From: Verrucomicrobiia bacterium
Lineage (GTDB): Bacteria > Verrucomicrobiota > Verrucomicrobiia > Limisphaerales > Fontisphaeraceae
Assembly (NCBI GenBank): GCA_026414565.1
Contig: JAOAIT010000048.1
Coordinates: 1 to 64,000 of the forward strand
Length of the DNA stretch: 64,000 nt
Direction of reading: 5' to 3'
Shown here: piece after piece, positions 1-64,000 of the stretch
How positions within the stretch are numbered: the first letter of the stretch is position 1
Layout: each line of letters starts with the position of its first letter
Notes under the pieces: model-generated
Database searches by the model: none
Told to the model about the DNA's origin: nothing
What the model saw: the letters and a program-made list of their open reading frames with translations, nothing else
Translations under genes and position numbers: made by a program

Positions 1-19
1 AGATGTGTATAAGAGACAG
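1..19. other. Nextera/Tn5 mosaic-end adaptor (artefact)
   Basis: The first 19 bases, AGATGTGTATAAGAGACAG, match the Tn5 mosaic end used in Nextera libraries base for base. They are followed directly by the coding sequence of a truncated gene. This is residual adaptor at a contig end and not genomic DNA; real sequence starts at base 20. Confidence 0.96.
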
Positions 20-3000
20 GGGGTGGGGTAGGTGAAGAAGGCCAGGGAGGCGGCGCCGTCGGGGTAGCGGCCCTGGCTGAGGTCGTTGGTTTGGGGGCCA
101 AAGGTGAGGGCGTCAATGGGGGTCAGGCCATCCGGAGCAAACAAACCGAGGGCCTCGCCGGCCTGGCGGAGGGCAAAATTCACATGCAAACCGGAGCCGG
201 CGGCGTTCTGGCCGGGTTCGTTATCGGCCCAGACGAGGAGGAAGCCGCGAGGGGGGATGGACCAGCCGTTGGGGATGCGGAATTGGCGAGGATTGGCCAG
301 GTTATCGGTGAGGTAATAACCGCCGAGAGCGACGGGGGAGTCGCCGGGGTTGTAAAGCTCAAACCAGTCTTCATAATCGCCATCGGCCGGGTCGGCGAGG
401 AAACGGGTGTTGGCCGCCATCCATTCATTGATGAAAATGACGGGCAAAGGCTCGCGGCCATCATTGGGCGCGGCGGGGGTGGGGTAATAGAAGTTCTGGC
501 GGAAAAAGAGCTGGCCATCGGGGAGGCTGCCGTGGGAGCGGTCTGGGGCGAGGTGGGCGTAGCGGAGTTCATCGAGCACGACGGTGACGTTGGAGGAGAC
601 GAGAGTGAGGACCACCACGCCGGAGGTGGGGGACGGGCGGAAATTGGTGTGCCATTCCGCGGGGGTGCTTTCGTTGGTTTCGCCATCGGCCCAGAGGAGG
701 CGGAATTCGCCGGGCTGCAGCACGGCGCCGGTGGGGAAGGCCCAGCGTTTGAGCTGCTCCGGGTCATCGGTGAGCCAGCACTGGGAAAGGTCCACCGGTT
801 CGGCGCCGGCGTTGTAGATTTCGAGCCAGGGTTCGCGTTCGCCGCTGCCGTCGAGCGGGCCGGAGCGGTTTTCGGGCTGCACTTCGTTGAGATAGATGGG
901 AGGGAATGGGGGCAGGACGGCGGCGACGGAGTTTGACGTGCCCGGGGTGAAGCGGGCCGTGCTCCCGGAGCCGGAGCCGAGGGGAAGAGTGACGCGGAAA
1001 CCGGAGTTGAGGTAGAGATTGAGGGTGCCGCGGCCATCGGAGCGGTACCAGAAACTCAGAGTGCAGACGGTGTTGGCGGGCAGTCCGGCGGCCACGACGT
1101 TGGTCAAGTTTTGATAGAACTGGGAGACACTGCCGGAGCCGGGGACGTTGTGGAAACGGAGGCTGGCGGCGCCGGAGCGGGCGGTGCCATTGGTGATGAA
1201 GCTGTTGGTGGCCAGGCCGGAGGGACTGATCAGCCAGGCGGGCGGGAGCGGTGATTCGAAGCCGCCGTTGGCGAGGAAGTTGGTGCCGGATTCGGGGGTA
1301 TTGCCCACCACGAGGGCGAGGTCGTCGAGGAGCACATCGCCGCCGTTATCGAAGTAGAGGGACAAGCGGCTGAAGCGGGTGACGCTGCCGACGTTGGCGG
1401 TGTAGGAGAAGAAGCGCCAGAGGGGGGTATTGTCGCTCCAGTTGCCGGGGCGGCTGTTATCCTGGGCGGCATCTATGAGCTGGAGGGCGGCCCCCTGCCC
1501 TGCTGCGCCGGAGGGCCACGGGGGCAAGGGGCTGTAGCGGACGCGGTCCACGATGAGGTCCGGCGCGGGGGGTATGCCGGGTTTGAGGAGGGTGAGGGTT
1601 TCGCCATCGCTCTGGAGGTTACCGGCGAATTGGCCGACAGCGGGGGCATTGATGCCGTAGGCGTTCCAATAGGCATGCAAATCTTTGGTGACTACCAAGT
1701 AGCTTGCTGGAGCAATCCACACGCCGGGGGGGAAGGTGTAGTCGAGGCCGTTGATGCGCCAACCGGAGAGGTCGAAGCCGGAGGTGGTGGAGGCATTGTA
1801 TAATTCCACGTATTCGGCGCCGGGCCAGGCGGGCTGGTACATCAGCTCGCTGAACATCACCTTGCCCACGGGCGATTCGGGGGGAGGCTGGTAGGTCACG
1901 GTCAAGGTGGCGGAGGCGCCGGGACGCACGGCGCCGAAACGATCCACGGCCTGCACTTGCAGGGTCTGAAGGCCCTGGGTTAGAGGCACGCGGAGGGACC
2001 AGTTGGAGAGAGTGGTCCAGGTCACCGGCCAGGGGAGGCCATTGACGAGGAAACGCTCGACTTCGATGGGGGCGGTGCCGGAGAGGGTGAGCAGATTGGT
2101 GGAGGAAAGCAAATTGGTGGGGGTGGCCAGGGAGAAGGGGCTGGTGGCTTCAGCGGCGGCCTGGGTGAGGATTTGATTGCGGCGGGTGGCGAGGTAATTT
2201 TTGATGGGCTGAGGGGAGCTGACCGGCGCGCCGTTGGTCAGGAGGGCGGCATAACGGGGGTCGAGCCAGGCGTTGGCGTTGGCGGGGAGGAAGGGGCCGT
2301 TGGCCAATTCCAACAAGGCGCGCCAGTAGGCGCGGCGGTAAGCGGGGACAGTGTACAAGCCGGCGAGGACGGGGTCGGAGGAGCGGAACAAATCGGAGGT
2401 GGGGGGGTCGCTGGGGGCGGAGCCGAGCAAGATGTCGGCATCCACCGGCATCAAGGTCCAGGGACGGCCTTGGGGGCGGGCGAGGAAGACATTTTGGCCG
2501 TTGTTGTTGCCCCAGGAATCCCAGTTGCCGATGGCGTGCTCGAAGGCGAAGAGGCGCATCCATTTATCCATGTCGGCGATGAGGTTGAGGCGGGATTCGA
2601 CGGAGGAGAGGGGGAGGTTGGCGGCATCCACCAGGGCAAACAAATTGGTGTAGGCCACGGCGGAGTCGGGGTTGCCGCGCTGGGAGAAGATCCAGCGGTA
2701 GCGGGCGAGTTTTTTGGCGCCGCCGGAGGTGGTGAAGTTTTGGAGGGTGGCCTGGGTGGTGACGTAGGTGGCGGCGTTGTCCTCGAATTCGTGCCACATG
2801 GTGACTTTGTAGAGTTCACCGTCACCGCCGGTATCGGGCCAGAAGGATTCCATGGTGTCGGGGTCTGGGGTTTGGGCGTCTTCGAGGATGGTGCCGCGGC
2901 GCTGGCCGTTGACATAGAAATGGATGAAGCGGTGGTGGTTGAAAGGCAGGCCGAGCCACTCGCAGAGCCAGAGGCCGAATTGCTCGCGGAGGGCGGTGGT

Positions 3001-6000
3001 GTCGTCGGCATCATTACCCGGGAAAAAGATGCGGAAATCGGTCATGCCCAGGAGGCGGTCATCGGAGGGCATGAAGAGGGCGTAATTGCACCAGTTGCCC
3101 AGGGGCGAATCGTAAAACTGGCTGTGCCAGGGGCTGCCGCTGAACTGGGCGCCGGCATTGTAGATGGCGCGGTAACGGCCATAGGCGAAGGTGGAATCGA
3201 GGGGGTCATTGCTCAATTTTTCACGGCGCACCCATTCCTCGAGGGTGGCGCGGGTGAACCAAAGGCGGTACACGCCCAAAGCGCCCTCCGGCTCCGGCTC
3301 GCCCCAACGGACGAGACATTCGCGAGGGGAATCTGCGGGAAAGCGGGAGGTGGCGGGAGGGGTGCCGGCATCGCCAGCGCTGATGAAGAAGGCTGATAAA
3401 GTGCCGGAGGGCTGGCCGGGGATTTGTGCGGCGAACCAGCCGGCGCCGCGATATTGCATGGGGAGGATGAGCCAGTTGGTGGAGGGGTCCACGCGATAGA
3501 GCAAGGAGACGAAGGCCAGGGGGTCGGGGTCGCTGACGCGGGCGGCGACGGTGACGGGTTCCTGGGCGGCGGGCAGGACGGGCCAATGGTTGACTTCAGT
3601 AATGGCGGGGCCGGCGTTGGGGCGGCGCTGGGAATTGGGCCTGCCGGGGGTGCCCAGGGCGGTGGTGGTGAGGGCGTTGCCGACGGCTTCCAACCAGTTG
3701 CCGCGCAAGCGGAGGAGGATTTGGGGCTCGCCGCGGAGCCATTTGACGCGGGCCCGGATGGTGGCGGTCTGGCCGGCGGTGAGGGGGGAGGTCAGGCGGG
3801 TGCGGATGCGGTTGGCGCCGGTGTCGCCGCGGTCGGTGGCCACGACGTGGAGGGAGCGGGCGCTTTGGTAACCCTGATTGGTTTCCCAGAAAGAGTACTT
3901 GAAGGCGCCCTGGGCGTACCAAGAGTCCAATCCGCCTTCAAAATCGGGGTTGCGGATCAGGTTGGCCCCGCCTTGGGGGATGACTTCGACGTTGTCCACG
4001 AGGCACTCGCCCGGGCCGAGGAGAAGGATTTGCAAGGAGTCGGCGGGGCCGTTGCCATGATCGAGAAGGCCGGTGGCTTCGATTGTGGCCCAGCCGCTGC
4101 GGGATGATTCATCGCTGTCGGCCCAGGCGGGAGCGAGGCGTTTGTCGGCGCGGGCGTCCACCAGTTCGAGGCTGCTGCCGCCGCCATCGGCCCAGCGGCC
4201 CCAGCGGCCGCCGTCGCGATAGGAGACTTCGTCCACCCCCACCATCAGCGTATTGGTGACGAGCGTGCCGGATTCCCAACTGAGCGAAGGGGAAGGCCGG
4301 GCCAACTGGAGGCGTTCGCCCTGATTGCTCAACTGGCCGCTGAAATCTCCGAGGATGGAGGAAGGGGGCAGATTGGGGTGGAGGGCACGGAGGCGGGAGG
4401 CGTTGCGGGCGATGGTCAAAAAGCCGCCGGGGGGGATGGAGGTGTTGGGGGGGAGGACGTAACTGATGCCGCCGCGCAACTGCCAGCCGCTGATGTCCAT
4501 GGGCTGGGAGGAGCGATTATGCAATTCCACAAACTCCTCCTCGTTATTGCGGCTGATGGGGTTGAACATGATTTCGTTGAGGACCACTTCGCTGATTTTG
4601 GCGGGGGCATTGGGGGCGCCGGGGGTGGGGGTATGCAGGCGGTTGAACAGGGCGGCGCCGTCGGGATGGCGTCCCCAGGTCACGCCCTGCTCCTGGGGGC
4701 CGAAGCGGACGGCCTCAAGCACGCGGGAGCCGTCAGGAGCCTTGAACCAGAGGGTGTCGCCGCCGGCTTTGAGGCCGAAGCCCAGAGCGGGCTGGTTCAC
4801 CACCAGAAAACCTTGGGGAGGAATGAGCGAGCCGGGAGGGAAGATGTATTTATTGGTTTCCGGGTTATCGGTGAGGAAGCAGCCAGCGAGGTCCACGGCC
4901 TGGGTGCCGTAGTTAAACAATTCCACAAAGTCCACTGCTCCGGTGGGGGCATTGGCGAGGATTTCATTGACGCGCACCCAAGCCAGGCCGCCGAGGGGTG
5001 GGGGGGCAGGTTCGGGGGCCCCGGGGGAGCCGCCGGGGGATTGGCTGGGGCCCCAGGCGCGGGGGTCGCTTGCGCCGTAGCTGGGGCGGCGCAAAACGAG
5101 GGAGTGGCCGCCGCCATCGGGGGCGACCGGCCAGGGGTCGCTGTCTTCATACTCGACTTCCAACAGGATGGCGCCCTGGCGGTGGTGCAGACGGAGGAGG
5201 CCGTTGTCGTTGGGGAGGCTCTGGCCCAGGCCCCAGGGGCCCAGGACGCCGGAAAGGCCATAGATGGATTGGAGATCAGCGGGAGCGGCGGCCACGACGA
5301 CAAAGCCCAAGGCGGGGACGAGGGTGTTGGAAGGGAAGGTGTAGTTGATTGCGCCGGAGAGGTAATAGCCGCTCAGGTCCTCGGGCCAGGGGTTGCTGTT
5401 AAAGATTTCGATGAACTCGGCGTTGCGGCCATCCGCGCGGGTTGGGGGGTGGTAATGGATTTCTGAGATGACCCAGGAGGTGCGGCGGCTGGCAGGCCCC
5501 AAGGGTTCATCCAGGGAAGGCCCTTCCCAAGGGATGCCGGCGCGGGCGAGGGGTTGATAGTTGCAGGTGAAGGTGGCCTGGGTGCCGGGGGGGATTGGGT
5601 TGCGGGCGGCGGAGGCATCCCGCACACCATTGACGGTGACGGTGTAGGGCTGGCCGGGGGTGAGGGGGGTGGTTTCGAGCAGCACGGTGCGGGCGTCGGC
5701 GGTCAAACGGGCGGCCAGAACGGCTGCGGCGTTGTCCAAGGAATAGTTGGCGGTGGTGGTGGCCGAGGCCGGTTCCAAGGGTTCGGAGAAGAGCAGGCTG
5801 ATTTGCTGGGGCTGGCCCAGCCATTGAGCGCGCAGCAATGCCGGGGGGGTGTTATCGGCGGCGACGGTGAGGGAGGCGACGCGACTGGTGACGGAATAAG
5901 GCTGGCCGTTGACCACGTTGGCGGCGGTCACAAAGAAGGTGGCGCCGTGGTCTTCGGGCGTCACCGGGCCGAGGGAGAGTGTAGATTGCTGGGTTCCAGC

Positions 6001-6957
6001 AAGAGGCTGGCCATTGCGGTACCATTGCAAAGAAAAGGGGGGTTGACCGCCCAGTTGGACGGCAAAGCTGGCGAAGCCGCCCTCGGGCACGGAGAGATCG
6101 GCGGGTTGGGTGAGGATGCTGACCTGGCGGGGCACGGCCCAGGACCAGAGCAGTTCGGGGATGGTGAGGGCGACATCGCTGATGCGGACCTCATCGAGGC
6201 GGCCGTTGAAGCTGTCGGTGGGGTTGCCATTGTACATGCCGCGGCCGAGGGTCCAGGAGCCGCCTTGGGAGGCCATAGGCCCCAACCAGGAGGTGGTGCC
6301 TTCGGTGACATAGGTGCCCTGGGTTTCGTCGAAACGCAGGAGCGAGAGGGTGCGATTGGTGGCGTTGGCGATGACGGCGAAATGATACCAGCGGCCCGGC
6401 TGGACGGGGGCCTGGGTGAAGACGGAGCGGAAGACGTTGCCGTTGTCCATGATTTTGCAGCCGACATGGTTTTGGCGTCCGCTGTCCTGGACCATCTGGA
6501 AATAGACGGCGGCGAGGGGGCTGAAGTTGGCATCGCGTCCGACAAAGGTCTGCCAGGTGCCCAGGCCGTCAAACATGACGCTGGCTTCGATGGTGAAACT
6601 GGAGAGGACGGCCTGATTGAGGGAGGAGGTGGTGTAGAGGTCGCGCACGGCCCCCCCCGGGCCGGTGTAGAGGCTGAAACGGTTGGGTGTGCCGGTCTGA
6701 GGGATGACGAATCCCGGGATCAGGTCGGAATAACTGGCGGAGTTTTGGAGGGAGGCGGAGAAGCCGTGGTGTCCGTTGCCGGAGGCATCGGCGGAGTAGC
6801 GGGTGGGGTTGTTAAACACCAGGGCGCCAGCCGGGCCTTCCTCGAAGCGCCAGTAGGCGAGGGTGGCCGCCGGGAGGGGCGGGTTGAGGGAGAACCAACA
6901 GCCAGCGAGGAGCAAGGCGCCCGCGCGGGCCAGCCAGCGATGCCAACCGGATTTCAT
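20..6957 (-). CDS. Giant secreted LamG / lamin-tail / CotH-like protein, 3' end missing
   Basis: One minus-strand frame stays open from ATG 6957 to the adaptor, giving about 2,310 residues with no stop, so the C-terminus is missing. A GAGG lies 6 nt before the ATG. An N-terminal signal segment of about 30 residues is followed by a LamG fold (about 33-265, with FNGRLDEVRISD near its end), an Ig-like segment, and lamin-tail-type repeats starting near residues 490, 657 and 785. A CotH-kinase-like region follows at about 1240-1510 (AIGNWDSWGNNNGQN, then MPVDADILLG). Three more lamin-tail-type repeats begin near 1700, 2020 and 2175. Such proteins are frequent in Verrucomicrobia and Planctomycetes and are presumed surface-attached or secreted; the substrate is unknown. 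The gene follows the beta-strand-repeat gene on the same strand but is separated from it by a terminator. Confidence 0.85.
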
Positions 6958-6987
6958 AGTTAACCTCATTGTAACATATTGCAGATT

Positions 6988-7019
6988 AAAAAGCCGCCGG
7001 GCATTGCGCCCGGCGGCTT
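6988..7019 (-). terminator. Rho-independent terminator of the beta-strand-repeat gene
   Basis: A perfect 12-bp stem (6991-7002 with 7008-7019) and a 5-nt loop are followed on the minus strand by a run of T (complement of 6988-6992). It lies 55 bp past the stop of the 7074-12485 gene and before the next minus-strand start. Confidence 0.85.
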
Positions 7020-7073
7020 GGACAAGGTCACCAGCTCGCTGCGGCTCAGGGGAGCCGCCCGCCCGGGACGCCC

Positions 7074-10000
7074 CTAGGGCTTCACCAAGCGGAAGTAGCG
7101 TTGCGGAAACTCCGTCAAGTTGGTGATGATGTGGAGGAAGCGGCCGGTGTCGAGGTTGGCCGTGTTGGTGCTGATGGTCTGCCAGACGGTATTGGTGGAG
7201 AGCTGCGAGGCGCTCTGGAGCCAGTAGGTCTGGCCGGCCTGGCCGGTGAACTCGAGGGTGAGGGAGTTATGGTTGCGGTCAAGGGTCCAGCCGCTGACGG
7301 CCGGGGGCACGGTGATCACGGGCACCACCTGGAGGATGCCGCTGACCTGCAAGGCTGCAACATCCCAGGCGAGGCCGGGGTCGAGGGCGGGCAGGACGAC
7401 TTCGGTGAAGGCGCCCTCGAAGGCCAGGGCGTCAAACAGCCAGAAGGAATCGCCGGCGCGGAGCGGGCCGCCGAGGTTGCGGATGACCAGGCGTCCGTTG
7501 AAGATGACGTTGGTCGGCCCGAAGATGCGGTCGCTGTCCATCTGGTCCGGATTGATGTCCAGGAAGAGCGTGCCCTGCAGGTTGAGGGTGCCGCGGATTT
7601 CGAGGTCTTCGAGGGCCGGGCCGAGGTCGAGGGCGCCGGCGGCCTCGACGGTGACGTTGCCGGCAAACCGTCCGTCGTGGACGAGGGTACCGCCGGAGAC
7701 GCGCACGGGGCCGGTGAAGGTGTTGGCGCCGGTGAGGGCGAGGCGTCCGCCGCCGAGCTTGGTGAGGCCGCCGGAGACGTTGTCGCCGAGGACGGCGGTG
7801 GCGGTGGCGCCGGAGCCGCCGCCGCCCGAGAGGGTGACGGTGGCGACGGTGTAACCGCGGCCCGGGGAGGTCACGATGATGTTGGTGACGGTGCCGGCGG
7901 CGACGTCAATTTCGGCCACGGCGGTGGCGCCGGTGCCGTCGCCGACGATTTGGACGATGGGCGGGCCGAGGTAGGCGCTGCCGGGGTTGTCGAGGGTGAT
8001 GCTGACAACGCCCTGGCCATCGGGGGCGAGCAGCGGTTGCGGGATGGCGACGTCGTACCCGGCGGTATCAATCACCGCGCCGCCGGCATAGACATAGGCG
8101 CCGGAGAGGTTGGCGATGAAGTTAGGCTCATTGGCCTTGGCCTTGAGGGTGCCGCCGTTGAGGTTGAGGTAGGAGGTGGCGCCGACGTCGCGCATGGTGA
8201 CGCTGGGGGTGGAGAGGACGCCGCCGTTGAGGTTGAGGATGCCGTAGCCGGCGAAGCCGCCGTAGTTGAGGCCGATCCAGATGCCGGCGGCGGTATCCAT
8301 TTCCGCCGAGCGGGCGAGGGTCAGTTCACCGCGGCCCTGCTCGGCGACGATGACGCGCTGACCGGGGAGCACGTGGAAGAACTTGCCGCCGGTGAGGTAG
8401 CCCACGCCGTAGCCGTAGCTGGGGCTGCCGCCGAAGCGGCCGAAGGCGGTCCAGCCGCCCTGGTAGTTGGTGCCGCCGGACTGGTAATAGACGCCCTGGG
8501 CGTAAGCGCCGACCTGCCAGTTGTTGACGACGTTGGAGAAGACGCCGCCGGCGAGCTGGTAGAAGCCATAGGCGCCGACATCGCCGGTGCCCCACTGGCC
8601 GCCGATGCGCCAGTCGCCGAACCAGTTGGCGCCGTTACGGATGACGCCGGCCGTCTGGTAGGCGACGCCGACGCAGTTGGCGGGTTTGCCGATGTCGAAG
8701 GCGTTGCAGACGACTTCGGCGTCCTGGCCCATCATGACGAAGCGGGCGCGGGAGGGGGTGACGTCGCCGATGTTGAAGTCATGGGCGACGGTGAGGCGGG
8801 TGTTGCCCATGATGGCCAGGCCGGCGTCGGCATTGGCGGCGCTGGCGACGCCGCTCCAGCGGTTGACGGACATGGTGGCGTTGCTAAGGACGAGCCAGCC
8901 TTCGTTGACAAAGAAGTGGGTGGCGTCGGCGAAGGCGGTATTGCCGGCGTAATACATGACGCCGGGGCCGGTTTTGAAGAAGTAGGTGTCACTGCCGGCG
9001 CCGGTCATGGCGCCGGTGAAGAGGGCGAACTGGCCTGCATCCACGGCGACGGTGCCGCCATTCCAGGCGGCCACGCCGAAGTTAATGTTGCGGCTGGAGA
9101 CAAAGCCGTTGGTGCCGGTGACGCGCAAGGTGCCGCCGGGGTTGAGTTCGAGCCGGCCGGAGCCGAGGCTGGCATCGGAGTTCACCACCACCACGCCGCC
9201 GTTGGCGACGATGGTGTTGCCGCCGTAGCTGTTGGGGGCGGTGAGGACGAGGGTGCCGCCGTTGACGATGGTGGAGCCGGCGTGGGTGAGTGCGCCGTTG
9301 GCGGTGACGGAGCCGCCGCCGGACTTGGTGACGTTGCCGGGGCCGGCGAGGCTGGCGTTGATGGTGCCGCTGACGAGGCTGAAGGAGGGGGCGGTCAACA
9401 TGCCGCTGCCGTCAATGGTGCCGGAGGTGAGGGTCACGGCGCCGGCGGTCTGGTGGTTGGTGAGGAGGTTCAGGGTGCCACCGGACAACTGGAGGGGGCT
9501 GTTGGGGGAGAGGGTGTTGGGGACGGCGGCGACGAGGGCGCCCTCGGTGAGGAGGGTGGCGCCGGCATAGGTGTTGTTGCCGCTGAGGGTCAACTGGCCG
9601 GGGCTGGTTTTGGTGAGGCCGCCCGGGCCGGCGAGGTTGGCGCTGATGAGGCCGCTCTGGGCCTGATAACTGCCCGCCAGCAAGGTGCCGCCGGAGCCGG
9701 CGATGACGCCGGAGGCCAGGGTTACCTGCGGCACGGTCTGGTTGAAATTCTGGATGTCGAGGGTGCCGCCGGCGACCTGCACGGGGCTGTTGGAGGAGAG
9801 CACGTTGGCCGCGCCGGCACGCAAGAGGCCGTCATTGACGACGGTGGGGCCGGCGTAATCGTTGCCGCCGGTGTTGGCCAGGGTCACGGCGCCGGCGTTG
9901 TTCTTGGTCAGGCCGGCGGGGCCGGTGATTTTGCCGGAGCCGGTGAGGGTGTAGGTGAGGTTGCTGTTGTTGAGGATGACGGAGGCGGGCTGGACGTTGG

Positions 10001-12485
10001 TCAGGAGATTGACGGTGGTGGTGCCGGGGGCGGAGTCATCAAACAAGACGCCGTCGCCATTCTGGAAGACCATGGGGGTGCCGCTGGAAGCGCCCACCCA
10101 GTTGGTGGTGAGGCCGACATCCCAAGCGCCGCCGGGGACCATGCCGGCCCATTTGGGGGCTTCGATGGAGGTCACGCGCACATCAATGGACTGGTTGGCG
10201 ACGTTGTCCACCAGTTCGGCGATGACGCGCGGGGGCAGGCTGGCGAGGACAAACTGGCCGACGCCGGTTTTGGTGCCGTAGCGGATGATGGGGAACTGGC
10301 CGACGGCCAGGCTGGCGGCGGAAAGGTTGACGACGACATCGCCGTTCAAGGTGAGGGCGCCGGTGACTTCCACCGGGGCGATGGTGGGATTGCCGAAGGC
10401 GCCGAGGTCCACTTCGAGGGTGGACCAGACGCTTTCGCCCAGGGTGAGGTTGGCGACGGTGAGGCGTCCGCCGGCGGAGGCCACCTGGACGCCGAGGGTG
10501 GCGTCGTCGGCCACGCGGAGGTTGCCCATGTTGGTGGAGGCGGTGGTGAGGACGAGGCGTCCGGCATTGACGCGGGTGGTGCCGGCGATGCTGTTGACGC
10601 CGCTGAGGAGGAGGGCGCCGGTGCCCTGCTTGGTGAGGCCGCCCGCGCCGGTGATGGAGCCGGAGAAGACGGTGGAGGTGTTGTCAGCGCCACAGGTGAG
10701 GGTGGCGGTGCCGAGGAGGATCTGGCCGGCGCCGCTGAGGGAGCCGACGGTTTGGGCATAGTTGTTGAGATCGAAGGTTGCGCCGAGGGCGACGGTGAGG
10801 CTGGCGCCGCCGGCGATGACGCTTTCGCGGTTGGCGCGGATGGCGCCGGCCTGGACGAGGGTGGGGCCGGTGAAGGTGTTGGCGCCGCCGAGGGTCAGGA
10901 TGCCGTTGCCCAGTTTGGTGATGCCGCCGCTTTGATTGGGGGCGAGGGTGGCGACATCGAGGGTGGCGGGGGTGACGGGCAGGCCGCCGCGGAGGTTGAC
11001 CATGGGGGGCGTGGCGTAGTCACGGCCGGGGCAGGTCACGAGGATGGAGCGGACGCGGAAGGTGCCGTTACTGGTGCCGTCGTCTTCCATGAGGGCCACG
11101 GCGGTGGCGCCGAAGCCGTCGCCGACGATTTCAACCCAGGGCGGGCCCATGTAGCCGCTGCCGCCGTTGAGGACGGGGATGGAGGCGACGCCGTTGCCGG
11201 AGGGGGCGAGGAGGGGCTGGTTGACGCCGATGTTGAAACCGGCGGTGTCAAAGACGGCGCCGCCGGCATAGACGCGGGCTTCGGTCATGTTTTCGAAGAA
11301 GGCGCCTTCGTTGGCCTTGGCCTGGACGACGCCGCCGTTGAAGCTGACGTAGGCGAGGCCGCCTGGGGCATCGCCCCAGCGTTCGAAGCGGGGGACCTGG
11401 ACGCGGCCGCCGTTGAGGTTGAGGTAGCCCTTGCCGGTGGCGCCGCTGTAGGCGTGGGCGAGGACGAGGCCGAGGTTGCAATCCACGACGGCGTCGCCGT
11501 GGACGTTGATTTCACCGCGGCCCTGTTCGGCGGCGAACAAGCGGGTGCTGGCGCCGGTGTGGCTGACGCGGCCGGAGGTGAGGTACACGACGCCGCGGCC
11601 GTTGGCGTAGCGGCCGGGGGCGGTCCAGCTTCCCCAGGTGGTGGTGCCGCCGTTTTGGTACCAGAGGCCGATGCCGTTGGCGCCGATGTGGAGGTTGTTG
11701 GGGTTGTTGAAGGTGCCGGCGGCGAGCCAGTAGAAGCCGTAGGCGTTGTTGCCTTCGCCGATGCGCCATTCGTTGGCGGTGGGGGTGAAGCCCTGGACGG
11801 TGCCGCCGCGCTGGATCATGACGCCGGCGGTGTCGTTTTTGCCGACCCAGAAGCGGCGGACTTCGATGCGGGCGTTGTCCTGGAGGTAGAGCCAGCCGCG
11901 GCCGGTGCCCCAGTCGCCGATGTTGAAGTCGCGTCCGTCGGCCAGGAGGAGGCGGGCGTCATCGCGCATGTACACCCAGCCCCAGCCGCCTTCGCCGTTG
12001 CCGACGCCGAACCAGCCGCCGTTGACGTTGACGGTGCCGGTGCCGGCGATGGTGAGGGTGCCGCGGCAGTTGTTGATGTCGCCGACGAGGAAGCCGTCGC
12101 CGGTTTTGTTGACGGTGCCGTTGTGGACGATGAGATGGCTCATGGGGGTGAAGCCGGAGCCGGCGCGGCCGGAGACGAGCCAGTTGGCGACGTTGAGGAC
12201 GCCGCCGTTGGTGACGACGATGATGCCGGGGATGCCGTTGTTGCCGGCCCAGGCCTCGCTGACGCGTGGGGTGGAGGTGGTGATGAGGGCGAGGCCGTTG
12301 GTGACTTCGGCGATGGCCCAGCCGTCGGAGTCATTGGGGACGACGCCGTTGCTCCAATTGGTGGGTTCGTGCCAGGGGCCGCCGAGGCCGCCGACCCAGC
12401 CGCCGCTGGCGGCCTGGAGGGGGTTGAGGAAGAGGATGAAGCCTGCGGCGAGGCAGGCACAGGCGAGGGAGCGGAGCGTTTTCAT
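7074..12485 (-). CDS. Secreted autotransporter-type beta-strand-repeat protein
   Basis: This 1,803-residue protein has a Sec signal peptide (about 1-25, ending near LQAASG). It carries at least six passenger-type beta-strand repeats of the form TKxGxGxLxLxGxNTxxGxTxVxxGxL, and long Gly/Asn-rich stretches read as beta-helix. There is an internal duplication: the block VYAGGAVFDTAGFNIG near residue 405 recurs as VYAGGAVIDTAGYDVA near 1465, each followed by a similar QPLLAP and VEIVGDG or VQIVGDG module. No C-terminal beta-barrel is visible. The protein ends in the QTYWLQSAS ... YFRLVKP module seen at the ends of many secreted verrucomicrobial proteins, which may be a sorting or attachment unit. 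Start ATG 12485 has an AT-rich leader and no Shine-Dalgarno close by; GGAGG lies about 28 nt upstream. Its ligand is not known. Confidence 0.85.
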   Translation of the reverse strand: MKTLRSLACACLAAGFILFLNPLQAASGGWVGGLGGPWHEPTNWSNGVVPNDSDGWAIAEVTNGLALITTSTPRVSEAWAGNNGIPGIIVVTNGGVLNVANWLVSGRAGSGFTPMSHLIVHNGTVNKTGDGFLVGDINNCRGTLTIAGTGTVNVNGGWFGVGNGEGGWGWVYMRDDARLLLADGRDFNIGDWGTGRGWLYLQDNARIEVRRFWVGKNDTAGVMIQRGGTVQGFTPTANEWRIGEGNNAYGFYWLAAGTFNNPNNLHIGANGIGLWYQNGGTTTWGSWTAPGRYANGRGVVYLTSGRVSHTGASTRLFAAEQGRGEINVHGDAVVDCNLGLVLAHAYSGATGKGYLNLNGGRVQVPRFERWGDAPGGLAYVSFNGGVVQAKANEGAFFENMTEARVYAGGAVFDTAGFNIGVNQPLLAPSGNGVASIPVLNGGSGYMGPPWVEIVGDGFGATAVALMEDDGTSNGTFRVRSILVTCPGRDYATPPMVNLRGGLPVTPATLDVATLAPNQSGGITKLGNGILTLGGANTFTGPTLVQAGAIRANRESVIAGGASLTVALGATFDLNNYAQTVGSLSGAGQILLGTATLTCGADNTSTVFSGSITGAGGLTKQGTGALLLSGVNSIAGTTRVNAGRLVLTTASTNMGNLRVADDATLGVQVASAGGRLTVANLTLGESVWSTLEVDLGAFGNPTIAPVEVTGALTLNGDVVVNLSAASLAVGQFPIIRYGTKTGVGQFVLASLPPRVIAELVDNVANQSIDVRVTSIEAPKWAGMVPGGAWDVGLTTNWVGASSGTPMVFQNGDGVLFDDSAPGTTTVNLLTNVQPASVILNNSNLTYTLTGSGKITGPAGLTKNNAGAVTLANTGGNDYAGPTVVNDGLLRAGAANVLSSNSPVQVAGGTLDIQNFNQTVPQVTLASGVIAGSGGTLLAGSYQAQSGLISANLAGPGGLTKTSPGQLTLSGNNTYAGATLLTEGALVAAVPNTLSPNSPLQLSGGTLNLLTNHQTAGAVTLTSGTIDGSGMLTAPSFSLVSGTINASLAGPGNVTKSGGGSVTANGALTHAGSTIVNGGTLVLTAPNSYGGNTIVANGGVVVVNSDASLGSGRLELNPGGTLRVTGTNGFVSSRNINFGVAAWNGGTVAVDAGQFALFTGAMTGAGSDTYFFKTGPGVMYYAGNTAFADATHFFVNEGWLVLSNATMSVNRWSGVASAANADAGLAIMGNTRLTVAHDFNIGDVTPSRARFVMMGQDAEVVCNAFDIGKPANCVGVAYQTAGVIRNGANWFGDWRIGGQWGTGDVGAYGFYQLAGGVFSNVVNNWQVGAYAQGVYYQSGGTNYQGGWTAFGRFGGSPSYGYGVGYLTGGKFFHVLPGQRVIVAEQGRGELTLARSAEMDTAAGIWIGLNYGGFAGYGILNLNGGVLSTPSVTMRDVGATSYLNLNGGTLKAKANEPNFIANLSGAYVYAGGAVIDTAGYDVAIPQPLLAPDGQGVVSITLDNPGSAYLGPPIVQIVGDGTGATAVAEIDVAAGTVTNIIVTSPGRGYTVATVTLSGGGGSGATATAVLGDNVSGGLTKLGGGRLALTGANTFTGPVRVSGGTLVHDGRFAGNVTVEAAGALDLGPALEDLEIRGTLNLQGTLFLDINPDQMDSDRIFGPTNVIFNGRLVIRNLGGPLRAGDSFWLFDALAFEGAFTEVVLPALDPGLAWDVAALQVSGILQVVPVITVPPAVSGWTLDRNHNSLTLEFTGQAGQTYWLQSASQLSTNTVWQTISTNTANLDTGRFLHIITNLTEFPQRYFRLVKP

Positions 12486-12877
12486 AATTATTTTAGTTAA
12501 TTAAATAATTCTGCCTCCATCAAGGAAAAACAGCAAGGGACGAGGTGCCGCCCCACTGAAGCGGCATCAGACGGACTCTCGATGTTTCAGGCATGGCAGA
12601 AATATGCCACGGGGGCGAAACTCTGGCCATGAGGAATTGGAGCAAAATCTTAAGGAATTGGGTCAGGCTGGAAGGGTGGCGGGGCGTGGGCGTGACCGTG
12701 AGGAGCGGGGGGGGGCGGCCGGAGGAGGGGCAGGTGCAGGAAAAGGTTGCAGGGCAAGGGGCGGAATGGATTTGGGGGATGCGGGTTCCCCTGCCCTGCT
12801 TTTTGCCCGGGCGGATGAGTTTCGGCTTTCAAGCCGCAGAGGCAGGGGTTATTGTGCTGGGAAGTTAAAAAATCTGC
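12486..12877. other. Divergent intergenic region, giant protein / XylR-like regulator
   Basis: The 392 bp separate the two divergent starts. The 33 bp next to the beta-strand-repeat gene are almost pure A/T (12486-12513) and form its untranslated leader. The rest is GC-rich and holds one clear inverted repeat (12594-12609) and one copy of the TCCCCTGCCC motif (12787-12796). I see no gene here. Confidence 0.5.
12594..12609. promoter_or_regulatory. Inverted repeat TGGCA-N6-TGCCA, candidate operator
   Basis: Two perfect 5-bp half-sites separated by 6 bp lie between the divergent beta-strand-repeat gene and the XylR-like regulator gene. The position suits a transcription-factor site, possibly for the adjacent regulator. 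Only the symmetry and position support this. Confidence 0.3.
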
Positions 12878-14074
12878 ATGGGCGCGAATATGGCTGGTGG
12901 AAATGGCCGTGGCCGACGTCCGCACGTGGCGCTGATTGTGGAGACCTCCCTGGCCTCGGGGCGGGCGATCTTGCGCGGGGTGGCGCGGTATGTGCGGCGG
13001 CATGGGCCCTGGGCGTTGTTTTACCAGCCGCGGAGCCTGGAGGAGGCGGTGCCGAAGTGGCTGCGGCAGTGGCGGGGGGACGGCATTATTGTGCGGGTGC
13101 AGAATCGGAAGATAGCGGAGGCGGTGCTGGCGTCGGGGTTGCCGGCGGTGGATGTGCTGGGGGTGGTGCCCGGGCTGCCTTTGCCGCTGGTGCACGTGGA
13201 CGATGGGCAGGTGGCGCGGCTGGCGGCGGGGCATTTGTTGGAGCGGGGGTTTCATCATTTTGGTTTTTTTGGGATTGAGGGGGAGAACTGGTCGCACAAC
13301 CGGGAGGAGGCCTTTGTGGAGGCCGTGGTGCGGGAGGGGGGGAGCGCCCTGGTGTACAATCTGCCGCGGGGGGTGGAGAGTTTTGGTTCGTGGGAGGAGG
13401 TGGAGGATGATTTGGCGGCGTGGGTGCGGCGGCTGCCGAAGCCGGCGGGGATCATGGTGTGTTCGGATCAGCGGGGGCCGTTGTTGCTGGAGGCGTGCCG
13501 GCGGGCGGGGGTGGCGGTGCCGGATGAGTTGACGATTATTGGGGTGGATAATGACGAGCCGTTGTGCGAGGTGTGTAATCCGCCGTTGTCGAGCGTGGTG
13601 CCGAATCATGAGCAGGTGGGGTACGAGGCGGCGGCGCTGCTGGAGCAGCTTATGGCGGGGCAGCCGGCGCCGGAGAAGCCGGTGCTGGTGCCGCCGGCGG
13701 GGGTGGTGACGCGGTTATCGAGTGACACGCTGGCGATTGAGGACCGGCAGGTGGCGGCGGCGCTGCGGTTGATCCGGGAGCATGCGTGCGAGGGGATCAA
13801 GGTGAGCGTGCTGGCGCGGCAGGTGGGGTTGTCGCGGACGGTGTTGCAGCGGCGGTTTCGGGCGGTGTTGCGCAAGTCGGTGCATCAACTGATTATTGAG
13901 GCGCGGCTGAAGCGGGCGCAGGATTTGATAGTGAACACGGATTTGCCGATGGTGGAGATTGCGGAGCGGTGCGGGTTCAAGCATGTGGAGTATTTGAGCG
14001 CGGTGTTCAAGCAGCGGCTGGGGTTGAGTCCCCGGCAGCTTCGGCGTCCGCAGAGCCAGGGGCGGGTGGGGTGA
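12878..14074 (+). CDS. XylR-type AraC-family transcriptional regulator
   Basis: The protein has 398 residues, about the length of E. coli XylR. Residues about 15-285 match a LacI/periplasmic-binding-protein-like sugar sensor (VALIVETSLASGRAILRGVA at the start, TIIGVDNDEPLCEVCNPPLS near the end). Residues about 290-390 form an AraC double helix-turn-helix (VSVLARQVGLSRTVLQRRFR, then VEIAERCGFKHVEYLSAVFK). The family binds a sugar through the first domain and activates or represses nearby genes. It is divergent from the two giant secreted-protein genes, which are its plausible targets. A second in-frame ATG lies at 12890. The ligand cannot be read from sequence. Confidence 0.9.
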   Translation: MGANMAGGNGRGRRPHVALIVETSLASGRAILRGVARYVRRHGPWALFYQPRSLEEAVPKWLRQWRGDGIIVRVQNRKIAEAVLASGLPAVDVLGVVPGLPLPLVHVDDGQVARLAAGHLLERGFHHFGFFGIEGENWSHNREEAFVEAVVREGGSALVYNLPRGVESFGSWEEVEDDLAAWVRRLPKPAGIMVCSDQRGPLLLEACRRAGVAVPDELTIIGVDNDEPLCEVCNPPLSSVVPNHEQVGYEAAALLEQLMAGQPAPEKPVLVPPAGVVTRLSSDTLAIEDRQVAAALRLIREHACEGIKVSVLARQVGLSRTVLQRRFRAVLRKSVHQLIIEARLKRAQDLIVNTDLPMVEIAERCGFKHVEYLSAVFKQRLGLSPRQLRRPQSQGRVG

Positions 14075-14373
14075 GGGGAAAAGTGGCGCGCTGGTTTTGC
14101 GCTGCCCTCCCCTGCCCCGGAAAGAGCGGCGGTGAATGGCGGACAGGCGATGGGGTGAGGGGCAATGTTAATTAAGTTCATAGCAAACCAAAATTGGAAA
14201 AGAGAAATAGGGTAACCTCTCTAGTGTCGAGGAACTCAGAGACCATTTTCGGTTGCATGCGATGCCCAAAAGTATTGTAGAGATGGAGGCTGAGGAGTAC
14301 TTATAATTTCTCGCTAGGCGCTGCCGACTTATGGGCGCAAGAATAAAACAAGACCTCACAATCCTTTAGTGGT
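14075..14373. other. Intergenic region; left border of the AT-rich islet
   Basis: Up to about 14164 the sequence is GC-rich like the flanks and carries one TCCCCTGCCC copy (14108-14117). From about 14165 it becomes clearly richer in A/T and stays so through both HNH genes. A perfect TATAAT at 14302-14307 could be a -10 element for the first HNH gene, but I see no good -35 at normal spacing. No RNA gene or repeat is obvious. Confidence 0.4.
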
Positions 14374-15288
14374 ATGGAAAAAGATCAAGCATACTGGCTC
14401 CACAAGCTGGCCACGCTAAAGATAGACCGCGCTCGCGGTGACCCCGCGCCACATAAGCCGTTTCTGCTACTGATGGTTTTGGAAATGGCGGATCGTGGAG
14501 AAATCAAGAGCCAAGAATTGTCACTCTCGCCAGACCTTGCTTATCGCTTTAGCCTGTTCAATCAAGTAATTGCGGATCGAAAGCGCCGGCCGCTCGAGTT
14601 GCGATTACCATTTCATCACCTGAAGACTTCTGGCATCTGGCAGCCACTAATGGCAGACGGTAAGCCTTCGCCTCACCCCAGGTTGACTGTGAAAGTTCGT
14701 TTTGATCCTGATTTTTTCCAATGCCTCAAGGATCCTTTGTTTCGTGAGAAGGCGAAACATGTGTTAATTGATACGCCACCTTACTTCAGGGAGCCGGAGC
14801 GTGTCGCACTACGAGCAATGTTTAATCTGGAAAACGCGGGCGGTAGCAATGCCAATCAAGTGGGGCCGCTGTTCACCGCACAAGTGGAGCGGGGGCGGGA
14901 CGCACGCTTTCGAATCGAAGTTGTGATTATCGCTTACCAGCACACCTGCGCTTTAACCGGCTATCGGATGACGACTTTGGGGGTTGATAAGATGGAAAGC
15001 ATAGTAGATGCCGCGCACATCCATGAGTTTCGCGACAGCCGGAACAATGATCCACGGAATGGCCTCGCACTCTGCAAGAATGCGCATTGGCAGTTTGATC
15101 GTGGTTTGTGGTCAATCACTGACGACTTCCATATTATAGTAAACCGAAAAAAGTTCACCGAGAATGGCCTACCTGGTCAACGCTTGGCAGATTTTGAGGG
15201 CCGCAGACTTATTCTTCCCAAGGATCCTAAATACTGGCCTAATCCAGAATACTTAGCTTGGCACCGTGAAAAGCGGTTTTCTGTTTAA
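14374..15288 (+). CDS. HNH restriction endonuclease, likely modified-DNA-binding type
   Basis: The 304-residue protein has a C-terminal HNH nuclease (about 185-260): CALTG, then VDAAHIHEF, then DPRNGLALCKNAHWQFDRG, which supply the His, Asn and His core. The N-terminal half carries RARGDPAPHKPFLLLMVLEM and LPFHHLKTSGIW. These resemble the domain found before HNH in type IV enzymes annotated as binding phosphorothioated DNA; that assignment is from memory of the family and not certain. No dnd modification genes are near, which would fit a type IV enzyme acting against foreign modified DNA. The gene is convergent with a second HNH gene 66 bp away and is less GC-rich than its neighbours, suggesting acquisition by transfer. 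Confidence 0.75.
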   Translation: MEKDQAYWLHKLATLKIDRARGDPAPHKPFLLLMVLEMADRGEIKSQELSLSPDLAYRFSLFNQVIADRKRRPLELRLPFHHLKTSGIWQPLMADGKPSPHPRLTVKVRFDPDFFQCLKDPLFREKAKHVLIDTPPYFREPERVALRAMFNLENAGGSNANQVGPLFTAQVERGRDARFRIEVVIIAYQHTCALTGYRMTTLGVDKMESIVDAAHIHEFRDSRNNDPRNGLALCKNAHWQFDRGLWSITDDFHIIVNRKKFTENGLPGQRLADFEGRRLILPKDPKYWPNPEYLAWHREKRFSV

Positions 15289-15354
15289 GGTTAAGGGATA
15301 GCTGTCGAGCCGAATTAGATAAATAGTTAAAGACCCACAAAATAATGCCTGAGG

Positions 15355-16143
15355 TTAGGCGGAGTTTGCGGAGTTTGATTCGGTGCAAGTTTTTGCGTGG
15401 GCTTGAAGGAACTGTGGGGAGGGCATGAATTTATTGGGTTTTCGAAGCTGGCGGCCCTCGAAACGCAACAACCAGTCGAGTCCCTCGCAATCGGCACGGG
15501 ATTTGATACCAGGTATGAAGCGGACGCAAAGATTGTCGTCAAAGAACATGAGGCGGCGATCGAAGGCGCGATCGTGCAAGGCATTCAGGCAAAGGCCGTT
15601 TCTGGGGTTCATCCGCTGTTTTGGGTTATCGGCCCATGGGAGGATATGGCTGGCAACCAGCAGTTCTGGCACCGCCAGGCCGGAGATGCAGCATTTGCCG
15701 TCGTAAGCGGCCAGTACGGTCGCCCGAAAGAAGTGTTGATTTACGCGCACGCGCACCAGGCGTTCACGCTCGCGTCCTTCCTGGGGCAACTCATCAGGCG
15801 AAATAGCGGCCAGGTCTTCAAGTTTGCGTCCGGTGTATTGGGCCAGCAGGCGCTCACTCTCGTAAGCCAGCGATGCGGGGTCGTCCTCGAATTCTCTCCA
15901 GATGTCAATTTCTCCTTTGGCTCCGTGTGGCATGCCTTTGATGCCGCGGGCCGCCAGCTCTGGGTCGAGGCGGGCAAAATTGTTCAGTTTGAGTGCCACT
16001 GATCCCGGCGAGCGCCCGAGCAACCTGGCCAGTTCAATAATTTCGGGCGCGCGGCTGTGTTGCCGCCCGAATGGGATTTTACAATAGAGATTGAAGGCGA
16101 GGATGTGCTCCTCGCGCGTCCAAGGTCTGTACTTGGGGGGCAT
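15355..16143 (-). CDS. HNH endonuclease (HNH_2-type)
   Basis: The 262-residue protein ends in an HNH nuclease: CCISG near residue 150, LVASHILPWADNPKQRMNPR, then NGLCLNALHDRAFDRRL. The His, Asn and His residues expected for metal and DNA cleavage are in place. The N-terminal third (WTREEHILAFNLYCKIPFG, RLLGRSPGSVALKLNNFARL) is the conserved leader of this family and probably recognises DNA. Such proteins are usually annotated as putative restriction endonucleases. It converges with the 14374-15288 HNH gene and shares its lower GC. No methyltransferase lies nearby. Confidence 0.85.
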   Translation of the reverse strand: MPPKYRPWTREEHILAFNLYCKIPFGRQHSRAPEIIELARLLGRSPGSVALKLNNFARLDPELAARGIKGMPHGAKGEIDIWREFEDDPASLAYESERLLAQYTGRKLEDLAAISPDELPQEGRERERLVRVRVNQHFFRATVLAAYDGKCCISGLAVPELLVASHILPWADNPKQRMNPRNGLCLNALHDRAFDRRLMFFDDNLCVRFIPGIKSRADCEGLDWLLRFEGRQLRKPNKFMPSPQFLQAHAKTCTESNSANSA

Positions 16144-16270
16144 AGATCAAGCATTAAGCTTTATCGTGCTCGTGGTCTTTTTCAAGACTTTGAGATTGAG
16201 GCTGCAGGTGAGATACTCGTTTTTTTAATGGCGCGGGAGGCGAGGGCAAGAAAGGGGGGTAGCGCGGGGT

Positions 16271-18124
<1,854 letters not shown>

Positions 18125-18193
18125 GGGGAAGAGGGATAGCAGGGGATGGGACGGGGGACGAGCAGAAAATTGGGGGGGGAGGGGGGAGGGTTT

Positions 18194-18512
18194 TGACCAC
18201 GAAGGGACATGAAGAGGGGGTTAACCACGAATAAACACGAAGGAACACGAATGGGGAGGTGAATTATTCAATGAACACGAATGGGGGGGTGACCACGAAG
18301 GGACACGAAGGGAGGGAGTTAACCACGAATGGACACGAAGAAACACGAATCATGAACACGAATGGATATGAGGAGGGGGGTTATCCACGAATGGACACGA
18401 AGGGACACGAAGAAGGGTTTGACCACGAATAAACACGAAGAAAGACGAATCATGAACACGAATGGGCGTTTTTGACCACGAATGAACACAAATGAACACA
18501 GATGAACATGAG
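18194..18512. repeat. Degenerate ACACGAA / CCACGAA repeat array
   Basis: About two dozen copies of a short unit, read on + as ACCACGAA or ACACGAA followed by T or G and a short spacer, fill roughly 320 bp between glmS and the TIR-WD40 gene. Typical pieces are AACCACGAATGGACACGAAG and AACACGAATCATGAACACG. Spacing is irregular, with G-rich linkers every 40-60 bp. Arrays of this kind occur between genes in Pedosphaera-like genomes as far as I recall. Minus-strand reading frames through it give low-complexity peptides and are not genes. Confidence 0.85.
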
Positions 18513-18563
18513 GGGGGATTGAGGTCGGAAGGGAGGAGGGGGAAGGGGCTGGCGCAAAGGTTT

Positions 18564-18594
18564 TTGACAAAAGTTGGGGAAGCTGGCATTGATA
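18564..18594 (+). promoter_or_regulatory. Candidate promoter of the TIR-WD40 gene
   Basis: TTGACA at 18564-18569 and TTGATA at 18589-18594 are separated by 19 bp, slightly long for a sigma70 promoter. It lies 120 bp upstream of the ATG, just past the repeat array. Confidence 0.3.
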
Positions 18595-18713
18595 GGGGGC
18601 AACGTCAGCCACGAGCGCCCAATTCTGATGCGGTTGGATGGCACAACACCGCAGCCTGATCCGGTTCATGGGCCGCCGCCCGGTGGGGGCGGCAGGTGCC
18701 AAGGTCACAGCGG

Positions 18714-21700
18714 ATGAGCACTGAGGATTCAACGGGCGAGTTTAAGTACTGGGCCTTTATCAGTTACAGCCACGCCGACAGCAAGTGGGCGGACTGGCTG
18801 CATCGGGGGCTGGAGACGTATCGCGTGCCGGGGCGGCTGGTGGGGAGGAAGACGCGGAGCGGGGTGATACCGAAGCGGTTGTTTCCGGTGTTCCGGGATC
18901 GGGACGAGCTGCCGGGGTCGGCGAATTTGGGGGAGAATCTCACGCGGGCGCTGAAGGAGTCGCGGTATTTGATTGTGATTTGTTCGCCGCGGGCGGCGCA
19001 GTCGCAATGGGTGGATCAGGAGGTGCGGATTTTCAAGTCGCTGGGGCGTGAGGATCGGGTGTTGTGCCTGATTGTGGACGGGGAGCCGAATGCGACGAAT
19101 CATCCGGAGCTGGGTTTGCAGGAGTGTTTTCCGGAGTCCATCCGGTACTGGGTGGATGCGGAGCGGCGGATCACGAATATTCCGACGGAGCCGATTGCGG
19201 CGGATGTGCGGAAGGGGAAGGACGGGAAGCGGAATGCGTTGTTGAAGCTGCTGGCGGGGGTGCTGGGGGTGAATTTTGATGATTTGAAGCAGCGGGATCA
19301 CGAGCGGGCGCAGCGGCGGTTGCAGATTATTCTGGCGGGGGTGAGCGCGCTGCTGGTGTTGTTTCTGTTTTTGTTGTTCCAGTTGTTCACGGAGCAACAG
19401 CGGGCGCGGGATGCGGAGCGGACGGCCAAGGCGAACGAGCAGCAGGCCCGGACGGAGCGGATGAAGGCGGAGAAGGAGCGGCAGATTGCGATGGAGGAGA
19501 AGCGCAAGGCGGAGGAGGCGTTGAAGGGGGAGCTGGCGGCCAAGGCGGCGCGGGATCAGGCGTTGCGGGAGGCGGAGAAGGCGCGGGACAACGCGCTGGA
19601 GCAGCAGCGGAAGGCGGAGGAGGCGTTGCAGCGGGAGAAGGAGGCGCAGCAGGGGCGCATCGAGGCGCTGAAGCTGGCGGAGGAGAGGCGGGCGCGGGCG
19701 GAGGAGTCGGAGCGCCGGGCGCTGGCGGCGCAGAAGGAGGCGGAGGAGAAGAAGCGGGAGGTGGAGCGGGCGTTGAGCATGGCGGATTTCAACACGGGGG
19801 CCCGGCTGGCGGAGGAGCAGAAGGAGAGCCGGGCGCTGGCGTATCTGGCGCGGGCGCTGCGCTGGAATCCGGAGAATGAGAGCGCGGCGGCGCGGTTGCG
19901 ATCGCTGCTGGACAACCGGAATTGGGCGCTGCCGCGGTTGCGGGTGATGGAGCATGCGGCGCCGGTGGTGGCGGCGGCGTTCAGTCCGGACGGGCGGCGG
20001 CTGGCGACGGCGGCGACGAATGTGGCGCAGTTGTTTGACGCGCAAAGCGGGGAGGCGGTGGGCGAGCCGATGCGGCACAGGGGGAATATTCTGGCGCTGG
20101 AGTTCAGTCCGGACGGGCGGCGGCTGGTGACGGCGAGCGCGGATCGGACGGCGCAGGTCTGGGATGCGGCCACGGGCAAGCCGGCGGGGCCGGCGCTGGC
20201 GCATGAGGACTGGGTGCGGGTGGCGCGGTTCAGCCACGATGGGCGCAAGGTGGCCACGGGGACGCAGAATCGGCAGGCGCGGATTTGGAATGTGGAGAAT
20301 GGCCAGCCGTTGACGGAGCCGTTGGGCCACGAGGGGCCGGTGGTGGATGTGATGTTCAGTCCCGATGATCGGATCCTGGCCACGGCGGCGGCCAATGTGG
20401 CCAACCTGCTGGAGGCGGCCACGGGGAAGCCCGTGCTCAGCGAGCCGTTGAAGCACAATGGGGGGGTGGTGAGTGTGCGATTCCGGGGGGATGGCAAACA
20501 GGTGGTGACGGCGTCGGGGGACAAGACGGCGCGGGTGTGGGACGTGAGCACGGGCCAGGCGGTGACGGAGCCGTTGACGCATGGGGATTGGGTGTATCAG
20601 GCGGTGTTCAGCCCGAGCGGTTTGCGGGTGGCGACGGCGTCGCGGGATCGGACGGCGCGGATTTGGGATGCGACGACTGGGAAGCCGCTGAGTCCGCCGC
20701 TGGCGCATGGGGATGGGGTGAACACGGTGGAGTTCAGCCCGCATGAGCAATGGTTGTTGACGGCGTCGGATGACCGGACGGCGGTGATTTGGAGCGTGGC
20801 GGGGGGAGAGGCTTATGCGGAGCCGTTGCGGCATGAGGGGGCGGTCAAGCTGGCCATGTTCCGGCCCGATGGCCGGCAGGTGTTGACGGCGGCGGGGGAT
20901 GGCACGGCGCGGTTATGGGACAGTTTGCGGGGGCGGCCGCTGCCGACGGTGCTGCCGCATCGGAGTTTTGTGGAGGTGGCGGCGATCAGCCCGGACAACC
21001 GGTGGGTGGTGACGGGGGGACAGGATCGGAATGCGGTGGTGTGGGAGCTGGCGACGGGATTGCCGGTGGCCACGCTGCCCCACGAGAAGCCGATCCGGTG
21101 CGTGCATTTTAGTCCCGACAGCCGGCGGGTGGTGACCGGGTCGGAGGATTATACGGCGCGGGTGTGGGAAGTGCCCTCGGGGAAGGCGGTGGGCAAGCCG
21201 CTGCAACACAATGGGTGGATTGTGAGCGTGGCGTTCAGTCCGGATGGGCAAAGGGTGTTGACGGCCTCGGAGGATCGGACGGCGCGATTGTGGAATCCGG
21301 AGAATGGGCAGGCGTTGGGGGAGGTGATGAGCCATGAGCGGGCCATCCGGGTGGCGCGGTTCAGCGCCAACGGGAAGGTGGTGGTGACGGCGTCGGGGGA
21401 TCGGACGGCGCGGATTTGGGACGGGCAGAGCGGCAAACCGTTGAGCGCGCCGCTGGTGCATGGGGGGGAGGTGCGGGATGTGGAGGTGACGGCGGACGGG
21501 GGGCTGGTGGCGACGGCGTGCGAGGATCGGACGGCGCGGGTCTTTCGGGCTGACGGGAGTCCGGTGACGGAGAGGTTGCGCCATGACGGGGCGGTGAACA
21601 GCGTCAGTTTCAGCCGGGACGGGCGGCTGGTGGCCACGGGGTCGGAGGATCAGAGTGTGCGGATTTATGATACGCGGACGGGGCTGCCGGTGACGGAGCC

Positions 21701-22907
21701 GTTGCGGCTGGACAGTCCGGTGCGGCAGGTGGTGTTCAGTCCGCAGGGGCATATTTTGATGACGATCAGCCGGGACAAGGCGGCGCGGGTGTGGGATGCG
21801 GATTTGGGGTTGATGGTGGCCGAACCATTGCAGCACGAGGAGGCGGTGCGTTTTGGGGCCTTCAGTCCGGATGGGAAGTTTGCGATTACCACGGGGAATG
21901 ACCGGGCGGCGCGGCTGTGGTTGATCAGTTTTCCGACGAAAGCCCCGGCCTGGCTGCCGGCGCTGGCGGAGGCGGTGGGGGGGTATCGGATCAGTGATGC
22001 GGGGGGCAGCGAGAGCCTGCCGCGTCCCTGTGATTTGTTGCGGGAGCTGGAGCAGAAAATCCGGGGGGCGGGCGGGGAGAATCCTTTTGAGGTGTGGGGG
22101 CGCTGGTTTTTGGAGGCGCGGGATCGGCGGGCCACGTCGCCGCACAGCACGTTGACGGTGCCGGAGTTTGTGCAGCGGCAGGTGGAGGCGGGGGAGGAGG
22201 CGCAACTGCCAACGGTGTTGGAGCTGGCGCCGGATCATCCGCTGGCGCTCACGAAACTGGCGCTGCTGCGGTTGAGCCGGGCGCCGGCGGAGGCGGAGGC
22301 GTTGACGGTGCTGGCGATGCGGCATGATGATCGGACGAGCGAAGTGCTGTGGGGCCGTGCGCAGGTGCTGCATGCGCAGAAGCGATTTGAGGAGGCGTAT
22401 CCCATCATGGAGAAGGCGCTGGCGGGGGATGCCCGTTTCGTGAAGACGTTGGGGCCGGAGGGGCGGGAGCTGCAGAGCACGAATCAGGAAACCATGGTGA
22501 GCGGGTGGCTGCCTAGGGGGTGGTCGGAGCGGGTGGGGGGGTGGTCGGGGAAACTGACGATGGCCAAGGTGAATGATCCGGTGGGGGGCGGGATCATCTG
22601 GCAGGTTACCACCAGCGAGGGGCGAGGGCAGGCGATATTGCGGGGGCCGCGGTTTATCGGGAAGGCCGGGCAGCGGTATATCCTGCAAGGAAACATTCGG
22701 AGCCTGCGGGGTTCGAGCGTGAACGTGGGGGCGGTGTCGCAATGGGGCAATCAAAAACTGATTGAGCAGTCCATCCGGGCGACGGATCGCTGGCGGCCGT
22801 TCAAGATCCCGTTCAGCGCGCCGACGGACTTTGCGGCGGAGTGGTTGTTGACGCTGCCGGCCGATGCGTCGGTGGAGCTGATGGAGCTGACGGTGGTCAA
22901 GGAGTGA
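18714..22907 (+). CDS. TIR - transmembrane - coiled-coil - WD40 receptor-like protein
   Basis: This protein has 1,397 residues from ATG 18714; an in-frame GTG at 18696 is less likely. Residues about 10-145 form a TIR_2 domain (FISYSHADSKWADWL, FRDRDELPG, SQWVDQEV with a Glu near 102 where TIR NADases keep the catalytic acid). One membrane helix follows at about 203-226, with basic residues before it, then a Lys/Glu/Ala coiled coil to about 365. Sixteen WD40 repeats span about 409-1075 (for example AFSPDGQRVLTASEDRTARL). A helical, possibly TPR-like stretch follows, and the last 140 residues look like a beta-sandwich of the carbohydrate-binding type. The charge pattern suggests a cytoplasmic TIR and an exported propeller. 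Function is unproven; signalling or immunity is inferred from the TIR domain. No partner gene is obvious. Confidence 0.85.
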   Translation: MSTEDSTGEFKYWAFISYSHADSKWADWLHRGLETYRVPGRLVGRKTRSGVIPKRLFPVFRDRDELPGSANLGENLTRALKESRYLIVICSPRAAQSQWVDQEVRIFKSLGREDRVLCLIVDGEPNATNHPELGLQECFPESIRYWVDAERRITNIPTEPIAADVRKGKDGKRNALLKLLAGVLGVNFDDLKQRDHERAQRRLQIILAGVSALLVLFLFLLFQLFTEQQRARDAERTAKANEQQARTERMKAEKERQIAMEEKRKAEEALKGELAAKAARDQALREAEKARDNALEQQRKAEEALQREKEAQQGRIEALKLAEERRARAEESERRALAAQKEAEEKKREVERALSMADFNTGARLAEEQKESRALAYLARALRWNPENESAAARLRSLLDNRNWALPRLRVMEHAAPVVAAAFSPDGRRLATAATNVAQLFDAQSGEAVGEPMRHRGNILALEFSPDGRRLVTASADRTAQVWDAATGKPAGPALAHEDWVRVARFSHDGRKVATGTQNRQARIWNVENGQPLTEPLGHEGPVVDVMFSPDDRILATAAANVANLLEAATGKPVLSEPLKHNGGVVSVRFRGDGKQVVTASGDKTARVWDVSTGQAVTEPLTHGDWVYQAVFSPSGLRVATASRDRTARIWDATTGKPLSPPLAHGDGVNTVEFSPHEQWLLTASDDRTAVIWSVAGGEAYAEPLRHEGAVKLAMFRPDGRQVLTAAGDGTARLWDSLRGRPLPTVLPHRSFVEVAAISPDNRWVVTGGQDRNAVVWELATGLPVATLPHEKPIRCVHFSPDSRRVVTGSEDYTARVWEVPSGKAVGKPLQHNGWIVSVAFSPDGQRVLTASEDRTARLWNPENGQALGEVMSHERAIRVARFSANGKVVVTASGDRTARIWDGQSGKPLSAPLVHGGEVRDVEVTADGGLVATACEDRTARVFRADGSPVTERLRHDGAVNSVSFSRDGRLVATGSEDQSVRIYDTRTGLPVTEPLRLDSPVRQVVFSPQGHILMTISRDKAARVWDADLGLMVAEPLQHEEAVRFGAFSPDGKFAITTGNDRAARLWLISFPTKAPAWLPALAEAVGGYRISDAGGSESLPRPCDLLRELEQKIRGAGGENPFEVWGRWFLEARDRRATSPHSTLTVPEFVQRQVEAGEEAQLPTVLELAPDHPLALTKLALLRLSRAPAEAEALTVLAMRHDDRTSEVLWGRAQVLHAQKRFEEAYPIMEKALAGDARFVKTLGPEGRELQSTNQETMVSGWLPRGWSERVGGWSGKLTMAKVNDPVGGGIIWQVTTSEGRGQAILRGPRFIGKAGQRYILQGNIRSLRGSSVNVGAVSQWGNQKLIEQSIRATDRWRPFKIPFSAPTDFAAEWLLTLPADASVELMELTVVKE

Positions 22908-23002
22908 GGGATGGGCGGGCGGAGGTTGACGGGGGGGGGCAGCTCCCCTGCCCTGCGGAAAAGTCCTTGCAGTCAACGGCCCTTCTTCTACTTTTAGCCT
23001 GC

Positions 23003-23824
23003 ATGCCGTTGCTGACGGATCGGATGTGGTTTCAAGCGGCGGTCATCGTGTACGGAATCGGGCTGGTGTATTCGGTTTTTTTGTGGCGGCGGGGATTCCG
23101 GCGGGATGACCGCATTCATTATTTGATCCTGCTGGTGGCGTATGCGCTGCATCTGCTGGCGATGATGAAGCGGGGCTATTCGCTGCAGCGTTGTCCCACG
23201 TCGAATCTGTACGAGGCGACGGTTTTTATTGGGTGGGCGATGATGTCGGCGTGCCTGGGGCTGGCGCTGGTGCAGCGGTTTCGGTTTCTGCCGGTGTTTG
23301 CGAATCCGGTGATGGTGGGATTGGGGGTGTTTGCGATGATGCCGGGGCTGGACACGCCGAGCACGGCCACGAGCTACACGGGGGTGATGGTGAGTTTGCA
23401 TGCGGCGTTTACGCTGCTGGCATACGGGTCGTTTGGGCTGGCGGCGGCGGCGGGGGTGATGTACCTGACGCAGGAGCGCGATCTGAAGATGCATCGGACG
23501 CGCATTTTGTTTTCGCTGCTGCCGCCGATCACGCGGCTGGAGAAGGTGGTGACGTGGCTGACGGTGGCGGGGCTGGGGTTATTGAGCGCGGGGCTGGTGG
23601 TGGGGTTTGCGGGGATACCGCCGCCGCCGGGGGTGCATTATTACCAAGATTTCAAGGTGGTGTGGTCGTGCGTGGTGTGGGGGGTGTATGCGGCGCTGTT
23701 GTTGTTGCACTGGCGTTTTGCCACGCGGGGGCGGCGGTTTGCGTGGGGGGCGGTGGGGGCGTTTGCGTTTGTGTTGTTGACGTATTGGGGGTCGAATCTG
23801 GCGTCGCCGTTGCATCAACCATGA
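23003..23824 (+). CDS. Cytochrome c assembly protein, CcsA/HemX-like
   Basis: The 273-residue integral membrane protein has about eight hydrophobic helices and fits the cytochrome c assembly family. Conserved pieces include the helix around MVSLHAAFTLLAYGSFGLAA, with a His that could ligate haem, and YLTQERDLK. Members next to hemA are called HemX and affect glutamyl-tRNA reductase levels; others act in cytochrome c maturation. The stop overlaps the hemA start as ATGA (23821-23824), so the two are probably translated in a coupled way. The start at ATG 23003 is chosen because it begins just before the first membrane helix; it has no clear ribosome site. Confidence 0.85.
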   Translation: MPLLTDRMWFQAAVIVYGIGLVYSVFLWRRGFRRDDRIHYLILLVAYALHLLAMMKRGYSLQRCPTSNLYEATVFIGWAMMSACLGLALVQRFRFLPVFANPVMVGLGVFAMMPGLDTPSTATSYTGVMVSLHAAFTLLAYGSFGLAAAAGVMYLTQERDLKMHRTRILFSLLPPITRLEKVVTWLTVAGLGLLSAGLVVGFAGIPPPPGVHYYQDFKVVWSCVVWGVYAALLLLHWRFATRGRRFAWGAVGAFAFVLLTYWGSNLASPLHQP

Positions 23825-24873
23825 GCATTCTGGTGGTCGGCATCAGTCATCGCACTGCGCCCGTGGAATTGCGGGAGCGATTTGCGCTGCCGCCGGCGCG
23901 GCTGCCGGAGGCGTTGAAGGCGCTGCGGGAGAAGGGGCTGGCGCAGGAGGCGGTGCTGGTGTGCACCTGCAACCGGACGGAGTTATACGCGCACACGCCG
24001 GCGCCGGCGCCGGAGGCTTTTGGGGCGTTGCTGCGTTTTTTCCATGAGTTCACGGGCCAGCAGGAGGTGGTGGAGGAGGCGTTTTACCAATATGCGGAGC
24101 CGCAGAGCCTGGAGCATTTGTTCAAGGTGGCCGCGGGATTGGACAGCATGGTGCTGGGGGAGACGGAGATTTTGGGGCAGTTGAAGAAGGCGTACGAGCT
24201 GGCGCTGGAGGGGCGGTTTACCGGTCCGCGGCTGAACAAGGCCTTTCAACGGGCCTTCAACACGGCGAAGTATCTGCGGACGCATACCCACATCCAGCGG
24301 GGCAGCATTTCGGTGGCGTCGGTGGGGGTGGAGCTGGCGGAGAAGATTTTTGATACGCTGCGCGGGCGGGTGGTGATGGTGCTGGGGGCGGGAGATACGA
24401 GCGAGAAGGCGGCGCGGGCGCTGCTGTCGCGCGGGGCCAAGAGCGTGCTGGTGTCCAACCGTTCTTACGAGCGGGCGGTGGCGCTGGCGCAGGAGCTGGG
24501 GGGGCGGGCGGTGCGGTTTGATGATTGGGCGGCGGAGTTTGCGGCGGTGGACATTGTGATCAGCAGCACGGCGGCGCCGCATTACATACTGGATCGGGCG
24601 AAGCTGGCGCCGTTGATGGCGCTGCGGGAGAATCAGCCGCTGCTGTTGATTGATCTGGCGGTGCCGCGGGACATCGAGCCGGAGGTTAATTTTCTGGAGA
24701 ACGTGTATTTATACAACATTGATGATTTGCAGGAAATTGCGGCGGATTATTTGAAGCAGCGGCAGGAGGAGGTGGGCCGCTGCGAGGCCATCATCCGCGA
24801 GCGGGTGCGGGAGCTACTGCAGGGACCGGCAGCGGCGCAAGCCCCCCAGCACGCGCGGCCGGCCGAGGCCTGA
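23821..24873 (+). CDS. hemA: Glutamyl-tRNA reductase
   Basis: HemA reduces glutamyl-tRNA(Glu) with NADPH to glutamate-1-semialdehyde, the committed step of C5 haem and corrin synthesis. The protein opens with GISHRTAPVELRER. Catalytic Cys50 sits in CTCNRTE, and GLDSMVLGETEILGQ and the NADPH-binding motif VLGAGDTSEKAA follow. At 350 residues it is shorter than the usual 410-430: it stops in the spinal helix, so most of the C-terminal dimerisation domain is missing. The last 15 residues are low-complexity Ala/Pro. It overlaps the CcsA/HemX-like gene by 4 nt and ends before a bidirectional terminator. Confidence 0.95.
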   Translation: MSILVVGISHRTAPVELRERFALPPARLPEALKALREKGLAQEAVLVCTCNRTELYAHTPAPAPEAFGALLRFFHEFTGQQEVVEEAFYQYAEPQSLEHLFKVAAGLDSMVLGETEILGQLKKAYELALEGRFTGPRLNKAFQRAFNTAKYLRTHTHIQRGSISVASVGVELAEKIFDTLRGRVVMVLGAGDTSEKAARALLSRGAKSVLVSNRSYERAVALAQELGGRAVRFDDWAAEFAAVDIVISSTAAPHYILDRAKLAPLMALRENQPLLLIDLAVPRDIEPEVNFLENVYLYNIDDLQEIAADYLKQRQEEVGRCEAIIRERVRELLQGPAAAQAPQHARPAEA

Positions 24874-24896
24874 GCGAGGGGCGGAGAGAAAAGAAA

Positions 24897-24922
24897 ACGG
24901 GCGCCGCCGAGGCAGCGCCCGT
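24897..24922 (-). terminator. Terminator between hemA and eno
   Basis: An 8-bp GC-rich stem (24897-24904 with 24915-24922) and a 10-nt loop sit between the convergent hemA and eno genes. On the minus strand the stem is followed by TTTTCTTTTC, making a good terminator for eno; on the plus strand the T tract is weaker. Confidence 0.75.
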
Positions 24923-24950
24923 GTGATTTAAATCGGCAGCCGGGTGGCGA

Positions 24951-26240
<1,290 letters not shown>

Positions 26241-26268
26241 TCAGTTTTTTGCAAACCAGCGGGGGGCA

Positions 26269-27192
26269 CTATAAGCCAGCCTGCGGGAGCGTCAAGGCAG
26301 GCTTTCGGAGGGAGTCCCCTGCCCCACGGGGCGGCCGGGGGCGGGTGCGCCAGAAATGAAAAAGATATTGCTGGGCATATCCTGCCTGGGGGCCGAAGTG
26401 ATTTTGAATGAAGGCCTCGAGCCGCCGGGGCGAGGGGCGGCGGCGGGGAAAGTAGGCCTGGCGCAGGGCGCGCATGATCCAGACATCCACGGGAAAGGCG
26501 CGGGGGAAGCCGCAGGCGAAGAGGAGGACGCAGTTGGCGATTTTGGGGCCGACACCGTGGAGGGTCATGAGGGTCCGGCGGGCCTCGGCTTCGTCCATGC
26601 GGGATAGGTGCGCGAGAGGCAGTTCGCCGGCCGCCACGCGCCGGGCGGCCTGGTGGAGGGCGCGGGCGCGGAAACCCATGCGGCAGGCGCGCAAGTCGGC
26701 CTCGCTGACGCGGGCCAGGACGTCAGCGGTGGGGAAGGCATGGGCGGGGGCGTGTCCCGGGGGGACGGGGACGGGCGCGCCGAATCGCTGGCAGAGGCAG
26801 GCGATGATTTGCTGGATGTGGGGGATTTGTTTGGTGGAGGAGAGGATGAAGGAGGCAAGACATTCCCAAGGTTCCTGCCGCAACAGGCGGAGGCCGTAAG
26901 CGGATTGAACGGCTTGTTGAAGGTGGGGGTCATCGGGGGGAAAGGTCCGCAAAATCTCGGGCAGCGAGACGTTGATTTGGAGGTAATCCGCCAGCCATTG
27001 CCAGTCGTTGAGCGGCTCGGCGCAGGTGGCCAGCAGGCCCTCGGGGACGGATTGCAAGAAGATCCATTTGCCGGCGACGACGCCTTCCCAGCCGTCGGCG
27101 ACGCGATGCCAGCGGAAGGCCTGGCCGCAGGAGAGGGTCAGGTCCAGGTTATAGTCCCTGACGGGAAACAGTTTAAGGCAAGCCCTGCTCAT
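26269..27192 (-). CDS. 8-oxoguanine DNA glycosylase, OGG1 type
   Basis: The 307-residue protein matches the OGG_N plus HhH-GPD architecture. It would excise 8-oxoguanine from DNA and nick by beta-elimination. An N-terminal domain (SCGQAFRWHR) is followed by the helix-hairpin-helix HGVGPKIANCVLLFACG with catalytic Lys217, and by FPVDVWIMR with Asp236. The start has a good ribosome site (AGGAG 6 nt before ATG 27192). The last 20 residues run past the family end and are encoded over one TCCCCTGCCC copy (26315-26324), which may have added this tail. It sits between the RsmB-type methyltransferase gene and eno. Confidence 0.9.
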   Translation of the reverse strand: MSRACLKLFPVRDYNLDLTLSCGQAFRWHRVADGWEGVVAGKWIFLQSVPEGLLATCAEPLNDWQWLADYLQINVSLPEILRTFPPDDPHLQQAVQSAYGLRLLRQEPWECLASFILSSTKQIPHIQQIIACLCQRFGAPVPVPPGHAPAHAFPTADVLARVSEADLRACRMGFRARALHQAARRVAAGELPLAHLSRMDEAEARRTLMTLHGVGPKIANCVLLFACGFPRAFPVDVWIMRALRQAYFPRRRPSPRRLEAFIQNHFGPQAGYAQQYLFHFWRTRPRPPRGAGDSLRKPALTLPQAGL

Positions 27193-27261
27193 GAGCAGCT
27201 CCTGAGGGCGAGGGGTCCGCCGGGCGAGGCCCGCTGAAGGGCAGGCTCATGGGGGGAAGGC

Positions 27262-28449
27262 TCAGGCGGGTGGGGCGGTGGCAGGCCCGTCCGCAGATTT
27301 GGGGGAGGCTTCTTCGGGGGGCGGGCCGGCTTTGCGCCAGGCGGCGACAAACATGCCGTTGCCGCCGTGGAGGTGCGGCCAGATTTGGAGGGTGGGGGCG
27401 GGAGGGGCAGCAGGATCAAAGGGGTTGGGGAAAGGCAGCGGCTCGAATTCGGGATGCGCGGCTTGAAAGGCTTTGACCACCTCGATGGTTTCGGCCCAAG
27501 TGGTGGTGCAGACGGAATAGACCAGTTTGCCGCCGGGTTTGAGGGCGGCCACGGCGTGGTGGAGCATTTCCTTTTGTTTGGCGGCCAGCTCGATGACGTC
27601 CTGGGGCAAGGTGGTCCAGCGGGCATGGGGGTTGCGCTGCCAGGTGCCGACGCCGCTGCAGGGGGCGTCCACCAAGATGCCGTCGAATTTCAAATCGGTG
27701 GGGAGGTCCGGGCCGCCCTCCCAGAGGGCGATGCGGTAATTGAAGACCTGGCAGCGGCGGGCGCGAAGTTTGAGGCGCTGGAGCCGCCATTCGGCGCGGT
27801 CGGTGGCCCAGACGGAGCCTTTGGTGCCCATGAGGGAAACGAGGTGGAGCATTTTGCCGCCCTCGCCGGCGCAGGTGTCCCACCAGAGTTGTTTGGACTG
27901 GGGGGCGCAAATCCAGCCGACAGCCTGGGAGGCAATGTCCTGCAACTGAAATTCGCCGGCCTGAAACTCCGGGATGCGGAAGAGGTCTTCGCGGCCGGTG
28001 TAGAGGAGGGAGTCAGGGAGCGGGCCGGGCTTGGTGCTGCCCAGGAGTTTGGCCACGGCCTCGGCCTGGCCGGGTTTGGTGCGCAACCAGAGTTTGACGG
28101 GTTGCTGGAGGGAAGCGAGCCAGTCCGGGGGTACTTCGGCGTGTTCAAAGATCCAAGCGGGCACGGCCCGGCGGAGTTCGGTGGGGCTGAAGAGGCCGGG
28201 ATTGTTTTGAAACTCGGCGTCGAGTTCGAGGGCGCGCTCGATGCGTTTGGCCGGGGGGTCTTCGGGGTTCAGCCAGCCGTACCAGCGGAAATGGGAATAG
28301 ACCAGGCGGCTGATGTGCCAGCTTTCCTCGCGGCTGATGTCTTTGCGCCCGCGGAATTCACGGCGCAAAATGGCATCGGCAGGATGCTCGCGGTCGAACT
28401 GAGAGATAACCCGGACAGCAAAATCTCGCAGCCTTTTGTTATTACTCAT
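27262..28449 (-). CDS. RsmB/NOP-family RNA m5C methyltransferase
   Basis: The 395-residue protein has an N-terminal NusB-like/PUA-like region and a SAM-dependent methyltransferase domain. Motif I is DTCAGEGGKMLHL. Motif IV (DAPCSGVGTWQRNPHARW) and motif VI (LVYSVCTTTWAE) both keep their cysteine, giving the two-Cys mechanism of 5-methylcytosine enzymes. The likely substrate is 16S rRNA, but the exact position cannot be read. The last 30 residues are disordered. The gene starts 21 bp after the acnA stop. Confidence 0.9.
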   Translation of the reverse strand: MSNNKRLRDFAVRVISQFDREHPADAILRREFRGRKDISREESWHISRLVYSHFRWYGWLNPEDPPAKRIERALELDAEFQNNPGLFSPTELRRAVPAWIFEHAEVPPDWLASLQQPVKLWLRTKPGQAEAVAKLLGSTKPGPLPDSLLYTGREDLFRIPEFQAGEFQLQDIASQAVGWICAPQSKQLWWDTCAGEGGKMLHLVSLMGTKGSVWATDRAEWRLQRLKLRARRCQVFNYRIALWEGGPDLPTDLKFDGILVDAPCSGVGTWQRNPHARWTTLPQDVIELAAKQKEMLHHAVAALKPGGKLVYSVCTTTWAETIEVVKAFQAAHPEFEPLPFPNPFDPAAPPAPTLQIWPHLHGGNGMFVAAWRKAGPPPEEASPKSADGPATAPPA

Positions 28450-28470
28450 GAGTGAGCAGTTAACCGCAAC

Positions 28471-31182
28471 TTAACCCGAGGCGGCCAATTGGCGCAAGAC
28501 AAAAGGCAGGATGCCGCCGTGCTGGTAGTATTCGATCTCGATGGGGGTATCAATGCGGCATTGGACGGGGACTTCTTCGATTTGGCCGTTGGCGCGGGTG
28601 ATGCGCAGGGTCAGGGATTGCTGGGGGCGGAGCTGGGGGTTGAGACCGAGCACGTCATAGGTTTCGGTGCCGTTGAGGCCGAGCGACTGGGCGCTGATGG
28701 GTTCGGGGAATTGGAGGGGCAGAACGCCCATGCCGACGAGGTTGGAGCGGTGGATGCGCTCGAAACTGCGGGCCACCACGGCGCGGACGCCGAGGAGGCG
28801 GGTGCCCTTGGCCGCCCAGTCGCGGGAGCTGCCGGTGCCATATTCATGGCCGGCCAGGACCACCAGCGGGACCTGTTCGCGGGCGTAGCGCATGGCGGCA
28901 TCGAAGATGCTCATCTGCTCACCGGAGGGTTGATGGATGGTGACGCCGCCCTCGACGCCGGGGACCATGAGGTTCTTGATGCGCACGTTGGCAAAGGTGC
29001 CGCGGGTCATGACGCGGTCGTTGCCGCGGCGGGAGCCGTAGCTGTTGAAGTCGGCAAAGGCCACGCCGTGCTGCAACAGGTACTGGCCGGCCGGGGAGGC
29101 CTTTTTGATGGCGCCGGCGGGGGAGATGTGATCAGTGGTGACGCTGTCGCCGAAGATGCCCAAGGCGCGGGCGCCGCGGATTTCGGTGATGGTGCCCGGC
29201 TGGAGGCTGAAGTTTTCGAAGAAGGGCGGCTCCTGGATGTAGGTGGATTGGGGGTCCCAGGCAAAGACTTCGCCCACGGTGGCCGGGATTTCATTCCACT
29301 TGGGATTCTGGCTGGCGAAGTCCTGATAGAGGCGCCGGAAAGTTTCCGGTTTGAGGGCGGCGGCGAGGAGTTGGCGGATTTCCTCCTGGGTGGGCCAGAC
29401 ATCGCGGAGATAGACGGGCTGGCCGTCGCGGCCGAGACCGAGGGGTTCGCGGCTGAGGTCCACCTGGACGCGGCCGGCCAGGGCGAAGGCCACCACCAGC
29501 GGAGGTGACATGAGGAAGTTGGCTTTGATGTTTTGGTGGATGCGGGCCTCGAAGTTGCGGTTGCCGGAGAGGACGGCGGCGGTGACGAGGTCATGCTTGA
29601 CGACGGCCTCCTCGACGGGGGCGGGGAGGGGTCCCGAGTTGCCGATGCAGGTCATGCAGCCATAGCCGACGAGATGGAAGCCCAACTGATCGAGATAAGG
29701 CTGGAGGCCGGTATCGCGCAGGTATTCGGTGACCACGCGGGAGCCGGGGGCGAGGGAGGCCTTGACGCCGGCCGGGGTGCGGAGGCCGCGTTCGACGGCT
29801 TTTTTAGCGAGCAGGCCGGCGGCGAGCATGACGGTGGGGTTGCTGGTGTTGGTGCAACTGGTGATGGAGGCGATGAGGACCGAGCCGTGGCCGAGGCGGG
29901 CCTTGCCCTGGCCGTTGAGGGACACCTCCACCTGCACGGAATCCAGCTCGGCTGCCGGTTTTCCGTAGCCGCTCTCGGTGATGGGGCGGCTGAAGGCGGC
30001 CTGGAAAGATTCCTTGAGTTTGGGGAGTTCGATGCGGTCCTGGGGGCGCTTGGGGCCGGCGACGCTGGGGGTGACGGTGCTCAGGTCCAGTTCGAGCACC
30101 TGGGAGTAATCCACCTGGCCGGCCTGGGGGATGCCCCACAAGCCCTGGGCCTGGTAGTAATTTTCATACAGGCGGCAGTGGTCTTCGCTGCGTCCGGTCT
30201 GGCGGAGGTAGGCCACGGTTTCCGCGTCCATGGGGAAGAAGCCCATGGTGGCGCCGTATTCGGGGGCCATGTTGGCGATGGTGGCGCGGTCCACCACGGG
30301 GAGCGCGGCCGCGCCGGGGCCAAAGAACTCCACGAATTTGCCGACGACTTTGGCCTTGCGGAGCATCTGGGTGACGGTCAAGGCCACATCGGTGGCGGTG
30401 ACGCCTTCGCGCAGGCTGCCGGTGAGGTGGACGCCGACGACATCGGGGGTGAGGAAATAGACGGGCTGCCCCAACATGCCGGCCTCGGCTTCGATGCCGC
30501 CGACGCCCCAGCCGACGATGCCGAGGCCGTTGATCATGGTGGTGTGGGAGTCGGTGCCGACGAGGGTATCCGGGTAATAAACGCCGTGCTGCTCGAGCAC
30601 GCCCTTGGCGAGGTATTCGAGGTTGACCTGGTGGATGATGCCGATGCCGGGGGGCACGACTTTGAAGGTTTTGAAGGCTTGCATGCCCCATTTGAGGAGC
30701 TGGTAACGCTCGCGGTTGCGCTGGAATTCCAACTCGAGGTTGCGGGCGAAGGCATCAGGGGTGCCGGCGAAATCCACCTGGACGGAATGATCCACCACCA
30801 AATCCACGGGGACGAGGGGTTCGATGCGTTTGGGGTCCCGGCCCATGCGGGCCATGGCGGAGCGCATGGCGGCGAGGTCCACCAGGAGGGGGACGCCGGT
30901 GAAGTCCTGGAGGACGATGCGGGCGACGACGAAGGGGATTTCGGCGGTGCGAGGGGCCTGGGGCTGCCAGTTGGCCAGGTCGCGAACGTTTTGCTCGGTG
31001 ACGCGGCGGCCATCGCAGTGGCGCAGGACGGCTTCGAGGACGAGGCGCAAGGAGACGGGCAGGCGGGAGATGCGGCCGACGCCGGCCTGTTCGAGGGCGG
31101 GCAGCGAATAAAGAACGCCCGTGCGCCCGTTGCCGAGATCAAAATTGCGGCGCACACCGAAAGGGTCATGCAATAGACTCAT
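28471..31182 (-). CDS. acnA: Aconitate hydratase A
   Basis: AcnA isomerises citrate to isocitrate in the TCA cycle through a [4Fe-4S] cluster. The 903-residue protein has the three cluster cysteines in [10 protein letters not shown] and [13 protein letters not shown], and the substrate motifs [25 protein letters not shown] and the swivel-domain [16 protein letters not shown]. Length is typical of AcnA. It may head a minus-strand run acnA, RsmB-type methyltransferase, OGG1-type glycosylase, eno with gaps of 21, 69 and 37 bp. Confidence 0.97.
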
Positions 31183-31297
31183 AAGTTTTAATCATTCAAG
31201 TGATGATGGACTGCCATGCGCAGCCAAGCCGGTTGATAGTGTGAGCCAAGGAGGGCGATGTCAAGCCGGTCGGGAGCGAGCGGCCCGGGAGGGAGGC

Positions 31298-32053
31298 TTA
31301 AACGGACAAACCGCAGCCGGCGAGGAAGTCCTGGCGCAAATCCGGCGTGAGGGTCAGGCCGGGGGGGTCTTCGCGGAGGGGGACGACGCCGTCCAATTCC
31401 AGGAGTTGCGCGGCGACACCGCAGACGTCGAGGTGGGGGTAGGCGGCGAGGATTTCCTCGAAAGAGACTTTTTTATTTTTGCCCAGCATCATGCTGATGA
31501 CGGTGGCGCAGGCGGGGATGTCCAACTGGCGGAGGCGTTGGGCGCGGCGGATGTCCTGGAGGCCGGCCCAAAGGAGCTGGGGGCTGAGGAGCCAGAAGGC
31601 GGCGATGAGGCGGATCAGGCTGCGGAGGGTTTCCGGGGCAAACAACTGCACATTGTGCAGGAGCCCGACGGCGGGCCATTTGATGGAGAACGGGGGGTTG
31701 CCGTCGCGGGTGGCGACTTTGAGTTCCATCAATTCATCCATGTTGGTGCGGGCATGGAGGACGAAAAGCCCCACCACCACGGCCAGGGAGAGCAGGCGCT
31801 TGAGCCAGTAAGGGAGGGTGAAGAGCCAGCCGGTGGTGAAGCTGAGCAAGGCAAAAGCCATCCAGTAGGTGAAGAGGGCGGCCAGGAGGGCGGCGCCGCA
31901 AATCAAAAGCCCGCCGGTCAGATTGGCGGTGACGGTTTCCTGGACTTTCTGGCGGAGGGTGTCTTGGACGGCGGCCTGGAAGTTGGCGGCATCGGCGGGG
32001 GGCGTGCGGGGTTTGAGGCGCACGCGGATTTTGGGGCGGGGATCCAGGGGCAT
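31298..32053 (-). CDS. Unknown membrane protein
   Basis: I do not recognise this 251-residue protein. It has a basic N-terminus and three likely membrane helices at about 46-72, 86-102 and 138-162. A soluble C-terminal domain includes a helical ISMMLGKNKKVSFEEILAAY stretch that could be a small winged-helix-like fold. It starts 12 bp after the stop of the small gene at 32066 and is probably cotranscribed with it and with the serpin gene. Confidence 0.6.
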   Translation of the reverse strand: MPLDPRPKIRVRLKPRTPPADAANFQAAVQDTLRQKVQETVTANLTGGLLICGAALLAALFTYWMAFALLSFTTGWLFTLPYWLKRLLSLAVVVGLFVLHARTNMDELMELKVATRDGNPPFSIKWPAVGLLHNVQLFAPETLRSLIRLIAAFWLLSPQLLWAGLQDIRRAQRLRQLDIPACATVISMMLGKNKKVSFEEILAAYPHLDVCGVAAQLLELDGVVPLREDPPGLTLTPDLRQDFLAGCGLSV

Positions 32054-32065
32054 AGGGGGTGCGGG

Positions 32066-32401
32066 TCAGGATTCCGGGCCGTTCCATTTCAGCTCGGCGC
32101 GGCGTGGGGGGGGCACCAACAGGAACAACTCCGCGATCAATTTGCGGTGGAGGTCGTAGTTGCGGCAGAGGGCGGGGCTGGCTTCGGTGAGGTAGGCGCG
32201 CGCATGGTGGTTGAGAAACCAGAGATCATTATCGGTAAAATCAGGGTCGAGGATGGAGTGGGGCAGCGAGTGAAGGAGCTGGGCTTCCAGCAGGGCGGAG
32301 CGGTCTTTCAGGCGGGCCCAGGCGCCCTGGGCGAGCACGTCCCGAATGTACGGCAACCCCCAGCGGAGCATTTCTTGGTAGATTTCCTGTTTCCGGCTCA
32401 C
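32066..32401 (-). CDS. Small unknown protein
   Basis: I do not recognise this protein of about 111 residues. The frame is open further upstream into the serpin gene, but that part is low-complexity antisense, so the start is placed at GTG 32401 or ATG 32371. Neither has a strong ribosome site. The body is a helical, acidic and aromatic sequence (YQEMLRWGLPYIRDVL, DNDLWFLNHHARAYL). It lies between the serpin and membrane-protein genes on the same strand, which supports it being real. Confidence 0.55.
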   Translation of the reverse strand: MSRKQEIYQEMLRWGLPYIRDVLAQGAWARLKDRSALLEAQLLHSLPHSILDPDFTDNDLWFLNHHARAYLTEASPALCRNYDLHRKLIAELFLLVPPPRRAELKWNGPES

Positions 32402-32450
32402 GCGGCGGAGGATAGCGCGGGGCGGGCCGGCAGGAAAGGGGCAAATCCCG

Positions 32451-33662
32451 TCAGATTTCCGGCTGGGTGAGGCGGCCGAGGAAAATGATGGCGCCGGTGG
32501 TTTGATCGCGGATGAGAAAAAGGAAGGGATGATCAGCGCGGAAGACCAACGGTTGCTGGGGGGGTGCCGAGCGCACGCCCACGACAACGCCGGAAGCGGC
32601 TGCGGCCTCGGCGCCCTCCTCATTGATTTCGACTGCGGCCTTGTGCACGACGGCGGTGAGGTAGAGGTTGGCTTTGCGGCCGTCCATGCCGGAGAAATCG
32701 GCCTGATTCATGTCGAAGGCATCGGTCATGCCCAGGGCGGCGAGTTTTTGGTTCAACTGAAACTGGCTGGTGAGCTTGAAGCGCGGGAGGAAGAGGGTGA
32801 CCTGGCGGGGGCGCAGCCCCTGCAACCATTGAGCGAGTTTTTCCGCGGTCATCTGCTCCTCGAGGGCCGCCAGTCCGTCCACGCGCCGGGGGAGGAGAAA
32901 CACCATGGCCCAGCGTCCGCCTTGGTAGGGGAGAGACAAGGCCTGCCAGTCCGGGTTTTCGGCATAACCCAGGGTTTGTTTTTGGGTCATCATGGGGACG
33001 AGGCGGGTGCGCCCGCCGGGCAGGTGAAATGGGGCATCCGCTGTGTCGCGGGCGGGGAAGGCATACTCCCACCGGCCTTTGAGGTAGATGGCATTGACCA
33101 AGACCATGCGGGTGAGGGGGGTGAGGACACCGGGGGAGATCAGTTCGGTGATTTTGCGCTGGGTCTGCTCTTCCACCCAGGTGTTGATGCGCTGGCGGGC
33201 GGCTTCGGGGTCGCGGGCGTAGTCACAGGGGAACACGCCGGCCTGGAACTGATTTTTGATGGTGCGCAGGAACTCTTCACGGAAGGGGTAGCCTGCCTGG
33301 GGCCACAAAGCATTGGCCACATGCCATTGGATGCCGCTGGTGCGGGCGGACTCGTCGAGGCCCTGGGTGAAGCGGCGCCATGCGGCGGGGGGATCGGCGA
33401 GGGTTTCCAGGTGCAACACGCGCGCCATTTGCGCAGCGGTGTGGTCGCGAGCGCCGGCGTGGGTCATGGTGAGGGCGGTGGCCAGGCTGTAGGGGGAGAA
33501 GAACAGATTGCCGGGCTGGCCCTGGAGCTGGCGGTATAAATCCAGCGCGAAGGCATTGTTGGCGCGGGCCGGTGAACTGTCCGCCGGGGCGGGTTCTGCG
33601 GCCTGCAGGTGGTTGAACGCAAAGATCGCGCAACTCAGGGCAACGATGATGACATTTTTCAT
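32451..33662 (-). CDS. Secreted serpin, predicted inhibitory
   Basis: The 403-residue protein has a Sec signal peptide (about 1-22) and a full serpin fold (NLFFSPYSLATAL, VNAIYLKGRWEYAF, FRADHPFLFLIRD). The reactive-centre hinge EEGAEAAAAS (348-357) matches the small-residue consensus of inhibitory serpins. Counting 17 positions from Glu348 places P1-P1' at Arg364-Ser365, which predicts a trypsin-like target. Secretion suggests it blocks a periplasmic or external protease, perhaps a host's or competitor's; the target is inference. It may lead the small operon that follows on the minus strand. Confidence 0.93.
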   Translation of the reverse strand: MKNVIIVALSCAIFAFNHLQAAEPAPADSSPARANNAFALDLYRQLQGQPGNLFFSPYSLATALTMTHAGARDHTAAQMARVLHLETLADPPAAWRRFTQGLDESARTSGIQWHVANALWPQAGYPFREEFLRTIKNQFQAGVFPCDYARDPEAARQRINTWVEEQTQRKITELISPGVLTPLTRMVLVNAIYLKGRWEYAFPARDTADAPFHLPGGRTRLVPMMTQKQTLGYAENPDWQALSLPYQGGRWAMVFLLPRRVDGLAALEEQMTAEKLAQWLQGLRPRQVTLFLPRFKLTSQFQLNQKLAALGMTDAFDMNQADFSGMDGRKANLYLTAVVHKAAVEINEEGAEAAAASGVVVGVRSAPPQQPLVFRADHPFLFLIRDQTTGAIIFLGRLTQPEI

Positions 33663-33799
33663 GCTGAGGGGTTAGACGCGAGCGCGGGATGAATGCTCCG
33701 AGGAAGCGGAGGCCAGGCTGATGGCCGCCGGCCGGCCGCGGCGGGGACGCCGGGGGAAAAGGTTGAGGGGACGGCCGTTTTGTGGTTGGATGACGGGCC

Positions 33800-34561
33800 A
33801 TGAGCGAAAGCATCTCCCTGCGGGGCAAGACGGCGGTGATCACCGGCGCGAGCAAGGGATTGGGCAAGGCGATGGCGCTGGCGCTGGGGCGGGCCGGGGC
33901 GCGGCTGGCGCTGGTTTCGCGCGATGCCCGGCTGCTGGAGCAGACGGCGGGGGAGGTGCGGGCGTGCGGGAGCGAGGCCTGGACGTATGTGGTGGACATT
34001 CTGCAGGAGGAGGCGGTGAATCAGTTGGGCGTGCGGCTGGCAGAGGATCATGGGAAGGTGCAAATCCTCATCAACAATGCGGGGGTAAATGTGCGCAAAG
34101 CGGTGACGGAATTTACGCTGGCCGAGTGGCGGCAGGTGCTGGACACCAATCTGACGGGGGCCTTTTTGATGTGCCGGGCGGTGGTGCCGTTGATGCGGGG
34201 CCAGGGGTGGGGGCGGATATTGAACATGACGTCGATCATGAGCCATGTGGCGCTGGCGGGGCGCGCGGCTTATGCGGCCAGCAAAGCGGGGCTGCTGGGA
34301 TTTACGAAGGCGCTGGCACTGGAGCTGGCGCCGGAGGGGATCACGGTGAACGGCATCAGTCCGGGGCCGTTTGCCACGGAGATGAATCGCCCCCTGTTAA
34401 GCAATCCTGAGCTGAGCCAGTTTTTTCTGAGCCGGATACCGCTGGGGCAATGGGGGCAGGTGGAGGACATTGGGGCGCTGGCGGTGTTCCTGTGCTCGGA
34501 GCACGCGCGATTCATCACCGGCGCGGATATCCTGGTGGATGGCGGATGGACGGCGCAATAA
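33800..34561 (+). CDS. SDR-family NAD(P)-dependent oxidoreductase
   Basis: The 253-residue classical short-chain dehydrogenase has the nucleotide motif TGASKGLG, NNAG, catalytic Ser in MTSIMSHV, YAASK with the Tyr/Lys pair, and SPGPFATEM. The sequence is closest in feel to gluconate 5-dehydrogenase and 3-oxoacyl-ACP reductase-like members, but the substrate cannot be settled. It is divergent from the serpin gene and stands alone on its strand; the next gene converges 12 bp downstream. Confidence 0.9.
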   Translation: MSESISLRGKTAVITGASKGLGKAMALALGRAGARLALVSRDARLLEQTAGEVRACGSEAWTYVVDILQEEAVNQLGVRLAEDHGKVQILINNAGVNVRKAVTEFTLAEWRQVLDTNLTGAFLMCRAVVPLMRGQGWGRILNMTSIMSHVALAGRAAYAASKAGLLGFTKALALELAPEGITVNGISPGPFATEMNRPLLSNPELSQFFLSRIPLGQWGQVEDIGALAVFLCSEHARFITGADILVDGGWTAQ

Positions 34562-34573
34562 GGGCGGAGGGGT

Positions 34574-35386
34574 TTAGAAGGACTGGCCGGCGAAGAATCG
34601 TTTTTCCCACTTTTCCAGGTCCTTTTTGACCTTGTCCACTTTCACGTTGTTGGGGAGGAAATAGGCGGTCCAGGGGGGGCGCTGGGGCATTTTATCAATG
34701 GCATCATAGAGCGCCTTGATGCCCTCGACGCCGAGGCCGGCATCGAGGGCGTTGCGGACGCCCGATTTGAGGGATTCCTCCCATTCGGCGGGGGTGAGGA
34801 AATTGTTGATGGGAGAGGTTTTGCCCTGGGCGTCCTCGAGCTTGCTTTTGTATTTTTTGTAGTGGCCGAGGTAGTGATGGGACAATTCGATGGCGACGAC
34901 CATGCCGACCATTTGATTGAAGTTGCTCTTTTGCTCGTTAAGCATGTCATCGGACCAGTAACGTTTGTCTTTGAGGTTGGGGGGTTCGTGGAGTTCTTTT
35001 TCGCCGGTTTCCTGGGCGAGGGAGACGATATACTTCTGGAAGTAACCCTTTTCGAGGCGGTCAATGGCGCGGGCGTGGGCGACGTAGTTCATCAGGTCAA
35101 TAAAGCCCGCCGAGATGAAAACGGCGCGCATGGGTTCGGTTTCGTCCTCGTACTCGACGAGTTTGATGCTGGGCATCATGTCGGTTTCGAGGAAGATGGG
35201 CTGTTTGTGGATGATTTTCTGGTATTTTTTATCGAGCGATTTATGGAGGTCGGCGCCCAGGGACATGATGACCGAATAACCGGTGCGATAGGTGATGCCG
35301 TCGGGGCTGCCCGGTTGGGCCGGGAGTGAGAGCGTGGTGACAACTGCCGCCAAGGCCAGGGCCGTGCCGCAAGAGAACGCTTTCAT
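34574..35386 (-). CDS. Secreted metallopeptidase-like protein with degenerate HExxH
   Basis: The start is taken at ATG 35386, giving 270 residues with a signal peptide (about 1-23). Residues 165-175 read AIELSHHYLGH. This matches the HExxH zinc motif of M48-like peptidases (HELSHxxLGH) except that the first His is Ile166. Glu167, His170 and His175 remain. The rest is helical and acidic, with no other hallmark I can name. It may be a catalytically dead relative or a different fold with chance similarity. It converges with the SDR gene and is divergent from lpxK. Confidence 0.6.
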   Translation of the reverse strand: MKAFSCGTALALAAVVTTLSLPAQPGSPDGITYRTGYSVIMSLGADLHKSLDKKYQKIIHKQPIFLETDMMPSIKLVEYEDETEPMRAVFISAGFIDLMNYVAHARAIDRLEKGYFQKYIVSLAQETGEKELHEPPNLKDKRYWSDDMLNEQKSNFNQMVGMVVAIELSHHYLGHYKKYKSKLEDAQGKTSPINNFLTPAEWEESLKSGVRNALDAGLGVEGIKALYDAIDKMPQRPPWTAYFLPNNVKVDKVKKDLEKWEKRFFAGQSF

Positions 35387-35523
35387 AGGACTAAAATAGC
35401 ATAGCAGCAATGGGGGGGAATGCCAAATGCGTCCCCTGCCCTGCCGGGAGGCGGGGGGCGGGGCGGCATAAAATCCGAACCAAAGGTTGAAGCCGGGCGC
35501 GGGTCTTGGCAGACTGCGCGTTT

Positions 35524-36699
35524 ATGGGTCACGCGCTGCGTGAATGGATAGAACGGGTGGAGACCTACGTCCTGGAAGTCATCGTCGGAGAGCGACGAGG
35601 CGGGTGGACGCCGGTCTTGCGGGCGCTGTTGTATGTGCTGAGCCGGGTGTTTGGGGTGGTGGTGCGGCTGCGGCAGTGGCTGTACAATGTGCGGATATTG
35701 CGGGACACCACGCTGGGGGTGCAGGTGATAGCGATCGGGAATCTGTCGGTGGGAGGGACGGGGAAGACGCCGGTGGTGGAGCGTTTTGCGCGGGAGCTGC
35801 GGGATTTGGGGCGGAATGTGGCGATTTTGTCGCGGGGCTACCGGTCACGGCCGCCGCCGCTGCGGGAGCGGCTGATCAACAAGGTGCTGCTGCGGGAGGA
35901 TCAAACGCCGCCGCGCATTGTGTCGGACGGGAAGAATCTGCTGCTGGATTCGGAGACGGCGGGGGATGAGCCCTACATGCTGGCGTCGAACCTGCGGGAT
36001 GTGGTGGTGCTGGTGGACAAGGACCGGGTGAAGGCGGGGCGGTTTGCGATTGAGAAGTTTGGGTGCGACACGCTGCTGCTGGATGACGGGTTTCAGTACT
36101 GGGAATTGCGGGGGCGGCGGCATGATGTGGTGCTGGTGGACTGCCAGCAGCCGTTTGGCAACGGGCATCTGCTGCCGCGGGGGACGCTGCGCGAGCCGCC
36201 GAGCCATCTGGCGCGGGCGAGCACGATTTTCATCACCAAGAGCGACGGGCGGACGGCGGAGCTGCGGGCGCGGATTGCCCGGTACAATCCGCATGCGCCG
36301 ATTATTGAATGCGTGCATCATCCGCTTTATTTTGAGGATGTGTTCACGGGCGAGCGAGAGGGGCTGGAGTTGATCAAGGGCCGGAAGATTGCCGCGCTGA
36401 GCGGCATAGCGCAGCCGGAGAGTTTTGAGGCGGGGCTGGCCCGGCTGGGAGGGGTGCTGGTGTATGCGAAACGCTTTGCGGATCATCACCGGTTTACGCA
36501 GCAGGAGGTGCTGAACGTGATCAACCGGAGCAAGAAGCGGCAGGCGGAGATGATCCTCACGACACAGAAGGACGCGGTGCGTTTTCCGAAGCTGGACCGG
36601 CGGGATTTGCCGATTTATTTCATGCGGGTGGAGATCAAGATCATTGCGGGCGCCAAGGACTTCAACGATTACGTGCGCCGGATCTGTTTCCTGCGCTGA
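35524..36699 (+). CDS. lpxK: Tetraacyldisaccharide 4'-kinase
   Basis: LpxK phosphorylates the 4' position of the lipid A disaccharide at the inner membrane. The protein has 391 residues from ATG 35524; an upstream in-frame TTG is less likely. It carries a hydrophobic amphipathic N-terminus, the P-loop GNLSVGGTGKTP at 72-83, ILSRGYRSR, DEPYMLA and LLLDDGFQYWEL. It leads the envelope operon lpxK, acyltransferase, waaF with 8- and 5-bp gaps. It implies an outer membrane with lipid A. Confidence 0.95.
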   Translation: MGHALREWIERVETYVLEVIVGERRGGWTPVLRALLYVLSRVFGVVVRLRQWLYNVRILRDTTLGVQVIAIGNLSVGGTGKTPVVERFARELRDLGRNVAILSRGYRSRPPPLRERLINKVLLREDQTPPRIVSDGKNLLLDSETAGDEPYMLASNLRDVVVLVDKDRVKAGRFAIEKFGCDTLLLDDGFQYWELRGRRHDVVLVDCQQPFGNGHLLPRGTLREPPSHLARASTIFITKSDGRTAELRARIARYNPHAPIIECVHHPLYFEDVFTGEREGLELIKGRKIAALSGIAQPESFEAGLARLGGVLVYAKRFADHHRFTQQEVLNVINRSKKRQAEMILTTQKDAVRFPKLDRRDLPIYFMRVEIKIIAGAKDFNDYVRRICFLR

Positions 36700-36707
36700 A
36701 AGAGATT

Positions 36708-37625
36708 ATGGAATTTTTGTTATACTGGGTGGCGCGGGGCATGGTGGCTTTATTGCAGGCGCTGCCGCTGCGGTGGGTGGCGCGGCTGGGGCGTTTTTGC
36801 GGGGGACTGGTGTATGGCCTGGATGCGCGGCATCGGCGGATGGCGCGGCGGAATCTGGCGGCGGCGTTTCCCGAGCTTTCGGCGCGCGAGGTGCGGGCTT
36901 TGGCGCGCGAGAACTTCCAGCGGATTGGGGAGAACTTTGCCTGCGCCGTGAAGACGGCGGCGATGCCGGATGAGGCGCTGGCGGCGCATCTGGAATTTGG
37001 GGGGGTGGGTGAGCTGCCGGCGGTGTTGCAGCAGCAGCCGCGGTCGGTGGTGTTTGCGATTGGGCACTTTGGCAACTTTGAGTTGTACGCCCGCGCCCGG
37101 CGGCTGTTGCCGGGGTGGCAGATGGCCACGACTTACCGGGCGCTGCGGCAGCCGCGGTTGAATCAACTTTTGCAGGGGTTGCGGGAGCGGACGGGCTGCC
37201 TGTATTTTGAACGGCGGACGGACGGGGAGCGGCTGCGGCGGCAGCTTCAGCAGGAGCGGTTGATTCTGGGATTGCTGAGTGATCAGCATGGGGGGCGGCG
37301 GGGTTTGCGGCTGCCGTTTTTTGGGCGGGAGGCCTCGACCAACCCGGCGCCGGCGATATTTGCGCTGCGATACCGGCTGCCGCTGTTCATGGGGTATTGT
37401 TTTCGGACGGGGCTGGGGCGGTGGCGGCTGGAGGTGGGGGAGCAGATACCGACGATGGTGGAGGGCCGGCCGCGGGCGGTGGCGGAGATCATGCGGGATG
37501 TGAATCGGGCGTTTGAGCAGGCGATTCGCCGGGATCCGGCCAACTGGTTCTGGGTGCACAATCGTTGGAAAACGCCGGGACGGGCGCCGGCGCCCTCCCC
37601 TGCCCTTGTCCCAGCCAAGGAGTAA
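36708..37625 (+). CDS. Lipid A late acyltransferase, LpxL/HtrB family
   Basis: The 305-residue protein has an N-terminal membrane helix and the catalytic HX4E motif as H120-FGNF-E125, followed by GLLSDQHGG and LPFFGREAST. These are the hallmarks of the enzymes that add the secondary acyl chains to Kdo-lipid IVA. The acyl chain used cannot be told. The family ends near WFWVHNRWK; the Pro/Ala-rich tail past it is encoded over a TCCCCTGCCC copy (37596-37605). It lies between lpxK and waaF. Confidence 0.9.
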   Translation: MEFLLYWVARGMVALLQALPLRWVARLGRFCGGLVYGLDARHRRMARRNLAAAFPELSAREVRALARENFQRIGENFACAVKTAAMPDEALAAHLEFGGVGELPAVLQQQPRSVVFAIGHFGNFELYARARRLLPGWQMATTYRALRQPRLNQLLQGLRERTGCLYFERRTDGERLRRQLQQERLILGLLSDQHGGRRGLRLPFFGREASTNPAPAIFALRYRLPLFMGYCFRTGLGRWRLEVGEQIPTMVEGRPRAVAEIMRDVNRAFEQAIRRDPANWFWVHNRWKTPGRAPAPSPALVPAKE

Positions 37626-37630
37626 GAGCC

Positions 37631-38746
37631 ATGCGGAAGCCGCCACTGCCCGAGATATTTCGCCAAGCCCGACACCTGCTGATTCGTGGGGTGAACTGGC
37701 TGGGGGATGCGGTGATGTCCACGCCGGCGGTGATGCGGCTGCGCGAATATTGCGCGGAGGCGCGCATCACCCTGCTGTGCCATGAGAAGCTGGGCGAGCT
37801 GTGGCAGGCGCATCCGGCGGTGGATGAGGTGCTGACGTTCAGCAGCGAGGAGAGCGCGTGGAAAACGGGGCGGCGGCTGGCGCGGGAGCGGTTTGATGCG
37901 GCGGTTATTTTTCCCAACTCCCCCCGCTCCGCCCTGCAGGTGTGGCTGGGGCGGGTGCCGGTGCGAGTGGGGATGGCGGCCCCGTGGCGCCGATGGCTTT
38001 TGACCCACGCGGTGCCGCCGCGCGCGGGGCATGTGCGGATGCGGAAGCGGACGCCGGAGGAGATACAAGGGTTGTTGGCGGGGAGCCTGCGGGCGGAAGC
38101 GCCGCCGCCGCGGGAGGCGCATCACCTGTATCATTATCTGCATATCGTGGGGGCGGTGGGCGCCCGCACCGAGCCGCTGGCGCCGCAGATTGCCGTGGCG
38201 CCGGATTGCGCCGAGCGCATTCGGGCGCGGCTGGCCGGCGTGTCGGGCCCGGTGGTGGCGTTATGTCCGGGGGCGGAGTATGGGCCGGCCAAGCGTTGGC
38301 CGCGGGAAAACTTCATTGAACTGGCGAAGGAGCTGCAGCGCCAGTGGCAGGCGGAAATTCTTTTGGTGGGCGGTCATCATGATGCCCAGGTGACCGGCCA
38401 GATTGCGCGGGCCGTGGGGGGGCGTATCCGGGACTGGGCGGGGCAGACCTCGCTGGGCGAGCTGGCGGCGGTGTTGGGAGCGTGCCGGGTGGTGATTGCC
38501 AATGACAGCGGGCCGATGCATCTGGCGGCGGCGGTGGGGACGCCGGTGGTGGCCCTGTTTGGCAGCACGTCGCCGCATTTGACGGCGCCCGGGCTGCCGG
38601 GGGAGAAGCGGCATGCGATCTTGTATCAAAAAGTTCCGTGCTCGCCGTGTTTTTTGCGGGAGTGTCCGGTGGGTTATCGGTGTTTGAAAAATCTCCGCGT
38701 GGCGGAGGTGCTGGAGGCGGCGGCGGCTTATTTGAGAACGGAATGA
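37631..38746 (+). CDS. waaF: ADP-heptose--LPS heptosyltransferase, GT9 family
   Basis: The 371-residue GT-B glycosyltransferase belongs to family 9. Typical motifs are RGVNWLGDAVMSTPAVMRLR, FPNSPRSAL, CPGAEYGPAKRWP and ANDSGPMHLAAAVGTPVVALFG. WaaF adds the second heptose to the LPS inner core from ADP-heptose. Start ATG 37631 has AAGGAG 8 nt upstream; the frame opens earlier inside the acyltransferase gene without a good site. It is the third gene of the LPS operon. The sugar specificity is inferred from family resemblance. Confidence 0.88.
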   Translation: MRKPPLPEIFRQARHLLIRGVNWLGDAVMSTPAVMRLREYCAEARITLLCHEKLGELWQAHPAVDEVLTFSSEESAWKTGRRLARERFDAAVIFPNSPRSALQVWLGRVPVRVGMAAPWRRWLLTHAVPPRAGHVRMRKRTPEEIQGLLAGSLRAEAPPPREAHHLYHYLHIVGAVGARTEPLAPQIAVAPDCAERIRARLAGVSGPVVALCPGAEYGPAKRWPRENFIELAKELQRQWQAEILLVGGHHDAQVTGQIARAVGGRIRDWAGQTSLGELAAVLGACRVVIANDSGPMHLAAAVGTPVVALFGSTSPHLTAPGLPGEKRHAILYQKVPCSPCFLRECPVGYRCLKNLRVAEVLEAAAAYLRTE

Positions 38747-38766
38747 CCCGGCGGCGGGAGAACGGG

Positions 38767-39780
38767 TCAGGGCAATTGCTGGAGGAGGCCGGAGGAGACC
38801 TGCAACATGCGCTCGATGGGGAGGCGGGCGCGCTGGAGGATGTCCGGGCTTAGTTCCACCCGCGGCTCGAGCTGGAGCATGCAATCGAGGAGTTTCTCCA
38901 GGGTGTTAAGTTTCATGTATTTGCAATTATTGCAGGCGCAACGCTCGGTGGGGGCGGCGACGAAGATTTTATCGGGACATTCCTTCTGCAGGCGATGGAT
39001 CATGCCCGGCTCGGTGGCCACGATGAGGCAACGGGCCGGGGATTGTTTGCAATAGGCCACCATTTTTTCGGTGGAGCAGACTTCGTCGGCGAGCATGCGG
39101 ACCGAGCGGGGGCATTCGGGATGGGCCACGATGGGGGCGTCGGGATATTGCTGGCGGATGCGGACGAGGGCGGCGTGGGTCCATTCGACATGCACATAGC
39201 AGTTGCCCTTCCAGAGGGTCATGGGGCGGCCGGTTTTTTCCATGACCCAAGCGCCGAGGTTTTCATCGGGGACGAAGAGGAGGTCGCGTTGGGGCGGACA
39301 GGCGCGGACGATTTGCTCGGCGTTGCCGCTGGTGCAGATGACATCGCTGAGGGCCTTCACGGCGGCGCTGCAGTTGATGTAGGAGACGGTGTAGAAATTG
39401 GGGTTGGTGGCCTGCAGGGCCTGCAATTTGTCCGCGGGGCAGCTTTCCTCCAGGGAGCAGCCGGCCTCGCGGTCGGGCAGAATGACGAGCTTGCCGGGGT
39501 TGAGGATTTTGGCGGTCTCGGCCATGAAATGGACGCCGCAGAAGACGATGACCTCGGCGCTGGTGCGGGCGGCCTGTTGGGACAAGCCGAGGGAGTCGCC
39601 GACAAAATCGGCGATGTCCTGGATTTCCGGCACCTGGTAATTATGGGCCAGGATGACGGCGTTGAGCCGGCGCTTGAGCGCGAGGATCTCGCGGGACAAG
39701 GCATCCAGGCGGGCCGGGGGCGGCGGGGCACAGGTTCGCACGCGCAGTTCCGGCGGCGTGATGGTGATCGCGTCACTCAT
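38767..39780 (-). CDS. nadA: Quinolinate synthase
   Basis: NadA condenses iminoaspartate with dihydroxyacetone phosphate to quinolinate in NAD synthesis and holds a [4Fe-4S] cluster. The protein has 337 residues from ATG 39780; the frame opens further upstream but that is not coding. Motifs include ILAHNYQVPEIQDIADFVGD, FCGVHFMAE, INCSAAVKALSD, HPECP and CACNNCKYMKLNTLEKL, supplying the cluster cysteines. It converges with waaF and is divergent from the cobalamin adenosyltransferase gene. nadB and nadC are not in the window. Confidence 0.95.
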   Translation of the reverse strand: MSDAITITPPELRVRTCAPPPPARLDALSREILALKRRLNAVILAHNYQVPEIQDIADFVGDSLGLSQQAARTSAEVIVFCGVHFMAETAKILNPGKLVILPDREAGCSLEESCPADKLQALQATNPNFYTVSYINCSAAVKALSDVICTSGNAEQIVRACPPQRDLLFVPDENLGAWVMEKTGRPMTLWKGNCYVHVEWTHAALVRIRQQYPDAPIVAHPECPRSVRMLADEVCSTEKMVAYCKQSPARCLIVATEPGMIHRLQKECPDKIFVAAPTERCACNNCKYMKLNTLEKLLDCMLQLEPRVELSPDILQRARLPIERMLQVSSGLLQQLP

Positions 39781-39888
39781 TACTGGAAGCCTATCCCTCC
39801 GGCCGGCGATCGTCAACCGGCCGGGCTGGGGGGTTGGGGCGCGATGAAAGCTTGGCAGGGGGCAAAAACGGGCGCATCTTTGCGGCGC

Positions 39889-40449
39889 ATGAGCGTGGTG
39901 ACCAAGACCGGCGACGGCGGGCAGACGGGGCTGATGTACAATCGGCGTGTGCCGAAAAACCATCCCCGGGTGGAGGCTTATGGGAGCGTGGATGAGTTGA
40001 ATGCGGCGCTGGGGCTGGCGCGGGCGAGCGCGACGGAGGAGTATGCGAGGGCGGTGCTGCTGGGGGTGCAGAAGGATTTGGTGACGCTGATGGGGGAGCT
40101 GGCCACGCTGCCGGAGGATTTGGAGCGTTACACGCGGGAGGGGTATCCGCGGGTGACGCCCGAATTGACGGCGCGGCTGGAGCAGTGGATCAAGGAGATC
40201 GAGGGGGAAAAAATTTCGTTCAAAGGGTGGGCGACGCCGGGGGCCACGGTGCATGCGGCGGCGCTGGATCTGGGGCGGACGGTGTGCCGCCGGGCGGAGC
40301 GGCGGGTGTGTGATTTGGTGGAGCAGGGGCAGCTTCAGAACACGGAAATCATCATTTTTCTCAACCGTCTGAGTGATTTGCTGTGGCTGCTGGCGCGGCG
40401 GGATGAGACGCGGAGCGGAGGGGGCCGTCCGCCGGTCGGGGGTGGATGA
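39889..40449 (+). CDS. Cob(I)alamin adenosyltransferase, PduO type
   Basis: The 186-residue protein matches PduO-type ATP:cob(I)alamin adenosyltransferases, which make adenosylcobalamin from ATP and cob(I)alamin. The ATP-binding N-terminus is VVTKTGDGGQTGL, followed by VEAYGSVDELNAALG and the C-terminal RRAERRVCDL and LNRLSDLLWLLAR. ATG 39889 fits the family start; an in-frame ATG at 39844 would add 15 residues. With the RACE-type activator at 48321 it points to cobalamin-dependent metabolism. Confidence 0.93.
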   Translation: MSVVTKTGDGGQTGLMYNRRVPKNHPRVEAYGSVDELNAALGLARASATEEYARAVLLGVQKDLVTLMGELATLPEDLERYTREGYPRVTPELTARLEQWIKEIEGEKISFKGWATPGATVHAAALDLGRTVCRRAERRVCDLVEQGQLQNTEIIIFLNRLSDLLWLLARRDETRSGGGRPPVGGG

Positions 40450-40455
40450 AAAGAA

Positions 40456-40485
40456 CAGCGGGCACTGTGTTTTCAGTGCCCGCTG
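40456..40485 (-). terminator. Strong hairpin terminator, minus strand
   Basis: A perfect 12-bp stem (40456-40467 with 40474-40485) has a 6-nt loop. On the minus strand it is followed by TTCTTTTC (complement of 40448-40455), while the plus-strand side has no T run. No minus-strand protein gene ends here, so it most likely ends the structured RNA just upstream of it on that strand. Confidence 0.75.
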
Positions 40486-40640
40486 CAACCCAAACAACCA
40501 AACGCCTCCTTTGGACTTGCGTCCAATGCAGGTGCTCCGGTTTGCCGGAGGGTGACTGTTGATGATATGGTGGGACTCACGCAACAGTCTCCACAGCTTT
40601 GGACGAAGCGAGGCGGGGGTTTGTTCAACAAAACTGCGAA
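40486..40640 (-). ncRNA. Candidate structured RNA of unknown class
   Basis: Between the adenosyltransferase and FNR-type reductase genes the sequence folds into a compact multi-branch structure. A closing helix joins 40504-40508 with 40610-40614. Inside are four hairpins: 40511-40516/40521-40526, 40535-40540/40545-40550, 40554-40561/40582-40589 (8 bp) and 40596-40599/40606-40609. Read on the minus strand one loop is GCAA, a GNRA tetraloop, and another is CAAA; on the plus strand they are TTGC and TTTG, so the minus strand is favoured. A strong terminator follows on the same strand. It does not match any RNA class I can recall, and the 5' end is unknown. Confidence 0.5.
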
Positions 40641-40770
40641 AATAAATGGGGGACAAGCCGGCCGGGGGGCCGGTGGATGGCCAAGTTGTTGGGGGATGGG
40701 AAGTTACAGCGGCTGCAAGCCCGTGGCACGTCGGCGAGACGGGCGCCGCAAGGGGAAGGGCGGCGGTGGT

Positions 40771-41490
40771 TCAGCCCCATTTTTCCACTTTCATCTGGCG
40801 CTTGTCGGCTTTGAGTTCATTGAGGACGAGCGATTTCAGAGCGTCCACCATTTCGTTGGAGCCGCAGGCATAGAAGATGGTATTGGGCAGGTCGGTGATT
40901 TGCTCCTGAATCCAGTCGAGGGTGATGCGCCCGCGGCGACCGCTCCAGGAGGGATCGCCCTCGGGCACGCGGGTGCAGGTGACCAGGAAACGGAAGTGAG
41001 GGTAAGCGGCGGCGAGGGCTTCAAAGTCCTTTTTGAAGATGATTTCGTCGGGCGTTTTGACGCTGTAGAGGACGGTGATGCGGGTGGTCAGGTGGCGGAG
41101 CCAGGCTTCGCGGACGAAACCGCGAAAGGGGGTGACGCCGGAGCCGCCGGCCATGCAGAGGAGGTGTTTATCGGGCTCGTACACCGGGAGGAAAACGCCG
41201 GTGGGCGGGAGGACCATGAGGCGGTTGCCGACCTCGGCCCAGTCCACGAGGCGGGTGCCCATTTTGCCCTCGCGCTTGACGGTGACCTCGTAAAAGCCGC
41301 GGTCGAGGGCGCAGGAGGAGAGGCTGTATGCCCGTTTGTAGTTGGGTGTATCGGGCCAGTGGAGGGTGATGAACTGGCCCGTTTTGAAGTCCACGTCGTA
41401 GCCCTCCGGCCATTTCAAGCGGACGGATTTGACTTCAGGGGTTTCCTGCGTCACGGCCTCGACCACCATTTCGACAGCTTCACGCGCCAT
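40771..41490 (-). CDS. FNR-family FAD/NAD(P)-binding oxidoreductase
   Basis: The 239-residue protein is a ferredoxin-NADP-reductase-type flavoprotein. It has the FAD motif RAYSLSS near residue 54, the NAD(P) motif MAGGSGVTPFRGF, and a C-terminal FYACGSNEMVDAL, the site for NAD(P). No iron-sulfur domain is fused, so it must pass electrons to or from a separate partner that is not in the window. It stands alone, with a structured-RNA candidate downstream on the same strand and glgB upstream. Confidence 0.85.
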   Translation of the reverse strand: MAREAVEMVVEAVTQETPEVKSVRLKWPEGYDVDFKTGQFITLHWPDTPNYKRAYSLSSCALDRGFYEVTVKREGKMGTRLVDWAEVGNRLMVLPPTGVFLPVYEPDKHLLCMAGGSGVTPFRGFVREAWLRHLTTRITVLYSVKTPDEIIFKKDFEALAAAYPHFRFLVTCTRVPEGDPSWSGRRGRITLDWIQEQITDLPNTIFYACGSNEMVDALKSLVLNELKADKRQMKVEKWG

Positions 41491-41528
41491 AGTTAAGCGG
41501 GTAATCTAGCGCAGGTTGTGGCCGCCGC

Positions 41529-41553
41529 AAAAAAACAGCCGGCGCGGCGGCTG
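41529..41553 (-). terminator. Rho-independent terminator of glgB
   Basis: A 6-bp stem (41536-41541 with 41548-41553) is followed on the minus strand by seven T (complement of 41529-41535). It begins 11 nt past the glgB stop. Confidence 0.85.
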
Positions 41554-41563
41554 GGGGTGGTGT

Positions 41564-43765
41564 CTAAACCGGGGGGCTTTTGAACACGACCACGGAGAGC
41601 GGGGGCAGCAGGATGGCGGCGGAAAAGGGCTGGTGATGCACGCAATAAGGCTCGGCCTGGACGCCGCCGAGGTTGCCCTGGTTGGAGCCGCCGTAGATGG
41701 CGGAGTCGCTGTTCAGGACCTCCTGCCAGAAGCCGGGGCGGGTCAAGCCGACGCGGGAATGGTCGCGGGGCACGGGGGTGAGATTGAGGATCACCAACAA
41801 CTGGGTGGCGCCGTCAGGGGTTTGGCGCATGAAGGAGAGGACGCTGTGCTCGGCGTCGTTGCAGTCCACCCAGAAGAAACCTTCGCGGTCGTAGTCGCCC
41901 TGCCAGAGGGCCGGTTCCTGGCGGTAGAGTTGATTGAGGTCCTGGACGAAGCGCTGGACGCCGCGGTGATAGGGGCCTTCGTCGAGGAGCCACCATTGGA
42001 GGCCGCTGTTTTCATTCCATTCGCCGCTCTGGCCGAATTCGCCGCCCATGAAGAGCAATTTTTTGCCGGGGAAGAGCCATTGATAGGCGAGCAAGGCGCG
42101 GAGGTTGGCGAAGCGCTGCCAGTCGTCGCCGGGCATGCGCCCGAGGAGGGAGCGTTTGCCATGGACCACTTCATCATGGGAGAGGGGCAGGATGAAGTTT
42201 TCGGAGTAGTGGTAAATCATGGCAAACGTGAGGTCGTTGTGGTGGTATTTGCGGTAGATGGGATCGCGTTTGAAGTAGTTGAGCGTGTCGTGCATCCAGC
42301 CCATGTTCCACTTGAAGGAGAAGCCGAGGCCGCCGAGGTAATCGGGGCGGGTGACCTGGGGCCAGGCGGTGGACTCCTCGGCGATGGTCACGACGCCGGG
42401 ATGCTCGGTGTGGACGAGGTGATTGAAGTGCCGCAAGAACTCGACGGCTTCGAGGTTTTCGTTGCCGCCGTAAGGATTGGGCACCCATTCGCCGGGTTTG
42501 CGGGAGTAGTCGAGGTAGAGCATGGAGGCGACGGCGTCCACGCGGAGGCCGTCAATGTGGAAGCGGTCACACCAGAAGAGGGCGTTGGCGGCGAGGAAAT
42601 TGCGGACCTCGTGGCGGCTGTAATTGAAGATGAGCGTGCCCCAGTCGGCATGGGCGCCCTTGCGGGGGTCTTCATGCTCGTAGAGGGCGGTGCCGTCAAA
42701 GCGGGCCAGGGCCCATTCGTCGCGCGGGAAATGGGCGGGCACCCAGTCCACCAGTACGCCGATGCCGGCCTCGTGGAGGGCGTTGACGAGGTACTGGAAA
42801 TCGTCGGGGGTGCCGTAGCGGCTGGTGGGGGCATAAAAACCGGTGACCTGATAGCCCCAGGAGGGATAGTAGGCATGCTCGCTGACGGGCAGAAACTCGA
42901 CGTGGGTGAAGCCCATCTGGCGCACGTAGTCAATGAGCGGGCCGGCGAGCTCGCGGTAGCCGAAGGATTCGGCGATGCTTTTTTTGCGCCAGGAGCCCAG
43001 GTGCACTTCATAGATGCTCATGGGCGACTTGAAGGGATTGGCTTCGCGGCGGTGTTTGAGCCAGGCGTCGTCGGACCAGGCAAAGCGGCGGTTGTTCCAG
43101 ACGATGGAGGCATTTTTGGGGGCGACTTCGAAGAAGAATCCGTAGGGATCGGCGCGGAGGCGGACGTTGCCGTGGACATCGCGGATTTCAAACTTGTAAT
43201 GGGCGCCTTCGCCGACGCCGGGGATGAAGATTTCCCAGACGCCGGAAAGGCCCATGAGGCGCATGGGATGAAAGCGGCCGTCCCAGCCGTTAAAATCGCC
43301 GACGACGCTGACGCGGGCGGCGTTGGGCGCCCAGACGGCGAAGGATGTGCCGGAGACGCCGTCGAAGGTCTTCAGTTGGGCGCCCAGCTTGTCGTAAATG
43401 CGGCGCTCGTTGCCTTGATTGAACAGGTACAGGTCTGCCTCGCCCAAGGAGGGGAGAAAGGAATAGGGATCGCGGGTGATGCGGGTGCGCCCCTGGCGAT
43501 CGGTGATGAGCAGATCGTAGGCGTACACCTGCCGGGTCTGGGTGGTCAAGCCCTCGAAGATGCCGGCGGGATGAATGAGTTTTAATTCGAATGAGGGTTT
43601 GGAGGGTTCGTGCACGGGCCGCAGCTCGACTTTGGCGGCATCCGGGATCATGGCGCGGGCCACCACCCCCAGGCCGTCCCCCAGGGGATGCATCCCCAAC
43701 AATTGATGCGGATTGGGATGCTGCAGTTGAACCAGACTTAACAGCTCGGCCTCGGTCAGAATCAT
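41564..43765 (-). CDS. glgB: 1,4-alpha-glucan branching enzyme
   Basis: GlgB cuts alpha-1,4 glucan chains and re-joins them in alpha-1,6 linkage during glycogen synthesis. The 733-residue protein has an N-terminal CBM48-type region (FAVWAPNAARVSVVGDFNGW), a GH13 barrel and an all-beta C-terminal domain. Catalytic Asp lies in DGLRVDAVASMLYLDY, Glu in TIAEESTAWP, and the stabilising Asp in LPLSHDEVVHGKRSL. ATG 43765 is preferred; an in-frame TTG lies 21 nt upstream. No other glycogen gene is in the window. Confidence 0.96.
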   Translation of the reverse strand: MILTEAELLSLVQLQHPNPHQLLGMHPLGDGLGVVARAMIPDAAKVELRPVHEPSKPSFELKLIHPAGIFEGLTTQTRQVYAYDLLITDRQGRTRITRDPYSFLPSLGEADLYLFNQGNERRIYDKLGAQLKTFDGVSGTSFAVWAPNAARVSVVGDFNGWDGRFHPMRLMGLSGVWEIFIPGVGEGAHYKFEIRDVHGNVRLRADPYGFFFEVAPKNASIVWNNRRFAWSDDAWLKHRREANPFKSPMSIYEVHLGSWRKKSIAESFGYRELAGPLIDYVRQMGFTHVEFLPVSEHAYYPSWGYQVTGFYAPTSRYGTPDDFQYLVNALHEAGIGVLVDWVPAHFPRDEWALARFDGTALYEHEDPRKGAHADWGTLIFNYSRHEVRNFLAANALFWCDRFHIDGLRVDAVASMLYLDYSRKPGEWVPNPYGGNENLEAVEFLRHFNHLVHTEHPGVVTIAEESTAWPQVTRPDYLGGLGFSFKWNMGWMHDTLNYFKRDPIYRKYHHNDLTFAMIYHYSENFILPLSHDEVVHGKRSLLGRMPGDDWQRFANLRALLAYQWLFPGKKLLFMGGEFGQSGEWNENSGLQWWLLDEGPYHRGVQRFVQDLNQLYRQEPALWQGDYDREGFFWVDCNDAEHSVLSFMRQTPDGATQLLVILNLTPVPRDHSRVGLTRPGFWQEVLNSDSAIYGGSNQGNLGGVQAEPYCVHHQPFSAAILLPPLSVVVFKSPPV

Positions 43766-43997
43766 AGCTTCGGCATTATGCCCCAACCGGCGGGCGGGAG
43801 CAGTAAAAAATTGCGTGGATTCCGGCGGAGCGGCGGGGGCAGGCAGGATTCGCGCCAGATACTTATCGGGCTGGAGAGGATTCCGGCAGGGGCTGGGGGG
43901 AGTGGGATGTGGGATAAAACAAATGACGGGAGGGGGCCTGGCGCAGAGCCGGGAGGGGCAGCCGAGGGAGGAGCAATGGCGTGGGGAAAATTGAGCA

Positions 43998-44026
43998 TTG
44001 ACACCGCTAGGGCTTGTGTATTTATT
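43998..44026 (+). promoter_or_regulatory. Candidate nrdR promoter
   Basis: A consensus -35 TTGACA (43998-44003) is followed after 17 bp by TTTATT (44021-44026), 46 bp before the nrdR ATG. The region between glgB and nrdR (43766-44071) is otherwise without a gene I can support, although it can be read as a short 30-residue frame. Confidence 0.4.
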
Positions 44027-44071
44027 TGGCTTGTGGCACTACCTGTGGGGTTGGTTATTGATGGTTAATTT

Positions 44072-44557
44072 ATGCGTTGCCCCAAGTGCGGTGGTCAAGA
44101 TGACAAGGTGATTGATTCGCGCAGTTCGCGCGAGGGGGCGACTATTCGCCGGCGGCGTGAATGTCTGAAATGCGGGCATCGTTTTACCACCTACGAGGAG
44201 ATAGAGCATACGCATTTGATGGTGGTCAAGCGGGATGGGCGGCGGGAGGTGTTGAGCCGGGACAAATTGATGGCCGGGATTCAGAAGGCGTTTGAGAAGC
44301 GGCCGATCAGCAACGAACAACTGCATGACATTGGCAGCCGGGTCCTGGACCAGATTGCGGCCGAGTTTGAATCGGAGGTGCCCTCGACGGCGATTGGGGA
44401 AAAAGTAATGAATGTGTTGCGCGAGGTGGATGAAGTGGCGTATGTTCGGTATGCCAGCGTGTACCGCCGTTTTCAGGAAGCCACGGACTTTGTGCAGGCG
44501 GTGAAGAAATTGGAGATAAAAAATGATACAGCTACACTCCGATTGCCTGGTGTTTGA
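44072..44557 (+). CDS. nrdR: Transcriptional repressor NrdR
   Basis: NrdR senses ATP and dATP and represses ribonucleotide reductase genes. The 161-residue protein has the zinc ribbon Cys3, Cys6, Cys31, Cys34 (MRCPKCGG, CLKCGHRFTTYE) and an ATP-cone from about 50 to 140 (VVKRDGRREVLSRDKLMAGI, EVAYVRYASVYRRF). The C-terminal 35 nt overlap the next gene. No ribonucleotide reductase gene is in the window. Confidence 0.96.
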   Translation: MRCPKCGGQDDKVIDSRSSREGATIRRRRECLKCGHRFTTYEEIEHTHLMVVKRDGRREVLSRDKLMAGIQKAFEKRPISNEQLHDIGSRVLDQIAAEFESEVPSTAIGEKVMNVLREVDEVAYVRYASVYRRFQEATDFVQAVKKLEIKNDTATLRLPGV

Positions 44558-45071
44558 AGACCACGGCGAAGGACAGCCTGCCCATGTGGAGAAGCTGGCG
44601 GCGGAAATATTGGGCGATGTTTTTGGACCCGGGACGCGGGAGCTGGTGCGGCAGGCCACGGCGGCGGTGTTGCATTATTTCAAACACGAGCAAGGACGGG
44701 AGACGATCACGCTGGGGGAATTCATCCAGGCGCTGGAGCAGGCGTTGAAGTCCTTTGGGCTGCAATGGACGGCCAAGGGACAACTGAAGATGCGGGCGGC
44801 GGAGATGGATTTATTTCGGCTGGCCACGGAGGTTTCGGGCGGCTGCGAGCTGGTGTTTTTCCCGTCACTGCAACAAGAGCTGCGCAAGGCGCTGGGGAAA
44901 TCGCCGCGATTGTTGCGGCTGCATGGGCTGCGCGCCTGTGTGAAGCATCTGCGCGGCACGCGGCGCTGGACGCCGGATTGCGAGCAACTGAGCGATCAGA
45001 TTGTGGATTTTCTGCGGCGGCGGCTGGCCGATGAGCCCGCGGTGAAGGTGTGGGCGATGGTGATTTCGTGA
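44523..45071 (+). CDS. Unknown protein overlapping nrdR
   Basis: I do not recognise this 182-residue protein. It begins inside nrdR at ATG 44523, with GGAG 7 nt upstream, so it is well placed for translation and overlaps nrdR by 35 nt. Pieces such as AATAAVLHYFKHEQGRETIT and SPRLLRLHGLRACVKHLRG suggest a helical, DNA- or nucleotide-related fold, but nothing definite. The overlap suggests it is coregulated with nrdR. Confidence 0.6.
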   Translation: MIQLHSDCLVFEDHGEGQPAHVEKLAAEILGDVFGPGTRELVRQATAAVLHYFKHEQGRETITLGEFIQALEQALKSFGLQWTAKGQLKMRAAEMDLFRLATEVSGGCELVFFPSLQQELRKALGKSPRLLRLHGLRACVKHLRGTRRWTPDCEQLSDQIVDFLRRRLADEPAVKVWAMVIS

Positions 45072-45100
45072 GCCGCGGGCTGCGGGCAATAAAGGGAGGG

Positions 45101-45970
45101 TCAAGGTGGCGGGGCGCCGGATTGCAGGCGTTGGCGCCATTCCTCAATGGCCTGCGGGTAGGGCGAGATCTGCTTGAGCCGCTGCAATAATTCCAGTGCC
45201 CGCTGCGTGCGGCCGGTTTCCTCCTCCATTTTGGCCAGGTTGGCGAGGATTTGATTGAGGAGGAAGACATTTGGTTCGGGCTTGGGGGCTTCGCGTTCGT
45301 CCCAGCGGCGGAGGGCGGCCTCCCAGAGGTTGCGGGCCTTGTTGGGGTCCTGGTTGATTTCCCGGTGGATTTGGCCCAGCTCGAAAAGGATTTGGGGATC
45401 GCCCGGCAGATGGCGCAAGCCTTCGCGCAAGAATTGCTCGGCCTGTTGGGCCTTGCCCATGCGGCGGAGCCAGTAGGCGGTGGCGGCATAGGTCACCGGA
45501 TTTTCGGGGTCGAGGGTGGCGGCCAGGCGCATCCAGGGGAGGATTTCGCGCTCTTCGCCGTGCCCCTCGTGGCGGTGCTTGCTGTTTTCGCCGAGATGGA
45601 TGTGCTCTGAGGGATAGAAATGGCGGCCGAAGCGGTCCAGCCAGTTGCGGGGGCGGCCAAGGAAATCGTGCTCGTCGCCCTCGTTCTGGCTGGGGGCGTG
45701 GCCGGCGTCCTCGACGAAGTGGGCGGTTTGATAGGCGTTTTGGTTGTCGAAGATGGAGGGATAATAGCCTCCGTGGAAGTAGGCGTCGGCTTTGATGAAG
45801 AAGTGATTGGCCAGGAGTTTGCGGGTTTCGCCCAGAAAGACGGCGGTCAGGGAGTCGCTCTGGCGCGGGGTGAGCGAGGCGGCCCAGCCGAGGCGTCCGA
45901 GGAGCGTGGCGAGGGTCAAGGCCCCGGCCGCCAGCAGCGCGAGGATGAACGGGGGTCGGATCATGCTCAT
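45101..45970 (-). CDS. Membrane-anchored TPR protein, ABC operon partner
   Basis: The 289-residue protein has an N-terminal membrane segment (about 10-28). A short His-rich stretch follows (HIHLGENSKHRHEGHGEE, about residue 130), then TPR-like repeats (NPVTYAATAYWLRRMGKAQQ, DPQILFELGQIHREIN). The start ATG overlaps the stop of the ABC permease gene as ATGA, so it is translationally coupled. It may gather or hold the substrate of the transporter; the His cluster could bind metal. It converges with the 44523-45071 gene 29 bp away. Confidence 0.65.
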   Translation of the reverse strand: MSMIRPPFILALLAAGALTLATLLGRLGWAASLTPRQSDSLTAVFLGETRKLLANHFFIKADAYFHGGYYPSIFDNQNAYQTAHFVEDAGHAPSQNEGDEHDFLGRPRNWLDRFGRHFYPSEHIHLGENSKHRHEGHGEEREILPWMRLAATLDPENPVTYAATAYWLRRMGKAQQAEQFLREGLRHLPGDPQILFELGQIHREINQDPNKARNLWEAALRRWDEREAPKPEPNVFLLNQILANLAKMEEETGRTQRALELLQRLKQISPYPQAIEEWRQRLQSGAPPP

Positions 45971-46743
45971 TGGGTGCGCTTGCGTTGGAACAGCCAGCAG
46001 CTCAGGGCGTAGAGCAAGGCCATGTAGAACAGGCCGTAAAGGGTGGCCAGGCCCACGGCCCACCAGGGCGGCGGGGGCCAATGGTGGATCAACAGCTCCC
46101 GCAGATCAAAAAACTCGAGGTGGGGGAGCGCGTAGTAAGCGGCGAGCAGAAGGGATTGGAGCGGCTCGGCGGTGGCCAGGGCCAGCTTGTCGAGATACCG
46201 TCCGACGCCCAGCAAACCGACGACGACGACGAGGCAGATGGTGGCGTTGGAGGAAGGCGCGGCGAAGACGAGCGAGCCGGCCAGGGCGAGGCCGATCACC
46301 ACGCCCAACATGATCCAGTGCAGCCAGGCCGCTTGAATGAGGAGGGGCAAGCCGAGGCCATGTTGTTTGGAGTAGGTGAGCAGCATCATGAAAAGATAAA
46401 AGACGATGAGGCAGAGGCCGCAGGCGATCCAGGCGCCGGCGAATTTGCCGGCGAGCACCTGGGCGCGAGAAACCGGTTTGGCGAGCAGGGAGAGGATGGT
46501 GCGCTGCTCGAATTCGGCGGGGATCTGGCGGGCGGTGGTGGTGACGGCGATGACCAGGCTGGAGAGCATGACGAGCAGATAGTTCAGCTCCACGACGTAG
46601 CGGGCGATCTGGCGGTCATCAAAGATGTTAACGGAACCGGCCAGGAGGGTGAGGACGGCGGCGAGGGTAAAGAGCACATAGAAATCCTTGCGCCGGATCA
46701 GTTCCAGAATCACTACGCGGGCCATGGCCCAGATGATTTTCAT
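45967..46743 (-). CDS. ABC-2 type transporter permease
   Basis: The 258-residue protein has about six membrane helices and the layout of ABC-2 / NosY-like permeases (MARVVILELIRRKDFYVLF at the start, then REFEQRTILSLLAKPVSRAQ-like cytoplasmic loop). It overlaps the ATPase gene by 4 nt upstream and the TPR gene by 4 nt downstream, forming a tight three-gene operon. The exported substrate is unknown. Confidence 0.85.
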   Translation of the reverse strand: MKIIWAMARVVILELIRRKDFYVLFTLAAVLTLLAGSVNIFDDRQIARYVVELNYLLVMLSSLVIAVTTTARQIPAEFEQRTILSLLAKPVSRAQVLAGKFAGAWIACGLCLIVFYLFMMLLTYSKQHGLGLPLLIQAAWLHWIMLGVVIGLALAGSLVFAAPSSNATICLVVVVGLLGVGRYLDKLALATAEPLQSLLLAAYYALPHLEFFDLRELLIHHWPPPPWWAVGLATLYGLFYMALLYALSCWLFQRKRTQ

Positions 46744-47513
46744 GGGGCAACCTCCTTTGGCTCCGAGAATCCCACCAGATGCAGGAAGACCTGCTCGAGA
46801 TTCATTTGATACTGGCCGAGCAAATCCTTGACGGCCCCCACCGCGCGCAAGCGGCCCTGGTGGAGGATGGCGACGCGGTCGCAGACCAGCTCGACTTCGC
46901 CCAGCTCGTGGGAGGAGAAGAGGACGGTTTTACCCTGGTTTTTGAGGCGCTGGATGATGTCGCGCACTTTCATGCGGCCCAAGGGGTCGAGGCCGCTGGT
47001 GGGTTCGTCGAGGATGAGCAGATCGGGGTCATTGATGAGGGCCTGGGCGAGGCCGACGCGCTGCTGCATGCCTTTGGAATAGGTGCGGATGAGGCGCTTG
47101 CGGACGTGGTTCAGTTCCACCAGTTGCAACAACTCGTCAATGCGGCGGCGGGCGGTATCGGGCGGGAGTTGGAAGAGGTCGGCATAAAACTGCAGGAGCT
47201 CCTCGGCGGTGAGGAACTTGTAGTAGTAGGTCATTTCGGGGAGGTAGCCCAGGCGCTGGCGGGCGATGGGCTGGCGGACATCGGTGCCGAAGAGGCGGGC
47301 GGCGCCGCGGGTGGGGGGCAGGAAGCCCAGGAGGACCTGCATGGTGGTGGTTTTGCCGGCGCCGTTGGGGCCGAGGAAGCCAAACACCTCGCCTTGGCGC
47401 ACCTGGAGGTTGAGGCCATCCACGGCCCGGACGGGTGGGCTGTTGCGCTCGCGGGCGGGGTATTCCACCACCAGGTTTTCCACCTCGATCACCGTCTGGC
47501 TCGGTGCGGTCAT
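46740..47513 (-). CDS. ABC transporter ATP-binding protein
   Basis: The 257-residue ATPase has Walker A GPNGAGKTTT, the Q-loop, signature YSKGMQQR, Walker B LLILDEPTSGLD and the switch His in FSSHELGEVE. The sequence is of the ABC-2 export class and pairs with the permease gene that overlaps it by 4 nt. ATG 47513 is the chosen start; the frame opens 12 codons earlier without support. Confidence 0.9.
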   Translation of the reverse strand: MTAPSQTVIEVENLVVEYPARERNSPPVRAVDGLNLQVRQGEVFGFLGPNGAGKTTTMQVLLGFLPPTRGAARLFGTDVRQPIARQRLGYLPEMTYYYKFLTAEELLQFYADLFQLPPDTARRRIDELLQLVELNHVRKRLIRTYSKGMQQRVGLAQALINDPDLLILDEPTSGLDPLGRMKVRDIIQRLKNQGKTVLFSSHELGEVELVCDRVAILHQGRLRAVGAVKDLLGQYQMNLEQVFLHLVGFSEPKEVAP

Positions 47514-47698
47514 AAAGTCCCTGAAACACCCAAAAACGTTAATGAACAAGTCAGCGGCGATAATGTAATGAACCGGCTTTGCTTCGTCAACGCGCGGGGT
47601 GGATGGGGAGGCGGCAAGGGAGGGCCGGCGGGGGCGGCGAGGGAGAACCGGCGCTTGCCAGCGGGGCGGCTCTTTGGTAGTTGTAGCCTTCAGAACCT

Positions 47699-48262
47699 AT
47701 GGCACTCGACGACATCTTATTGGAAGCGGAAGAGAAAATGATCAAGACCGAGGAGGTTTTGCATCGTGAATTTGCGGGGCTGCGGACGGGCAAGGCCTCG
47801 CCGGCCCTGGTGGAGAACATCACCGCCGAGGTGTATGGCGGGTCGGTGATGCGGATACGGGAGCTGGCGGGCATCACCTCGCCGGAGCCGCGGATGCTGG
47901 TGATCCAGCCGTGGGATGCGAGCACGACGTCGGCGATAGAGAAGGCGATCCAGAAGGCCAACATTGGATTGAATCCGGTGGTGCAAGGCAAGGTCATCCG
48001 CCTGGTGTTTCCGGAGCTGAGCGAGGAGCGCCGCAAGGAGCTGGTCAAGGTGGCGCACAAGATGGCGGAAGAATCCCGGATTGCGATCCGGCACATTCGC
48101 CGCGACGCGCTGGAGCATATCAAGAAGGAGTCCAAACAAGGCGGGGTCAGTGAGGAGGACGTGGAGCACGCCGAGAAAGATTTGCAGAAGCTGCACGACA
48201 CTTACATCCAGAAGATTGACCAGCATCTGGCCCACAAAGAAAAAGAGATTATGACCGTCTGA
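47699..48262 (+). CDS. frr: Ribosome recycling factor
   Basis: RRF splits post-termination ribosomes together with EF-G. The 187-residue protein has normal length and motifs (LRTGKASPALVENI, VQGKVIRLVFPELSEERRKE, AHKMAEESRIAIRHIRRDA). It is divergent from the ABC operon. The usual tsf and pyrH neighbours are absent. Confidence 0.96.
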   Translation: MALDDILLEAEEKMIKTEEVLHREFAGLRTGKASPALVENITAEVYGGSVMRIRELAGITSPEPRMLVIQPWDASTTSAIEKAIQKANIGLNPVVQGKVIRLVFPELSEERRKELVKVAHKMAEESRIAIRHIRRDALEHIKKESKQGGVSEEDVEHAEKDLQKLHDTYIQKIDQHLAHKEKEIMTV

Positions 48263-48320
48263 GCGGGGGCCGGAGCCGCCCCGGGATGAGGGGCTGGCGC
48301 CGAAGCCGTCCTTGCACCCC

Positions 48321-49847
48321 ATGAAGGTTCATTACCCAGTCGAGTTGCTTCCCTGGGGGCGCAAGGTGGAGGCGGAGGCGGGCGCGGCGCTGGCGGATGT
48401 GTTGTTTCCGCTGGGGGTGGAGTTTCCCTGTGGTGGGCGGGGCAAGTGCCGTGGCTGCCGGGTGAAGTTGTTGGAGGGGGAGCTGCGGCCGACGCCGGAG
48501 GAGGAGCGTTTGCTGGGATCGGGCAGGCTGGCCGAGGGCTGGCGGCTGAGCTGCCGGCATGCCGTGACCGGCCCCTTGCGGCTGGAGATGGCGCAATGGG
48601 AGGCTTCGGTGCTGCAGGATGAGGCGCCATTTCCTTTCGAGCCGCAGGAGGGTTTGGGGATAGCGGTGGATGTGGGCACCACCACGCTGGCGGCGCAACT
48701 CATTGACATGGAGAAGGGCCACGTGCTGGCTGTGGCGACGGGGCTGAATCCCCAGGCGCGGCATGGGGCGGACATCATGAGCCGGGTGGAATACGCGCTG
48801 CAGCCCGAGGGCGCCAAAAGGCTGACGCGGATGATCCGTGAGAAGATCAGCGACATGCTCACGGATTTAATTATCGAGGCCCATGCGTCTCCCGAGCGGC
48901 TGCGGCGGATTGCGCTGGTGGGGAACACGGTGATGCATCATCTTTTTGGCGGGTTGCAGCTTGCGCCGCTGGCCCGCCATCCTTTCGTGCCGGAAAGGGA
49001 GGAGACCTTGGTTTTCAGTCCCTTCGAGCTGAGGTGGATGCTGCCAGATCACGTGAGCATTGCGTTTTTACCGTGCCTGGGCGGGTTTGTGGGGAGTGAT
49101 ATTCTGGCGGGCCTGCTGGCCACGGGGCTGCACCGGCAAAGCGGACTGGGGTTGCTGATGGATTTGGGCACCAATGGGGAGATGGTGCTGGGCAACAAGG
49201 AGGGATTTCTCTGCGCTTCCACCGCCGCGGGGCCGGCCTTTGAAGGGGCACGCATTTCGTGCGGGATGCGGGCCGACGCGGGCGCGATTTCTGCGGTGGC
49301 AGTGAAAAATGGCGGGGTAGAATGTCACACGTTGGGGGGAGGGCCGCCGCGGGGGGTGTGTGGCAGCGGGCTGGTGGACGCAGTGGCAGCGGGGTTGGAA
49401 TTAAACTGGATTGCGCCGTCAGGACGGTTGACGTGTGGGAGCCTTCTGCCCTTGGCCGCGGGGCTTGGCCTGACGCAACAGGACGTGCGGGAATTGCAAC
49501 TGGCGAAAGGGGCGATAGCGGCGGGGATTCGGCTGTTGCTGCAGCAACAGGGCGCCGAGCTGAGCGAGTTGGAGAACGTGTGGCTGGCGGGGGCGTTTGG
49601 CAATTACATCAGCCGGGCGAGTGCCTATCGCATCGGGTTGCTGCCGCTGCCGCCGGAGAAGGTGACGCCGGCGGGCAATACGGCGCTGCGCGGGGCGAAA
49701 CTGGCGTTGTTTGAGTGGGAGCGCGTGCTGGAGGGGTATCCTGAGTTGCGGCGGGCAGGCCGGCATATCTCCCTGCATGAGTGTGCGGGCTTCGAGGAGG
49801 TGTATGGGGAGGCCATGCTATTTCCGTCGGCAGGCGTGGCCGGCTGA
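48321..49847 (+). CDS. RACE-type reductive activator of corrinoid enzymes
   Basis: The 508-residue protein joins an N-terminal [2Fe-2S] domain to an ASKHA-type ATPase (DUF4445/RACE) domain. The cluster cysteines are Cys37, Cys43, Cys46 and Cys78. ATPase motifs are VDVGTTTLAAQLID, MDLGTNGEMVLG, TAAGPAFEGA and WLAGAFGNYI. Such proteins re-reduce corrinoid proteins that have oxidised to Co(II), as in RamA and methyltransferase activation. No corrinoid protein or methyltransferase is beside it. The adenosyltransferase at 39889 is the only other B12 gene here. Confidence 0.85.
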   Translation: MKVHYPVELLPWGRKVEAEAGAALADVLFPLGVEFPCGGRGKCRGCRVKLLEGELRPTPEEERLLGSGRLAEGWRLSCRHAVTGPLRLEMAQWEASVLQDEAPFPFEPQEGLGIAVDVGTTTLAAQLIDMEKGHVLAVATGLNPQARHGADIMSRVEYALQPEGAKRLTRMIREKISDMLTDLIIEAHASPERLRRIALVGNTVMHHLFGGLQLAPLARHPFVPEREETLVFSPFELRWMLPDHVSIAFLPCLGGFVGSDILAGLLATGLHRQSGLGLLMDLGTNGEMVLGNKEGFLCASTAAGPAFEGARISCGMRADAGAISAVAVKNGGVECHTLGGGPPRGVCGSGLVDAVAAGLELNWIAPSGRLTCGSLLPLAAGLGLTQQDVRELQLAKGAIAAGIRLLLQQQGAELSELENVWLAGAFGNYISRASAYRIGLLPLPPEKVTPAGNTALRGAKLALFEWERVLEGYPELRRAGRHISLHECAGFEEVYGEAMLFPSAGVAG

Positions 49848-49923
49848 GAAGGCAGGGGTGGCCGTGCTGAGAAAATTGGGGCGAGGAGCCAGGGGGCGGA
49901 GTACCTCAGCGCAGGCCGGGGGC

Positions 49924-49941
49924 GTCCCCTGCCCTGCCGGG
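49924..49941 (+). repeat. Copy of dispersed GTCCCCTGCCCTGCCGGG repeat
   Basis: This 18-mer is identical to 35431-35448. Its 10-bp core TCCCCTGCCC also lies at 12787, 14108, 22944, 26315, 37596, 53648 and 63316, always on the plus strand. Several copies run into a G-rich complement and could form a hairpin. Most copies lie at or just after gene ends; two sit in atypical C-terminal tails (OGG1-type glycosylase, lipid A acyltransferase) and one lies within the PfkB gene. Confidence 0.6.
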
Positions 49942-50018
49942 CCGCGAGCGGGGACGGAGTTGGACGTTGAGAATCCGGAAAATAGTGGTACTGATAGGGT
50001 GTGCGTGGGCGAGAAGAC

Positions 50019-52694
50019 ATGGACCATGGCGGGTGCATCTGGATTCAGGGGGCGCGTGAGCATAACCTGAAGAATATTTCGCTGGCCATTCCGCGGGGGC
50101 AACTGGTGGTGATCACGGGGGTGAGCGGTTCGGGCAAGAGCACGCTGGCGTTTGATTTGCTGTTTGCGGAGGGCCAGCGGCGCTTTCTGGATTCCATGAA
50201 CACGTATGCGCGGCAGTTTGTGGAGCAACTGAGCCGGCCGGAGGTGGATTTGATCGCCGGGCTGCCGCCGACGGTGAGCATTGAGCAGCGCAACAGCCGG
50301 GGCGGGGGCAAAAGCACGGTGGCCACGGTCACGGAGATTCAACATTTTCTGCGGTTGTTGTTTGCGCGGCTGGGCGTGATTTTTTGTCCCGACTGCCAGG
50401 CGCCGGTGCGCCGGCAGAGCGCGGAGGAGGTGTGCCAGCGGGTATGGCGCGAGGTGGCGCGGCAGGGGGAGCTGCTGGTGCTGGCGCCGCTGGTGCGGCA
50501 TCGGAAGGGGTTTCATTCCGACATTGGGCAGTGGGCGCACCGGCGGGGATACAGCCAGTTGCGGGTGGACGGCAAGCTGATGGAGGTCACGCCGGAATTG
50601 CGGCTGGATCGTTATCGGGAGCACACCATTGAGGCGGCGATTGGGCGTCTGGCGAGGCCCCGCGGGCGGACCGCCGGCACCGCGGCGGAGGAGGCCGGGA
50701 AAAAACTATTGCTGGAGGCATTGGAGGTGGGGCGAGGGACGCTGATGACGCTGGATGCCAGGCGGCGGCTGGTGGTGTATTCGACGGAGCGGTGCTGCGC
50801 CCACTGTGGGCGATCGTTTGAGGCGCTGGATCCGAAGCACTTCAGCTACAATTCGGCGGTGGGGTGGTGTCCCGAATGCCGGGGTTTTGGGGAGATTTTT
50901 GAGATGCCGGAGGTGGATCGTGGGGCGCGGGCGGAGGCGATTGAGGAATCGTGGTATGAGTGGATGGAGGGCCGGCGGGAGCTGTGTCCGGCGTGTCACG
51001 GGGCGCGGTTGAATCCGGTTGCGCGGGCGGTGCGCCTGCCGACGGATCCGGAGGCCACGGATCGGGAGCTGGCCCGGGCGCCCACGATAGAAACCTTCGG
51101 GCGGATGACGATTGCGGAGGCGCAGGAATATTTTGAGAAGCTGGAGTTTGAGGGGGATGCGGCCCGGATTGCGCGAGACATTCTGCCGGAGATACGCGAG
51201 CGCCTGCGGTTTTTGCAGGAGGTGGGGCTGGGGTATTTGGAGCTGGGCCGGGGGGTGCCGAGTCTTTCGGGTGGGGAAGCGCAGCGGATCCGGCTGGCGG
51301 CGCAGCTTGGCTCAAATCTGACGGGGGTGTTGTACATACTGGATGAGCCGACGATTGGGCTGCATCCGCGGGATAATGACCGATTGTTGCGGGTTTTGGC
51401 CCGGCTGAAGGGGCGGGGCAATTCGGTCATTGTGGTGGAGCACGACGACGCCACGATGCGGCAGGCGGATTTCATTGTGGATCTTGGCCCCGGGGCCGGC
51501 ATCCATGGCGGGCAGGTGGTGGCCACGGGCACGTTGCAGGAATTGCTGCGGCATCCGAATTCGCTCACCGGGCATTGTTTGAGTCATCCGGTGGCGCATC
51601 CGAGCCGGGGTCAGCGGCGGCCGGTGGAGTTTCGGGCGGGGCAGTATCTGACCTTGAAGGGGGCCCGGTGGCACAATTTACAAAATCTGACGGTGCGGTT
51701 TCCGTGGCAGCGTTTGGTGGTGATCACGGGCATCAGCGGCTCCGGGAAGAGCACGCTGATCCGGGATTGTTTATTGCCGGCGCTGCAGGCGGCGTTGAAG
51801 CAACGCGAGCCGGCGAAGGCCTGCGGGCAGATCACGGCCGGTCTGGCGCGGGTGCGGGCGGTGCATGAGGTGGATCAATCGCCGATTGGGCGCACGCCGC
51901 GCTCGACGCCGGCGACGTATGTGGGTTTTTTGGATGAGATTCGGGCGTTGTTTGCGCAGACGCCCGAGGCCCGCATGAGGGGTTATGGGCCGGGGCGCTT
52001 CAGTTTTAACAGCGCGCAGGGCCGGTGTCCCGAGTGCGAAGGGGCGGGAGTGATCAAACTGGAAATGAGTTTCATGCCGCCGGCGCTGGTCAAATGCAGC
52101 CGGTGCCAGGGCTTGCGCTTCAATGCGGAAACGCTGGAGGTCACGTATGGGGGGAAGAACATTGCCGAGGTGCTGGAGCTGAGCGTGGCGGAGGCCCTGG
52201 AGTTTTTTGGGGCGGTGCCGCGGGTGCGGCGGGCGCTGGAGGCGCTGCATGACACCGGCCTGGATTACCTCAAACTGGGCCAGACCAGTCCGACGCTGAG
52301 CGGCGGGGAGGCTCAGCGGGTCAAGCTGGTGACGCATCTGCTGGGGGGGCTGAGCGCCACGAGGGAGAGTCGTGCCCCGGGCAACAAGACGGCCAAAGGG
52401 GATGTGTTTATTCTGGAGGAGCCGACGATTGGATTGCACATGGCCGATGTGCAGCGGCTGGTGGACGTGTTGCACCGGCTGGTGGACGCCGGGCACACAG
52501 TGGTGGTGATCGAACACAACCTGGATTTGATTGCGGAGGCCGACTGGATCATTGATTTAGGCCCGGAAGGCGGCAGCGGCGGGGGGCGGATCGTGGTGGA
52601 AGGGACGCCGGAAGAAGTGGCCGCCTGTCCTCAATCTTACACCGGCCAATATCTGCGGCCGGTGTTGAATCGCCCAACCCCTGCGCGCCCATGA
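50019..52694 (+). CDS. uvrA: Excinuclease ABC subunit A
   Basis: UvrA finds bulky DNA lesions and loads UvrB. The 891-residue protein has two ABC ATPases (Walker A GVSGSGKSTL and GISGSGKSTL; signatures SLSGGEAQRIRL and TLSGGEAQRVKL). Its two zinc modules are RCCAHCGRSF ... WCPECRGFG and GRCPECEGAG ... KCSRCQGLRF, and a UvrB-binding-like insert lies between. Length is slightly short for UvrA (about 940), so a UvrA2-like paralogue is possible. ATG 50019 is chosen over the upstream GTG. The stop overlaps the next gene as ATGA. Confidence 0.9.
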   Translation: MDHGGCIWIQGAREHNLKNISLAIPRGQLVVITGVSGSGKSTLAFDLLFAEGQRRFLDSMNTYARQFVEQLSRPEVDLIAGLPPTVSIEQRNSRGGGKSTVATVTEIQHFLRLLFARLGVIFCPDCQAPVRRQSAEEVCQRVWREVARQGELLVLAPLVRHRKGFHSDIGQWAHRRGYSQLRVDGKLMEVTPELRLDRYREHTIEAAIGRLARPRGRTAGTAAEEAGKKLLLEALEVGRGTLMTLDARRRLVVYSTERCCAHCGRSFEALDPKHFSYNSAVGWCPECRGFGEIFEMPEVDRGARAEAIEESWYEWMEGRRELCPACHGARLNPVARAVRLPTDPEATDRELARAPTIETFGRMTIAEAQEYFEKLEFEGDAARIARDILPEIRERLRFLQEVGLGYLELGRGVPSLSGGEAQRIRLAAQLGSNLTGVLYILDEPTIGLHPRDNDRLLRVLARLKGRGNSVIVVEHDDATMRQADFIVDLGPGAGIHGGQVVATGTLQELLRHPNSLTGHCLSHPVAHPSRGQRRPVEFRAGQYLTLKGARWHNLQNLTVRFPWQRLVVITGISGSGKSTLIRDCLLPALQAALKQREPAKACGQITAGLARVRAVHEVDQSPIGRTPRSTPATYVGFLDEIRALFAQTPEARMRGYGPGRFSFNSAQGRCPECEGAGVIKLEMSFMPPALVKCSRCQGLRFNAETLEVTYGGKNIAEVLELSVAEALEFFGAVPRVRRALEALHDTGLDYLKLGQTSPTLSGGEAQRVKLVTHLLGGLSATRESRAPGNKTAKGDVFILEEPTIGLHMADVQRLVDVLHRLVDAGHTVVVIEHNLDLIAEADWIIDLGPEGGSGGGRIVVEGTPEEVAACPQSYTGQYLRPVLNRPTPARP

Positions 52695-53158
52695 ACTATT
52701 ACGAAGAAGTGGTGGATGGCGAGACGTTGCTGCGGTATCCGCCGGGTCCCCGCCATGAGCTGATCTGCGAGCGGCTGCATGCGCTGGTGGCCGAGGCGCT
52801 GGAGGGTGTGACCACCAGCCGCCTGCTGGAGGTGCGGGCGCCGATTGAGTTGCGGCCGGGGACGATAGTGCGGCCGGACATCACGCTGGTCACGAGCGCG
52901 ACGGGCAAGGCGTGGCTGATTGCGGAGGTGGTGGATTCGGATGACCATCGGGCGGATACGGTGGTGAAAAAGAATGTGTACGAGGAGGCGCGCCTGCCGC
53001 GTTTGTGGATGGTGGATCCGCGGTATGACAATGTGGAAGTGTACCACGGGAGCCCGTATGGCATGGCGCTGCGCCACATTCTGGCGGGGCGGGAGCGGCT
53101 GACCGAGGCCCTGCTGCCGAAACTGGGGATCACCATCCGCGACTTGTTTGCGGACTAG
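52691..53158 (+). CDS. Uma2-family nuclease-like protein
   Basis: The 155-residue protein matches the Uma2 (DUF820) group, a PD-(D/E)XK-like fold. Candidate acidic and basic residues are Asp63 in RPDITLV, Glu79 in WLIAEVVDSDD, and Lys93/94 in VVKKNVYEEA, followed by LWMVDPRYDN. Biological roles in this group are mostly unknown. The start overlaps the uvrA stop by 4 nt, so it is coupled to a repair gene, which is an unusual place for this family. Confidence 0.8.
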   Translation: MNYYEEVVDGETLLRYPPGPRHELICERLHALVAEALEGVTTSRLLEVRAPIELRPGTIVRPDITLVTSATGKAWLIAEVVDSDDHRADTVVKKNVYEEARLPRLWMVDPRYDNVEVYHGSPYGMALRHILAGRERLTEALLPKLGITIRDLFAD

Positions 53159-53335
53159 GCCGGGATTGAGGCCACGGGGAGAGGCGCGGGCCGTTGGGCC
53201 GCTGGTTCAGTTTTTCAGGGAGGAAGCAAAGCCCATGGGGAATGCAACTTGGAGCTGACGGGGCATCCGGAGTGGTAAAAGCTTGCGGCGCGGGCGGGGT
53301 GTCTTTTAGTTTTGCTGCGTTAAAAATTGAAAACC

Positions 53336-54235
53336 ATGAGCGTACTCGTTGTCGGCACCACGGCCTTGGATTCCATCAAGACGCCCCGGCGGGAAAATCC
53401 GCGGCTGCTGGGCGGCTCGGCCAGTCATGCGGCGGTGGCGGCGAGTTTTGTGGCACCGGTGCGGCTGGTGGGGGTGGTGGGGAGCGACTTTCCCGCGGCC
53501 TACTGGCGGCTGTACGAGCGGCATGGCATAGACTTGCAGGGGTTGCAGCGGGCGGAGGGCAAGACCTTTCACTGGTCGGGCGAATACCTGGCGGACATGA
53601 ATCAGCGGCGCACGTTGAAGACGGAGCTGGGCGTGCTGGAGCAGTTCTCCCCTGCCCTGCCGCCGGCCTACCGGGATTCCCCGTATGTGCTGCTGGCCAA
53701 CGTTTCGCCCGCCCTGCAACTGGAGGTGCTCGAACAGGTGCGGCGCCCCCGATTCGTGGTGGCGGACACGATGGACTTGTGGTTGAACATTGCGCTGCCG
53801 GATTTATTGAAGCTGCTGAAGCGGGTGGACGCGCTGGTGTTGAATGAGAGTGAGGCGCAGATGCTCACCAAAACGGACAACCTGCGGGTGGCGGCGGAGC
53901 GGATTCACCGGCTGGGGCCGGCGTGGGTGATCATCAAGAAGGGTTCGCACGGGGCGATGCTGTCGGGGCCGGAGGGGCTGTTTCTGGCCCCGGCGTATCC
54001 GCTGCGGAAAGTGGTGGATCCGACGGGGGCCGGGGATTCGTTTGTGGGGGGGCTGGTGGGTTATCTGGCGTCGAGCGAAGGGGGCATCAAACGCAACGTG
54101 CGGCGGGCGGTGATGTTTGGGACGGTGGTGGCCAGTTTTTGTTGTGAAGGTTTTGGTTTGCAGCGCACGGATCGTTTGACCCTCGCGGAGATCGAGCAAC
54201 GGATGGCCGAGCTGGAGCGGATGTGCCGGTTTTAG
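53336..54235 (+). CDS. PfkB-family carbohydrate kinase
   Basis: The 299-residue ribokinase-type enzyme phosphorylates a sugar or nucleoside with ATP. It shows the N-terminal GGSASHAAVAA, KKGSHGAM and the catalytic DPTGAGDSFVGG with the base Asp. The substrate is unknown. One copy of the TCCCCTGCCC motif is embedded in its coding sequence (53648-53657). The stop overlaps the stop of the convergent ABC ATPase gene. Confidence 0.9.
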   Translation: MSVLVVGTTALDSIKTPRRENPRLLGGSASHAAVAASFVAPVRLVGVVGSDFPAAYWRLYERHGIDLQGLQRAEGKTFHWSGEYLADMNQRRTLKTELGVLEQFSPALPPAYRDSPYVLLANVSPALQLEVLEQVRRPRFVVADTMDLWLNIALPDLLKLLKRVDALVLNESEAQMLTKTDNLRVAAERIHRLGPAWVIIKKGSHGAMLSGPEGLFLAPAYPLRKVVDPTGAGDSFVGGLVGYLASSEGGIKRNVRRAVMFGTVVASFCCEGFGLQRTDRLTLAEIEQRMAELERMCRF

Positions 54236-55035
54236 GCTGTCGCTGACGGGCGTGGTTCTTTGGGTGCCGTATCCTGCGCCGGGGCGGCGCCGGCCTGCCA
54301 TGGCCAGGAGCGCGGGGTTAAAACGGGCGCCAGGAATTGTGCGACAAAGGGGTTCGCAGGCCGGAGGCAAACTTCCGCGGGGGGGCCGCACTGGAGCAGC
54401 CGGCCGGCGTGCATGATGCCGAGCCAGTCAGCCATTTCGAGGGCTTCCTCCTGATCGTGCGTGACCCAGAGGAGCGTGGGGACCCAGGGACGGCAAAGGC
54501 GGATCATTTCGCCGCGCAAGGCGCGCCGCTGTGGGGCGTCGAGGCCGGCCAGGGGCTCGTCCAGGAGCAGCAGTTGGGGACGCCGGATCAGCGCCCGGCC
54601 CAGGGCGACGCGCTGGCGTTCACCGCCCGAGAGATGTTCCGGCCAGCGTCCCAACAAGCCGGAAAGTCCCAGGAGGTTCACGATTTCGGCCAGGCGGGCG
54701 GCGATTTGCGGGGGGGGCGTTTTTCGCAGGACGAGTCCGAGGGTCAGGTTTTCGCGGACGGTCAAATGGGGAAACAGGGCGCCGTTTTGAAAAACCAAGG
54801 CCACGGGGCGCCGCTCCGGGGGGAGGCCATGCCAGGTCTGGCCGTCGGCGAGGATGTCCCCGGCATCGGGCTGTTCCAAGCCGGCGATGAGACGGAGGAG
54901 GGTGGTTTTGCCACAACCCGACGGGCCGGCGAGGACCATGGTCGTGCCCGCGGGAATGACCAGCGAGAAATTGTCCACGGCCGGCCGGGCGGTGCCGGGG
55001 AAATGGCGGGTCAAGCCCTGCAGTTCAAGGCGCAT
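54232..55035 (-). CDS. ABC transporter ATP-binding protein, orphan
   Basis: The 267-residue ATPase has Walker A GPSGCGKTTLL, signature HLSGGERQRVAL, Walker B LLLLDEPLAGLD and switch His in WVTHDQEEAL. It resembles sugar, polyamine or iron importer ATPases (PotA-like). No permease or binding protein lies beside it. The C-terminus after residue 235 is short and Pro-rich, with no TOBE domain visible. Confidence 0.85.
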   Translation of the reverse strand: MRLELQGLTRHFPGTARPAVDNFSLVIPAGTTMVLAGPSGCGKTTLLRLIAGLEQPDAGDILADGQTWHGLPPERRPVALVFQNGALFPHLTVRENLTLGLVLRKTPPPQIAARLAEIVNLLGLSGLLGRWPEHLSGGERQRVALGRALIRRPQLLLLDEPLAGLDAPQRRALRGEMIRLCRPWVPTLLWVTHDQEEALEMADWLGIMHAGRLLQCGPPAEVCLRPANPFVAQFLAPVLTPRSWPWQAGAAPAQDTAPKEPRPSATA

Positions 55036-55060
55036 AGAGCGGCGGGGTGATGGCCAATAA

Positions 55061-55090
55061 AAAACCCGTCAGGCCATCCTGACGGGTTTT
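55061..55090 (-). terminator. Strong terminator of the coiled-coil protein gene
   Basis: A perfect 13-bp stem (55061-55073 with 55078-55090) has a 4-nt loop. On the minus strand it ends in a T run and lies 17 nt past the stop at 55108. On the plus strand it also ends in TTTT, but no plus-strand gene needs it. Confidence 0.9.
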
Positions 55091-55107
55091 GATGAATGGG
55101 TTGGGCA

Positions 55108-56988
55108 TTAGTTGCCGCTGAGGATTTGCTGGCGGCGCTGATGATATTCAGCGGGCGTGATTTTGTCGGCTTTATAAAGCTCCAACAATTCAGCCAGGCG
55201 CTGCTCCTTGCTCCGGGCGGAGCTGGTGGCGGCGGGGGCGGCGGGGGCTTTGGCCGTGGTTTTTTTCGCCTCGGCGGCTTTGGCGGCAGCCTTGGCCTGG
55301 GCCTCGGCTTCCTTGCGGGCCTGCAACTGCAGCTCGGCTTTGCGTTTTTCCTCGGCGCGGAGGCGGGCCTGTTCACGCGCGCGGGCCTCCTCCTGGGCCT
55401 TCATTTCGGCGCGGAGGCGGGCCTGTTGTTCGCGGCGAATGCGGGCTTCGGCCTCTTCGCGGGCCTTGGCCTCGGCGCGAAGGCGGGCCTGCTCTTTGGC
55501 CTGGGCTTCTTCACGGGCTTTTTGGGCCTTTTTGGCCTCCACCTCCTGTTGCGCCTTCAGGCGGGCGGCCTCTTTTTCCGCCGCGGAAGGTTCGACTTTG
55601 ACGGGCTTGCTTTCCACCACGGGCGGCTTGGTGGCTTTGGCGGCTTCTTCGCGCGCTTTTTTCTCGGCGGCGGCGCGGGCGGCAGCTTCCTCACGAGCTT
55701 TTTTCTCGGCGGCCGCGCGGGCAGCGGCTTCTTCCTTGGCACGTTTTTCCGCCTCCAACTTGGCCTTGCGCTCGGCTTCAGCCTTGGCTTTACGCTCCGC
55801 TTCGGCGCGGGCGGCGGCCTCCTGTTCGGCCTTCTTTTGCGCGGCGGCGCGGGCGGCGGCTTCTTCCCTGGCGCGTTTTTCGGCTTCGGCCTTGGCCTTG
55901 GCGGCGGCTTTCTGCTGCTCGGCGGCGCGGCGTTTTTCCTCCGCCAGGCGTTTGGAATCATCGGCCGTGCGTTTGGGGGCGGCGGGAGCAGGTTTGACCG
56001 CGGGTTTGGCGGCGGGCGCCGGGGCGGCCGGTTTGGCGGCGGGCGGCGGCGGCGGGGGCGCGGCGGTGTCGGTGGTGCGCATGCGTTGCAAGATTTGGAG
56101 CTTGGCTTCGGCCTCCTGACGGGCGGCCTGCTCGGCGCGGGCGCGGGCGGCGGCGGCGCCGATTTCGGCGGCACGGCGTGCGGCATCGCGGTTGCGGAGG
56201 AGCTCGGCGTTGGCCTCCTCAGGGGTCATGATATTGGCTTTAGGTTTGGTGGTTTTGGCGGCAGTAGTCCGGGTGGTGGCGGTTTTGGAGGTGGTTGTTT
56301 TGGCAGGGGCGGCCTTGGCGGTCGAAGGTTGCGTCTTGGGTTTGGTTGCCGCGGCCTGTTGGGCGGTCTTCTTCCGCATCTCCGCCTCCTGTTTGCGGCG
56401 GGCGGCCTCTTCTTTCTTGCGCTGTTCTTCGCGCAACTTGGCGGCTTTGGCCTGTTCGGCGGCTTTGCGCTCGGCCTCGGCCTTGGCCAGGCGTTCGGCT
56501 TCGGCTTTGGCGCGGGCCTGTTTTTCGGCCTCGGCTTTGGCCTTGGCTTCCATTTCCCGCTTGGCCTTGGCTTCGGCGGCGGCGCGGGCTTTTTCGGCCT
56601 CCTGGGCTTTGCGGGCTGCTTCGGCCTGCGCCTTGGCCTGTAATTCGGCCTCACGTTTAATCTCGGCCTGGGCCTTTTTGGAGGCCTCAGCCTGGGCTTT
56701 GGCTCCCAGCTCGGCCTTGCGTTTGGCTTCGGCTTGCGCTCTGGCCTCAGCCTTGGCGCGTTCCTCGGCGGCCTTTTTGGCTTTGGCTTCCGCCTCCTTT
56801 TGGGCTTTCAACTGTTCAGCCGCGGCGCGCTTGGCCGCCTCCTGAGCTTTTTTCTCGGCGTCGGCCCTGGCTTTGGCCTCGGCGGCAGCCTTGGCCTTGG
56901 CGGCTTTTTCCGCGCTGCTGTCCGCCGCTACAGCGAGGGTACAAAAGCCAGCCACCAGCGTCACCGTGAGGATTTGGGTTAGTTTCAT
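55108..56988 (-). CDS. Secreted Ala/Lys/Glu-rich coiled-coil protein with SHOCT-like end
   Basis: The 626-residue protein has a signal peptide (about 1-22, ending LAVAA). Two long coiled-coil blocks (about 25-210 and 330-580), built from AEAKAK- and EEAAARAAAEKKAR-type heptads, are separated by a Lys/Thr/Pro/Ala-rich linker. The last 35 residues (EQRLAELLELYKADKIT, then AEYHQRRQQIL) match the SHOCT short C-terminal domain. The overall look recalls TolA, but no TolA C-terminal domain or tol operon is present. A long helical rod spanning the periplasm is plausible. Its own terminator lies downstream. Confidence 0.75.
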   Translation of the reverse strand: MKLTQILTVTLVAGFCTLAVAADSSAEKAAKAKAAAEAKARADAEKKAQEAAKRAAAEQLKAQKEAEAKAKKAAEERAKAEARAQAEAKRKAELGAKAQAEASKKAQAEIKREAELQAKAQAEAARKAQEAEKARAAAEAKAKREMEAKAKAEAEKQARAKAEAERLAKAEAERKAAEQAKAAKLREEQRKKEEAARRKQEAEMRKKTAQQAAATKPKTQPSTAKAAPAKTTTSKTATTRTTAAKTTKPKANIMTPEEANAELLRNRDAARRAAEIGAAAARARAEQAARQEAEAKLQILQRMRTTDTAAPPPPPPAAKPAAPAPAAKPAVKPAPAAPKRTADDSKRLAEEKRRAAEQQKAAAKAKAEAEKRAREEAAARAAAQKKAEQEAAARAEAERKAKAEAERKAKLEAEKRAKEEAAARAAAEKKAREEAAARAAAEKKAREEAAKATKPPVVESKPVKVEPSAAEKEAARLKAQQEVEAKKAQKAREEAQAKEQARLRAEAKAREEAEARIRREQQARLRAEMKAQEEARAREQARLRAEEKRKAELQLQARKEAEAQAKAAAKAAEAKKTTAKAPAAPAATSSARSKEQRLAELLELYKADKITPAEYHQRRQQILSGN

Positions 56989-57032
56989 AGCTGTATTATT
57001 GGGCTTTTTTTACACTCAAAATGCAATACAAA

Positions 57033-58052
57033 TCAAGGCTTTACGAAAAACGAGCTGACCGGCAACTGTTGCCAATGTTTGGGCCACGGATGGCATAATA
57101 ACATGCGCCAAAGAATGCCCCGCAATTCTTTTCGGGTTACTTTAAGGCGCAAATCGGGGTTGAGTATAGCATTTTCCTGCAGTTTAGCCAGTGTTTTTAT
57201 GCCCAATAAAATGGGGAGGGCACAGGCCAGGCGTACACGGTGCCAGGCCGTGGGGAGGGCCAGGGTGTAGCGCCAGCCGTCATCCAGCCAGTGGCGCGCG
57301 TGGGCGAGCCAGCGTTCATAGACGGGCCGCAAACGCGCTTCGTTGCGCGGGTCCAGCAGGTCGCCTGGCAACAGGCCGGCCTCGCGCAATTCGTCGGCGG
57401 GCAGGTAGCAACGTCCCTGGCGCAAGTCGCGGGGCAGGTCGCGGAGGATGTTGACCAGTTGCAGCCCCTGGCCGAAGTTCACGCCCAGGGCCACGTGCTG
57501 AGCGATGTCGAGGGAGGGGACGGGGCGCAAATGCGCCCGGCAGAGGCGGGTCCAAAAATCCCCGACGCAGCCGGCCACGCGGAAGGTGTAATCCACCAGC
57601 TCGGCGCGGTGGCGCAGGGCCTGGAGCTGGTGGGGGTGGGATGGGCTGCCGAAACGTTGCAGGTCCAGGACTTGACCGCTGGTGATGGTGTCGAGGACCC
57701 GGCGGATGAGGGCCTGGTCGTCGGGGTGGGTCTGGGCGAGAAGGGCCAACAAGGATTCGGCGTTTTCCAGCAAGGCCCGCTCGGCAGCATCGGATTGCCG
57801 TCCCGCCAGCTCGCCCCAATGCAGGGGGGCTGAGGTCTCGCCCAAGATTCGCGCCCGCAACTGTGCGAGCGCCGCGAGGCGGCGTTCGACGGGCACCAGC
57901 TCCGTATCGGCCACGGTGTCGGTGGTGCGAGCGAGGAGATAAGCCAGGGAGAGCTGGGGCCGCACTGCGGCAGGCAACCAGCGCAGGGAAAGATAAAAGG
58001 AGCGCGAGGTCTGCTTGAGCAGGGGCCAGGGGATGGAGCCGCGGGCATCCAT
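57033..58052 (-). CDS. Squalene/phytoene synthase family protein
   Basis: The 339-residue trans-isoprenyl synthase condenses two prenyl diphosphates head to head. The first Asp motif is DTVAD (45-49), squalene-synthase-like, and the second is NILRDLPRD with Asp205 and Asp209, preceded by NFGQGLQLV. The product could be squalene, for hopanoids or sterols, or a phytoene-type carotenoid precursor; the DTVAD form favours squalene. GTG 58058 is an alternative start. No hopanoid gene lies next to it. Confidence 0.88.
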   Translation of the reverse strand: MDARGSIPWPLLKQTSRSFYLSLRWLPAAVRPQLSLAYLLARTTDTVADTELVPVERRLAALAQLRARILGETSAPLHWGELAGRQSDAAERALLENAESLLALLAQTHPDDQALIRRVLDTITSGQVLDLQRFGSPSHPHQLQALRHRAELVDYTFRVAGCVGDFWTRLCRAHLRPVPSLDIAQHVALGVNFGQGLQLVNILRDLPRDLRQGRCYLPADELREAGLLPGDLLDPRNEARLRPVYERWLAHARHWLDDGWRYTLALPTAWHRVRLACALPILLGIKTLAKLQENAILNPDLRLKVTRKELRGILWRMLLCHPWPKHWQQLPVSSFFVKP

Positions 58053-58074
58053 AGTCACACCACCGCCCCGAGTT

Positions 58075-59502
58075 TCAGGAGGCGGAAAGGGTGCGCTTCC
58101 AGCGCGCGAGTTGTTTTTGCACTTCGCGGCGGCCAGGGGCGCCGGCGAGGTTGCGGCGCTCCATGGCCTGGCGCAGATTGAACACGCGGGGGGTGTCGGC
58201 GCCGAAGCGGCGGTCCACCCGTTGAAACTCCTCGTGCGTCCATTGGTCGAGCGGCTTGCCCATTTTTTCGGCCAGGGCCACCACGCTGCCGACCAGGTGA
58301 TGGGCCTCGCGGAAAGGGACGCCGCGCTGGACGAGATAATCGGCCAGATCGGTGGCCAGAAGCTGCGGGTCGGCGGCGGCGCCGGCGCAGCGTTCGCGGC
58401 AGACGGTCACCTGCCCCAGCATGTCGGCCATGATGTTGACGGTGCGGAGGACGGTGTCGGCGGTGTCAAAGAGCCGCTCCTTGTCCTCCTGCAGATCGCG
58501 GTTGTAGGTCATGGGGAGGCCTTTGAGGAGGGCGAGGAGGGCCACGAGATTGCCCATCACGCGCCCGGCCTTGCCGCGGGCCAGTTCGGCCACGTCCGGA
58601 TTTTTCTTTTGGGGCATGAGGGAGGAGCCGGTGGTGTAGGCGTCGCCGATTTGAATGAAGTTGAACTCGGCGCCGCTCCACAAGACGAGGTCTTCGGCCA
58701 GGCGCGAGAGGTGGACGGCGAGGAGGGCGGCGGCGGCGTTGTACTCGACGACGAAATCCCGATCACTGACGGCGTCCATGGAGTTTTGGGAGAGGCGCGG
58801 GCGGCCGCGGGCATCCACAAAGCCCAGCTCGCGGGCCACGGCTTCGCGGTCCAGGGGCAGGGTGGAGCCGGCGAGGGCGCCGCTGCCCAGGGGGCAGACG
58901 TTGGCGCGAAGGCGGCAATCGGCCAGGCGGCCGCGGTCGCGTTCGAGCATTTCGACGTAGGCGAGGAGATGATGCGCGAGGAAGACGGGCTGGGCGCGCT
59001 GCAGGTGGGTGTAACCGGGGATGACGACGTCCGCGTGGGCGGCGCCGAGGTCCACCAAGGCGCGCTGGAGGCGGCGGAGGGCGGCATCCAGTTCCTGGAG
59101 GTGATCGCGGAGCCAGAGGCGCATGTCGAGGGCGACCTGGTCATTGCGGGAGCGGGCGGTATGCAGTTTGGCGCCGGCAGGGGTGCGGGTGGTGAGCGCC
59201 GCCTCGATGTTCATGTGGACGTCCTCCAGCTCGGGACGCCATTGGAATTTGCCCTGCTCGATTTCCCGTTCGATGTCCGCCAGGCCGCGCTCGATTTCGC
59301 GGAGCTCCTGGCGGCTCAACAGTCCGACTCGATGCAACATGCGGGCGTGGGCCCGGCTGCCGGCGATGTCCTGCCGCCACAAGCGCCAGTCGAAGCTGAT
59401 GGACTCGGTAAATTGGGCCACCGCGGCGGCCGGGCCGCTGGCGAAGCGGCCGCTGCGGGAGACCGGCGCGGTTTTGGTCGAAGATGATCCCTTGCGTTGC
59501 AT
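58075..59502 (-). CDS. argH: Argininosuccinate lyase
   Basis: ArgH cleaves argininosuccinate to arginine and fumarate. The 475-residue protein has the fumarase-superfamily signature GSSLMPQKKNPD, plus HTARSRNDQVALDMRLW and TYLHLQRAQP-type GYTHLQRAQP. ATG 59502 is chosen because the frame upstream is a low-complexity extension not seen in the family. It starts the minus-strand pair with the squalene/phytoene synthase gene, 22 bp apart. No other arg gene is here. Confidence 0.96.
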   Translation of the reverse strand: MQRKGSSSTKTAPVSRSGRFASGPAAAVAQFTESISFDWRLWRQDIAGSRAHARMLHRVGLLSRQELREIERGLADIEREIEQGKFQWRPELEDVHMNIEAALTTRTPAGAKLHTARSRNDQVALDMRLWLRDHLQELDAALRRLQRALVDLGAAHADVVIPGYTHLQRAQPVFLAHHLLAYVEMLERDRGRLADCRLRANVCPLGSGALAGSTLPLDREAVARELGFVDARGRPRLSQNSMDAVSDRDFVVEYNAAAALLAVHLSRLAEDLVLWSGAEFNFIQIGDAYTTGSSLMPQKKNPDVAELARGKAGRVMGNLVALLALLKGLPMTYNRDLQEDKERLFDTADTVLRTVNIMADMLGQVTVCRERCAGAAADPQLLATDLADYLVQRGVPFREAHHLVGSVVALAEKMGKPLDQWTHEEFQRVDRRFGADTPRVFNLRQAMERRNLAGAPGRREVQKQLARWKRTLSAS

Positions 59503-59690
59503 GTGCCGGGCAAGTGTGCCGGGTTTGGCGGGCAAAGTCACGCCGGATTTGGGGGGCGCGGGGGGACAGGGCGGGGAGGAGGGAGTGCGGGTGAGGGGGA
59601 GGAGCCACGAGGGCAGAAAAGGAAAAACAGTTGCCAAATCGGTTTGACTTGGCCTGCGGCTGCTCCAATAATCTCCGGCGAAAGCAAGTT

Positions 59691-60221
59691 ATGCCCAAAC
59701 TAGTCGTGCTCAGCGAGGGGTTCACGGGTCGCACGTATGAGCTCAAGACGGAGCGCACCACCGTGGGACGTCTGGACGACAACACGTTTTGTGTGCCGGA
59801 GCCGTCGGTGTCCAGTCATCACTGTGAGATATTGCTGCAGGGGAGCGAGGTTTTGGTGCGGGATTTGAACTCGACGAACGGGACGTTTATCGGGGGGCAG
59901 CAGATTACGGAGGCGGTGCTGAAACCGGGGCAGATATTGCGGCTGGGCAACCTGCAGATGCGGCTGGAGGGGGATCAGCCGCCGCCGGCCAAAAAGGCGA
60001 TGGATCAGACGGTGATCCTTCCCCAGGGGGTCAAGTTGAATGAACTGGAGACGGCCGGACCCAAGCCCTCGAACTTTGCGGACGACACGCAGTTTGGGAA
60101 AAAGAGGAATCGGGCCAACCTGATATTCATCGTGGTGGGGATCGTGCTGGGGCTGTTGGTGGCGGCGTTGCTGGTGTATGTGTTTATGAAGGCGGGCACG
60201 CTGACCTCGCCCAATCCCTGA
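59691..60221 (+). CDS. FHA-domain membrane protein
   Basis: The 176-residue protein has an FHA domain at about 2-90 that binds phosphothreonine, with the conserved GR (TTVGRLDDN), SSHH (SVSSHHCEI) and NSTNGTF motifs. A Lys-rich linker and a C-terminal membrane helix follow (about 141-165, ANLIFIVVGIVLGLLVAAL). The FHA domain would face the cytoplasm. The kinase and partner are not identified. It diverges from argH, and the GNAT gene converges on it 24 bp away. Confidence 0.88.
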   Translation: MPKLVVLSEGFTGRTYELKTERTTVGRLDDNTFCVPEPSVSSHHCEILLQGSEVLVRDLNSTNGTFIGGQQITEAVLKPGQILRLGNLQMRLEGDQPPPAKKAMDQTVILPQGVKLNELETAGPKPSNFADDTQFGKKRNRANLIFIVVGIVLGLLVAALLVYVFMKAGTLTSPNP

Positions 60222-60227
60222 TTTTCA

Positions 60228-60246
60228 GCGGGCGCCGCAGTTTTTT
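60228..60246 (+). terminator. Short possible terminator of the FHA gene
   Basis: GCGG (60228-60231) pairs with CCGC (60235-60238) over a 3-nt loop and is followed by AG then six T. The stem is only 4 bp, so this is weak. It lies in the gap between the convergent FHA and GNAT genes. Confidence 0.35.
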
Positions 60247-60863
60247 CAACGGCCGCCGGAGGAGCGCATGAGGAGGTAGGTCATGCCCACGAGCACGCCC
60301 AAAAAAAGCAACACGGCCAGAATGGTGGCCACCCGCTTCAACCAGCGGGCCTGTTCCATGGCGGCCTCGGTGCGATGACGCTCGGCCTGGGCGAAGCGGT
60401 CAAACTCCCGTTCCAAATCCACGGTTTGGGGCGGTTCGGGGCGCAAGGAGAGCACGGTCCACGGCCCGCCCTGGTCGGCAAATTCCTTGGGGAAGCGCTC
60501 CAAGTTTTCGGCGGTGGGGGTGTGGAAGCCGTACCCATGCCAGAAGGGGGAGGCGAGCTGGGTCCACAAGCAGGTCAAAGCATGATTGTGGGCGAGGACT
60601 TCAATGCGCTCCCAGAATCGCTGCCGGAGGGTATCGGCCAGATCCCACTGGCGGAAGACCTCGCTGTGGAGATGGCCCTGGTGCTGGGCGATGCGCAAGC
60701 CGATGGCGCCCCAGAGGGTGCCCTCCCCATCCACCGCCACCTGGAATTCGGTGAAACGTTTTTCGAGGGTCTCCCAAGGAAGCTGCTCCTGCTTCCACAA
60801 CTCGATGAGCTGGGGCAAGTCATCCACAGTGGCCCGGCGGACGTTGAGATGAGCTGCGTCCAT
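60246..60863 (-). CDS. Tail-anchored GNAT-like acetyltransferase
   Basis: The 205-residue protein starts as a GNAT domain (VRRATVDDLPQLIELWKQEQ, then TLWGAIGLRIAQHQGHLHS) that probably uses acetyl-CoA. The C-terminal third is a charged helix and one membrane segment at about 180-202 (TILAVLLFLGVLVGMTYLLM). A tail anchor on a GNAT is unusual, and the GNAT motif A (Q/RxxGxG/A) is only weakly visible, so activity is uncertain. It converges with the FHA gene. Confidence 0.7.
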   Translation of the reverse strand: MDAAHLNVRRATVDDLPQLIELWKQEQLPWETLEKRFTEFQVAVDGEGTLWGAIGLRIAQHQGHLHSEVFRQWDLADTLRQRFWERIEVLAHNHALTCLWTQLASPFWHGYGFHTPTAENLERFPKEFADQGGPWTVLSLRPEPPQTVDLEREFDRFAQAERHRTEAAMEQARWLKRVATILAVLLFLGVLVGMTYLLMRSSGGR

Positions 60864-60907
60864 AGCCCCATCCTAGGGCATGGGAGAGGAAATGTCACGC
60901 CCAGCTT

Positions 60908-61867
60908 TCAGGGGGCGGAGGCAGGATTGAGGCCGAGCAAATGCTGATCAAACCAATCGGCGAGCAGTCTGACATCCTGGAACATTTCCACCCAGCCGTG
61001 GCCGCGTCCCGGTTTGACGATGAGCCGGGCTTGGGCGCCGGCGGCGCGGGCCTTGGCGACGAAGGACTCGGCCTGCTGGATGGGGACCAATTTATCGGCG
61101 TCGCCATGGACAATCAGCGTCGGGGGGAGGTTGGAAGTGATGAAGTAGATGGGGGAGATTTCGCGGCCGTAGGAGAGGCGCTCCTGGGGTTGATCGGCCC
61201 GGGGACCGAAAGCGGCTTTGAAATCGCGCAGCAAGCCGATGCCCACCGCCAATTCGCCGGTTTTGCCATAATTCAGGAAATCGGTGGGAGGGAAAAAGCA
61301 GGCCACGGCCTGGACGGCGCTGCTGGCGCGGTCCACCGGGTCCTGGGCGTCGGGGCGGCCGGGCCCGCCCTGGGCGCCGAGCATCAAGGAGAGGTGGCCG
61401 CCGGCACTGGCGCCGCAAACGCCGAGTTTATTGGGGTTAATGCCCCACTGTTTGGCGTTGTACCGCACGAAGCGCGCGGCCCGGTGGACGTCTTCAATGA
61501 TTTCCGGGATGGTGTATTTGGGCTGTGAACCATGGACCACGGCGAAGACGGTGTAACCCCGCTCCAGGAAAGGCCGGTAATGGGAGGGGTTGATGCCCGA
61601 CTTGGAGGAGAAGAAACCGCCGCTGACGATGAACAAGATGCCGCAGCCATTGGTGCGGGCGGGTTCAAAAACATCCAGGGTGAGGGAAACTCCGTGTTTG
61701 CGTCCGTAGATGACATCCTCGGTGCGGCGGAAATCGGGCGTTTCCTGGGCGTGGGAAAGGCCCCCCGCCAAGGTGAGCCATGCGCCAGGCAGCGCGAGCA
61801 ACAACAAGCCCAAGAATTGACGCCGGCGAGTCAGGCGGCCCATTGTCTTGCGGTTGGGAAAAGTCAT
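60908..61867 (-). CDS. Tat-exported alpha/beta hydrolase (esterase-like)
   Basis: The 319-residue protein has a twin-arginine signal (RRRQFLG at 14-20, then a hydrophobic core and SHA cleavage near 40). The hydrolase domain has a GGFFSS oxyanion-like loop, nucleophile Ser154 in GASAGGH, an acid in HGDADKLVP and catalytic His in GRGHGW. It resembles BD-FAE and carboxylesterase types that act on acylated sugars or xylan. Start could be ATG 61867 or ATG 61843. The substrate is unknown. Confidence 0.85.
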   Translation of the reverse strand: MTFPNRKTMGRLTRRRQFLGLLLLALPGAWLTLAGGLSHAQETPDFRRTEDVIYGRKHGVSLTLDVFEPARTNGCGILFIVSGGFFSSKSGINPSHYRPFLERGYTVFAVVHGSQPKYTIPEIIEDVHRAARFVRYNAKQWGINPNKLGVCGASAGGHLSLMLGAQGGPGRPDAQDPVDRASSAVQAVACFFPPTDFLNYGKTGELAVGIGLLRDFKAAFGPRADQPQERLSYGREISPIYFITSNLPPTLIVHGDADKLVPIQQAESFVAKARAAGAQARLIVKPGRGHGWVEMFQDVRLLADWFDQHLLGLNPASAP

Positions 61868-62109
61868 GGCGGGAGGATGCCCAAACCCGTTTATGCTGGC
61901 AAATCTTGTTTATCCAGCCTGCTTAGGCCGGACAGGCACTTTTCGGATGCGTCCGGTATTGGCGGTGGGCATGGGCTGGGGCGATGATTCGCCTGGGCGG
62001 AAGCCCGGCCCGGGGCGGAAAAACCGGGGGGCGCCTTGTAACTTTTAGGTGGCTGTTCTCGTCTAAAACGGTGGTTGGAATTGACGTTGAGCCGGATGGC
62101 GCACTTATC

Positions 62110-63312
62110 ATGCCGATTATGAATGACACAACTACCGCCGGCACAGGCGGCAACCGCCGTTTGAAGCTGGGCCTTGGGGTGGGGCTGGCCCTGGTCGTCC
62201 TTGGGGTGGGAGGCTGGTTGCTTATGGGGAATGCGCTTGCCTCCTGGAAGGCCCGCTGGGCTGTGGATCGTTATCTCAAGCAACAGAGCGGTCGCAGCAG
62301 TTTCACGGTGGAATTTCCCTTCCCCTCCAAGGCCGAGATGGCCAAGGTCGAGCCGCGCGAAGAAAAGAAAGTCCTGCCCCAAAAGGGCAAACGGACCGGC
62401 AAAGATTTTGACACGCTGCGGGATGAATATTTGAAGCGGAAATCGGCCATTTTGCGGATGGAAAACCGGGTGGGCGAAGCGGTGGAGGAAATCGCGATGC
62501 GCACCAATCTGGTGGCCAACCTGGAGAAGCAGGTGATGGAAGCGATGACGGCGGCGGCCACCAACGCCAACCGGCTGGCGGAGAATCTGTCCAACCAGGT
62601 GCGGCGGATTGCGTATTTGCAGGAGAATCTGCCCGGGTGGCGGGAGGAGCTGAAGAAGATACCGGCGCTGGAAAAGGAGCTGGAGCCGATCACGGCCGAC
62701 TTGTGGGATTTTCAGCGGGCGTTTGCGGCCGCGGCGCCCGCCACGCCGCTGGTGAGCAACAACAGTTTGCAGCAGGCGCAGATGGCGCTGGCGATGGAGC
62801 ACCGGAAGAAGCTCAATGAAGCCAAGAGCTATTCGGCGATGTACCAGGTGATTGGGGAGCAGTTGTACGTGGCCAAACGGCTGCTGGCCAGCGCGAATCT
62901 GCGCCACAAGCGGGTGGGGTTGAGCATGATCATGCAGGCCATGCAGTATTGTTGGAATGACGCCCAGAACAACTGGCTGGCGGCGCGGATTGCCGAGGGT
63001 TATCTCTGGCCCAACCTGGACGTGGCGGAGGAGGACCGGCGATCGCCGGTCAGTCTGGATGGGATTATCAACCTGTGCGTGGGGGCGTTTCGGGCGAACA
63101 ATGAGACAGAAAAGGTAATCCGCAGCTATGAGCTGCTCATCCACGCCAATCCGCAGCGGGCGGACTGGGCCCGGATGCAGGTGGCCCGGATATACGAGCA
63201 GGAGGGCAATTACGAGGCGGCTTTGAAATCCTACCGGTCGGTGCAGAACACGAATGACAACCGGTGGGTGAACCAGGCGATTCAGCGCCTGGAGCAACGG
63301 GTCAAGAGGTAA
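62110..63312 (+). CDS. Membrane-anchored coiled-coil/TPR protein
   Basis: I do not recognise a family. From ATG 62110, or ATG 62119, the protein has about 400 residues. One membrane helix lies at about 20-42 (KLGLGVGLALVVLGVGGWLL). A Lys/Glu-rich coiled-coil region follows (about 95-225, SAILRMENRVGEAVEE, NLSNQVRRIAYLQE). TPR-like repeats end it (TEKVIRSYELLIHANPQRAD, GNYEAALKSYRSVQ). A TCCCCTGCCC copy begins 4 bp past the stop. It may be a scaffold in the cell envelope. Confidence 0.7.
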   Translation: MPIMNDTTTAGTGGNRRLKLGLGVGLALVVLGVGGWLLMGNALASWKARWAVDRYLKQQSGRSSFTVEFPFPSKAEMAKVEPREEKKVLPQKGKRTGKDFDTLRDEYLKRKSAILRMENRVGEAVEEIAMRTNLVANLEKQVMEAMTAAATNANRLAENLSNQVRRIAYLQENLPGWREELKKIPALEKELEPITADLWDFQRAFAAAAPATPLVSNNSLQQAQMALAMEHRKKLNEAKSYSAMYQVIGEQLYVAKRLLASANLRHKRVGLSMIMQAMQYCWNDAQNNWLAARIAEGYLWPNLDVAEEDRRSPVSLDGIINLCVGAFRANNETEKVIRSYELLIHANPQRADWARMQVARIYEQEGNYEAALKSYRSVQNTNDNRWVNQAIQRLEQRVKR

Positions 63313-63339
63313 GCCTCCCCTGCCCCACGGGCGGCGGGG

Positions 63340-64000
63340 TTATTCGTCGGGGTGGTCCGTCACACAGAAGCGGACGGTGAGGTAAAGGTTGGTGATGCCC
63401 AGGGGTTCCAAGGGGAGGTGGGCGAGGTAATGATTAACCACCTGGGGAGGATAGGAGACCTCCACGGGCGTTTCCCGGACCACCACTCCCAAGCCCCCGC
63501 AGCGGAAACAGGGGTATCCGCCGATGTGCCGTTCGCCCTCGCAGGTGGGACAGACGTGCTGGGCGGGGATGAGGAGGCGGACGTGGCCGCCCCAGCGGGC
63601 TTGGGCGGGGGTGATGGGGATATCAACGATTAGTTCCTCCACGTGCTCGGCTTTGGGATGTTCGGCGCCGTAGAAGTTGGTCCAGAGCCGGCCCACCACG
63701 TCTTCAAAGGAGGGACGGTAGGTTTGAAAAGACTGGGTGAGGGAGGCCTCGCCCAAGTTGATGCCTTCGTCGTCGGTGGCCCGCAAAGGCTCGGCGCGCC
63801 GGGGCTGGCGCAAAGGCTCAGCGGCGGACTGGCGCTGCTGGCGGCGCCGGCGGCGGGCGGCATCGTAAGCAGCGCGCAAACGTTCATTGCTGAGGACGCG
63901 GTAGGCCTCCTGGACTTCAATAAAAGGTTCTGCGTCCGCGCCAAAGCGATCGGGATGGGTTTCCAGGGCACGCCGCCGAAAGGCACTGCGAATTTCCTCC
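63340..64000 (-). CDS. DnaJ-family J-domain protein, 5' end missing
   Basis: The frame runs off the right edge of the window, so the N-terminus is missing. The visible part begins in a J-domain with the Hsp70-stimulating HPD motif (THPDRFG) and VQEAYRVLSNERLRAAYD. An acidic linker follows. The zinc-finger-like pair CPTCEGERH and CFRCGGLG is reduced compared with DnaJ's four CxxCxG repeats, so this is a variant J-protein. The C-terminal part (YLTVRFCV) is beta-rich as in DnaJ substrate domains. Confidence 0.85.
   Translation of the reverse strand, partial: EEIRSAFRRRALETHPDRFGADAEPFIEVQEAYRVLSNERLRAAYDAARRRRRQQRQSAAEPLRQPRRAEPLRATDDEGINLGEASLTQSFQTYRPSFEDVVGRLWTNFYGAEHPKAEHVEELIVDIPITPAQARWGGHVRLLIPAQHVCPTCEGERHIGGYPCFRCGGLGVVVRETPVEVSYPPQVVNHYLAHLPLEPLGITNLYLTVRFCVTDHPDE

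Follow-up and report, generated by a model that had tools for sequence, protein, structure and literature searches.

A predicted small RNA with an ECF-type promoter and a near-invariant G/U-rich segment in an order of Verrucomicrobiota

The window analysed here, a 64,000-nt stretch of DNA from a Verrucomicrobiia bacterium, contains a convergent intergenic gap. It is bounded by the end of a plus-strand cobalamin adenosyltransferase gene (PF01923) at 40449 and the end of a minus-strand FAD/NAD oxidoreductase gene (PF00970/PF00175) at 40771. As the original prediction had stated, no protein gene begins or ends inside it. We found that the gap holds a small-RNA gene on the minus strand (40449-40628), running from a promoter at ~40628 to the end of a T-tract at 40449. 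From the positions of the promoter and the terminator, the predicted small RNA is ~147 nt long (40449-40595, minus strand); its start would lie near 40595, ~7 nt past the CGTC of the promoter, and its 3' end is predicted near 40449, at the T-tract. The prediction of a stand-alone, non-coding small-RNA gene on the minus strand is well supported.

The 3' end of the gene is formed by an intrinsic terminator (40449-40486, minus strand), which combines a GC-rich hairpin of 13 pairs with TTCTTTT downstream of it. A terminator with a T run on this strand had been proposed with a 12-bp stem, and the hairpin proved to be one pair longer. Its stem shows two-sided changes among relatives.

At the other end, the window contains TTGAAC-N17-CGTC, with the -35 box TTGAAC at 40623-40628 and the -10 box CGTC at 40602-40605 on the minus strand. 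In relatives, TTGAAC-N16/17-CGTC was found 105-139 nt upstream of the conserved motif described below. After near-identical copies of the RNA had been removed (n = 98), the exact pattern was present in 36 of the 98 non-redundant copies, where 0.02 were expected from shuffles, and a loose pattern in 62 of them, where 0.39 were expected. The boxes are separated by 16 or 17 nt in 52 of 53 cases, and the commonest bases after CGTC are TGA. At the predicted transcript start, both the pattern and the spacing are those of an ECF promoter at the level of sequence. Known ECF -35 boxes include GGAACTT for RpoE and ATTGAAACCTTT for SigW (PMC8103513), and the form of the promoter points strongly to the ECF sigma class; an ECF promoter in turn suggests a stress regulon. 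The window genome has other copies of the promoter immediately 5' of start codons, and the encoded proteins are, to judge from the N-terminal sequences, exported or located in the membrane. They comprise an OmpH/Skp-family chaperone, a CotH protein, an ankyrin-repeat protein, a membrane protein and a secreted protein that has no Pfam match, a set that suggests a sigma factor of the envelope-stress type.

Several further observations concern the promoter. The OmpH/Skp copy of this ECF-type promoter is at L143 (G000 C37, about 58976-59652). It is placed at the end of another gene, perhaps bamA, whose product ends in ...FQFGVGYTREF, and stands only ~12 nt before the OmpH/Skp start codon, so that the mRNA may be nearly leaderless; the arrangement also occurs in G001. 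The Skp promoter was considered as a conserved member of the regulon and was set aside, being found in the window's genus only. We found no clear autoregulatory promoter before the ECF genes of the window genome. At L251 (G000 C1, about 36700), an ECF sigma gene overlaps a membrane anti-sigma-like gene and has CTGAAT-N17-CGTCCAAT, reported also as CTGAAT-N17-CGTC, immediately 5' of its start codon; this element may be a weak, autoregulated variant of the promoter found before the RNA, a likeness that is suggestive only. In genus g116 of family f7 (L098-L111) the RNA is retained with a different promoter, CTCTGGC-N16/17-GTCAT or similar, and recognition by the sigma factor may have shifted there.

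When the DNA was compared with that of relatives, a genome of the same genus matched at 88% over 213 nt, and seven genomes at a greater distance gave short matches of about 28-60 nt. Common to these matches is a motif in which AAAGGAGG is followed, after a few bases, by GTTTGGTTGTTTGGGTT and then immediately by the GC-rich terminator. Allowing up to one mismatch, we found the 18-mer motif in 93 of the 320 genomes from the window's order, in most of them once, with a few of the 93 not representing the RNA; the reversed 18-mer, used as a control, is almost missing from the same genomes. The order is given here as Limisphaerales/Pedosphaerales of Verrucomicrobiota; NCBI lists both names. The original prediction had named a covariance search and a search for compensatory base changes as checks. 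A covariance search, run on the 320 genomes with a model built from the 3' half of the RNA, found the RNA in 182 at E ≤ 1e-4, nearly always as a single copy, although the weakest of these matches may be terminator-only; counting the model's matches at E ≤ 1e-8 in the same set gave 125 genomes in 26 families. Outside the order we found no convincing copy in 388 genomes of the phylum, nearly all of them non-order, and the matches inspected were terminators or chance. Exact 18-mer matches in Haladaptatus, Bacteroidota, Chloroflexi and others have no terminator and were taken as chance. Two records from the survey are unusual. Genome G185 carries two near-identical copies on different contigs (L077, L078), which reflects either duplication or a mixed assembly, and contig CAMAVD010000026.1 (L046/L083) carries the RNA under the label Akkermansia muciniphila. 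Apparently the same contig (33,300 bases) falls in the window's order, and the Akkermansia name of the record looks wrong.

The genes beside the RNA change from family to family. In many families (~49 loci in an ORF clustering) the divergent neighbour encodes beta-lactamase, beta-CASP and RMMBL domains, and such a metallo-beta-lactamase/beta-CASP/RMMBL RNase-type gene lies upstream on the opposite strand within L010-L062 and L211-L247; other genes take this place in f2, in f7 and in the window's genus. Because the neighbours change and there is one copy per genome, we regard the RNA as an independent gene rather than a leader. In the window it does lie downstream of the oxidoreductase gene on the same strand (end 40771), but a leader, attenuator or 3' UTR acting in cis on an adjoining gene is very improbable given that the RNA has its own promoter and terminator, that its neighbours differ between families and that the next downstream gene in the window is on the opposite strand.

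Nor does the RNA look like a short protein-coding message, a reading to which we give almost no credence. A TTG does occur a few bases after the Shine-Dalgarno-like AAAGGAGG, but there is no ATG, the reading frames run into the terminator and the G/U-rich segment shows no silent changes over many genomes. In some families (L224, L240) a reading frame would be disrupted by indels in this segment, which argues that the RNA is not coding. With its own terminator, its independence from the adjoining genes and its non-coding nature, the RNA has the properties of a trans-encoded small RNA.

We next describe the fold. The minus strand folds more stably than its shuffles (z -5.5), and the region 40485-40630, which lacks the terminator, gives z -3.6. 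Three hairpins precede the conserved motif. H1 (GACUGUUG...CAACAGUC; 40554-40589) belongs to the predicted RNA fold and is kept in the same-genus copy (L017). H2 (CUCCGG-CAAA-CCGGAG; 40535-40550) is read from the sequence and, in alternative predicted folds, competes with pairing to the G/U-rich segment. H3 (UUGGAC-GCAA-GUCCAA; 40511-40526) is conserved in position before AAAGGAGG and is present in most copies, where its arms are unrelated between copies yet match within each. The mean score for arm pairing in H3 is 16.6, compared with 10.8 (sd 0.48) after the 5' arms were swapped between copies, and GC, CG, TA, AT and GU pairs occur at the same positions across copies. H3 thus shows strong compensatory change, while the hairpins upstream are otherwise variable. 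RNAalifold did not recover H3 from the full-length f7 alignment because the arm lengths differ too much for sequence alignment.

The multi-branch architecture proved incorrect. The original prediction had described a five-part junction in which a closing stem holds four hairpins, and this junction is absent from the best fold of the full stretch. The closing stem is also not conserved: in 39 copies its two strands pair with a mean energy of -13.7 kcal/mol against -13.2 kcal/mol for shuffled sequences, and a median of 40% of shuffles are as good. Its 5' strand (~40610-40628) is made up of the -35 box and spacer; since the predicted start is near 40595, this strand would be promoter DNA upstream of the RNA. 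The minus-strand GNRA loop that had been noticed does exist, as the GCAA of TTGGAC-GCAA-GTCCAA, but it is not general in relatives.

Judged by conservation among the copies, the defining part of the RNA is instead a near-invariant 17-base G/U-rich segment beside the terminator, GUUUGGUUGUUUGGGUU (40487-40503, minus strand), which has one exact copy in the window genome and which we propose as a seed. Internal base pairing is predicted to occupy most of the segment in the window copy; across all copies its openness is 0.46, compared with 0.38 when the upstream sequence is shuffled, and it varies between copies. Between H3 and this segment, the alignment of copies places the Shine-Dalgarno-like element AAAGGAGG (40505-40512, minus strand), which complements the 3' end of 16S rRNA almost perfectly. 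The retention of AAAGGAGG or AAAGGGGG at this fixed place in most copies would suit an RNA that docks on 30S subunits through the element and tunes initiation generally with its G/U-rich segment. We consider such an action on the ribosome unlikely, as several divergent copies (e.g., L211-L220, L244) have lost the element and kept the segment; AAAGGAGG may serve as a spacer or a pairing partner instead.

In line with the claim that the stretch matches no recognised RNA class, no Rfam 15 family reaches threshold in the window outside the tRNAs, which were the only matches there and at 20 loci with relatives. The best sub-threshold match, to CsrB (25.5 of 71 bits), comes only from the terminator read on the opposite strand, and a CsrB-like sponge was rejected for this reason; the sole match to 6S RNA in the genome (RF00013, 65.8 bits) lies elsewhere, on contig C70. 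The RNA resembles 6S RNA in its length, its single copy and its wide occurrence within a taxon, but it does not have the long irregular hairpin with a central bubble. It also resembles GcvB, the enterobacterial trans-acting small RNA, in being a single gene with hairpins, a terminator and a conserved G/U-rich region. The two have no sequence relation, and the GcvB model of Rfam has no match at the window or at the relatives' loci. GcvB is Hfq-dependent, whereas Hfq (PF17209) was not detected in the window genome by a search that detects it in control genomes; in addition, the RNA described here has an ECF-type promoter, its segment lies beside the terminator and its targets are candidates only. 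A predicted ECF promoter before a stand-alone small RNA and a probable envelope regulon are shared with the Sigma-E-dependent small RNAs (MicA, RybB, MicL; FoxI, FoxJ). Among ECF-dependent small RNAs, FoxI and FoxJ function in Fusobacterium without Hfq or ProQ (PMC11005410). They carry a cytosine-stretch seed where the present RNA has a G/U-rich one, the sigma factor is only predicted here, and there is no sequence relation.

Taken together, the order-wide conservation, the compensatory change, the conserved promoter and the lack of an Rfam match bear out the original prediction that the minus strand encodes an undescribed RNA ending at a terminator of its own. On these sequence grounds we assign it to a new order-wide family of small regulatory RNAs that are intrinsically terminated and trans-encoded; the alignment and the covariance model suffice to found the family. 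Descriptions of trans-acting small RNAs in Verrucomicrobiota are scarce, and the open-access papers searched contained nothing relevant. Since the candidate seed is fixed and a sigma class is predicted, the regulation, targets and helper proteins of this order-wide RNA become testable in a lineage in which Hfq was not detected.

For its function, we consider it probable that the RNA belongs to an ECF regulon and acts in trans, its G/U-rich seed pairing with C/A-rich ribosome-binding sites. An ECF-family sigma factor would read TTGAAC-N17-CGTC and yield the ~147-nt RNA that ends at its own terminator, and the variable hairpins would display the almost unchanging G/U-rich segment. This segment would act as a seed, pairing with C/A-rich stretches near the ribosome-binding sites of several mRNAs. 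The targets would most likely be mRNAs of exported or membrane proteins, with translation lowered, or less likely raised, when the sigma factor is active. We infer the sigma class, the envelope-stress input, the mRNA pairing and the direction of the effect. A precedent for the pairing is GcvB, whose conserved G/U-rich region (R1) recognises CA-rich sites at ribosome-binding sites (PMC3879156).

We searched 70 genomes for the complement of the 17-nt segment with up to two mismatches, using the reversed motif as a control, and found that complementary sites are no commoner than reversed-motif sites. Within 20 nt before an ATG lie 15 of 45 examined complementary sites and 8 of 31 control sites, which is not clearly above control. 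Since start codons are often preceded by C/A-rich sequence in any case, these counts neither prove nor exclude pairing. The lack of enrichment would also fit a different role for the segment, in which it forms, perhaps with AAAGGAGG, a high-affinity site for titrating or guiding an RNA-binding protein or a nuclease. A segment that is nearly invariant while its flanks diverge, and a beta-CASP RNase gene as the divergent neighbour in many families, are consistent with such a site. Titrating RNAs such as CsrB usually contain many repeats of the protein site, however, whereas the motif is single copy per genome, and in the window's genus, f2 and f7 a gene other than the RNase adjoins the RNA, so that we regard protein binding as possible but doubtful. 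A further, rather unlikely reading is that this is a core regulatory RNA of the order which combines its near-perfect Shine-Dalgarno element and its fixed G/U-rich seed in an undescribed, ECF-driven and Hfq-free mode, for example by docking on the 30S subunit while probing C/A-rich initiation regions.

The target search also returned candidate targets, which we list as leads only. Receptor-like outer-membrane genes were noted in L308, L309 and L320. At L031 (G132 C100), three adjoining, related genes for exported proteins each have AACCCAA(A/G)CAACCAACC 10 nt before the ATG, and these sites are nearly complementary to the G/U-rich segment of the RNA.
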